The notes under the pieces: model-generated
Database searches by the model: none
The model's input: the letters and a program-made list of their open reading frames with translations, nothing else
What the model was told of the DNA's origin: nothing
Made by a program: the position numbers and the translations under genes
Source of the DNA: a virus
Length of the DNA: 35,950 nt
Strand: one strand, 5' to 3'
Virus record (IMG/VR): IMGVR_UViG_3300035698_011346
Span: 1 to 35,950 of that record
Shown here: one piece after another, positions 1-35,950 of the stretch
Layout: each line of letters begins with the position of its first letter
How positions within the stretch are numbered: the first letter of the stretch is position 1

Positions 1-2117
1 CGATACCCCTTAAAAAAGTTGGCATCAATCTGAATGAAGTTAATTTGGAAGCGTTTGCTATGGAAAGCAGCATGAAAAAAGCTTTCAAGAGCATGACCGA
101 AGTTGAAAAGACTTTATTGAGATATGAGTATCTGCTGAAAGCGACTTCCGATTCGCAAGGGGATTTTGAGCGGACATCCGGATCATGGGCGAACCAAACA
201 AGAGTTTTGAAGTTGCGTTGGGATGAGTTTAAGGCAAGTTTGGGAACAGGGCTTATAACATTGTTCACGCCGGTTGTTAAATTTCTGAATGCGATGATAG
301 CTCGTATGACCGTTCTCGGAAATCAGTTTTCAAGGTTCATTTCGTTATTGTTTGGTGTTAAGCAAAGTCTGGGAATTGCAGGCGGAGAGTCTAAAAAAAT
401 ATCTGATGATTTGATGGGAGTTGCAGCAGCAAATGATGCAGTTTCTGGATCAGCTGAAAAGGCAAAGAATTCTCTGGCATCATTTGATAAACTAAATATA
501 GTTGGCTCGGAGGCCGTTCCAGGAGCTTCAGGAGCTTCAGGAGGGTCGTCAGGGTTCCCGAGCGTTAGCGATGTTATTGACACGCCGGAAGTTGATGAAG
601 CGCTTTCAGGAGTGTCAGACAAGCTGGAGCTGTTCGTATCGAATATAAAAAGTGCGATTAAAAGGATCTCTGATGAGTTCAAAACGTTTTATAATGAAAA
701 GCTTAAGGCCCCGGTCCAGTTGTTACTCGATTTTTATAACGATACGATTGTCCCCGGGTTTAAGCGTGTATTTGATTCAATTAGAGATACGGTCGGTCCG
801 TTGCTCGATAAACTGGTAGAATTATATACTGCAATTCCGTTGGACATTTTTGATAGTTTTGTGGAAGCATTGCCCGGTTTAATCGTTGAAGTGACTGATA
901 TGTTTAACGGACTTGTTACAATTTTCACGGAAACGTTTGACGCGCTTGGATATATTGTGAATGATTTTGTAACGGTTCTAACTGAGCTGTGGAATAAGTA
1001 CGGCAAGCAAATATTTGATGATGTTTTCGAAGTGCTGACAGGCATATATAATTCGTTCAATAAGTTCCTGAATGAGTGGGTCATTCCGCTTCTAAAGGAT
1101 GGCCTTAAGTGGCTCAAAGAAATGTGGGATAAGTACCTCAGGGATATAGTCATAAATGTCGGATCGTTCCTTGCCGAGTTGCTGCATTTTGTTAAATTGT
1201 TATGGCAGCATGTCATCAAACCGATCATAGACTTCTTGTTGGTTTATTTGCTTCCAATTGTGAAAGCAGCGTTTAATGGTTTTAAGGATATTGTCGAAGT
1301 TGCTTTTAGATTCATTGGTGATATAGTTGCAGCCATTCTAAGGATATTCAGAGGATTGGTTGAGTTTCTCAAGGGCGTATTTACGGGCGACTGGCAACGA
1401 GCGTGGAACGGAATCAAACAGATGGTTGCTGGTGTCGGTGATTATTTGATGTCATTCGTAACGGCGGCAAAAGGGACTTTGATGACATTTGTGAATGCTA
1501 TTAAGCGTTATTTTAATGCAGCCGTACGACAGGCTTCGATCATATTTGCTCCATTGATTGCATGGTTTACCGGTTTATGGGGTGATATAAGCGCCATATT
1601 CTCAGGGGTTGGATTGTGGTTCAAGGGTATTTTTACAGAAGCGAAGGATAATATCGTAGCGGTGTTTGATAAATTGTCGACCGCAATAAAACGTCCAATA
1701 AATAAGATAATAGACAGCATAAATGATTTGATAACTAGAATGAATTCGCTGAATATTCAGCTTCCAAAAATACTTGGAGGCGAAACGCTTGGATTCAATA
1801 TCCCAAAACTGTCTCGCCTTGCAGAAGGAGGAATCGTATCATCGCCAACGCTTGCAATGGTTGGAGACAATAAACGTTCTCCTGAGGTGATAGCTCCATT
1901 GCATACGCTGAATGAAATGCTCGAAAATGCAGTGGCTTCAGGCGGTGGAAGTAATGCTCAAGTCGTAGCTGTTTTGTCAGCTATATTAGCAGCCATTAAG
2001 GCCTTGAATTTAGATACTGGAAATGGTCTGAGCGTGTCAGATATTGAGCGTGAATTGAGTACTCGCAGAGCAAGAAGCTCAATAAGATCTGGTAAACTTC
2101 AGGAGGTGAGAGCATAA
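1..2117 (+). CDS. Tape measure protein, C-terminal part (5' truncated by window edge)
   Basis: The reading frame is already open at base 3, so the TTG at 45 is not the true start; at least 705 residues are visible. Tape measure proteins set tail length and help DNA and the protein itself enter the cell at ejection. Family signs are a QGDF-R-SGSWANQ segment near the start, the usual conserved stretch of tail tape measure proteins, several long hydrophobic helical stretches in the middle (roughly residues 230-560), a Gly/Ser-rich linker (around 155-185) and an ending of the form EGGIVSSPTLAMVGDN...PEVIAPL, which is typical of tape measure C-termini. The stop overlaps the next ATG by one base (taATG), with AGGAGGTG at 2101-2108 serving that gene. 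The N-terminus lies outside the window, so total length and tail length cannot be estimated. Confidence 0.93.
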   Translation, partial: IPLKKVGINLNEVNLEAFAMESSMKKAFKSMTEVEKTLLRYEYLLKATSDSQGDFERTSGSWANQTRVLKLRWDEFKASLGTGLITLFTPVVKFLNAMIARMTVLGNQFSRFISLLFGVKQSLGIAGGESKKISDDLMGVAAANDAVSGSAEKAKNSLASFDKLNIVGSEAVPGASGASGGSSGFPSVSDVIDTPEVDEALSGVSDKLELFVSNIKSAIKRISDEFKTFYNEKLKAPVQLLLDFYNDTIVPGFKRVFDSIRDTVGPLLDKLVELYTAIPLDIFDSFVEALPGLIVEVTDMFNGLVTIFTETFDALGYIVNDFVTVLTELWNKYGKQIFDDVFEVLTGIYNSFNKFLNEWVIPLLKDGLKWLKEMWDKYLRDIVINVGSFLAELLHFVKLLWQHVIKPIIDFLLVYLLPIVKAAFNGFKDIVEVAFRFIGDIVAAILRIFRGLVEFLKGVFTGDWQRAWNGIKQMVAGVGDYLMSFVTAAKGTLMTFVNAIKRYFNAAVRQASIIFAPLIAWFTGLWGDISAIFSGVGLWFKGIFTEAKDNIVAVFDKLSTAIKRPINKIIDSINDLITRMNSLNIQLPKILGGETLGFNIPKLSRLAEGGIVSSPTLAMVGDNKRSPEVIAPLHTLNEMLENAVASGGGSNAQVVAVLSAILAAIKALNLDTGNGLSVSDIERELSTRRARSSIRSGKLQEVRA

Positions 2118-2536
2118 TGGCTCCGAGAACTTTGATAAGTACAATGAGACCATATCCGGTTGGTGCAGCAGTCACAACGCTTCCTCAACCGGATATATAT
2201 CTTCCATATTTGCGGGATGTCTCTAGACCCGGCGCTGGTCGTACTGAAGATTTTATGATGTATAAAAAGCGAGCAGGTCAGGCGTGGGAAATCGAATTGG
2301 AATGGCATAAAGTTTCGGTTACGAATTGTGCTGCAATAATGACGGCCTATAATTGGGAATACGTTTATGTGACGTTCATAAATCCGCTGACTGGAACCAA
2401 GACCGAAAAGCTATTCTATGTGAGCGACAGAAATGCGCCAGCGATGACTTTGGAAGGCTATTGGGATAAGCTTGCATTTACAATAATTCAGCGGAATATA
2501 GATGCAGTTGCGGATCCAGTGGCCCCGGTTGAATGA
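2117..2536 (+). CDS. DUF6711-like phage tail protein
   Basis: A 139-residue protein lying directly between the tape measure and the large baseplate protein, the place where distal tail (Dit) proteins are found. It has a central MYKKRAGQAWEIELEW segment followed by a FYVSDR motif, a pattern I associate with the phage DUF6711 family; that assignment is from memory and was not searched. The ATG at 2117 overlaps the tape measure stop and is preceded by a strong AGGAGG site at 2101-2106. The role as a tail hub or tail-completion component is inferred from position. No membrane segment or signal peptide is visible. Confidence 0.75.
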   Translation: MAPRTLISTMRPYPVGAAVTTLPQPDIYLPYLRDVSRPGAGRTEDFMMYKKRAGQAWEIELEWHKVSVTNCAAIMTAYNWEYVYVTFINPLTGTKTEKLFYVSDRNAPAMTLEGYWDKLAFTIIQRNIDAVADPVAPVE

Positions 2537-2557
2537 TTATGTTTAGGAGTGATGAAC

Positions 2558-5326
2558 ATGCAAGCGCTTGATGCTGATACATTGGCAAAGCTGAAAGAGA
2601 GTAGAAATATAAAGATAGACATTGCAGCTTCAGGATCGTCTGGAGCGCTGGCCCTTGATGAAACAAATATAGTAGCGAATTCATTCGTACTTGAGCGTAA
2701 GTCAGCATCAGGTCAAAACGTTGAAATTGGAAGCGCTGAGACAGCTCAAGTTAGATTCAAGATAAATAACGATGGTGGTGCTTATGATGCATATGTTTTT
2801 GAGGGTGCGATTTTAACAATTTCGCTAGACATCCCGAGCACGGGCATAACTTTTGAAACGTTATATCTTGGCAAGTTTACCGTCGATAAGCGGCCCAAAA
2901 AAGAAACTGAGCTTGAAATAGTTGCGCTTGATTATATGGCGCGTTTTAATAAAAGCTATGACTTATCGGAGCTGGCATACCCAGCAACGCTTATGGAGAT
3001 CGTTCAGGACGCTTGCGATGAATGCAGCGTGGTACTAAACACAGAATCGTTTGCGAACGAGGCCTACAGCGTCACAGAGCGCCCTGTCGGTACGGACTTG
3101 ACGTTCCACCAGGTGGTCTGTTGGGTGGCAGAGCTTGCAGCAGCATTTGCATGGATTGATTATTTGGGGCAGCTGAATATATCATGGTATGGTGAAAATC
3201 AAGGCGCTACTGAAATTGCGATAGGTGCAGCGGATAGATATAGATTTCGTGCCGATGAAGCAGATATCGCTATAACGGGAGTTTCGGCAAAAGTTGGAGA
3301 TACAGAATACACTTCCGGAACGTTGGAATATGCCTTTGAAATAAATGAAAATAGTTTGCTTCAAAATGGTCCGCAAGCTGTTTTGGATGCAATAGCTGCA
3401 ATCGTTGTAGGGTTTACTTATCGGCCATTTGACTTTGAAATTATTTCATATCCTAATTTATGGCCGGGTGATGAATTAACAATAACTGATCCCGATGATA
3501 ATGAATTTACTTCATACATTATGACGTTTGAGTTCGTGCTAAATAACTCAATGATCATTGCAGCAGTTGGTGAATCAGTGCAGCAGAAAAGTTATGCATC
3601 AGCAGCGCCATTCACGGCAAAAGAGAAAAGCATCCTGAGAGAGCTTGCAGCTGATGAAGCTGAGCGACAAGTCACTGATCTTGAGCAAGCTACATTAGAG
3701 CTAAACGACATAATTTCAAATAGTAACGGCTATTTTGTCACACAGATAATAGATGAAGGAACCGGAGCAGTAACGCAATATATACATGATTCAGCAACGC
3801 TGGCCGGATCTGATGTTATATATACGATGACCGCATTGGGTTTTGCATGGACGGATGAAGGTTGGAATGATGGGGATCCTGTATGGCAGTATGGTTATAC
3901 AGCTGAAGGAAATGCAGTATTGAAAACGCTTTCAGTCGTTGGCTTGAGTGCCGATTGGATCACTGCTGGTACATTGGCGGCTGAAAGGATAGATGCCAGC
4001 ATTTTAATAATCAATACGTTGCGCGCCGATTCTGATGTTCTGAATTATATCGATTTTGATCCAGCTTATATGTGGTCTGGCCAGACATTTTCAGCCATGA
4101 GATTTTGGACGGATGATGCAGATGCTTCTCCATCTGACATATCTCATCTGGAAATATTCGGCGATGGAGATAAAAGCAACGCAGAAACGCAAACCTTTAT
4201 CAATGCTGCATCAATGCCGAGAACAGGAGGCCAACTTGACTACAGCAGACTTCTGACCATTGGAGCAAACATCCCGTTCGCTGTTGGTGATGGCGAGGCC
4301 GCCTATATTAGATTTACCAGTGATGTTGTTAACAATAACGGAATGGTCGAAGCGATAGCCACAAACTCGGACGGATCAGCAAGTTTCACATTGCTTCTTG
4401 AAGACGATAAACTCAGTCTATCGGATGAATCAGATGAATTGGTTGGTATAACCAACTCGGTGATGTCCTTGTACGGTAAAAACATATCAAACTATTACAC
4501 TCACTCAACAACTTACACGGGAGCGATGACTCCGTACGTTGGATTTGCTGAAGTAAATATATCTGCGATATATCAGGGGGCGCAAGCTATACTTGAATTG
4601 CACGGCGGAACGCTGGGAATGTATTTCGCTAAAGTTTGTTTGCATTGGCATCAGAATAGTGCATTGGCTGACGGCGTAGCACCGAGTTATATCCAATTTT
4701 CAGTATTCGATAGGCGTGGTTGGGCAGCGGGTGATATTGTTGCCGTTATGACAAGCAATACGGCTGCGCTGAAAACTATTAAATTTTATGCGAAGGCAAG
4801 AACCTATTCGCAAGTATTTGTTCGCCCAATTTCTATGATGGGTTATATAACTCTGACAGACGTTCACGCTTCATTGCCGGCTGGCACTCAGTACACTCCA
4901 TACGATTTCATGGATGTTGCTTGGACTTCTGATAATGATGGAGTGGATTCTGGCCTGAATGCGGATCTTCTTGATGGCTATCATGCAGCGTCTTTTCTTA
5001 AGCTTGCAGGTGGAACAATGACCGGCGACATTGCGATGGGAGCGCATGACATTAGTCTAACGGGCGATATAGATGGTAGCACATCGGATACGGACATTAC
5101 AGCGAGGAGAATAGGCCTTGGCGTTGCGGCAAATGATACTTATACGATGGATGCCGGAACATCGGGAAATATCAGATTCAATGCGGCATATGCCCAAAAT
5201 GCTTATCGGATTGGTGCCTCAGAAGGCAAGGGCATATCGTCGATGAAGGTTTACGACTCATTGAATTCTCGATACATCGAAATGAGTTTTTCTGGTGGGA
5301 TTCTTGTAAGCGTTTATTATCCGTAA
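2558..5326 (+). CDS. Tail-associated baseplate / receptor-binding protein
   Basis: About 922 residues. The ATG at 2558 is preferred because AGGAGTGA at 2545-2552 lies 5 bases upstream; the in-frame GTG at 2549 overlaps that site. The first ~350 residues look like the N-terminal hub domain of siphovirus tail-associated proteins (extended beta pattern, then GKFTVDKRPKK and ALDYMARF). Around residues 440-480 is an LSADWITAGTLAAERID segment, common in these proteins just after the hub. Near residue 795 begins an LNADLLDGYHA..FL...GGTMTGDI motif, a repeat well known from phage tail fibre shafts and tips. It therefore probably forms the tail tip and its C-terminus contacts the host surface. No peptidase motif is evident, so I do not call an endopeptidase. 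Confidence 0.85.
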   Translation: MQALDADTLAKLKESRNIKIDIAASGSSGALALDETNIVANSFVLERKSASGQNVEIGSAETAQVRFKINNDGGAYDAYVFEGAILTISLDIPSTGITFETLYLGKFTVDKRPKKETELEIVALDYMARFNKSYDLSELAYPATLMEIVQDACDECSVVLNTESFANEAYSVTERPVGTDLTFHQVVCWVAELAAAFAWIDYLGQLNISWYGENQGATEIAIGAADRYRFRADEADIAITGVSAKVGDTEYTSGTLEYAFEINENSLLQNGPQAVLDAIAAIVVGFTYRPFDFEIISYPNLWPGDELTITDPDDNEFTSYIMTFEFVLNNSMIIAAVGESVQQKSYASAAPFTAKEKSILRELAADEAERQVTDLEQATLELNDIISNSNGYFVTQIIDEGTGAVTQYIHDSATLAGSDVIYTMTALGFAWTDEGWNDGDPVWQYGYTAEGNAVLKTLSVVGLSADWITAGTLAAERIDASILIINTLRADSDVLNYIDFDPAYMWSGQTFSAMRFWTDDADASPSDISHLEIFGDGDKSNAETQTFINAASMPRTGGQLDYSRLLTIGANIPFAVGDGEAAYIRFTSDVVNNNGMVEAIATNSDGSASFTLLLEDDKLSLSDESDELVGITNSVMSLYGKNISNYYTHSTTYTGAMTPYVGFAEVNISAIYQGAQAILELHGGTLGMYFAKVCLHWHQNSALADGVAPSYIQFSVFDRRGWAAGDIVAVMTSNTAALKTIKFYAKARTYSQVFVRPISMMGYITLTDVHASLPAGTQYTPYDFMDVAWTSDNDGVDSGLNADLLDGYHAASFLKLAGGTMTGDIAMGAHDISLTGDIDGSTSDTDITARRIGLGVAANDTYTMDAGTSGNIRFNAAYAQNAYRIGASEGKGISSMKVYDSLNSRYIEMSFSGGILVSVYYP

Positions 5327-5341
5327 AATAAAGGAGATAAC

Positions 5342-5548
5342 ATGTATAAAATAATTGTCACAATTATTCTTATCGCATCGATCTTGGCAAATGTGCTTTT
5401 TGTTATTAAGGAATTCCGCAATGAACCGGAACCGACTGAAGAACATGATTATACGGTAGTGGTTGTCTACGATGAAAGAGCCGGTTACAGTAGGGAACTT
5501 GTATTTGATCATGGTGTTTTGTTCGGCGCGTTTTGCGTCGCAGAATAA
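5342..5548 (+). CDS. Small single-pass membrane protein, unknown
   Basis: A 68-residue protein with AAAGGAGATAAC just before its ATG. Residues 3-22 (IIVTIILIASILANVLFV region) form one hydrophobic segment, followed by charged KEFRNEPEPTEEHD and a short beta-like region. It begins 15 bases after the tail protein stop and opens the lysis cassette, so it could be a spanin-like or holin-modulating protein in other contexts; for a Gram-positive host I can only call it a lysis-region membrane protein. I recognise no family. Confidence 0.6.
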   Translation: MYKIIVTIILIASILANVLFVIKEFRNEPEPTEEHDYTVVVVYDERAGYSRELVFDHGVLFGAFCVAE

Positions 5549-5565
5549 CAGAAAGGAGAAACGAC

Positions 5566-5742
5566 ATGAATAATCAGGAGAGTATGGCTCAAAAAGTTAT
5601 TGAACGGATGTCGCAGCAGCTTGGAAGAGCTATTAAAGAAAATGTTATCATGACGGTCGTTATTGAGGAGCAGACCGCCGAAATTAAAAAGCTAAATGAA
5701 GCAAATAAGTCCGCAGATGCAGCAGCAAAGTCCAGTATATAA
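5566..5742 (+). CDS. Small helical protein in lysis cassette, unknown
   Basis: 58 residues from the ATG at 5566, chosen because GAAAGGAG at 5551-5558 is at ideal distance; the upstream in-frame ATG at 5533 has no ribosome binding site. The sequence is mostly helical and charged (MAQKVIERMSQQLGRAIKENV, then IEEQTAEIKKLNEANK), suggestive of a short coiled coil. Neighbours on both sides are membrane proteins. Similar small coiled-coil proteins occur near holins in Bacillota phages, but I cannot name a function. Confidence 0.55.
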   Translation: MNNQESMAQKVIERMSQQLGRAIKENVIMTVVIEEQTAEIKKLNEANKSADAAAKSSI

Positions 5743-5767
5743 TCAAGCTGGCAGATGGAGGTTCAAG

Positions 5768-6283
5768 GTGGTAGGTTCGTTTGCTTCAGCAGTTCTTACA
5801 AACTTTACTTTTTGGGAAAAATTTGCATTTTTCATTGGATTAGTATTTTCTGTAATAACGCTGATACTACTTATCAGGAAGACGTGGTGCGATATTTTGG
5901 ATAAAAAGAAGGAGAAGTCTGAAGTTATTCTTAATATGATTCAAAATTTGGAAGAGGAATTGGAGCGCACAAATAAGCGTCTTGATGAAACTATTGAGAC
6001 ACGAAAATTATTGGAAGAGAAAAGAATTGCGATAGCTGCTGAAGTTGCTCAAAAATTAGAGTCTCAGCATAACTTATATTTGAAATTGGCGTTGAATATC
6101 GATCGAAAGATTAACGTCATAGGCAACGATTTAAGGTTGGTGGTGTCTGCAGTCGGGGCATCGCTTCAAGGGCTTATGCAGCATGATGCTGACATAAATG
6201 GCGCTGTCAAGAAGTGGAGCGACCGATTGGAAGATCGTGTCGTTGAGGGATTGGGACATCATTCAGAAGATTCTGATAAATAA
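5768..6283 (+). CDS. Membrane-anchored coiled-coil protein, possible holin-associated
   Basis: 171 residues if translated from the GTG at 5768, which has TGGAGG at 5756-5761 six bases upstream; longer in-frame ATG starts at 5696 and 5720 have no convincing ribosome binding site and would overlap the preceding gene. Residues ~17-36 (FAFFIGLVFSVITLILLI) form one transmembrane segment, then a long charged coiled coil (roughly residues 47-110, LEEELERTNKRLDETIETRKLLEEKR region). It lies directly before the LL-H holin gene, so a role in lysis timing or membrane anchoring of the tail-lysis machinery is possible but inferred. Start choice is the main uncertainty. Confidence 0.6.
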   Translation: MVGSFASAVLTNFTFWEKFAFFIGLVFSVITLILLIRKTWCDILDKKKEKSEVILNMIQNLEEELERTNKRLDETIETRKLLEEKRIAIAAEVAQKLESQHNLYLKLALNIDRKINVIGNDLRLVVSAVGASLQGLMQHDADINGAVKKWSDRLEDRVVEGLGHHSEDSDK

Positions 6284-6301
6284 GATTTGGAGGAAATTAA
6301 A

Positions 6302-6769
6302 ATGGTTCAGTTGGATTGGACGCAGATTATAATTTTATGTATTCAAATGATTTTGGCTCCAGCCATTCTGCTGGCAATGAGAGCAGTAATTCAGTATCTC
6401 ACAGCTAAATCGAAAAGTGAAAAATTGGATGGATATATTATCGATGCGGGAAATGCTATCACTATGGCCGTGTCAGAGACCCAACAGATATTTGTTGATG
6501 CGTTGAAGCTGGCAGGTAAATGGGATGAAGCAGCTATGATTAAAGCTTTCAATTTATCAAAGAAAAGGGCATTGGAGATAATGGGCGAAGAAGTTTATTT
6601 TGGTTTAACTCGGGCCGTGGGTGATGTTAATCAGTGGATCACCGCAAAGATTGAAGCATCGACAAGAGAAACGAAATTGGAGCCAATTCAGATAATTGGT
6701 GCAACTTCAAGACAGGTTGAATCGGCAGAGCATTATGTGCTAACTGATGAAATTTTTGAGGATAAATAA
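6302..6769 (+). CDS. Phage holin, LL-H family
   Basis: 155 residues from the ATG at 6302, with GGAGG at 6289-6293. One N-terminal transmembrane segment (about residues 8-28, IIILCIQMILAPAILLAMRAV) is followed by a charged soluble part containing DGYIIDAGNAITMAVSETQQ and KAFNLSKKRALEIMG, the pattern of the LL-H holin family. Holins make lesions in the cytoplasmic membrane and release the endolysin. Its stop abuts the endolysin ATG with no gap, the classic holin-endolysin arrangement. Confidence 0.85.
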   Translation: MVQLDWTQIIILCIQMILAPAILLAMRAVIQYLTAKSKSEKLDGYIIDAGNAITMAVSETQQIFVDALKLAGKWDEAAMIKAFNLSKKRALEIMGEEVYFGLTRAVGDVNQWITAKIEASTRETKLEPIQIIGATSRQVESAEHYVLTDEIFEDK

Positions 6770-7696
6770 ATGGATGATTTCATCAGAATAATCAGGCGGT
6801 GGATCAACGTTGCGATTTATGTTTTGGGAGCGCAGGGCGAGACTATCACTCATGAATATACGATTCGAGCGATGGAGCCAAAACCGAGCAATGCGGACAG
6901 AGCGATAGCTCTTTGGACAAAACGCGGAAAAAAATGCGTGGCGTTTGATTGTTCTGGGTTGATTGTTTGGGCGCTTCAGCAGTTGCATATAATCAGCGTT
7001 GATATGAAAGCTTATATGATCAAAAATTCAAGCCCAAAAATTTCTAAATCAGAATTGAAATTGGGTGATTTTGCTTTTAGATCATATGCAAGTGGGATGG
7101 CCCATCACGTTGGAGTTGTAACTCGGTTCGTGAATGGTGTTGCTTGGATAACCGAATCAAAAGGTAGGGATGATGGCGTTGTAGAGTTTTCTATCAATGC
7201 ATTTTCTGGATATTGGGATTCTTACGGAAGAAATCCATGGGCAAAGTCGCTCGAGGAGGGTATTGAAATGTATGCAGTCGCAGGAGATAAAAATGAGCTC
7301 GTTCGTTCGTGGCAGCGCGGACTTATAAAACTCGAATATGGCATTGGAAAGTTTGCCGATGAGAATGGAGAGCCTACTGGAGCTGATGCAAGTTTTGGCC
7401 CAGTGGTCATATCAGCTAATATGAGATTCTGTAGTAACAATGGTCTGGCTGGCAGAGATGGGCGCGCCATTGATAATGAAATGGTGGCTGCAATGTTCAA
7501 AAAATTAACGGCACTTGAGAGCGGAAATGGAAATGGTTTGATCCAATGCGAAGCTGATCTTGCAATAGCAAACAATTCATTGGATAAAGCGCTTGCGGAT
7601 TTCGTCGATCTGAATGACAGGCTGCTGATAATTGATGATGAGATGGCGGCCATTGTGAATGCAGCTAATATCATTTTATATCACAAGGATGACTAG
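6770..7696 (+). CDS. Endolysin with NlpC/P60 peptidase domain
   Basis: 308 residues. The N-terminal ~160 residues form an NlpC/P60 cysteine peptidase: the nucleophile is C61 in the FDCSGLIVW motif, H113 in AHHVGVV is the catalytic base, and a polar third residue follows in the WITESKG stretch. Such enzymes cut peptide bonds in peptidoglycan. Residues ~176-225 (SWQRGLIKLEYG...ADASFGPVV) look like a small repeat resembling peptidoglycan-binding domains, with a helical tail to the end. GAGG at 6758-6761 precedes the ATG, which directly follows the holin stop. No signal peptide is visible, consistent with holin-dependent release. Confidence 0.9.
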   Translation: MDDFIRIIRRWINVAIYVLGAQGETITHEYTIRAMEPKPSNADRAIALWTKRGKKCVAFDCSGLIVWALQQLHIISVDMKAYMIKNSSPKISKSELKLGDFAFRSYASGMAHHVGVVTRFVNGVAWITESKGRDDGVVEFSINAFSGYWDSYGRNPWAKSLEEGIEMYAVAGDKNELVRSWQRGLIKLEYGIGKFADENGEPTGADASFGPVVISANMRFCSNNGLAGRDGRAIDNEMVAAMFKKLTALESGNGNGLIQCEADLAIANNSLDKALADFVDLNDRLLIIDDEMAAIVNAANIILYHKDD

Positions 7697-7732
7697 ACCC
7701 AACCAACTTTCAAAAATAGTGATTTCAGGCTA

Positions 7733-7761
7733 TTTACATTTGGGTTAATATGTGTTATAAT
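7733..7761 (+). promoter_or_regulatory. Promoter P1 (TTTACA - 17 bp - TATAAT)
   Basis: TTTACA at 7733-7738, a 17-base spacer, TATAAT at 7756-7761 with TG one base upstream (TGTTATAAT, extended -10). It lies just after the endolysin and before the replication operon, so it probably drives the early genes from 8043 on. It is one of five near-identical promoters in the window, but unlike the other four its leader is long (about 135 bases) and contains an inverted repeat. Confidence 0.8.
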
Positions 7762-7820
7762 GGTTATGTAGCAATGCGCTATGGTGCAAAGTTAAGTTAT
7801 AGAAATCGTTGAGTGAAGCC

Positions 7821-7871
7821 GCATAGCATGCATCTAGAAGTTAATATTGTGATTTCAGCTGCATGCTATGC
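7821..7871. repeat. Inverted repeat in early leader, 12-bp arms
   Basis: GCATAGCATGCA at 7821-7832 and TGCATGCTATGC at 7860-7871 are exact reverse complements, separated by 27 bases. In the RNA from P1 this would form a 12-bp hairpin in the 5' leader; as DNA it could be an operator. There is no T run after it, so it is not a typical Rho-independent terminator. Confidence 0.65.
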
Positions 7872-7902
7872 AATCGTAACGGATGATAGTGGGAGGAAGC
7901 CA

Positions 7903-8046
7903 ATGAAAAAAGCAAAGCAAAGCACAGAACGTTTCAAAGTTTTATTCGCATTTCGGTTGTTTTCGTTCAGTTTCAGCATTAAAAAATCTGTTGAAACATG
8001 TCCAGCGTTTAGGTACAGGACGCTGAATATCAGGAGGATAGTATGA
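7903..8046 (+). CDS. Possible small basic peptide in early leader
   Basis: 47 codons from the ATG at 7903, with GGGAGG at 7891-7896 six bases upstream, ending inside the start of the next gene (ATG at 8043). The peptide is Lys/Arg/Phe-rich (MKKAKQSTERFKVLF, later NIRRIV) and resembles no family I know. The good ribosome binding site and overlap argue for translation; the unremarkable composition and position in a structured leader leave open a leader peptide or a spurious frame. Confidence 0.35.
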   Translation: MKKAKQSTERFKVLFAFRLFSFSFSIKKSVETCPAFRYRTLNIRRIV

Positions 8047-8468
8047 TGATTGATAGACAGGAATCACTGGAATTGAAAAGTAAAAGAGTTGTGGATCTGA
8101 GAGTTATTGCAAAAGAGCTTGGCGTCAAAAATATCAATACGTTGGTTAAGGATGCGCTTGTTGAAAAAATTATGCTAAAGCAGCAAGCCAAAGAACTTGA
8201 TGTGAAAGCCGTTGACATCAAAGAAAATGAAGTACAGCCTGAGCATTATGTGAGCGGATATTTAAGCGTTCTAAAAGAGGGCGATATCGTAGCATTTTAT
8301 GCAACTCCAATTATTGTTATATCAGGCAAGGTGGTTGAAGTTGGCGGCAGTTTGGTGCTGATTGAGACAAGAAACGGACGCAGATTTCGCGTAAAAAATA
8401 ATAGTATTGTTTGGGTGAGGACCGGGCCGAGATGGCCGCGGTTCGTTTACGATTTATTGAAAGGTTGA
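8043..8468 (+). CDS. Rho_N/SAP-like domain protein, unknown
   Basis: 141 residues (ATG at 8043 or 8046, AGGAGG at 8032-8037). Residues 15-43 have the pattern of the Rho N-terminal/SAP-like helix-loop-helix: VVDLR-IAKELGVK-I-TLVKDALVEKI. A basic helix follows, then a beta-rich C-terminal half (about 75-135) containing EGDIVAF, SGKVVEV and a WVRTGPRWPRFVYDLLKG ending that I recall from other phage early proteins. These folds bind nucleic acid, so a role in transcription or DNA binding is plausible. As the first gene after P1 it may be an early regulator, which is an inference. Confidence 0.75.
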   Translation: MMIDRQESLELKSKRVVDLRVIAKELGVKNINTLVKDALVEKIMLKQQAKELDVKAVDIKENEVQPEHYVSGYLSVLKEGDIVAFYATPIIVISGKVVEVGGSLVLIETRNGRRFRVKNNSIVWVRTGPRWPRFVYDLLKG

Positions 8469-8475
8469 TAATGTC

Positions 8476-8967
8476 ATGACGGAGCCAGAAGCAAAACAAC
8501 TCGTCGTAGACGTGTTCAAGAAGCGCAAGCAAGTGAATGAATTAACCGAATCAATGAAAGCGGATAAAGAGCGTTTGCAGGGATATTTTGATTCGACCAA
8601 TAATGTTGATACTTCAATCGTCGTAACTGGCAAGCGCAAGAAATTGACAGCAACGCGCTATAATTCGGTCAGCATGCAGTTTGATCCTCTTAAGCTGCAA
8701 AAACAACTTCGCCATGATATTTTTAATCAGGTCGTGGCAAAGACTTATCACATTGGAAATATTACAGACTTTATAAAAATGTTGAAATTGCATGGTATAG
8801 GCCCGCACGAATTCAAACAATACATAAATATTCAATATGTTCCAAACCCGTATTTAATCAAAGAATTCTACAGGAGAGGAGACATTGAACCTGGTGAAAT
8901 TGAAGGAACTTTTGAAGCAAAAGTAACGAAAGTCATCAAAGTTACCTCAGAGGATGTCAATGCATGA
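8476..8967 (+). CDS. Conserved-looking early protein, unknown
   Basis: 163 residues, starting at the ATG at 8476 (the ATG at 8471 stops after two codons). The N-terminus is helical and charged (KKRKQVNELTESMKADKERLQGYFD), followed by VTGKRKKLTATRY and a C-terminal beta region. The layout recalls small phage recombination accessory proteins such as Gam-like nuclease inhibitors, but I see no diagnostic motif and do not assign one. It overlaps the primase start by a few bases and is translated in the same operon. Confidence 0.7.
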   Translation: MTEPEAKQLVVDVFKKRKQVNELTESMKADKERLQGYFDSTNNVDTSIVVTGKRKKLTATRYNSVSMQFDPLKLQKQLRHDIFNQVVAKTYHIGNITDFIKMLKLHGIGPHEFKQYINIQYVPNPYLIKEFYRRGDIEPGEIEGTFEAKVTKVIKVTSEDVNA

Positions 8968-9868
8968 GCTTGCGAAAGTGCTGCATTATTATTCGCTTTA
9001 TGAGGATTCGGCGTCATATAAAATAATATGTCCGTTTCACGAGGATGTCAATCCCAGTATGATCATAAACCTTGCGGATGATAATTTTTATTGTTTTGGA
9101 TGTGGAGTTACTGGAAGTGGGTTTGAATTCGTAAAATTATTAAATAAGGATCTCGATGACTTGCGCGCGTATATAATATATTATAATATACTTAAGAGCA
9201 AAAAGCATATGAGGTTAAAAACAAAAACTATAGTTAAGAGTGTGGATAACAAGCAATCAACAATTGAAGCGATTGATTATTACACTGGATTGTCAAAAAC
9301 CAACTGGTATGATGAAAACGTTGCAGCAAAACAATACATGATGGATCGCGGGTTTTCAATTAAAACACTCATGAGAGCAGGAGCAAAAATAAATTACAAT
9401 GTGGCATACCCCGTAATATTCCCAATGAATGACAATGGCGCTTTCAAGGGTTGGTTATGCAGGACGACGGATAAGCGCGTAGAACAGCGTCGCAAATATT
9501 TGTATAACACAGGGTTCAGCCGCAAGACGACGCTGGTTGGATCGTACGGTGGACCGATTGTCACGCTTGTTGAAGGTTATATGGACATGCTGAAAATGCA
9601 GCAATATGGCATCAAAAAAGTAGTAGCTATTCTTGGGTGGAAATTGACAGCCAACCAAATTGAAAAGTTGAAAGCTGCAGGAGTTAAAAAAATCATCAGT
9701 GCATTGGATAATGATGAATGCGGACGTAAAGGAACAGCATATGCAGCAAAGTTCTTTGAAGTTGTCAGATTTCAATTTGGTGAAGCAAAAGATCCGGGAG
9801 AGCTAAACATAACAGCATTTAGACAATGCTATCGTAAGACTAGAAAAATTATGGAGGATAGAACATGA
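8960..9868 (+). CDS. DnaG-type DNA primase
   Basis: 302 residues from the ATG at 8960, preferred over the ATG at 8954 because AGAGG at 8948-8952 is then 7 bases away. The N-terminus is a CHC2 zinc finger (C24, H27, C45, C48 in ICPFH and YCFGCG). The middle to C-terminus is a Toprim domain with E205 in VEGYMD, D250/D252 in ALDND, then KDPGEL. It makes RNA primers for replication. It is short compared with cellular DnaG and lacks a clear C-terminal helicase-interaction domain; no helicase domain is fused. The SSB gene overlaps its stop by four bases. Confidence 0.92.
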   Translation: MHELAKVLHYYSLYEDSASYKIICPFHEDVNPSMIINLADDNFYCFGCGVTGSGFEFVKLLNKDLDDLRAYIIYYNILKSKKHMRLKTKTIVKSVDNKQSTIEAIDYYTGLSKTNWYDENVAAKQYMMDRGFSIKTLMRAGAKINYNVAYPVIFPMNDNGAFKGWLCRTTDKRVEQRRKYLYNTGFSRKTTLVGSYGGPIVTLVEGYMDMLKMQQYGIKKVVAILGWKLTANQIEKLKAAGVKKIISALDNDECGRKGTAYAAKFFEVVRFQFGEAKDPGELNITAFRQCYRKTRKIMEDRT

Positions 9869-10797
9869 GCATCGTTAACGACATCAAAAATCAAGTAAAA
9901 AAGTCAGGAACGAACAAGGGTAAATTCATTTATTTCAGGTCGGGAAACAAGGTTCGTATCAGGTTCTTGAATGATATGGAAGATGGTATGAAAGTTTTGT
10001 TTCATGACAGCTTTGCGAAAAGTGTGAACACGCCATGCCAGGAAATTTTTGATAGGACTTGCAAGTTTTGCGGAGACGAGGAACTGAGAAGCCGCGATCA
10101 GTATATCTGGTCCGTTTGGGATCATGAAGCGAAAGACGTTAAATTGATGATGGCAGCCGTGAACAGCTTTACACAGATCCCCTCTCTTGTGGCAATGTAT
10201 GAAACATATGGCACTTTGATGGACCGTGATTATATCATCACAAAAAACGGTCAAGGAACTTCGGTAAATTTCTCAGTTGTGCCAATGGATCCAACGAAGT
10301 TCATCAATAAAAAAGCGAAGCCGTTCACAAAGTCAAAAACATTGGCAATGCTCGATAAAGCGTTCTCGGAGGAAGATGATGATGAAGAGGAAGAGAAGCC
10401 GCGCAAAGGTGCAGCCAAAAAAAAGCATGCAAAGTCAACAGCCAACCTGGCCGATAATAATTCATACGATGAGTATCCCGCCCAAGAATTATATTCAATG
10501 TGCATGGATCGAGGTATTTCCGCAGAGAAGCGCAAGCGTTCAAGTTACTATGCGGAGCTTCTTGAGGAAGCGGATGCTGAGGAAGCTGAAGATGAGGATG
10601 AAGTTGTGGATGACGAATCCAATGATGATCCAGATTATGATGATATGACGGCAAAAGAACTTTACAAGCGATGCAAGGATAAAGATCTTGATGTGAAGCC
10701 AAAGAAAAGCAAGGAATATTATATCGAGATGCTTGAGGAAGCTGATGACGAGTGGGACGAAAAGGGTGAAAAGGATGAAGACGATGACTGGAAATGA
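9865..10797 (+). CDS. gp32-like single-stranded DNA-binding protein with two SAP/HeH-like repeats
   Basis: 310 residues; GGAGG at 9853-9857. The first ~145 residues resemble phage gp32-type SSBs: a KVRIRFL strand and a zinc site H47-X10-C58-X7-C66-X2-C69, similar in layout to T4 gp32 (His, then three Cys). A charged linker (168-190, acidic then lysine-rich) follows. Residues 205-237 and 261-293 are two copies of the same helical unit (AQELYSMC...YYAELLEEAD and AKELYKRC...YYIEMLEEAD), resembling SAP/HeH modules. The end is strongly acidic (EKDEDDDWK), as in SSB tails that recruit partners. It protects ssDNA in replication and recombination and sits between primase and nucleotide genes. Confidence 0.85.
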   Translation: MSIVNDIKNQVKKSGTNKGKFIYFRSGNKVRIRFLNDMEDGMKVLFHDSFAKSVNTPCQEIFDRTCKFCGDEELRSRDQYIWSVWDHEAKDVKLMMAAVNSFTQIPSLVAMYETYGTLMDRDYIITKNGQGTSVNFSVVPMDPTKFINKKAKPFTKSKTLAMLDKAFSEEDDDEEEEKPRKGAAKKKHAKSTANLADNNSYDEYPAQELYSMCMDRGISAEKRKRSSYYAELLEEADAEEAEDEDEVVDDESNDDPDYDDMTAKELYKRCKDKDLDVKPKKSKEYYIEMLEEADDEWDEKGEKDEDDDWK

Positions 10798-11173
10798 TGG
10801 CTTGGGTGCAGCATATAAGCGTCAAGTCCAATTTCAAGAAATGGTTGTAAATTCAGTTGATGGCCCAGATCTTATGAAGGCAACGTTGCCAGCTGATGAC
10901 CTAAAATGGTTTTCATATCACGTGCAAGCGCTTGTCGAGGAGTTCGGAGAACTTATGAAAGCCGACAAGCGTTGGAAGACCCACAGAACAAGCTACGACC
11001 CAGAAAATAAGCTTGAAGAGATGGCGGACGTTTGGATCACAGTCATGAACATGTGTATATTTTCAGGGTTTGATTATGCCGATATAGTTCGCGTCGTTGC
11101 TGCAAAGATCTCAGAAAATGAGGATAGGTTAATCGATGCGCAGACGAGATTATTAAAAAGCAAGGAGCAATAA
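10784..11173 (+). CDS. MazG-like all-alpha NTP pyrophosphatase
   Basis: 129 residues from the ATG at 10784, overlapping the SSB end; the longer frame from 10733 would only read the SSB tail in another phase. The metal-binding signature of the all-alpha NTP pyrophosphatase/dUTPase superfamily is clear: E52-E53-x-x-E56 (EEFGEL) and E78/E79-x-x-D82 (LEEMADV). Such enzymes hydrolyse a (d)NTP to the monophosphate and pyrophosphate; substrates in the family include dUTP, dCTP and damaged dNTPs. The next genes are nucleotide-modifying enzymes, so it may supply dUMP or dCMP to them (inferred). The nucleotide preference cannot be read from the motif. Confidence 0.85.
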   Translation: MTGNDGLGAAYKRQVQFQEMVVNSVDGPDLMKATLPADDLKWFSYHVQALVEEFGELMKADKRWKTHRTSYDPENKLEEMADVWITVMNMCIFSGFDYADIVRVVAAKISENEDRLIDAQTRLLKSKEQ

Positions 11174-11174
11174 T

Positions 11175-12038
11175 ATGATAGCTATTTTTGGAGGAGGCTG
11201 CACAGGGTTGACCATTCTTGAGTGCATAAGAAAAAGCACAAATGATGTGATGCTATATACTCAAAACATAGGCGGACAAGTTGCAGCGGATGCAGCGTTC
11301 TCAGGTCCTCGTATTTTGTATCGTACCCCGGAGACCGCTCAGTTCATGAAGTATATTGGATGTCCAGATGATCCAAAAATATTCAAGGTCGGATACTTCC
11401 ATGGAAATCATCGGCCGATAGATAATAGCTTCACAGAGGAAGAGCGGTTACGATATTATGTGAAAACTCGCGGAAATAATGAGGTAAATAAAACGTGTTT
11501 ATCTCAATCCAGAAAAGAGATAATTGGATGGGATTGGAACGAGTGTGAAATAGTCAATATATTGCATATGCGTAACAAGGATCGCATAATTGACGGAGTA
11601 ATGATAGATAAGTCAATGATTGATTATTTCATAAGGCAGGGGTCTGATGTTCAGATAATATCGACGCTGAGTTATAACACTATGCAGCAGTTGATGGGCG
11701 GTCCCGGAAGAGTTGTATTCGATAGCACTTATATTGCAGCATTTGAACGCAAGTCTTTTGGATTGGATGTGAGTGAATTTTCATACGTTTATGACATGAC
11801 CGAAGGAAAAGCAAAAAGATATTATTCGACAGGAAATTTCACAGTCGTTGAGTTTTCAAAGGGATGCGTGAGAAGTCAAATTGAAGCATTCAATCCGTTA
11901 ACAATATCAAAACAGCCATGGCAGATCAGCGCTGATATATTTGCCACAGAAATAGGAACTATAACCTTAGAGGGTCGTTATGCGCAGGTCAATCATGGAT
12001 ATCGCGTTGATACTGCAATTTCAAAGTATTGGAGCTAA
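11175..12038 (+). CDS. FAD-binding oxidoreductase, UDP-galactopyranose mutase-like
   Basis: 287 residues. The N-terminus is a Rossmann dinucleotide site (AIFGGGCTGL, residues 3-12), followed at 33-47 by GGQVAADAAFSGPRI, which matches the GGN...GPHIFH stretch of UDP-galactopyranose mutases. The C-terminus has EGRYAQVNHGYRVDTAI (266-282), like the GR...Y..D..I FAD-contact end of that family. It is about 100 residues shorter than a normal mutase, and no galactofuranose or sugar-nucleotide gene is nearby. Neighbours are a pyrophosphatase, a dNMP kinase and a flavin-dependent thymidylate synthase, so a redox role on nucleotides or on flavin is more likely than sugar chemistry (inferred). I cannot assign a substrate. 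Confidence 0.7.
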   Translation: MIAIFGGGCTGLTILECIRKSTNDVMLYTQNIGGQVAADAAFSGPRILYRTPETAQFMKYIGCPDDPKIFKVGYFHGNHRPIDNSFTEEERLRYYVKTRGNNEVNKTCLSQSRKEIIGWDWNECEIVNILHMRNKDRIIDGVMIDKSMIDYFIRQGSDVQIISTLSYNTMQQLMGGPGRVVFDSTYIAAFERKSFGLDVSEFSYVYDMTEGKAKRYYSTGNFTVVEFSKGCVRSQIEAFNPLTISKQPWQISADIFATEIGTITLEGRYAQVNHGYRVDTAISKYWS

Positions 12039-12042
12039 ATTT

Positions 12043-12576
12043 ATGATTATCTTGATTGAGGGTGTGGACCGAGTAGGCAAGACAACTCTTTGCAATATGT
12101 TGGCGCTTGACGAAGATCTAAAAGATCGGTGCGTCATACTTAAGGATAAGTTTATCGTAGGCCAGCAGATAAAAAACTTCAGTGATTATTCTGTGGGCAA
12201 AATAGAAACGATGATGAACGTTGCTGAGATTTTGTCGAATGCAGGAAAATGTGTTATAATAGATAGGATGCATATGACCGAATTGGCTTATGCCGAAATG
12301 TTTCGCAAGTATAGGCCGGATGAACAATCAATTATGCAGCTCGATAGACACTTTGCTGAGAATAATGTGGTTATTGCAATTTATGTTAAGCCGTTTGATG
12401 TGATGTTCTCAGCCAATGCGTCAAATTTATCAGCAGCTGAGTTCACATTTTTGGACTCAAATATCTCAAAATGGTTTATGCTGTCAGAGATACGCGAAAA
12501 GCATGTTACGTCATTTGATAAGCTTGAATCAATGAAGAAGCAGATAAAACGCAGAATAGAATATGGAGGATTTTAG
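12043..12576 (+). CDS. Thymidylate kinase-like deoxynucleoside monophosphate kinase
   Basis: 177 residues from the ATG at 12043 (GGAG at 12031-12034; starts right after the flavoprotein stop). Walker A is EGVDRVGKTT (residues 6-15), the thymidylate kinase form, and IIDRMHMTELAYA matches the family's DR(Y/H)..S/T..AY segment. It phosphorylates dNMPs to dNDPs with ATP. The usual substrate would be dTMP, but T4 gp1-type kinases also accept hydroxymethyl-dCMP, which matters given the gp42-like gene downstream. At about 177 residues it is shorter than the usual ~210. The last helix is basic (KKQIKRRIEYGGF). Confidence 0.85.
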   Translation: MIILIEGVDRVGKTTLCNMLALDEDLKDRCVILKDKFIVGQQIKNFSDYSVGKIETMMNVAEILSNAGKCVIIDRMHMTELAYAEMFRKYRPDEQSIMQLDRHFAENNVVIAIYVKPFDVMFSANASNLSAAEFTFLDSNISKWFMLSEIREKHVTSFDKLESMKKQIKRRIEYGGF

Positions 12577-12577
12577 A

Positions 12578-13552
12578 ATGGATTTTCACAAAGATAATAT
12601 CGATTCGCTAAGACGTGTCATGGGGACAATGCCAGATCAAGATCCGAAGTTAGATTATTGTATCATCGGAGGGGTCAATGGCATAACGGTTGAGCTAATT
12701 GATCATAGCAAGAATCCATATAAAGCCATGTACATTTTGGCGACTTCGTGTTGGGGAAAAAAGATAAACAAATGGAGTGAAACATTGCCTGAGCATCGCT
12801 TCATGGTCGTCAAGGCCGTTCTTGAGCGTCAAGCGTTGCCATTAGCGTTGGAAACTCCATCGTTCACATTCGCCGTTGAGGGCCCATCCAGAGCAGCATT
12901 TGATCAGCTTGCGCGTACAAGAGTTGGAGCAGTATTCAGCGCCCGTGGAATGCGAGACAATAATTGGAAGGATGCAGTCCTTAGAATTCCAAATGCTTTG
13001 CTATCTCCTGAGCGCAGCGGACAAATGATGCAATTATTTGAGACGTGGAAGGCTATAAAAGACACTTATGCAGCTATAGTCGACAATGGCAAAGGCTCCT
13101 GGCAAGCTGCAAGAACAATCCTTCCGTTATATGTCTGTTATGGATATTCAGCTTCGTATAATTTTGCAGCGCTTAACAATATGTGCTCACAGCGGATGAA
13201 GTTTTGTGAAATGGAAGATACATGCGCAGTAGCATGGTTAACGAGGAAAGCGGTTGATGATGTCTTCCCGCTTCTAGGATCGTTTCTAAGACCCGGTTGC
13301 GATAATGTGCGCGAATGCACTTATCACAAGTCCTATGCGATGTCAGAAGCCTTTGGATGTTTATTCAAGGAGTGCGGACGAAATCCGTGTAAATCATCGG
13401 ATGGTTATGCAGAGTTCAATGAGACATGCACGGATGCGACTTTGCTGCAAAAGCAGCTTGGGATAGATATCTTAAGTCCAGAAGATTGGATAAGATATGG
13501 CAGCTTTGAAAGTCTCACTGATTCGGATAAAAAGTTATTCATGGAGGATTGA
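12578..13552 (+). CDS. thyX: Divergent flavin-dependent thymidylate synthase (ThyX)
   Basis: 324 residues; GGAGGA at 12565-12570. ThyX makes dTMP from dUMP using methylene-tetrahydrofolate, FAD and NADPH. The core is recognisable: SRAAFDQLARTRVGAVFSARGMR (written in parts: S104-R105, D109-Q110, R113-T-R115, S121, R126) corresponds to the family's SR...QL.RHR......S.R segment, and ILPLYV...N...L.N...R....E.E (181-214) to its C-terminal motif. The canonical RHR is RTR here and the conserved Ser eight residues on is not at its usual place. The C-terminal third is Cys-rich (ECTYH, CLFKECGRNPC). It sits among nucleotide genes. Function as thymidylate synthase is likely but the altered motif leaves room for another reaction. 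Confidence 0.8.
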   Translation: MDFHKDNIDSLRRVMGTMPDQDPKLDYCIIGGVNGITVELIDHSKNPYKAMYILATSCWGKKINKWSETLPEHRFMVVKAVLERQALPLALETPSFTFAVEGPSRAAFDQLARTRVGAVFSARGMRDNNWKDAVLRIPNALLSPERSGQMMQLFETWKAIKDTYAAIVDNGKGSWQAARTILPLYVCYGYSASYNFAALNNMCSQRMKFCEMEDTCAVAWLTRKAVDDVFPLLGSFLRPGCDNVRECTYHKSYAMSEAFGCLFKECGRNPCKSSDGYAEFNETCTDATLLQKQLGIDILSPEDWIRYGSFESLTDSDKKLFMED

Positions 13553-13558
13553 AAAGCA

Positions 13559-14134
13559 ATGAAGCAAGATATTTGTGCAATAGACATTGATGGCGTGTTG
13601 AGTGATTATCCGCAATGCTGGATTGATTTTGTGAACACGGAAACGAGATGCAAGTTCTTTGATCTCAATACCATGAAAAGCTTGTTATCATATTCGGAGT
13701 ATAAAGAGCTCAAGCATCAATACAGATCGGGAGATTATAAGTTGGGATTGCCATTAAAACCGGGTGCAGCAAGTTTCGTGCATGAGCTTCGAGAAGCCTT
13801 CGGCTACATGGTCGTTATTTTAACTTCTAGGCCGTTTGATGATTATCCAGATCTAAGAATAAAAACGAAGCAATGGCTTGATGATAGTGGTATTGAGTAT
13901 GATGATCTGCTGCATAGTAGAAATAAGCATCTGGAAATATTTGTTCAATATCCGTCGACGAATTTCATAGTAGAGGATAATCTGTCATTTGCTGAGAGAA
14001 TTGCAGCGTTCGGGTATCATGTTTTTTTGATGGACAATTCATATAATCGTTATAAAAAGGTGCAGGGTTCTGTCATTACACGAGTTAAGTCGTTCGAGGA
14101 AATATTGTTAAAAGTAGAAAATGGAGGATATTAA
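13559..14134 (+). CDS. HAD-family 5'(3')-deoxyribonucleotidase-like phosphatase
   Basis: 191 residues; GGAGG at 13543-13547. HAD motifs are in order: I is D9-I-D11-G (AIDIDGV), with D9 the nucleophile; II is T89-S90-R91 (ILTSRPF); K123 (SRNKH) is a candidate for motif III; IV is E139-D140 (IVEDN). The cap is short, as in phage and mitochondrial 5'(3')-deoxyribonucleotidases, which remove phosphate from dNMPs. In this block it could remove unwanted or host dNMPs, or process an intermediate (inferred). The specificity cannot be read. Confidence 0.8.
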   Translation: MKQDICAIDIDGVLSDYPQCWIDFVNTETRCKFFDLNTMKSLLSYSEYKELKHQYRSGDYKLGLPLKPGAASFVHELREAFGYMVVILTSRPFDDYPDLRIKTKQWLDDSGIEYDDLLHSRNKHLEIFVQYPSTNFIVEDNLSFAERIAAFGYHVFLMDNSYNRYKKVQGSVITRVKSFEEILLKVENGGY

Positions 14135-14135
14135 A

Positions 14136-14753
14136 ATGAGTATTGAAATTCCAATGACAATGACCGGAATTAGGAAGTTTGTGTTTGATGTAATTATGGA
14201 GTTGAAAGCATCGAATCATAAAACGACATATGAAATGATAGATTTTGGGTTTGGAATTCAGGAATATTCTGTCAAGAAGCTTGGCGATCTTTGCAGCATG
14301 ATCAATGATCTAGATGAAGTTAAGCATAAAATTCATTTTGATGGTCAAGAAGCGTTCAGCATTCTATATTCAATGGCAGATTCGCAGAATGATAAGGTCA
14401 TAGGATCGTATGCAATTTCAGAATATTCAGCAGCATTTACTCAGATGTTGTTCATTTCGCTGATGGTCAGGTCTGGAGATCTGGAAAGTAGACAACATGT
14501 TATTCGCTTCGACAAGCTGCATTGTTTTCAGACCATTCAGTTTCTCATCCGTGACGGTGTAGTTAATGTCCTATGCAATATGCGAAGCTGCAATCTCTTG
14601 AGAAACTTTATGACAGACATGTATATAGCTGGTGAATTTGGATGTTATATTGCCGATGCAGCAGCTGAAGCTCGCAAGTTGGATACAGATTATAGAATTG
14701 ATGTTCATATGCGTATAGGTAGCGCCCATGTTTACAAGTGTGAGGTGAGATAG
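14136..14753 (+). CDS. T4 gp42-like dCMP hydroxymethylase homologue (thymidylate synthase superfamily)
   Basis: 205 residues from the ATG at 14136 (GGAGGA at 14123-14128). Comparing by eye with the T4 dCMP hydroxymethylase and E. coli ThyA sequences as I remember them: LHCFQTIQFLIRD (128-140) carries the catalytic Cys as C130; VLCNMRSCN (145-153) matches T4 VVNMRSND, and its Arg (R150) contacts phosphate; D161 falls where T4 has Asp (selects cytosine) and ThyA has Asn (selects uracil); GSAHVY (195-200) matches GSLHVY, with H198/Y200 contacting the sugar. SRQ (118-120) replaces SRR. The N-terminal part is shortened and the catalytic Glu (E58 in ThyA) is not identifiable, so activity is uncertain. 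Expected reaction: 5-hydroxymethylation or methylation of dCMP. Confidence 0.72.
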   Translation: MSIEIPMTMTGIRKFVFDVIMELKASNHKTTYEMIDFGFGIQEYSVKKLGDLCSMINDLDEVKHKIHFDGQEAFSILYSMADSQNDKVIGSYAISEYSAAFTQMLFISLMVRSGDLESRQHVIRFDKLHCFQTIQFLIRDGVVNVLCNMRSCNLLRNFMTDMYIAGEFGCYIADAAAEARKLDTDYRIDVHMRIGSAHVYKCEVR

Positions 14754-17471
14754 TTGTTTTTTGAAATGCATAAACATTCGCAATTCAGCATGTTTGATGG
14801 TTTTGGCAAGGTAAAAGATATCGTTGAATATGCAAAAAAGTTGGGGCATCCAGCAGTCGCCATAACCGATCACGGAAATGCATGTTCATTGATTCAATTG
14901 TATCTTGAATGTGAGAAGGCTGAGATAAAACCTCTACTCGGCGTTGAAGCTTATTTTCAACCGGTGTTCGATAGTGCAGCGCCGAGGTATCATTTGACGT
15001 TGATTGCCAAAAACTTCGCTGGATATCAAAACATATGCAGCATAATATCGGACGCAAATGAATTTAATTTCTACCGTAACGGCCAGGTTACGTTCGAGAT
15101 CTTAGAAAAGTACCGTAGCGATATTATCTGCTCAACTGCATGCGTCGGTGGATTTATACCGAAAGCAATTTTCAATCACGATTATAAGCTGGCAAGCAAG
15201 GCGATTAAGAAGTTCAAGTCAATATTTGGAGCCAATTTTTACTTTGAGATAATGCCATTCAAAGTTGATGATCAAGGGATGCAGGAAACGATAAATGTGA
15301 AGCTGATAAAAGCAGCGCGAAAGTTTGATGTCAAGTGCATTTTAACAACTGATTCGCATTACACAGAGCCCGAAGATTTTGATTCGTACATGATGATGCA
15401 TAAAATATCAAAGCTTGGGCAAACAAGCAAGGGCGAAGGATTTACGCTCGAAGCGATAGAAAAAACATATAAAGAACGTTATATGCACAGCGAATCTGAG
15501 ATAGTTGGAAAGTTTATGAAGATGCATAATTTCGTCGGCGATAGTAATTATAAAGTTCCAAATGCAGGAACTGAAGTTAAAAAAATGCTTGATAATATGA
15601 CAGAAATATACAATCAGATAGACATGCATTTGGACTTCTCCGATTCAATTCCATCATATGATGGTGATGGCGATACGTTTGAGCTATTAAAAAGTGCATG
15701 TATAAAAAAGCTAAAAGATACCGACAGATTTATTCCAGAGTATATTGAACGTGCAAAGCATGAGCTCAAAGTCATCAAGAATCACGGCTTATGCGACTAT
15801 TTTTTGATAGTCAAAGATTATGTTGACTGGGCAAAGTCACAAGATATATACGTTGGGCCGGGTCGAGGTTCAGTTGGTGGATCTTTGGTGGCTGAATTGT
15901 TGAATATAACGACTATTGATGCAATTTCAGTCGGCACAGACTTTGAACGTTTCCTTCGAGAGGATAAGAAAAAAATGCCTGATATAGATATCGACTTCGA
16001 GAATGGGCGTCAGAAGGAAGTCATGGACTATATCATTAATCGTTACGAAGGGCATGCAGCGCAGATAATAACGTTTGGATATTTTAAGTCAGCCAATCTC
16101 ATAAATGATTTATGCAAGGTTTATGAGGTGCAGCAGGACAAGGCCGTTCAGATAAAAGCTATAGTTCAATCGCATGTGCCGATTAAGGAGCATTTTGACA
16201 TCGAGGACATCGAATATAAGGAAGTTATGAAAGACGTTCAGATGCGTGAAATTGATAGAGAATATGATGGTTTTGTAAAGCACTTCTGTAAGATGGCAGG
16301 TCAGGTAAAATATTACGGGAAGCATCCAGCCGGCGTTGTGATTACACGTGAAAAAATAGGACGTTATATCCCGTTGTCAAGGATCAAGGGCGTGTTAATC
16401 TGTTCATATGATAAATATGATGTAGAAGGAGCCAGCCTGTTGAAATTTGATGTTCTGGCGCTTAAGACCTTGAACGTGCTGCATGAAATAGAACGTATTA
16501 CAAATGATAAATTTGACAGGCTGAATATTCCAAAAGCAGTCGAGAAAGAAATGTATGATCAGTTCTCAAAAGGATTAACTCCGGGGATATTTCAGTTGAA
16601 CAGCCCGACAGCAAAAGGCATTTTGAAAAGCATCAGCGCTGACAGCTTTCAGGATGTCATTGCCGCAATTTCATTGAATCGGCCCGGAACCCTCAAATTG
16701 AAAACTCATGAGGGCTATGCTGAAAGTAAACGCAACGTCGACAAAACGACCACCTGGTATCCTTATACGAAGGATGCATATGGATCAATCATATATCAGG
16801 AACACGTCATGCGGATATGCAATGGTCTTGCTAAAATGAATCCAAACGATACCGATAAGCTCATGAAGCCACGATATAACGACGCGCAGCGTCAAGAGCT
16901 TCGCAAGATATTTTTGGCAGGAGTGAAAGCCAATTCAAGAACAAGTCGGGAGGATGCAGCGCGTTTATTCGACTCAATGTCACTGTACATGTTCAATAAA
17001 GGTCATGGTGCTGGTTATGCGCTTATCTCTGAATGGCAAATGTATCACAAAGTTAGACATCAAACCGAATATTGGTATTCGACCATAAAATGGGAACAGG
17101 ATGAACGCAAGCAATATGAATTTATGTGCGAAGCAGCAGCCGAGGGGATCCTGATATTTTTATCCCATGTAAATTATAGCGATGATGCGTTTTCATTGAG
17201 AGAGATACAGGGCGAGAAGGTCATTCAAATGGGATTGTTATTCGTCAAAAATGTAGGTCAAAAAGCAGCGGAAGTCATCTCAAAGGAACGTGCAAAAAAT
17301 GGAAAGTTTATCAGTTATGATGATTTTGTGATGCGTTGCAAAGATAGGTCAGTAACGTCTAGAGTTATTGCAGCATTATTGGAGGATGGAGCGCTTGAGT
17401 TCAGCAGCAAAACATTCAGAAATAGGGTTATAAAGTATAACACGGCGCTTTATTCGCGCAGCATAAAGTGA
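14754..17471 (+). CDS. dnaE: DNA polymerase III alpha subunit, DnaE type
   Basis: 905 residues from a TTG start at 14754, directly after the previous stop and with GAGGTGA at 14742-14748. The N-terminal PHP domain keeps its metal ligands: H6/H8, D39-H40, E65, H80, C130, D200/H202. The polymerase core has GPGRGSVGGS (368-377), then the catalytic PDIDIDF (409-415), then KFDVLALKTLNVL for the third Asp. The helical C-terminus has a helix-hairpin-helix like stretch (VKNVGQKAAEVI). It is about 250 residues shorter than bacterial DnaE, stopping before the OB-fold and clamp-loader-binding region, as in other phage DnaE proteins. It is the replicative polymerase of this phage. Confidence 0.93.
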   Translation: MFFEMHKHSQFSMFDGFGKVKDIVEYAKKLGHPAVAITDHGNACSLIQLYLECEKAEIKPLLGVEAYFQPVFDSAAPRYHLTLIAKNFAGYQNICSIISDANEFNFYRNGQVTFEILEKYRSDIICSTACVGGFIPKAIFNHDYKLASKAIKKFKSIFGANFYFEIMPFKVDDQGMQETINVKLIKAARKFDVKCILTTDSHYTEPEDFDSYMMMHKISKLGQTSKGEGFTLEAIEKTYKERYMHSESEIVGKFMKMHNFVGDSNYKVPNAGTEVKKMLDNMTEIYNQIDMHLDFSDSIPSYDGDGDTFELLKSACIKKLKDTDRFIPEYIERAKHELKVIKNHGLCDYFLIVKDYVDWAKSQDIYVGPGRGSVGGSLVAELLNITTIDAISVGTDFERFLREDKKKMPDIDIDFENGRQKEVMDYIINRYEGHAAQIITFGYFKSANLINDLCKVYEVQQDKAVQIKAIVQSHVPIKEHFDIEDIEYKEVMKDVQMREIDREYDGFVKHFCKMAGQVKYYGKHPAGVVITREKIGRYIPLSRIKGVLICSYDKYDVEGASLLKFDVLALKTLNVLHEIERITNDKFDRLNIPKAVEKEMYDQFSKGLTPGIFQLNSPTAKGILKSISADSFQDVIAAISLNRPGTLKLKTHEGYAESKRNVDKTTTWYPYTKDAYGSIIYQEHVMRICNGLAKMNPNDTDKLMKPRYNDAQRQELRKIFLAGVKANSRTSREDAARLFDSMSLYMFNKGHGAGYALISEWQMYHKVRHQTEYWYSTIKWEQDERKQYEFMCEAAAEGILIFLSHVNYSDDAFSLREIQGEKVIQMGLLFVKNVGQKAAEVISKERAKNGKFISYDDFVMRCKDRSVTSRVIAALLEDGALEFSSKTFRNRVIKYNTALYSRSIK

Positions 17472-17481
17472 GGAGCTAAAA

Positions 17482-17688
17482 ATGAAATTCACTCGTAGAT
17501 ATTATGTTAAGGGATCGGGCGGGAAATATATTGTATATTTCAATTTCAAGGAAATTAACTCTCGTTCAAAGAATGTTATCACAAATGAGGATGGAACTCC
17601 AAAGACATTTACTTCAAACGTTGCAGCGCGTTCGTTTATAGCGGAATTGGAAAGCAGGGACAATGATGGCAAAAACAAACAAGGCTGA
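17482..17688 (+). CDS. Small basic protein between polymerase and recA, unknown
   Basis: 68 residues; AGGAG at 17470-17475 precedes the ATG. It is lysine/arginine-rich with an N-terminal beta-like half (RRYYVKGSGGKYIVYFNF) and overlaps the recA start by 26 bases. The pattern resembles short DNA-binding beta-sheet proteins such as phage integrase arm-type domains, but that is only a shape match. Unknown function. Confidence 0.6.
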   Translation: MKFTRRYYVKGSGGKYIVYFNFKEINSRSKNVITNEDGTPKTFTSNVAARSFIAELESRDNDGKNKQG

Positions 17689-18571
17689 AATAATGCGCTT
17701 ATGCAAGGCCATCGAAGCGAAGGAAGGATCTGGATCAGTTTATAGTCTTGGATCTGCGAATTCAGCTTTGCGAATAAGGCGCTGGACCTCTGGAATTGAA
17801 GAGCTTGATCATGTAATTGGTGGAGGAGTTCCAGAGGGTAGGATGATTGAGATATTCGGCCCTGAAGGCTCTGGGAAGACGACCCTCGGCTATCACCTGT
17901 CAGGCTTGCATAACATGTGTCTATACGTCCCGATTGAAGGAACGTTTGACAGCGAAAGGGCCCGCGTATTTGGCAATCGTCCAAAACAAATGATCGTATA
18001 TCGTGCAAAGTATGGCGAGCAAGCGATGAACAAGATTGTCAGTTTTGCCGAAGCTGGAATACCTCTGATCGTGCTTGACAGCATCCCAGCGTGCAAGCCT
18101 AAAGATGACATTGACAAGCTCCGTGAAGCGATTAGAAAAGGAACAGAGACAAATGATCGCATGGGTGGTGTTGCGCGGCTTATGCATCGCTACCTGCCAG
18201 CGCTGGAGCAAGTTATCGAATTCACAGGGACAACTATAATTTTGATCAATCAAGTACGCGATAAAATGGACGCCATGATGTTTGGTGAAAAAACTGATAC
18301 GCCGGGCGGAAGGGCTCCAAAGCATTATAGCAGCATACGAATTCAAGTTGGTAGACGCGCTTGGATTGATATCCCAAATAAGGACATAAACAACTCAGCG
18401 ACTACTGAAAAGATAGGTATGATCATGAAGTGTAAAGTCGTGAAATCAAAGGTATGCAATCCTATGGGCGAATGTGAGTTACCGCTCATATTTGATCAAG
18501 GTTTTGTCAGCTTTGATGACATTAATGAGATACGAAAGCATAAAATGAGAAAAGAGAGGTACGACGACTGA
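17663..18571 (+). CDS. recA: RecA/UvsX-type recombinase
   Basis: 302 residues (ATG at 17663 or 17666). Walker A is GPEGSGKT (66-73), the RecA form; E92 in the IEGTFD stretch sits where RecA has its catalytic Glu (DAEHALD); Walker B is PLIVLDSIPA (134-143); LINQVRDKM follows as the L2-proximal segment with the allosteric Gln-type position. It forms filaments on ssDNA and drives strand exchange. It lacks most of the cellular RecA C-terminal domain. It lies in one operon with the Cas4-like nuclease and RuvC-like resolvase, which gives a small recombination unit. Confidence 0.9.
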   Translation: MMAKTNKAEIMRLCKAIEAKEGSGSVYSLGSANSALRIRRWTSGIEELDHVIGGGVPEGRMIEIFGPEGSGKTTLGYHLSGLHNMCLYVPIEGTFDSERARVFGNRPKQMIVYRAKYGEQAMNKIVSFAEAGIPLIVLDSIPACKPKDDIDKLREAIRKGTETNDRMGGVARLMHRYLPALEQVIEFTGTTIILINQVRDKMDAMMFGEKTDTPGGRAPKHYSSIRIQVGRRAWIDIPNKDINNSATTEKIGMIMKCKVVKSKVCNPMGECELPLIFDQGFVSFDDINEIRKHKMRKERYDD

Positions 18572-18572
18572 C

Positions 18573-19385
18573 ATGGGATCCTTAAGAGATGATTTCATGG
18601 CTGCAAAGAACTCTGGCAAAGCTATGATGAATACGGAGCAGCTTGTTATTGAACAGCGTTTGAATAAACTATTTTATTTGCAGCCCAAATATAAAGAAGA
18701 AATAATGATGTTAAAATTGCAAGCAAAGCAAAAAAGCTCCGATCGTTATGGTTTACATGCGTCAGCAATTTTAGCATCAGAGAATAAGTTCTGCTATCGT
18801 GAGCAAGTTCTCAGTTTATTCTATGCGCAGATACAGGGTGATAATATTCCGGTGGGGCTCAAACGAATATTTGAGGAAGGAAATTTTGTAGGTGAGAAGT
18901 GGCAACGCTTATTCATACGCGGTGGACTTGGATCAAAAGAGGACATGGACATCAGCAGAATGTGCGATAAATATGATCTGTCATATACGCCAGATGCAAT
19001 CATAACGCTTAAGAGAGATTATCTCGTTGAAGTAAAAAGCATGAATACGTTTCAATTCAAAAAGATTTTCAACCATCCAAAGGGTGAATTACAATGCTTA
19101 TTTTACATGTATCTTGAGGGCATTGAATATGGTTTTGTGCTCGTTGAGGATAAAAATTGTCAGGAATTCAAGATAATAATGGTTGACTATGATATCACAA
19201 AGCTGGAGCCATATATTGAGCGTCTTGAGATGATTCAAGAATATAAGCGTAAATTTATCACTCATAAAAAGATGGTCAAAGGCATATGCAGCAATGCAAC
19301 GTGCAAGCGCGCTATGGAGTGCAGCATGAAGGATGCATGTTTTAATATTGGCATGGGTCGTGTAAAGCTAAATGAACAAGTATAA
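18573..19385 (+). CDS. PD-(D/E)XK nuclease of the Cas4/RecB type
   Basis: 270 residues. The nuclease motifs are visible: FEEGNFVGEKWQ (helix with E101/E102), P140-D141 (TPDAII), E153-V-K155 (VEVKS) and Q174...Y180 (LQCLFYMY). One Cys upstream (C74, NKFCYRE) and a C-terminal group (C239, C244, C250, C256) have the layout of the iron-sulphur site in Cas4/AddB-like nucleases. No CRISPR array or cas gene is present, so it is a phage recombination exonuclease, placed between recA and a resolvase. Family: single-strand end-processing; polarity unknown. Confidence 0.82.
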   Translation: MGSLRDDFMAAKNSGKAMMNTEQLVIEQRLNKLFYLQPKYKEEIMMLKLQAKQKSSDRYGLHASAILASENKFCYREQVLSLFYAQIQGDNIPVGLKRIFEEGNFVGEKWQRLFIRGGLGSKEDMDISRMCDKYDLSYTPDAIITLKRDYLVEVKSMNTFQFKKIFNHPKGELQCLFYMYLEGIEYGFVLVEDKNCQEFKIIMVDYDITKLEPYIERLEMIQEYKRKFITHKKMVKGICSNATCKRAMECSMKDACFNIGMGRVKLNEQV

Positions 19386-19926
19386 AAAGATAGTTATTGG
19401 AATTGATGAGAGTTACATGCGAACGGGGATATCGATAGCATGCGATGGAGTGTTGCAGCGTGTGAGCTCCATTGATTTCAAAGGTTACACGGTTAAGACT
19501 GAGAAGCGTTTACGCTTGCAGAATGTGTTATCAAAAATACTTGAAGCTGTTATCCCAAAAGCTGATGAAGTTATAGTCATATGCGAAAGGATCAGGATGT
19601 TCAGCCAAGGCTTCATCAGTCAACCGTATCAGATGACGACAGGGGCGCTGATATCCGTTATAGTTGATACTGCATACGCTTATGGCGTGGACGTGTTCTC
19701 GGCCGATACACGCGCTTGGAAGACGCAAGTCCTTGGAACATGCAAGTCAAAATATAAAAATAAAAAATATGATGCGGTGAAGTTTATAAAAAGCAAAGGC
19801 TTTGACGTTTCATACCGTACGCCCAAAGGCATTCGCAAATATAACGATGATGCATCAGATTCAGCGTGTATCGCATTATATGGTTTTGTTGATGCAAAAC
19901 GGCAACGGCTTAAAAAAGAGCTATAA
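19372..19926 (+). CDS. RuvC-like Holliday junction resolvase
   Basis: 184 residues, overlapping the upstream nuclease end by 14 bases. Acidic catalytic residues of the RuvC/RNase H fold are D12 (GIDES), E72 (VICERIR), D159/D160 and D163 (NDDASDSA). It probably cuts four-way junctions before packaging. This closes the operon: promoter P2 begins 19 bases after the stop. Confidence 0.85.
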   Translation: MNKYKKIVIGIDESYMRTGISIACDGVLQRVSSIDFKGYTVKTEKRLRLQNVLSKILEAVIPKADEVIVICERIRMFSQGFISQPYQMTTGALISVIVDTAYAYGVDVFSADTRAWKTQVLGTCKSKYKNKKYDAVKFIKSKGFDVSYRTPKGIRKYNDDASDSACIALYGFVDAKRQRLKKEL

Positions 19927-19944
19927 CTATTTTTGACAAAACTA

Positions 19945-19973
19945 TTTACATCCATTTTTATATGTGTTATTAT
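19945..19973 (+). promoter_or_regulatory. Promoter P2 (TTTACA - 17 bp - TATTAT)
   Basis: TTTACA at 19945-19950, 17-base spacer, TATTAT at 19968-19973 preceded by TG (TGTTATTAT). AACTATTTTT lies at 19925-19934, 20 bases before the -35. A perfect TTGACA at 19933-19938 could give an overlapping second promoter with a weaker -10. The leader ends in ATAGTG.TTTGGAGGG before the ATG at 20029. Confidence 0.82.
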
Positions 19974-20028
19974 GTTTATAATAGTTATTATAGTAATATA
20001 TATATAGTGCTTTGGAGGGCAAAGGAAG

Positions 20029-20850
20029 ATGGATATGAAAATGAGAAAAGCAGGAGCAGATGATAGGAACTTCGTACTTGATTTTAGCTCAGCAACAGAC
20101 GTCGTTGAGTGGATTGATAATACCCAACGTATGGATTGGATGCATGCTAATTCACAAGACACAACGAGAACAGAATTCACAGGAACACGCAACTATAATG
20201 AAGCAAAGGATCTAATGCTGCATGGTGATACTTTCACCGCTGAGAAGATAAATGCAAAGTTGAATGCAGCTCGTAAGACCATTGAATCAAAAACAAAACG
20301 GATCCCATCATATGGCGTTGTTGGATATCAAGCTTCAGTTCCGAGATACTTGCAGGGAATTCCAACAAGTATGATCAACAAAAAAGCTGTGGTTGTGAAG
20401 CAAAAAGTTGTCACATTCACAAAAATAACTTCCTATAGCTGCCATGTCTCAAAAGAAGAGATCATTGAAAATTCAATCAAAGCGCTGCAAATAGTTCAAG
20501 CAGCAGAACAGCAAGGATATCGAGTAAACTTGAACGTGCTAATATGCAGCGGGTTGAGTGAAATGATAGCAATAAAGGTCCGCCTTAAAAATGCTCAGGA
20601 ACGCCTAAATATTTCAAAAGTGGCGTTTGCAATGGTCCATCCTTCAATGCTCCGTAGAATAGGTTTTGCAGTAATTGAGCGGATACCGATACAAATAAAA
20701 CATGATCGCAAAACATTATCAGGAACTTATGGTTATCCGATCAGTAGTGCAGCGCAAGCAGAATTCGCTTGCGAAGCTCATGAGATACTTCTTCCAGCAA
20801 CTATTAAAAACGTGGAAGAATTCATTGAAAAAATAATAAACGTGCTGTGA
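20029..20850 (+). CDS. DUF7192-like phage protein
   Basis: 273 residues (ATG at 20029, or 20035 with AAGGAAG at 20022-20028). Pattern matches, from memory, the phage DUF7192 family: FTGTRNYNEAKDLML...G near residues 50-65, GYQASVPRYLQGIP around 105-118, then alternating strands and MVHPSMLRRIGFAVIE near 200-216, and GTYGYPI near the end. Function of the family is not known to me. It has its own promoter and is followed by a CobS/MoxR-type ATPase with another promoter of the same type, an arrangement that suggests substrate or partner for that ATPase (inferred). Confidence 0.7.
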   Translation: MDMKMRKAGADDRNFVLDFSSATDVVEWIDNTQRMDWMHANSQDTTRTEFTGTRNYNEAKDLMLHGDTFTAEKINAKLNAARKTIESKTKRIPSYGVVGYQASVPRYLQGIPTSMINKKAVVVKQKVVTFTKITSYSCHVSKEEIIENSIKALQIVQAAEQQGYRVNLNVLICSGLSEMIAIKVRLKNAQERLNISKVAFAMVHPSMLRRIGFAVIERIPIQIKHDRKTLSGTYGYPISSAAQAEFACEAHEILLPATIKNVEEFIEKIINVL

Positions 20851-20880
20851 AAAATAAATTGAACTATTTTCAAAAAAAGC

Positions 20881-20909
20881 TTTACAAGTTTTGGCCGTTA
20901 TGTTATGAT
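20881..20909 (+). promoter_or_regulatory. Promoter P3 (TTTACA - 17 bp - TATGAT)
   Basis: TTTACA at 20881-20886, 17-base spacer, TATGAT at 20904-20909 with TG one base upstream. AACTATTTTC at 20862-20871 lies 19 bases before the -35, followed by an A tract. The leader has AACAATAGTGTTTGGAGG before the ATG at 20947. Confidence 0.82.
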
Positions 20910-20946
20910 GGAATCAATAAAACAATAGTGTTTGGAGGACAAAAAA

Positions 20947-21909
20947 ATGTCACGCAAAAATTTATCCATTGAAAGCATCATCAAACTGGACACAGACCAT
21001 GCCGTAGTAACATTCTCAGATGGATCCACCAGAACTCGCAGAGTTTATGACAATACCATTTTCATCAGCGGAAAGTCATACAATGTTAATGCAGCCGATG
21101 AGAGGGTTGTTGAAGCAAAACAACTCACACCGCCCGAAGCAAAAAAAATTGAAGTTGACGAAGACAAAACAGTGCAGCATGAAAAGTATGATCTCATCAA
21201 AACATGTGTCAACTCAGACATCCCCGTGTTTTTAGTGGGCCCTGCAGGAAGTGGAAAAAACTTCACGCTGGAAATGATTGCCAAGGATCTCGGAATGGAT
21301 TTTTATTTCACCAATAGCATCCAGCAGGAATATAAGGTCACAGGATTCATTGATGCAGGCGGAACGTTCCACGATACGGAATTCTATAAAGCTTTCGTCA
21401 ATGGCGGATTGTTTTTTCTGGATGAGATAGATGCCAGCATCCCAGAAGTCCTCGTTCTCCTGAATGCAGCAATAGCAAACAAGTATTTTGAGTTTCCAAC
21501 AGGACGGGTCACAGCTCATAAAGATTTTCGTGTGGTAGCTGCAGGAAATACAGTAGGCAATGGAGCTTCAGAACAATATACAGGACGATTGGTTCTGGAT
21601 CAGGCAACGCTGGACCGTTTTGCAATAATCGAGTTTGGATATAGCAAGCGTATAGAACTCAAGTTGGCCAAGGGCGATACCGAGCTTGTTGACTTCATTC
21701 GTTCGCTTCGTGACATCGCTCAAAGCACTGGGATCCGCACAACGTTTTCATACCGCTGCATAATGATGACAGTGGAACTTCAGTCAAAGGGTGTTGAGTT
21801 CAAGGACATCCTTGCAATAGTTATCTTCAAAGGTCTGGATGCGGACACCGTGAGAACATTCCATTCTGCTATGCAGCATTCGAACAGCTATGCTCAGCAG
21901 GTGAGGTGA
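20947..21909 (+). CDS. CobS/MoxR-type AAA+ ATPase
   Basis: 320 residues from the ATG at 20947 (TGGAGGA at 20933-20939). After an ~80-residue beta-rich N-terminus comes an AAA+ module: Walker A GPAGSGKN (98-105), Walker B LFFLDE (156-161), sensor 1 AAGNT around N201, and TLDRF (221-225) for the Arg-finger region. The VTGFIDAGGTFHD and LPTGR-like insertions are typical of MoxR/CobS ATPases, which remodel or load metal-binding or vWA-domain partners. No vWA/CobT gene was recognised next to it; the DUF7192 protein just upstream is the best partner candidate. Confidence 0.87.
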   Translation: MSRKNLSIESIIKLDTDHAVVTFSDGSTRTRRVYDNTIFISGKSYNVNAADERVVEAKQLTPPEAKKIEVDEDKTVQHEKYDLIKTCVNSDIPVFLVGPAGSGKNFTLEMIAKDLGMDFYFTNSIQQEYKVTGFIDAGGTFHDTEFYKAFVNGGLFFLDEIDASIPEVLVLLNAAIANKYFEFPTGRVTAHKDFRVVAAGNTVGNGASEQYTGRLVLDQATLDRFAIIEFGYSKRIELKLAKGDTELVDFIRSLRDIAQSTGIRTTFSYRCIMMTVELQSKGVEFKDILAIVIFKGLDADTVRTFHSAMQHSNSYAQQVR

Positions 21910-21914
21910 GAAAA

Positions 21915-22229
21915 GTGAAATTCAGCAATCCGTACATGACATCAGCAGACAAGATATCCACCCTACAGAGGTGGATACTTGTTTGTTCATATGCATATTA
22001 TGAGCTAAATGAGACAATAGCTGAGGATGCAATATATGATGCAAACTGCCGGCAGCTTGAAAAGCTCATAATCAAATATGGTGATGAGAATAAATGCTAT
22101 GGAAGAGTTTTTGAAAATTTTAGCTGTCATTCTGGGTTTAATTTTTATGCTAAGATAAATGAAAATTTTCAAACCATCGTGCGGAGAGATGCAAATATAG
22201 CTCTTAGAATAAAACAAGGAAGGACTTAA
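21915..22229 (+). CDS. Orphan LigA domain Ia-like protein
   Basis: 104 residues from the GTG at 21915 (GAGGTGAG at 21903-21910), overlapping the ATPase end region by context only. YAYYELNETIAEDAIYDANCRQLEKL (26-50) has the pattern Y-x-YYE...I-x-D--YD--...L--LE of the N-terminal Ia domain of NAD-dependent DNA ligase, the part that binds the NMN half of NAD+. No adenylation domain follows, so this is a stand-alone Ia-like protein of the kind annotated in phages as LigA-related. It may modulate the host ligase or bind NAD+; both are inferences. Confidence 0.6.
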   Translation: MKFSNPYMTSADKISTLQRWILVCSYAYYELNETIAEDAIYDANCRQLEKLIIKYGDENKCYGRVFENFSCHSGFNFYAKINENFQTIVRRDANIALRIKQGRT

Positions 22230-22317
22230 AAAGTAATTCATTGTTTATGCTCTGCTGCATGTTATGGCTTATATATTTATTGGTGGTTTTTATTTGATGA
22301 AAGTGAGGAACAAAAAA

Positions 22318-22521
22318 ATGAGTGAGTCGGCAAAAGATTTGGTTATTCTGGTTCTCGTTATTGCAATCATAAGCATGCTAATGATAGGTGCAGCCGTCAT
22401 TGGACAGTCGGTAAAAAATTCAGCAAAGCTTGATGCAATTTATGCGGTCATGATAAATAATGCTCATGAAAATCCTCAATCGTGGACCGTGATGGACATC
22501 ATAAGAGAAAATGAAGAATAA
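22318..22521 (+). CDS. Small single-pass membrane protein, unknown
   Basis: 67 residues from the ATG at 22318 (GAGGA at 22305-22309); an in-frame ATG at 22297 lacks a ribosome binding site. Residues 9-29 (LVILVLVIAIISMLMIGAAVI) are one transmembrane helix, followed by a short soluble tail with a WTVMDIIRENEE end. The 88 bases upstream show no promoter I can support. Function unknown; an early superinfection-type membrane protein is possible. Confidence 0.6.
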   Translation: MSESAKDLVILVLVIAIISMLMIGAAVIGQSVKNSAKLDAIYAVMINNAHENPQSWTVMDIIRENEE

Positions 22522-22545
22522 TAAAAAACAGAAAAGGAGATTAAA

Positions 22546-22845
22546 ATGATTGAAAAAAGGGCTGAAGACAATATCAAAAGCATCATTGATGAGCTTCGTG
22601 ATCAATACGTTACTGCAAAGTTCAGAGAAGTTGGCCAAGATCGTTATGTAATGATAAACATAAAAACGATAGAAAAGGCTTATGCAGCGCTGGAGCTCGT
22701 GAACAGAGATATTCAAAGCCGCGGTAATATGCTCAGGTTCAGGATGCTCGTAAGAATGTGCAACGATAGATTGATTGAAGCGTCAAAAAGAAATTACGAG
22801 TTATATAATTTTATCGCGGAAGTCATGAAAGTTCTTGGTGAGTGA
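22546..22845 (+). CDS. Small helical protein, unknown
   Basis: 99 residues with AAAAGGAG ahead of the ATG. Almost entirely helical and charged (KSIIDELRDQYVTAKFREV, KTIEKAYAALELVNRDIQ), no motif recognised. Its stop overlaps or abuts the next small gene, so both are translated together. Confidence 0.65.
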   Translation: MIEKRAEDNIKSIIDELRDQYVTAKFREVGQDRYVMINIKTIEKAYAALELVNRDIQSRGNMLRFRMLVRMCNDRLIEASKRNYELYNFIAEVMKVLGE

Positions 22846-22846
22846 A

Positions 22847-23164
22847 GTGAGCAAACAAAAAATGGATCCAGATATGATGGTATTTAATATTGGTGAAAGC
22901 GTATATTTCATAAATGTAACAGTGCTGCAATCAATATTCATGAGCATGTGTGCAAAGAATAAAGGAACGTTTGCGCTATTGTTGGTCGTCCGTGGCGATA
23001 CCGCCGTGGCAAAGTCGCTCAAGTTTGTTAGCGCTGTGGCGCTTCAGGACTATTGTGGCAAGCTTGAAGAGCAAGGGCTTATATGCTATACGACTGAGCA
23101 GCCAAATGACGTCAGCAAGCTCACAGAGCGCCTGAGGGCATATCGTGCCGCGCCGCCCCGGTAG
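22847..23164 (+). CDS. Small protein, unknown
   Basis: 105 residues if started at the GTG at 22847 (GGTGA about 5 bases upstream); ATG at 22862 would give 100 residues but has only weak Shine-Dalgarno similarity. The sequence has a predicted beta start (MMVFNIGESVYFINVTVL) and helices, with a KLTERLRAYRAAPP end. The base composition of its 3' end is clearly more GC-rich than its neighbours, because it overlaps the start of the following gene. No family recognised. Confidence 0.6.
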   Translation: MSKQKMDPDMMVFNIGESVYFINVTVLQSIFMSMCAKNKGTFALLLVVRGDTAVAKSLKFVSAVALQDYCGKLEEQGLICYTTEQPNDVSKLTERLRAYRAAPPR

Positions 23165-23624
23165 GTTTTACATTCGCAATGAGAAGCAGCTGATGAGGAA
23201 GCTTGGAATGGATCCAACAATGGCTTCCGGTGCTGGATGGCTCGAGAAGGAAGACGGTCAAAATGAGTTTCTCATATGTCAATTAAAAACGACGGACAGT
23301 GACAGCATAAGAATTCGGCTTAAGGATATTCACACGCTTGAACATAATGGCAGCATATCGCATAAAGTTCCGTTATTTATGATCCAATTTTTGAAAACAG
23401 AGGAAGTTCTGATTATGGCAAAGCTGCAGGATCTTGAGACCATCGTTAAATATATAAACGACGGAACTTGCAAAGTGCCAATATCAGAAGTTGAGCTTCC
23501 AGAACACGCTACTGAACCAAAAAATAAACGTATAAAGTCCGCCGACAGTAGCGCGTTCTGGAATAGAAAAGATAAGGAGTTTGAAAATGCCAAACATAAA
23601 AATAAAGTCAGTCGCAAGATATAA
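23145..23624 (+). CDS. PD-(D/E)XK protein resembling archaeal-type Holliday junction resolvases
   Basis: 159 residues from the GTG at 23145 (GAGG at 23134-23137), overlapping the previous gene by 20 bases. Residues 27-53 read as a nuclease core: SGAG, K35-E36-D37, then FLICQ46-L-K48-TTDSDSI, like the SGA...KxD...(E/Q)xKxT...S pattern of Hjc-type resolvases; PLFMIQF follows. Q46 stands where Glu is usual, which reduces or alters metal binding, so activity is uncertain. The C-terminal third is lysine-rich and probably disordered. It would be a second junction-processing enzyme beside the RuvC-like protein. Confidence 0.6.
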   Translation: MPRRPGRFYIRNEKQLMRKLGMDPTMASGAGWLEKEDGQNEFLICQLKTTDSDSIRIRLKDIHTLEHNGSISHKVPLFMIQFLKTEEVLIMAKLQDLETIVKYINDGTCKVPISEVELPEHATEPKNKRIKSADSSAFWNRKDKEFENAKHKNKVSRKI

Positions 23625-23952
23625 TGGTCACAGTGTAAGGGCCAACAAGTCAGTCGATATTGGATTTAAGTTTGATTATGGTGAGCTTTCAAAGTACATC
23701 ACATTCGTGCAGCTTCTCAATGAAAACGTTAAAATTTCTGTTAAAATGTATGATCAAAAAGTGGATCGTTTGGGTGTATTTATGATTAAAGATATGCGTA
23801 TAGATCACGATGGTGAAGCTGTCATAAAGTTTAACAGCATGACAGATCAATCAGAGGTGCAGCTGATGCATCATTTAGTTGGTGACGAGCCATTCAAAAT
23901 TATGCTTGAAGCAGATATTGACATCCCAGAGGATGCAGAAGAGGAAGGATAA
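23587..23952 (+). CDS. Beta-rich small protein, unknown
   Basis: 121 residues from the ATG at 23587 (AAGGAG at 23574-23579); overlaps the preceding gene. Alternating strands (SVARYNGHSVRANKSVDIGFKF, KYITFVQLLNENVKISVKMYDQ) and an acidic end (IPEDAEEEG). The pattern could be a small OB- or beta-barrel-type domain; I cannot assign a family. Confidence 0.65.
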   Translation: MPNIKIKSVARYNGHSVRANKSVDIGFKFDYGELSKYITFVQLLNENVKISVKMYDQKVDRLGVFMIKDMRIDHDGEAVIKFNSMTDQSEVQLMHHLVGDEPFKIMLEADIDIPEDAEEEG

Positions 23953-23957
23953 ATAAA

Positions 23958-24146
23958 ATGAAAACAATAAAAAGCATTAGCGATATTGATGTAAATACGG
24001 CCGAGGGACGATTGCTTCTTCAAGCGCTTGCAAGGTTAAGCGTATTCGTGGATAAAAAATTGCAGCCAGATGAGATTATAGAAAATTTGAATAAAACAAT
24101 AGCAGGACAAGATATATTTACTATTTTGACAGTGGAGGATAAATAA
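23958..24146 (+). CDS. Small acidic helical protein, unknown
   Basis: 62 residues. AAGGATAAATAAA precedes its ATG, the same initiation cassette used elsewhere in this phage. Two helices (AEGRLLLQALARLSVFVDKK, PDEIIENLNKTIAG) are visible. Unknown; the next gene starts 2 bases after its stop region with GGAGGATAAATAAAATG. Confidence 0.6.
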   Translation: MKTIKSISDIDVNTAEGRLLLQALARLSVFVDKKLQPDEIIENLNKTIAGQDIFTILTVEDK

Positions 24147-24147
24147 A

Positions 24148-24384
24148 ATGCCAGATTTCAAAGAGCTTGCAAAAGCCAAGATACAAGAATCAAGAAATAT
24201 TGTTATCAGCAAACTTGGCGGAAGCGATAGCTTCACACTTGCGCAGCAGGTAGTGGTTAACGAAGGAAATGGGAAAGTCACGTCAATGTTTATGAAGGGC
24301 GCTATACATGTTGACGGTTTGGAAGCGCTTTATGGCTTGCGTAATGCATTATCCGAAGCAATCAGCGCAGTCGAAGCCGAATAA
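24148..24384 (+). CDS. Small protein, unknown
   Basis: 78 residues; GGAGG ahead of the ATG. It has a central strand pair (AQQVVVNEGNGKVTSMFMKGAIHV) flanked by helices and a C-terminal helix (LEALYGLRNALSEAISAVEAE). No family recognised. It ends the operon that started at P3; P4 follows 31 bases later. Confidence 0.6.
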   Translation: MPDFKELAKAKIQESRNIVISKLGGSDSFTLAQQVVVNEGNGKVTSMFMKGAIHVDGLEALYGLRNALSEAISAVEAE

Positions 24385-24415
24385 AAAATAATTTGAACTA
24401 TTTTCGTTAAAAAGG

Positions 24416-24444
24416 TTTACAACCATATAGTTATATGTTATAAT
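24416..24444 (+). promoter_or_regulatory. Promoter P4 (TTTACA - 17 bp - TATAAT)
   Basis: TTTACA at 24416-24421, 17-base spacer, TATAAT at 24439-24444 preceded by TG. AACTATTTTC at 24396-24405 is 20 bases before the -35. A 10-base palindrome AACTATAGTT at 24447-24456 covers the expected start of transcription. The leader ends AACAATAGTTTGCAGGAGGG before the ATG at 24488. Confidence 0.85.
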
Positions 24445-24487
24445 GGAACTATAGTTAAGGAACAATAGTTTGCAGGAGGGCAAGAAC

Positions 24488-25189
24488 ATGGATAAAGGTT
24501 TTGTATGGAATTCAGAATTGGATGAGGAAACAAGCAGAAGCATTAACGGCATTAAGAAAAATTATGGAATGTTCAAGTCAATGCAGCATAAAAATTATTT
24601 CTTGGACAGACTTGCAGGAATCAGAACACAGGAAAATTTGAAGTCATGTTTTGGAATCACAATATCAGAGCCGGAAGCAAAAACAGTGGAGCTTGAAGCA
24701 CTTATAGTTTTCTCAGAGTATGGATCCAGAGGACGAGTGCCATATACCGTCATAAATATCATGGATGATATCGGATTAAAAGCATCATATCGCATCAGAT
24801 ATAATGGCAATATGCGAGATGGATGTCGCCCAAATCCTTCAAAAACTGAAATGATATGGGAACGGGATCCCAGCATAATAAATAACGTCACAGTTGAATC
24901 ACAAATGAAAGTCAAAGCTCATGAGGATGCAAAGTCAGAATATTTAGAAGCATCCATAGGAGACAAGGTTGATTTGAAAGTGCAAAGTGCAAGAATAGCA
25001 GCCCGGTTTTCTTCAGCATTTGGCAATGTCATAGTTTATCATTTTGTTGTGGGAAATAGTGTTTTGGTTTGGAAAACAGGCACAGAGATTGATGTTAGCT
25101 GCATCACTTCAGTCAGAGGAACAGTCAAAACATTCGAGGAATTCAACGGTAAAAAACAGACAGTGTTAACACGTTGCAAAGTTTCATAA
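24488..25189 (+). CDS. OB-fold nucleic-acid-binding protein
   Basis: 233 residues from the ATG at 24488 (GGAGGG at 24475-24480). The C-terminal ~80 residues form an OB-like pattern: FGNVIVYHFVVGNSVLVWKTG, then SCITSVRGTVKTFEEFNGKKQTVLTRCKV, a signature I associate with phage single-strand-binding OB domains. The N-terminal part is helical (ETSRSINGIKKNYGMF, HKNYFLDRLAG). It is the first gene after P4 and is followed by a charge-block protein, so both may act on ssDNA or RNA. I cannot name a specific family. Confidence 0.65.
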   Translation: MDKGFVWNSELDEETSRSINGIKKNYGMFKSMQHKNYFLDRLAGIRTQENLKSCFGITISEPEAKTVELEALIVFSEYGSRGRVPYTVINIMDDIGLKASYRIRYNGNMRDGCRPNPSKTEMIWERDPSIINNVTVESQMKVKAHEDAKSEYLEASIGDKVDLKVQSARIAARFSSAFGNVIVYHFVVGNSVLVWKTGTEIDVSCITSVRGTVKTFEEFNGKKQTVLTRCKVS

Positions 25190-25254
25190 TGATTTTCAAG
25201 GGTGGAATTCCCTTAAGGATAAGATAATCAAAAATAAAATGGAGGATCACTACA

Positions 25255-25779
25255 ATGGCCAGAAATTGGAAACCCGCAGAAGCAGTAACAGCAATCACAG
25301 CAAAAGACAAGGCATGCATCAAGGATATTGGACACAGATTTCCCTTGTTTGCAGTTGCAGTCGCATCAGGCGACATCGTAGCGCTTCTCAGCGCGCTTCC
25401 CGAATATACCACGGTTCGCAAGATGGAAGCCGTCATGAAAGATGGAGTTGCAGATCTTGAGGACGATGATGAAGTTGAAGAAGTTGAAGAAGTCAAAGAA
25501 ACGCCGCCAGTAAAGGCTGCAAAAAAAGTCCGCGCTAAAAAAGTCGTCGAGCCTGAAGAGGACGAAGATGAGGAAGAGGAAGAAGCTCCTCCAGTGAAGA
25601 AGTCCCGCAAAGCGAAAGCAAAGCCGGCCCCTGAGCCTGAGGAAGATGAAGACGAGGAAGAGGACGAGGAGGAAGAAGTTCCTGTCAAAAAGTCCAAAAA
25701 GGTTCCCGTCAAAAAGGTTCCCGCCAAAAAGTCCAAAAAAGCAGCCGATGAGGATGATGATGAGGACTGGGACGTATAA
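25255..25779 (+). CDS. Charge-block protein with alternating acidic and basic segments
   Basis: 174 residues; GGAGGA at 25241-25246. The first ~72 residues form a compact helical domain (AVTAITAKDKACIKDIGHRFP, ASGDIVALLSALPEY). From ~73 on the chain alternates: acidic (EPEEDEDEEEEE), basic (KKSRKAKAK), acidic (EEDEDEEEDEEEE), basic (KKSKKVPVKKVPAKKSKK) and an acidic end (DEDDDEDWDV). The basic part resembles histone-H1/AlgP-like lysine repeats and the acidic tail resembles that of the SSB at 9865. It could bind DNA or screen protein-DNA contacts; no family recognised. The antisense Ser-rich frame is a shadow of the Glu/Asp runs. Confidence 0.7.
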   Translation: MARNWKPAEAVTAITAKDKACIKDIGHRFPLFAVAVASGDIVALLSALPEYTTVRKMEAVMKDGVADLEDDDEVEEVEEVKETPPVKAAKKVRAKKVVEPEEDEDEEEEEAPPVKKSRKAKAKPAPEPEEDEDEEEDEEEEVPVKKSKKVPVKKVPAKKSKKAADEDDDEDWDV

Positions 25780-25809
25780 TCAAAGCGTATAGCATGCAGC
25801 GCTTATGAT

Positions 25810-25879
25810 AAATTGGACCACCGCTGAGTTACAGAAAAATGCTGGTGCATGATTCAAAATGATAGCGGTGGTCCAATTT
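25810..25879. repeat. Perfect 16-bp inverted repeat in an intergenic leader
   Basis: AAATTGGACCACCGCT at 25810-25825 and its exact reverse complement at 25864-25879 enclose 38 bases. It occupies most of the 122-base gap between the charge-block gene and the gene at 25902. There is no T run after it, so it is a structured leader, a protein-binding site or an origin/recognition element rather than a plain terminator. A weaker AAGCG/CGCTT pair lies just before it (25783-25804) around AGCATGCA. Confidence 0.7.
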
Positions 25880-25901
25880 CAAAATTTCAAGGAGCAAGTC
25901 G

Positions 25902-26219
25902 ATGAGAATTGGGGATATTGGCACGGTAGATTGCAATGATTGGGAGCTGGAACAAAAATTGATAGCTGAAGTTGAAAAACTTCCAATGTTCAAAGACAGG
26001 GAGCTGACGTTGCGAGCATGCGAAGCTATTGCAAACGCCTATATGAAAAAATATAATTTTTCAATCCCTATAATCTACTGGTCAAGAGGATCATTCGTTG
26101 CTGGGATATCGCATGGAACTGAAAGGTTAACTACTATATATGCGTTATCGTTGAAGGAATTTTTTCATAAAGTTGTTTTGTTTTGTTACACGTATGCGAA
26201 GCAGAAGAGGTTAAAATGA
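25902..26219 (+). CDS. Small protein, unknown
   Basis: 105 residues from the ATG at 25902 (AAGGAG at 25889-25894, just after the inverted repeat). Helical first half (WELEQKLIAEVEKLP, RACEAIANAYMKKY), then IPIIYWSRGSFVAGIS and a basic end. Its stop overlaps the next ATG (ATGA). No family recognised; the preceding hairpin may control its translation. Confidence 0.65.
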   Translation: MRIGDIGTVDCNDWELEQKLIAEVEKLPMFKDRELTLRACEAIANAYMKKYNFSIPIIYWSRGSFVAGISHGTERLTTIYALSLKEFFHKVVLFCYTYAKQKRLK

Positions 26220-26569
26220 TTTTGGAAATAACGTGCACGACTTGTAAATATGCCGAATGCAAAGATCAAGATTCACCATGTACTGAATGCTTAAGAATAT
26301 CAGCTTCAGGGGGCTCAAATTATTCATGCTGGGTACATAAAGAAGCAGGAAAAAAAGTCGGGCCATTAGAAGCAATGAAATTACAATTGAAATCAACAGA
26401 CTGTCTATATGGTGCGGCCATGAATGAGCTCAATAAGTTGAAAGCTAAAATGATTAAAATAAATGATATAGCTTTGACAGCTGAAGTCAGTTTGCGGCCG
26501 AAGCCATATAAAAATGCGATAATTGAAATCATTGAAATATGCAGTTGTGGAGATGAATATGAGGATTGA
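26216..26569 (+). CDS. Cys-rich small protein, possible zinc-binding
   Basis: 117 residues from the ATG at 26216 (AGAGG at 26206-26210), coupled to the previous gene by a TGA/ATG overlap. The N-terminal part carries C7-x2-C10, C15, C22-x2-C25 and C38 (CTTCKYAEC...PCTEC), suitable for a zinc ribbon-like site, followed by a helical region and a C-terminal CSCGDEYED. Similar Cys-rich openings occur in small phage early proteins. Function unknown. Confidence 0.6.
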   Translation: MILEITCTTCKYAECKDQDSPCTECLRISASGGSNYSCWVHKEAGKKVGPLEAMKLQLKSTDCLYGAAMNELNKLKAKMIKINDIALTAEVSLRPKPYKNAIIEIIEICSCGDEYED

Positions 26570-27005
26570 AGTATATACCGATGGAGCGTGTTCATGCAAT
26601 CCTGGTCGTGGTGGATGGTCAGCAATAGTATTCACTAACAATCATGTTGAAAAGCTTTCAGGCGCGTCTGAGCATACCACAAACAATCGAATGGAACTTC
26701 AAGCGGTTATAGAAGGTCTCAAGTATGGTAAAAAGATAGAAGGTGCAGCGCTGCATGTTTATTCCGATTCAGCCTATGTCATAAATGCAATTAAAAATGA
26801 ATGGATAGGAAAATGGATGGAACGTGAATGGAAAACAACTAAAAATGAAGAAGTTAAAAATCAAGATCTGTGGATAGAATTGAGATCCCAGATGAAGGAA
26901 ATAAAGAAAACAAAAAAGTTAAGATTCATCAAAGTGAAGGGACATTCAGATAATGAACTGAATAATATGGCTGATCGTTTAGCCAAAAAAGCAATGGCCC
27001 TCTAA
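26559..27005 (+). CDS. rnhA: Ribonuclease HI
   Basis: 148 residues from the ATG at 26559 (TGGAG at 26548-26552). Catalytic acids of the family are D8 (YTDGAC), E46 (NRMELQAV), D70 (YSDSAYV) and D139 (NNMADRLAK). G-x-GGW (17-20) and the GKWMEREW handle region fit RNase HI. It removes RNA from RNA-DNA hybrids, for example primers made by the primase at 8960. It overlaps the upstream gene by 11 bases and precedes a terminator-like hairpin. Confidence 0.92.
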   Translation: MRIEVYTDGACSCNPGRGGWSAIVFTNNHVEKLSGASEHTTNNRMELQAVIEGLKYGKKIEGAALHVYSDSAYVINAIKNEWIGKWMEREWKTTKNEEVKNQDLWIELRSQMKEIKKTKKLRFIKVKGHSDNELNNMADRLAKKAMAL

Positions 27006-27031
27006 AATATCTAAATAATATTTTGCAATAA

Positions 27032-27057
27032 TGCACTCCAGCGATGGGTGTATTTTT
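27032..27057 (+). terminator. Rho-independent terminator-like hairpin before terminase
   Basis: TGCACTC at 27032-27038 pairs with GGGTGTA at 27046-27052 (two G-T pairs) around a 7-base loop and is followed by five T. The outer AATGCA/TGCATT bases could extend the pairing as an alternative. The stem is short, so efficiency is uncertain. It separates the early operon from the packaging genes and would mark the boundary between early and late transcription. Confidence 0.5.
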
Positions 27058-27079
27058 GCATTTGAGGGAGTTGTAAGAA

Positions 27080-27751
27080 GTGGCACACGCAGCAAGAAGG
27101 ATAGAAATAGACGACACAGAACAAGAACTTCTGGCAATGTCAAGGCATACTGCAATTAGTGAATTGACAGATAAGCAAGTTTTATTTTGTGAGATTTATA
27201 CACGAACAAATAATATAAGGCTATCAGCAAAGCAAGCCGGTTATTCAAAAGATTCAGCTCATATGATTGGTTGGAAGATACGTCAAAACATAAAATGTGT
27301 AAGATACATTGCATGGTTAAAAGCAAGAGTTATGCAGGAGTGCTGCATCAAGGGTGTTGAACTCCTTGATCAATATATACGAATAGCATTTGCAGACATA
27401 ACTGATTATCTGCGAGAGGATAGGTTTGGAACAATAAAATTAAAAAAGCTTGAGGATATGGATGGTCAGTTGATAAGCAAAGTAAATCAGCGCGTTGGTG
27501 GTTTTACGATAGAACTATTTGATAAAACAAAAGCACTCGAAAAGATAGAACATTATTTTGAATTCATGCCAGTTGATTGGAGACAAAAGATCGAGGAACG
27601 TAAGGTAGGAATCATGGAGAAACGTCTTGAAATTGAACGTATAAAAGCAGGACAATTCACTGATGAAGACTTTGATGATGGTTTTATGGAAGCGCTTAAG
27701 CAGTCAGCGGAGGAAGTTTGGGCAGATGAAATAGACGATACAGGTGAATAA
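27080..27751 (+). CDS. terS: Terminase small subunit
   Basis: 223 residues from a GTG at 27080 (GAGGGA at 27064-27069). The N-terminal half has the family pattern LTDKQVLFCEIY...NIRLSAKQAGYS (about 29-56), then MIGWKIRQN, VRYIAWL (helix-turn-helix and oligomerisation core). The C-terminus is helical and acidic, as needed to contact the large subunit. It recognises the packaging site, which is normally in or near this gene. The 25810-25879 repeat and the sequence upstream are worth testing as such a site. Confidence 0.88.
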   Translation: MAHAARRIEIDDTEQELLAMSRHTAISELTDKQVLFCEIYTRTNNIRLSAKQAGYSKDSAHMIGWKIRQNIKCVRYIAWLKARVMQECCIKGVELLDQYIRIAFADITDYLREDRFGTIKLKKLEDMDGQLISKVNQRVGGFTIELFDKTKALEKIEHYFEFMPVDWRQKIEERKVGIMEKRLEIERIKAGQFTDEDFDDGFMEALKQSAEEVWADEIDDTGE

Positions 27752-27753
27752 TC

Positions 27754-29076
27754 ATGTCAAATAAAGTTAGATTTAAGTTCGTTCCATTTAGTGCAAAGCA
27801 GAAGAAGGTTTTAACGTGGTGGATGCATCCAAAGTATTCATCATATGATGCTATTATAGCTGATGGATCTATAAGGAGCGGTAAAACATTAACCATGTCC
27901 TTAAGCTTCATTCTGTGGGCTATGACTTCATTCCAAAACAAGTCCTTCGGCATGTCGGGTAAAACCGTTGGATCTTTCAAGAGGAACGTCTGGGTTCTAC
28001 TGAAAATAATGTTATACTTCCGCGGTTATAAAATATCAAAAATGAGTGATGTAGGGGATAATGCATATTCAATAGTTCATCAAGGAATCGAAAACTACTT
28101 CTATATATTTGGTGGTAGAGATGAGAGCAGCCAAGATCTAGTACAAGGTTTTACGGCAGCAGGGTTCCTATTTGATGAAGTGGCTTTGATGCCTAAATCA
28201 TTTGTTATGCAAGCAATAGGACGTTGTAGTGAAGAAGGAGCTAAATTGTGGTTTAACTGCAATCCAGATGGTCCATATCATTGGTTTAAGTTGGAATGGA
28301 TTGATATGAGTGCAGGGAAGAGAGCATTGTATTTGCACTTTGAATTAGATGATAACCCGAGCTTATCAGAAGAAACAAAAGAGAAATACAGAAGACGCTT
28401 CGTAGGATTGTTTTATCAACGTTTTATCTTAGGTCTGTGGGTACTTGCAGAGGGCATTATTTATTCAATGTTTCAGCAATCAATGGTGATAAAGCGGGTT
28501 CCAAATGATGTTAAAATAAACAGACGCTGGATAGCTATTGACTATGGCCAGAGCAACGCCACAACGTTCATCCTACTCGGTCTTGGCTCAGACGATAAAC
28601 TATACATATTGGATGAATACTATCATGAAGGGCGTTCAGAGCACGTTCAGAAGTCACCGAAAGCATATAGCACAGATTATTTTGAGTGGTTAATGCAGAA
28701 TGGGACTGTTGAAGCGGATGCTGCAGGAATAGAGAAGCGTTATCCAGTGAAATATGATGCAGTTTATATAGATCCATCAGCAAAGGGATTTATGCTGCAA
28801 TTACACGAGGATGGGGAACGTCGCATCACAAAAGCAAACAATGACGTCATACGAGGAATTGAATTGTTAAGCTCAATAATTGAAAATGATAAGATGCGGG
28901 TACTTTCACGCTGCAAAAATACAATCAATGAGTTTTCATCATATTCATGGGATCCAAAAGCTCAAATGCGTGGTGAGGATAAGCCATTAAAACAATTTGA
29001 TCATTGTATGGATGCAATAAGATATTATATAAACGGAAATAGGCTGTTTTGGCAGCGTCTAGTTAAGAACAAATGA
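27754..29076 (+). CDS. terL: Terminase large subunit (PBSX-type)
   Basis: 440 residues, starting 2 bases after terS. ATPase: Walker A GSIRSGKT (38-45), Walker B GFLFDEVAL with D141/E142, coupling-type FNCNPDGPYHWFK (167-179). Nuclease: D263 (WIAIDYGQ), D340 (AVYIDPS), and D416/D420 in the QFDHCMDAIRYY ending, all of the RNase H-fold terminase nuclease. It cuts concatemers and pumps DNA into the procapsid. The size and motifs are typical of PBSX/SPP1-like siphoviruses. Confidence 0.95.
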   Translation: MSNKVRFKFVPFSAKQKKVLTWWMHPKYSSYDAIIADGSIRSGKTLTMSLSFILWAMTSFQNKSFGMSGKTVGSFKRNVWVLLKIMLYFRGYKISKMSDVGDNAYSIVHQGIENYFYIFGGRDESSQDLVQGFTAAGFLFDEVALMPKSFVMQAIGRCSEEGAKLWFNCNPDGPYHWFKLEWIDMSAGKRALYLHFELDDNPSLSEETKEKYRRRFVGLFYQRFILGLWVLAEGIIYSMFQQSMVIKRVPNDVKINRRWIAIDYGQSNATTFILLGLGSDDKLYILDEYYHEGRSEHVQKSPKAYSTDYFEWLMQNGTVEADAAGIEKRYPVKYDAVYIDPSAKGFMLQLHEDGERRITKANNDVIRGIELLSSIIENDKMRVLSRCKNTINEFSSYSWDPKAQMRGEDKPLKQFDHCMDAIRYYINGNRLFWQRLVKNK

Positions 29077-29095
29077 TTTTGAGGAGTTGGTTATT

Positions 29096-31306
29096 GTGAT
29101 AACAAGAAAGGCACTCATAGTTTATGCGGATGCCGACAGAGCAGCTGAAAATATAGTTGACGTCATAAGACTGGGCGATTATGATTGTTATGATCTTAAA
29201 ATAGTTTATAGTGACGTTGAAGCGATTGATTGTGAAGTCAATTTGAAATTCATACGGGCTGATGGCGCTATAACAAATATAACTCCTGATACTGATGCAA
29301 ATAGTATCATATATACGCTGTCATCAGGGCTGATATCAGTTGCAGGTGTTCTAAAATGCTATGTTCAAATGATTGATGACAATATGTTCACCCCGTTATG
29401 TATTTCAATGATTGTGAGTGATGTCCCCAGTAGCACGCCAATTGAAGATATTGATGAATATCCTGATTGGTTGGCTGCAATAGCAGAAGTTGATTCAAAT
29501 GAAGCCATTAGAATAGACAGCGAAGCTGATCGCGTTATAGCTGAGGGTGATAGGGTTATAGCTGAAGCTGGAAGGGTCACAGCGGAGAATGATAGAGCAG
29601 TCTGGGAAGATTGGGATGCATTAACAGCTTGGAAGCTTGGCAATAAAGTTTCGCACAGCGGATCCTCATGGATTGCAATAAATGATAATACAGGATCTGA
29701 ACCTCCGTCAGCAGATTGGCTTATGATAGCTCAAAAAGGTGATAAAGGTGACGGGAACGTGCTATCAGTTGGTACGGTCACAACTCTTGCCCCTGATGCG
29801 GATGCTACTGCTGAAATAACTGGCGATAGTCCTGATCAGGTGTTAAATTTGGGGGTTCCTCAAGGTGATGCAGGTACAATAAACGCAAGTACCAATACTG
29901 ATATAACTGGTATAGTTGCTGGTGATGGCACAAATATCCGCGTTGCAACGGCGGCAGACGGTGATGCTTTGCCGGTTACTGATGCTGGTGCATATTATGG
30001 CACCGATACAGTGGGAGCAGCACTTGCACAAAACGGCGCGGCCATTTCGGCTATTGGCACCGCTGGCCTTGCTGTCACACGCGATGTTGCAGACGCTCAG
30101 GCAGCACTCATTGTCAACCAGCAGCATGCGTCGTCTACTGGCGCGGTCGCTGAGTACAAATTCAACGGCTCCATTGTTGGCAAGATTGATAAATTTGGCA
30201 CGCCTATGCTGGGTGTCGAGCAGACAACCGCAAACAAAAACAAATGGTACGGACTGGTAGGTGACATTTTAGGCAACGTAATCGCTAAAAAGTTCACGTA
30301 CTACTGGAATGGCTCGGCGTATGTGGCTGATTACAGCAACGGGTTCGGGCATCAAGCGCTCTATAACAACACCGGCGCATACAGCAACGGGTTCGGGCAT
30401 CAAGCGCTCTATAACAACACAGGCGCAAACAGCAACGGGTTCGGGATGTACGCGCTCCTAAACAACACCGGCGCATACAGCAACGGGTTCGGGTTCTACG
30501 CGCTAAGCAACAACACAGGCGCAAACAGCAACGGGTTCGGGTATCAAGCGCTCCAAAACAACACCGGAGCAAACAGCAACGGGTTCGGGTATCAAGCGCT
30601 CTATAACAACACCGGCGCAAGCAGCAACGGGTTCGGGATGTACGCGCTCCTAAACAACACCGGCGCATACAGCAACGGGTTCGGGTTCTACGCGCTCCTA
30701 AACAACACCGGAGCAAACAGCAACGGGCTCGGGTATGCAGCGCTCCGGTATAACCAGTCAGCTGGTAATACCGCAGTAGGACATAACGCGTACAGCACAT
30801 TCCTCGAAAACTCCGGCGGTGACAAGTCATGTGAACCTGCCGCAATCGACATTGCGCTCGAACGCGCCACAATAGCCGCGCATGCGTTTGGCGAAACAAA
30901 TGCGTATATCAATCTCAAGTATCAGGCGGCAGTTACGACTGCTATAGGTGGGCTGTCTGTAGGATCAATCTATCAGGTCAAGATTATTGATGCTAATACG
31001 ATTGAATTTTACTCTGGCAGCACAAAAATCAATCTGACGTCACAGGGCGTTGGCACACAAACATTCAGGCCGCAATTTGCATACACCAACACAAGTTGCC
31101 TTGGCGCGAGCACCGTACCAAACAAAGACAATCAAGTAGTTTTAGGTGATGCTACTGTAGACACAGTCAAGATGGGCGGCACAGCCAGAACACCGGCAAG
31201 CGCTGCTGCTACAGGCGTTAAGGGCGAGACGTGCTGGGATGCTGATTTTTTCTACATTTGTACAGACACAGATACGTGGAAACGAGTAGCAATAGCTACA
31301 TGGTAA
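29096..31306 (+). CDS. Modular tail fibre / receptor-binding protein with 16-residue repeats
   Basis: 736 residues from the GTG at 29096 (GAGGAG at 29081-29086; the TTG at 29087 would have no spacing). Order of modules: N-terminal domain resembling BppU-type baseplate attachment (1-125); a DR.IAE repeat helix (140-165, coiled coil); a WDALTAWKLGNKVSHSGSSWIA...PP...W stretch like a carbohydrate-binding module (168-205); GDKGDGN; then from about residue 413 eight 16-residue repeats (SNGFGxxALxNNTGA) and a ninth imperfect copy; and a C-terminal QVVLGDATVD...GETCWDADFFYICTDTDTWKRVAIATW ending, common to fibre tips. It recognises the host surface. The part from about 30000 on is more GC-rich than its surroundings, a sign of module exchange. 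Confidence 0.85.
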   Translation: MITRKALIVYADADRAAENIVDVIRLGDYDCYDLKIVYSDVEAIDCEVNLKFIRADGAITNITPDTDANSIIYTLSSGLISVAGVLKCYVQMIDDNMFTPLCISMIVSDVPSSTPIEDIDEYPDWLAAIAEVDSNEAIRIDSEADRVIAEGDRVIAEAGRVTAENDRAVWEDWDALTAWKLGNKVSHSGSSWIAINDNTGSEPPSADWLMIAQKGDKGDGNVLSVGTVTTLAPDADATAEITGDSPDQVLNLGVPQGDAGTINASTNTDITGIVAGDGTNIRVATAADGDALPVTDAGAYYGTDTVGAALAQNGAAISAIGTAGLAVTRDVADAQAALIVNQQHASSTGAVAEYKFNGSIVGKIDKFGTPMLGVEQTTANKNKWYGLVGDILGNVIAKKFTYYWNGSAYVADYSNGFGHQALYNNTGAYSNGFGHQALYNNTGANSNGFGMYALLNNTGAYSNGFGFYALSNNTGANSNGFGYQALQNNTGANSNGFGYQALYNNTGASSNGFGMYALLNNTGAYSNGFGFYALLNNTGANSNGLGYAALRYNQSAGNTAVGHNAYSTFLENSGGDKSCEPAAIDIALERATIAAHAFGETNAYINLKYQAAVTTAIGGLSVGSIYQVKIIDANTIEFYSGSTKINLTSQGVGTQTFRPQFAYTNTSCLGASTVPNKDNQVVLGDATVDTVKMGGTARTPASAAATGVKGETCWDADFFYICTDTDTWKRVAIATW
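30332..30763 (+). repeat. 48-bp tandem repeats within the tail fibre gene
   Basis: Eight near-identical 48-base units run from 30332 to 30715, each coding (Y/N/S)SNGFG..AL.NNTGA; a ninth, diverged unit runs to 30763. Units differ mainly in the two codons after GFG and in the codon after AL. In-frame and free of stops; the copy number could change by recombination. Confidence 0.92.
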
Positions 31307-31322
31307 AAGGAGGATAAATAAA

Positions 31323-31685
31323 ATGGCACTACGGTTAGATATCACTGATCAGCGGGGCGTTACCGCAGGGTATCATCGGATCATATCCGTCACACAGGTT
31401 TATTCACAGGGACAGGCAGGGATCCATATCAATCTGGCCGGTTATGTTAGCAGAGAATTTCGTGAGAAGGAAATTAATGTAACATCCGATAAAGAAGTTG
31501 ATTCTGCTGAAAAAAACAAGTCCTTTTCGGTGACCAACATTCCGGTTTTCCTGCCGTTTCTGGACGTGGAAAATTTCCAGCTCGGCGCATTGTATACTCG
31601 GCTCAAAGCGGAAATTCCTGAATTATCAGCATCAACGGACGTGCTGGAACCGGTGATCATCAAGGATCTGATATTGACCAAATAG
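31323..31685 (+). CDS. Small tail-associated protein of unknown family
   Basis: 120 residues; AAGGAGGATAAATAAAATG initiation cassette. It starts directly after the fibre gene. Beta-rich sequence (ALRLDITDQRGVTAGYHRI, VTQVYSQGQAGIHINLAGYV, then IPVFLPFLDVENFQLG, ending VIIKDLILTK). Small proteins of this kind often follow fibres in Bacillota phages, where they may be fibre chaperones or baseplate components; this is inference from position. No motif recognised. Confidence 0.65.
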   Translation: MALRLDITDQRGVTAGYHRIISVTQVYSQGQAGIHINLAGYVSREFREKEINVTSDKEVDSAEKNKSFSVTNIPVFLPFLDVENFQLGALYTRLKAEIPELSASTDVLEPVIIKDLILTK

Positions 31686-31726
31686 AGCGATATTGCGAAC
31701 TAAAAAAGGAAATTCTTAAAAAGCTA

Positions 31727-31755
31727 TTTACATATATATATTATAGTGTTATAAT
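31727..31755 (+). promoter_or_regulatory. Promoter P5 (TTTACA - 17 bp - TATAAT)
   Basis: TTTACA at 31727-31732, 17-base spacer, TATAAT at 31750-31755 preceded by TG. The leader has AATAGTGGCTGGAGGTCAAAA before the ATG at 31794, matching P2-P4. It lies inside the packaging/head region, so it can transcribe the small genes, protease, portal and minor capsid genes. Confidence 0.85.
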
Positions 31756-31793
31756 GGAATCATAAAATAAATAGTGGCTGGAGGTCAAAAGCA

Positions 31794-32078
31794 ATGGCAA
31801 GGTATTCGGTGGAAATGGAAATTGTAACGGACGGAAGTGATAGGCAGTATCATGATTTTGACAATGTTGATCAGGCAGTGGATGCAATAGCGGAATGCGC
31901 TGACGATTACAATGGTTTTGCATCAATTTATGACAACGAAGAGGACGAACTGATTTATTGGAAACAAGAACATTGCTGGGAGCCAGAATTAAACAATGAG
32001 CTGGCATTGAGACAAAACGAATTCGATACATTTTTTGGAAACGTTCATAGATACCTTGTTGAACATGCGCAAGCGTAA
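31794..32078 (+). CDS. Small acidic protein, unknown
   Basis: 94 residues from the ATG at 31794 (GGAGG at 31780-31784). Net acidic; beta start (RYSVEMEIVTDGSDRQYHDF), then helix (VDQAVDAIAECADDYNG) and a C-terminal helix. First gene from promoter P5, thus probably early rather than structural. No family recognised. Confidence 0.65.
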   Translation: MARYSVEMEIVTDGSDRQYHDFDNVDQAVDAIAECADDYNGFASIYDNEEDELIYWKQEHCWEPELNNELALRQNEFDTFFGNVHRYLVEHAQA

Positions 32079-32113
32079 TTTGGATAAATAAAGCGAAAAT
32101 CAAGGAGAAGGAA

Positions 32114-32284
32114 ATGAGTGTTATGTATTATCATTATGAAATAACTTTCGCTGATGGCAGGAAAACGGAGCATTTTTATTATCCTCACACGAATTTTGAT
32201 AATCATTCAGCAGCCAACGACGCGAAAGCAGAAGCTGCAAAGCAGCAAGGGGAAGCAAAGTACATTGGAGTTGAATTCGCCTAA
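32114..32284 (+). CDS. Small unannotated ORF (56 residues), unknown
   Basis: ATG at 32114 with AAGGAG at 32102-32107 six bases upstream, stop at 32282-32284; too short for common cut-offs. Sequence begins MSVMYYHYEITFADGRKTE and continues with FYYPHTNFDNH, then a helical KAEAAKQQGEAKYIG end. It resembles the neighbouring 94-residue protein in shape (short strands then helix). Translation is supported by the good ribosome binding site and the following hairpin. Confidence 0.55.
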   Translation: MSVMYYHYEITFADGRKTEHFYYPHTNFDNHSAANDAKAEAAKQQGEAKYIGVEFA

Positions 32285-32304
32285 TATCGGTGCAATTACA
32301 TTAA

Positions 32305-32358
32305 AAATAGTGAAAGCGCGCAAGCTGTTGATCATAATAATGCGCGCTTTCGCTATTT
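32305..32358 (+). terminator. Hairpin with 18-bp stem after small gene
   Basis: Bases 32305-32322 (AAATAGTGAAAGCGCGCA) pair with 32341-32358 with one G-T pair, around an 18-base loop. The GC-rich core with a U-rich 3' arm is like a Rho-independent terminator, but only two T follow (ATTC). It may attenuate transcription from P5 into the protease and head genes, or protect the upstream mRNA. Confidence 0.55.
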
Positions 32359-32376
32359 ATTCAGGAGGATAGTGAT

Positions 32377-32700
32377 ATGATAACAGCGAAGTTTATTAAA
32401 AATCAAGGAACTATGACAGGATTCAAGATTGAAGGGCATGCGAATTCAGCTCGGTATGGCAAGGATATTGTATGCGCAGCAGTTTCATCAGCCAGTCAAA
32501 TGGTGATGTTATATGCAGTTGAACGCGAAATGGATGTTTTATTGATAGATGATGATGATGGAGTAACTGCACTGGAATTAAAATCAGAAAATAACGTCGT
32601 GAGCGAAATGATTGAAGCCTTATGGATGCTATTGACAGCGCTTGCGGAGCCATACAGCAAATATATCAAAGTTTATATATCAGCGAAATGGAGTGATTGA
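32377..32700 (+). CDS. Prp-like cysteine protease
   Basis: 107 residues from the ATG at 32377 (AGGAGG at 32363-32368, 8 bases). The Prp signature is intact: G20-H21-A-N...G28-K-D30-I-V-C33-A-A-V-S with 12 residues from His to Cys, as in the ribosomal-protein-L27-processing protease Prp (YsxB). In Staphylococcus, Prp also cleaves phage 80alpha capsid and scaffold proteins. A Prp copy in the phage, next to the portal gene, fits a role in procapsid maturation (inferred). At 107 residues it has the normal family size. Confidence 0.85.
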   Translation: MITAKFIKNQGTMTGFKIEGHANSARYGKDIVCAAVSSASQMVMLYAVEREMDVLLIDDDDGVTALELKSENNVVSEMIEALWMLLTALAEPYSKYIKVYISAKWSD

Positions 32701-32702
32701 AT

Positions 32703-34250
32703 ATGTCAGCAATATACGAGAACATGCCATGGCCACCGGTTGGGAACCTCATCACAAAGATGAAGGAGCATTCAGCGTGGTATTCAAGCGATGCTGGGAC
32801 TATCGCTAATTTTTATTCATCCGAGTTAAATACAGCATTCATCGATGGCCCGTTTAGAATAAGTAAAGAGAATTTTTGGGGACGTCAAGTCAAGAACCAG
32901 GGCGAAGTATTTAATCATGTTCCCGTTGCGTCGGACATCGCTGACGTGTCAGCCACGTTATTATTTAGCGAATCGCCCATTGTTCGTATAGGCGAAGCAA
33001 AAACTCAGTCAGAAAATGACGCGCAACTGGAATTTGACAAGCTGTTAGATCGTACCAATTTCTTTGATAAGATCCTAGAAGCTGCTGAAATAGCTTCAGC
33101 GCTTGGCGGTGTATTTATCAAAGTTGCATGGGATGCCGAATTAACAAATGATCCGATTGCAGTTGTGGAGCAGCCTGACAGCGCTATTCCAGAGTTCAGG
33201 TTTGGAATGTTATGTCGTGTTATGTTCTGGAAGATCATTGATGCTCCAGCTACTCCTGATGCAGCAAAGTCAAAAATACTTCGATTGATTGAAACGTATG
33301 AGCCCGGCCATATACGTTCAGTGCTTTATTCTGGAAGTGATTCACGCCTTGGACATGAAATTGATTTGAAAAGTGTTGATTCGACAAAAGATATAATTCC
33401 AGATATTGAAATTCCAAATAACTTATTGCTTGCAGTTTATATTCCAAACATGCGTCCAAACAAGCTGGAGCGGACGTCATATCTTGGACGTTCAGACCTA
33501 TTGGGCATCGAAGGCCTTATGGATAGTTTAGACGAAGCCTATAGTTTGTGGTCTCGTGAGTTAATGCTGGCGCAAGCAAAGATTCTAATTCCAGAATCAT
33601 TCATGAGGAACAATTCTAATGGAAATTCGCGTTTTAATCCAGATGCCATGGTTTATGTTAAGCTGGATATTGATCCAGTATCAGCCGAAGGCGGAATGAT
33701 AACTCCGCAGCAATTTGACATCCGCGCTGAGGATTTTGAAAAGACAACGCTAAATTTACTTGAGCGTATAGTGGTATCAGCAGGATATAGTCCGCAAACG
33801 TTTGGCTTGAATATCAGCGGACGTGCAGAATCAGGAACAGCGTTGACCTTAAGAGAGCGTAAAACATTCACGACCAAAAACAAAAAAGAAAAGTATTGGG
33901 AAACTCCGCTTAAGCATATCATGTTATGTCTACAAGCTGTCAGCAATGATTTCTTGCAAGGCAAGTATGATCCCAATTTAGATATCTCGTTGAGCTTCTC
34001 AGATAGCATAACAAACAATATCGGTGAGATGGCTGCATCAGTTGCAAAGCTCCACGAAGCCGTATCATCGAGCATATATACGCGCGTTAAGATACTGCAT
34101 CAAGAATGGACAGAGGCTCAGATAATTGCAGAGGTCAAACTTATCAAAGAGGAACATGCAGTTGGTGCAGCAATGCAGAACCCAGATCAGTTTGAAATTG
34201 ATGATGATGGTGCAGCAGCTGAAGAGGATGAGGGTGAAGAAAATGCCTGA
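32703..34250 (+). CDS. Portal protein (SPP1-type)
   Basis: 515 residues from the ATG at 32703 (GGAG about 9 bases upstream, 3 bases after the protease stop). The layout is that of SPP1-type portals: helical N-terminus (WYSSDAGTIANFYS), wing segment (VPVASDIADVSATLLFSE), GGVFIKVAWD, clip and stem (LLGIEGLMDSLDEAYSLWSREL), and ISGRAESGTALTLRERKTFTTKNKKEKYW, the usual crown-leading segment, then an acidic C-terminus. It forms the dodecameric ring through which DNA passes. The next ATG overlaps its end by 8 bases. Confidence 0.93.
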   Translation: MSAIYENMPWPPVGNLITKMKEHSAWYSSDAGTIANFYSSELNTAFIDGPFRISKENFWGRQVKNQGEVFNHVPVASDIADVSATLLFSESPIVRIGEAKTQSENDAQLEFDKLLDRTNFFDKILEAAEIASALGGVFIKVAWDAELTNDPIAVVEQPDSAIPEFRFGMLCRVMFWKIIDAPATPDAAKSKILRLIETYEPGHIRSVLYSGSDSRLGHEIDLKSVDSTKDIIPDIEIPNNLLLAVYIPNMRPNKLERTSYLGRSDLLGIEGLMDSLDEAYSLWSRELMLAQAKILIPESFMRNNSNGNSRFNPDAMVYVKLDIDPVSAEGGMITPQQFDIRAEDFEKTTLNLLERIVVSAGYSPQTFGLNISGRAESGTALTLRERKTFTTKNKKEKYWETPLKHIMLCLQAVSNDFLQGKYDPNLDISLSFSDSITNNIGEMAASVAKLHEAVSSSIYTRVKILHQEWTEAQIIAEVKLIKEEHAVGAAMQNPDQFEIDDDGAAAEEDEGEENA

Positions 34251-34503
34251 TAAAAGCTCATATATCGTTGGCATTAATGAAGTATCAGGAGATAGCGTCA
34301 ATCATCCAGCTCATTATAATAAGGGTCCTATTGAGTGTATAGATGCAATGGAAGCAGCAGTTACAGGGCTGATTGGTAAAGATGCAGTATGCACAGCTCA
34401 AGCTATTAAATATTTATGGCGCTGGAAGTATCGTAATGGCAAAGAGGACTTGCGTAAAGCGCGATGGTACATTGACAGGCTACTTGAGGACGAGGATGTG
34501 TAA
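34243..34503 (+). CDS. DUF3310 protein
   Basis: 86 residues from the ATG at 34243; the preceding reading frame is portal shadow. HPAHYNKGPIECIDAM (about 21-36) and AIKYLWRWKYRNGKEDLRKARWYIDRLL (54-81) match the DUF3310 family, common in phages and often called nucleotide kinase without direct proof. It is normally an early protein, so its presence between portal and minor capsid genes is unusual. Overlap with portal (8 bases) points to coupled translation. Confidence 0.85.
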   Translation: MPDKSSYIVGINEVSGDSVNHPAHYNKGPIECIDAMEAAVTGLIGKDAVCTAQAIKYLWRWKYRNGKEDLRKARWYIDRLLEDEDV

Positions 34504-34505
34504 TT

Positions 34506-35950
34506 ATGCCATCAAATGCAGAGATCATCAATACACGGCTTCTAGAGCGGTTGAATGAAACGTATGCAAGGGCTGAACTTGAAATGCTGCAAAAGGTGCA
34601 GCGCAGAGTGTCACGTGGCATAACTGATATAGGCTGGACAGAGCATAAATTGCAGGACATTCAAACGCTACACGCAGAAACTGAAGCATTGTTGAAAAAT
34701 ACAGGAGCTATAGCAAAGTCAACAATCGCTGATAGCATAGTCAATTCATATAAAGGCGGACGTGCTGAAGTGTCATTGAGTGGGATCCCCGATACAATGC
34801 TGTCGAAGGACCTTTCATATAAGATGCAGCGTCACATTCTGGAAAGCGAAAGAATTGTTGACGGGACTAAATTTCAAGTTCTTAGAAATGTAGATGATGC
34901 TTATATGGATGTTATGACAAAAACCACGACTGGCTTACTGGCAGGAACTGATTCCATTGGCGCGGTAGCTCAAAAAGCTATGAATTCATTCGCTGATAAA
35001 GGTATAACAGGTTTTGTTGATAGGGCTGGTCGTAGCTGGGAGTTGCAAAGCTATATAGATATGGCAACGCGGACAATCACCCAGAATGCAGCACGTCAGG
35101 GACATGTTGATAGGGCTACAGAGCTTGGACGTGATTTAATGCAGGTATCAGTTCATAATGCTACTTGCCCAATATGCGAGCCATGGAGCGGAGCAATTTT
35201 GAGCATATCAGGCAATAGCGTTAAATATCCCAGTTTGGACAGTGCAAAGTCTGCTGGATTGTTTCATCCTAATTGTAAGCATACGTTATTGGACTATGAT
35301 GAAGCGGATGCAGAGCTTGATAAAGAGTTGGGCATTGAGGATGGTCCTGTTGGGCGCGCAGCATTATCAAAAGACAGCGCTGATGTATATGCAGCAACGC
35401 AAGCGCAACGCTACAATGAGCGCGCCATACGGCATTGGAAGCGTCGTGAAGCCGTTGCAATGGATGCTCCGAGCAAGCTAACAGCTCATAACCATATAGC
35501 TGCATTTCAGGAGCGCCAACGCAAGTTGATAAACGAGTATGACCTTACCCGGCAGCGCAGCAGGGAAGCCGTCCTGAAGCCGCGAGGACGCGTGACAGCA
35601 TATCATGACTATAGTCGCATTGCTTTGCCAGCTGACGCGCTTCCAGCAGCTCCTGCAGCGCCTGACAAGCTTGCTGGTGCTCGGGTCAAGCCCTATTCTG
35701 AAATGTCTCGCGAAGAACTTATTGATGATATAGTGGCAAAGCGTGCTGAATACATGACCAGAGGGGGCCGGCCATTCACGGCAGAAGAGATTAAATCGTA
35801 TAGGGAATCAGTCGGTAGGTATGATATGGAGATGCTTTATGTCAGAGAAAAACGACTTGATGAGAGACTTGGAATTGAAGGAAGGTCTTATGATCTACCG
35901 AAGTCACAAGCCGATATCGCTAGAACCCTCGATAACTTTGAGCAGCATTC
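34506..35950 (+). CDS. Minor capsid / head morphogenesis protein (min_cap2 type), 3' truncated
   Basis: At least 481 residues from the ATG at 34506; the frame is open to the window end. The first ~265 residues are a phage minor capsid 2-type domain: helical N-terminus, then ATRTITQNAARQGHVDRATELGRDLMQVSVHNATC (in parts: A187-R198, V215-C221), CPICEPWSG (221-229), YPSLDSAKSAGLFHPNC (241-257). H218 and C221/C224/C257 form a Cys/His set typical of the family. After ~290 comes a long basic-acidic extension (ERAIRHWKRREAV, AFQERQRKLINEYDLTRQ, then LPAAPAAP) with no recognised domain so far; in related phages such C-termini may carry extra enzymatic domains, not visible here. Confidence 0.88.
   Translation, partial: MPSNAEIINTRLLERLNETYARAELEMLQKVQRRVSRGITDIGWTEHKLQDIQTLHAETEALLKNTGAIAKSTIADSIVNSYKGGRAEVSLSGIPDTMLSKDLSYKMQRHILESERIVDGTKFQVLRNVDDAYMDVMTKTTTGLLAGTDSIGAVAQKAMNSFADKGITGFVDRAGRSWELQSYIDMATRTITQNAARQGHVDRATELGRDLMQVSVHNATCPICEPWSGAILSISGNSVKYPSLDSAKSAGLFHPNCKHTLLDYDEADAELDKELGIEDGPVGRAALSKDSADVYAATQAQRYNERAIRHWKRREAVAMDAPSKLTAHNHIAAFQERQRKLINEYDLTRQRSREAVLKPRGRVTAYHDYSRIALPADALPAAPAAPDKLAGARVKPYSEMSREELIDDIVAKRAEYMTRGGRPFTAEEIKSYRESVGRYDMEMLYVREKRLDERLGIEGRSYDLPKSQADIARTLDNFEQH

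Follow-up and report, generated by a model that had tools for sequence, protein, structure and literature searches.

A short thymidylate synthase-fold protein with a dCMP pocket and altered folate-site positions in a ThyX-linked phage cassette: a predicted, possibly flavin-assisted dCMP enzyme

Altered cytosines are a means by which phages escape restriction and CRISPR, and phage enzymes of the thymidylate synthase (TS) fold that act on dCMP are usually annotated as folate-dependent hydroxymethylases. Two described members of this superfamily, T4 gp42 and the CMP hydroxymethylase MilA, act on cytosine (PMC5175136, PMC6400193). In Escherichia coli TS, Asp169 and Gly173 are among the folate contacts (PMC6400193), and the title of PDB entry 1bjg describes a D169N enzyme that does not promote ring opening of the cofactor. 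T4 gp42 contacts tetrahydrofolate (THF) partly by residues other than those of E. coli TS, and takes in and releases it without a C-terminal tail (PMC6400193). Mosigvirus makes 5-hydroxy-dCMP with a synthase of the TS superfamily (PMC13390438). RB69 is a Mosigvirus, and its protein RB69p048 is 99.3% identical, over the 152-aa AfhB stretch in the HMMER alignment, to AfhB, whose PDB titles read "dCMP hydroxylase" (9iqu) and "monooxygenase dependent on riboflavin with dCMP and FAD" (9iqc). ThyX, the flavin-dependent thymidylate synthase, belongs to a family distinct from the TS-fold proteins.

The window, i.e., the whole 35,950-nt stretch of viral DNA analyzed here, carries a cassette bordered upstream by an SSB-like protein (9865–10797) and downstream by a DnaE-type DNA polymerase III alpha (14754–17471), with all genes on the plus strand. 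Its first gene encodes an all-alpha NTP pyrophosphohydrolase-like protein (10784–11173; PHROG nucleoside triphosphate pyrophosphohydrolase, E 2.6e-7), on which the Pfam dUTPase_2/MazG match, at about 1e-3, is under cut-off. It is followed by a probable Rossmann/FAD-type protein (11175–12038), a putative flavoprotein with the motifs GGGCTGL near the N-terminus and GRYAQ near the C-terminus. Orthologs occur in lineage members L040, L098, and L099, that of L040 matching NAD_binding_8 with an E of 0.0075; the model is poor (pLDDT 51.7), and we found for this protein no relatives in viral contigs and no notable relative in the PDB. Next come a P-loop thymidylate-kinase-like dNMP kinase (12043–12576; PF02223 thymidylate kinase, 1.1e-6; NCBIfam dTMP kinase, 1.8e-8, under its cut-off), a ThyX-family protein (12563–13552, start possibly 12578, with a Shine-Dalgarno-like GGAGGA), and a HAD phosphatase resembling the 5'-deoxynucleotidase NT5C (13559–14134; NT5C 2e-5; DIDGVL and EDN motifs). 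The Thy1 domain of the ThyX-family protein is recognized at 59.5 bits, versus a cut-off of 24.8 (PF02511, 4.8e-16). In place of the ThyX signature RHRx7S it reads RTRVGAVFSAR, with R-T-R and without the signature Ser; R78, R80, R147, and R174 of Thermotoga maritima ThyX are kept in the alignment. Among the window ORFs no glycosyltransferase was detected, and searches of the window for tRNA genes and Rfam families gave no match either; the contig is probably incomplete.

The NTP pyrophosphatase, dNMP kinase, HAD nucleotidase, and TS-fold ORFs proposed in a first-pass annotation of this DNA all lie where it had placed them, and the ThyX that it named is present as well. For the flavoprotein that it also listed, the ORF is present and the assignment draws on motifs, with weak hits besides. 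The presence of the pyrophosphatase alone does not mark a dCTPase: the gene occurs in most lineage members, including L025, L029, L033, and L034, where we detected no TS-fold gene. The combination of flavoprotein, HAD, and ThyX is also found in L040, L098, and L099, again with no TS-fold gene detected.

The last gene of the cassette (14136–14753) encodes a TS-fold protein of 205 aa; the phage carrying it is an uncultured siphophage. An in-frame ATG is also present upstream at 14121, and the start at 14136 is preferred because GGAGGA lies about 8 bases upstream of it. The protein matches PHROG_160 "thymidylate synthase" (E 2.5e-5) and the NCBIfam thymidylate synthase model (8.5e-5), but not PF00303 of Pfam. 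As a single sequence it matches T4 gp42 by phmmer at 0.009, and a profile built from four of its relatives matches gp42 at 1.4e-4. Judged from the sequence, its kinship to the TS family is weak yet real. The AlphaFold model (pLDDT 85.5, pTM 0.82) bears out the TS fold claimed by the first-pass annotation: Foldseek matches it to TS folds far above chance (E 1e-9), and VIA comparison gives Z values of about 13–14 with many TS chains. By VIA, gp42 ranks first (Z 14.1) with AfhB at 13.8, and Z does not tell the two apart; the top two Foldseek matches are both AfhB (9iqu, 9iqc).

The dCMP pocket is well supported. C130 (codon 14523–14525), R150, S151, D161 (codon 14616–14618), H198, and Y200 align with dCMP-pocket positions and, together with R119, supply the nucleophilic Cys, the Arg/Ser phosphate site, and the ribose His and Tyr. 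The NMRS (148–151), GSAHVY, and SRQ motifs reported earlier, like C130 and D161, are all at aligned positions. Seven short proteins of this type are known to us from the lineage, and C146, R166, S167, D177, H207, Y209, R126, and Y94 (ThyA numbering) are kept in 7/7. Position 177, occupied by D161, is Asp in T4 gp42 and MilA and Asn in ThyA and an SPO1-type protein, which supports the earlier reading of a dCMP-type TS-fold enzyme. The change from SRR to SRQ, previously held against this reading, is present; however, it is not counter-evidence, because SRQ is also the motif of the SPO1-type protein and of most full-length homologs in the lineage. The objection of an unclear catalytic Glu is weakened, as D51 may stand in at the Glu58 column; in this loosely aligned N-terminal region, L005, L093, L094, and L106 have Glu, L035 has Asp, and L037 has Arg.

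The folate site is changed. E. coli TS Asp169, the hydrophobic residue at 172, and Gly173 correspond to N153, R156, and N157 in the window protein, so that none of these gp42-type folate contacts is kept; Asp169 and Gly173 are present in ThyA, gp42, the SPO1-type protein, and MilA. Among the seven short proteins, position 172 is always polar (R, K, N, N, H, K, K) and position 173 never Gly (K, N, or M in the other six). Position 169 is Asp or Glu in six of the seven and Asn in the window alone. The segment around W80/W83 is also rearranged in the window protein. Two further candidate markers were dropped: the loss of W80/W83, as W83 is absent from gp42 and both Trp residues from the SPO1-type protein, and the missing C-terminal tail, as full-length relatives with Gly173 also lack it and gp42 works without one. 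The altered positions suggest that the short protein may have lost folate use. Since the THF contacts of gp42 differ in part from those of E. coli TS, markers based on TS are no proof of such a loss.

Lineage relatives were gathered by anchoring on RecA and ThyX; direct searches of viral and genome contigs with the short protein returned L005 only, or nothing, and L093 as a query found no relatives among cultured phages. In the tree, the seven short proteins form one separate clade (98/96) of high internal divergence, the six others being about 18–36% identical to the window protein. Between close copies, the dN/dS estimate is below 1 (0.017/0.043), a value resting on 13 differences only. The clade stands apart from RB69p048/AfhB, with no common clade found, a placement that is unsure because of long branches. 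Each of the seven genes lies directly downstream of a ThyX-family gene, within a modular slot that precedes the DnaE polymerase, while ThyX is often present without a short TS-fold protein. The full-length TS-fold protein L091, from another clade, likewise neighbors ThyX and lacks Gly173. The association between ThyX neighborhood and loss of Gly173 (Fisher p = 0.001) is not independent evidence, because it rests on two evolutionary events.

AfhB/RB69p048 shares with the window protein the TS fold, the Cys nucleophile, and Asp at the cytosine-reading position, and AfhB likewise combines Asn at 169 with a residue other than Gly at 173. It differs by its 238 aa with a full N-terminus, by Phe for Tyr at 209, and by Val at 172/173, where the window protein is polar. 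Compared with the AfhB-type Asn169 and Val173, the window has Asn169 and Asn173, and the other short proteins have D/E at 169. The annotated genes in the examined stretch of the RB69 cluster include one for a U32 protein but none for ThyX. T4 gp42 resembles the window protein in fold, Cys148, Asp179, Arg phosphate sites, NMRS, and GSxHVY, but keeps Asp171 and Phe174-Gly175 where the window has Asn153 and Arg156-Asn157. Its folate crevice also retains Glu60 and Trp82, where the window protein has Asp51 (loose alignment) and no aligned Trp. MilA, in which Asp also reads cytosine, has Ala for the deoxyribose-associated Ser (S151 in the window) and keeps Asp169 and Gly173. Full-length TS-fold proteins of the lineage, such as the "deoxyuridylate hydroxymethyltransferase" of Agathobaculum phage AB434P2, share the Cys and the slot before DnaE; as all have Asp at 177, their pocket is of the dCMP type despite the dUMP annotation. 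In ThyX-less cassettes, they have Gly173 in 11 of 14 cases (His in the L006–L008 type) and Asp169 in all, and some of their genes sit with cytidylyltransferase and GT-like genes.

The reading that we favor, at a probability of roughly 0.4, is that of a predicted dCMP-specific TS-fold enzyme that has lost folate use and is probably assisted by flavin, most likely for C5 hydroxylation. Because the dCMP pocket is kept and the folate site changed, an altered cytosine would probably be made by a non-T4 route, perhaps with flavin. For catalysis, C130 would form the adduct at C6 of dCMP, the cytosine being read by D161 and the phosphate held by R119' of the second subunit, R150, and S151, as in gp42. 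The electrophile for the activated C5 would probably come from flavin, as the PDB titles give for AfhB, yielding 5-hydroxy-dCMP or a similar C5-oxidized dCMP. The nearby dNMP kinase may phosphorylate this compound, while competing nucleotides may be removed by the pyrophosphohydrolase and HAD phosphatase; insertion of the modified nucleotide into DNA would fall to the phage polymerase. ThyX might supply dTMP or share flavin chemistry. The T4-like route and gene set of the first-pass annotation are disfavored by the altered folate-site positions and by the closest Foldseek match, which is the flavin-dependent dCMP hydroxylase and not gp42. Against flavin, the profile search favors gp42 and MilA over AfhB. 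A flavin monooxygenase moreover requires O2, whereas Agathobaculum, the nearest cultured host, is an anaerobe, which weakens this part of the reading. The placement of the short clade apart from RB69p048/AfhB (on long branches), VIA values that do not distinguish AfhB from gp42, and Asp or Glu at 169 in every short protein except that of the window also speak against it, as does the lack of a detected glycosyltransferase among the window ORFs, although the contig is probably incomplete.

The same profile search, the best VIA match, and a pocket that includes Asp161 agree with a diverged and shortened folate-dependent hydroxymethylase like gp42, which would place 5-hydroxymethylcytosine in the phage DNA. 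The full-length relatives that occupy this slot still have D169/G173, and some of them lie next to GT-like genes; the Glu58 column is acidic (D51 here, E in four relatives), and gp42 itself handles THF without the tail. We nevertheless regard this explanation as doubtful: the window protein is changed at Asp169, 172, and Gly173, the latter two being changed in all seven short proteins, the W80/W83 segment is rearranged, and the ThyX linkage is left unaccounted for. That linkage, with the short gene always directly downstream of a ThyX that often occurs alone, would suit a protein that performs no chemistry itself: either it binds dCMP or dNMP and serves the adjacent ThyX as partner or regulator, or it is a remnant in decay. 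The uncertain N-terminal Glu (Arg in L037, in a loose alignment) and the divergence of the clade point the same way. Such a role is unlikely, however, given that the Cys and substrate-side residues are invariant in 7/7 despite the low identity and that dN/dS, on its 13 differences, is below 1.

Alternatively, the two proteins could form one pathway, in which the flavin of ThyX takes the one-carbon unit from folate and the short protein offers dCMP activated by its Cys; methyl- or hydroxymethyl-dCMP would then arise with no need for O2. This would suit anaerobic hosts and the one-sided linkage, as well as L091. In addition, L021, with no TS-fold gene detected, and the cultured Geobacillus phage GR1, with none annotated, both combine ThyX with a glycosyltransferase, which suggests that base modification may involve ThyX itself. 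Yet the linkage amounts to two evolutionary events, ThyX may just supply dTMP, and no enzyme pair is known to work in this manner; we consider this pathway very improbable. Hardly more probable is an exchange of folate for the help of a flavoenzyme, in which Cys-activated dCMP would receive a reactive group from the flavin of the ThyX-family neighbor, giving C5-modified dCMP without oxygen, in a slot whose occupants alternate among folate-type TS, ThyX-type, and U32-type genes.

The RB69-type 5-hydroxycytosine enzyme shows that the label of folate-dependent hydroxymethylase can be mistaken. The short proteins add a third, separate clade, in which the dCMP pocket is kept, the folate site is changed, and the gene is tied to ThyX. 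If active, this clade would show how the TS fold switches co-substrate. The modular position next to DnaE, on its upstream side, offers a handle for finding more DNA-modification enzymes in uncultured phages.

The 35,950-base viral record is that of a siphophage, encoding a tape measure protein, terminase, portal, DnaE polymerase, primase, a RecA-like protein and a Cas4-like exonuclease, and all genes named in the first-pass annotation were found in an ORF check. ThyX may start at 12578, with GGAGGA upstream, instead of 12563. A good promoter-like site ahead of the replication genes (7733-7761; 11/12 match, TG before the second hexamer) is a consensus match only. Downstream of the recombination genes, 20029-20847 encodes a DUF7192 protein (PF23822, 2.8e-41), to which no function is assigned.

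The thymidylate synthase (TS)-fold gene (14136-14753, plus strand) most likely starts at 14136, because GGAGGA lies just upstream, giving 205 codons. The kinship of its product to TS is weak by sequence but clear by predicted structure. Matches were obtained with PHROG_160 (2.5e-5) and NCBIfam (8.5e-5), and none with Pfam PF00303. T4 dCMP hydroxymethylase gp42 gave an E value of 0.009 (phmmer) and was matched at 1.4e-4 by a profile built from four relatives. The AlphaFold model (pLDDT 85.5, pTM 0.82) matched 390 PDB chains at E <= 0.001 (Foldseek), and its comparison with gp42 gave a Z of 14.1 and an rmsd of 3.4 over 183 residues (VIA).

Direct searches for relatives of this short protein gave almost no matches. 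Anchoring on RecA and ThyX gathered about 40 loci that carry this cassette or one like it, a modular gene set located between the SSB and DnaE genes. Many lineage members carry a full-length TS-fold gene, in several alongside glycosyltransferase-like genes (L001, L013, L016, L022-L024, L026 and others), and L006-L009 add tandem TS-like paralogues. Tandem proteins of ~230-250 aa adjoin the TS-fold gene at L008:7543-8295 and 9301-9996 and at L007:6604-7347 and 7347-8099; inspection by eye reveals a Cys in them, and an Arg followed 11 residues later by an Asp, like dCMP-type TS. The one scanned (L008:7543-8295) matched no Pfam family, and its PHROG matches were all of unknown function. In Dulem virus 36 (L003:11986-15882), DnaE is in two parts separated by an 800-base ORF, possibly an intron or mobile element.

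Seven members encode the short protein: the window, L005, L035, L037, L093, L094 and L106. ThyX lies directly upstream in all but the window, where a HAD gene separates it from the short-protein gene; a truncated copy in L095 also follows ThyX directly. ThyX occurs without the short protein in L017, L032, L040, L096, L098, L099 and L103, among others. The flavoprotein, HAD and ThyX genes of the window recur together in L040, L098 and L099, where no TS-fold gene was detected. In the other short-protein cassettes, a YfbR-like HD phosphatase, a nucleoside deoxyribosyltransferase-like domain or both are encoded, which suggests that HAD and HD phosphatases, though not homologous, replace one another. 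A tree of 25 proteins separates the seven short proteins, at a branch with support 98/96, from ThyA, gp42, the SPO1-type protein, RB69p048 and every full-length protein of the lineage. The position of this clade is uncertain because the branches are long.

The first-pass annotation had proposed a T4-like modified-cytosine gene set around an unusual dCMP hydroxymethylase homologue. The observation was correct and made with care, and two objections that it raised itself, the SRR to SRQ change and the unclear catalytic Glu, have been weakened. Its weak part is the T4-like label. Two of the T4-like companions lack specificity: lineage members in which no TS-fold gene was detected also carry the pyrophosphohydrolase-like gene, and many cassettes of both types include the kinase, a thymidylate-kinase-like protein.

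In an alignment with ThyA, gp42 and the SPO1-type protein (E. coli ThyA numbering), Tyr94, Arg126, Cys146, Arg166, Ser167, His207 and Tyr209 are kept and position 177 is Asp in all seven short proteins. Asp versus Asn at 177 has a documented substrate meaning, the gp42 equivalent (Asp179) being required for activity and dCMP binding, and at 167 Ser goes with deoxyribose and Ala (MilA) with ribose substrates (PMC6400193, PMC5175136). The SPO1L3 gene, annotated only as hypothetical, was assigned to the SPO1 type of dUMP hydroxymethylase on the basis of homology and its Asn. The Agathobaculum phage AB434P2 protein annotated 'deoxyuridylate hydroxymethyltransferase' (L001:3838-4500) carries, at the position that reads the base, the Asp associated with dCMP.

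Positions that form the folate site in E. coli TS are altered. In E. coli TS, Asp169 contacts the pterin and Ile79, Gly173 and Phe176 contact PABA; the gp42 equivalents are Tyr56, Ile81, Trp82 and Phe174, with Asp171 acting via water (PMC6400193). The window protein has Asn169, Arg172 and Asn173. Position 172 is polar in all seven short proteins (R, K, N, N, H, K, K), none of which has Gly173. This Gly is kept in eleven full-length lineage proteins from cassettes without ThyX; L006-L008 have His, and Lys is present in L091, which is full-length, belongs to another clade and also adjoins ThyX. These residues strongly hint at loss of folate use, a hint rather than proof because gp42 does not share all E. 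coli TS contacts.

The best two Foldseek matches to the model, 9iqu ('phage HY126 dCMP hydroxylase-AfhB with sustrate dCMP') and 9iqc ('Monooxygenase dependent on riboflavin with dCMP and FAD'), bring in flavin. Over 152 residues, RB69p048 and the stretch of AfhB displayed by HMMER share 99.3% identity. RB69 is a Mosigvirus, a group in which a TS-superfamily synthase makes 5-hydroxy-dCMP, followed by arabinosylation (PMC13390438). Asn169 and Val173 are common to AfhB, RB69p048 and the protein of Shewanella phage Thanatos-2; the window protein also has Asn169 and likewise lacks Gly173, but does not have Val173. A U32-family protein lies three genes from the Thanatos-2 TS-fold gene. Another occupies the cassette slot at L014:3668-4759, where no TS-fold gene was detected, and shares 49% identity over 364 aa with RB69p050 (L113:4493-5662), whose cluster holds the 5-hodCMP synthase. 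By analogy with RlhA, it is possibly an oxygen-independent cytosine hydroxylase.

The analysis establishes the predicted fold, pocket residues, changed folate-site positions, clade and ThyX linkage; the mechanism proposed on top of these is inferred. C130 (the Cys146 position) would activate dCMP covalently, folate would not be used, and flavin would be the source of the reactive group. The product would be 5-hydroxy-dCMP, which the kinase would phosphorylate and DnaE incorporate, the pyrophosphohydrolase and HAD protein clearing competing nucleotides. Oxygen poses the main difficulty: the title of the AfhB structure names a monooxygenase, whereas the closest cultured phage relatives have Agathobaculum, an anaerobe, as their host. 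A ThyX-coupled, oxygen-free reading therefore stays alive. In L021 (595-3966) and Geobacillus phage GR1 (L115, 1158-11590), the cassette is ThyX-type and includes a glycosyltransferase, and a TS-fold gene is neither annotated nor detected; GR1 also carries a nitroreductase/dihydropteridine reductase and a thioredoxin. In this cultured phage, ThyX may serve base modification.
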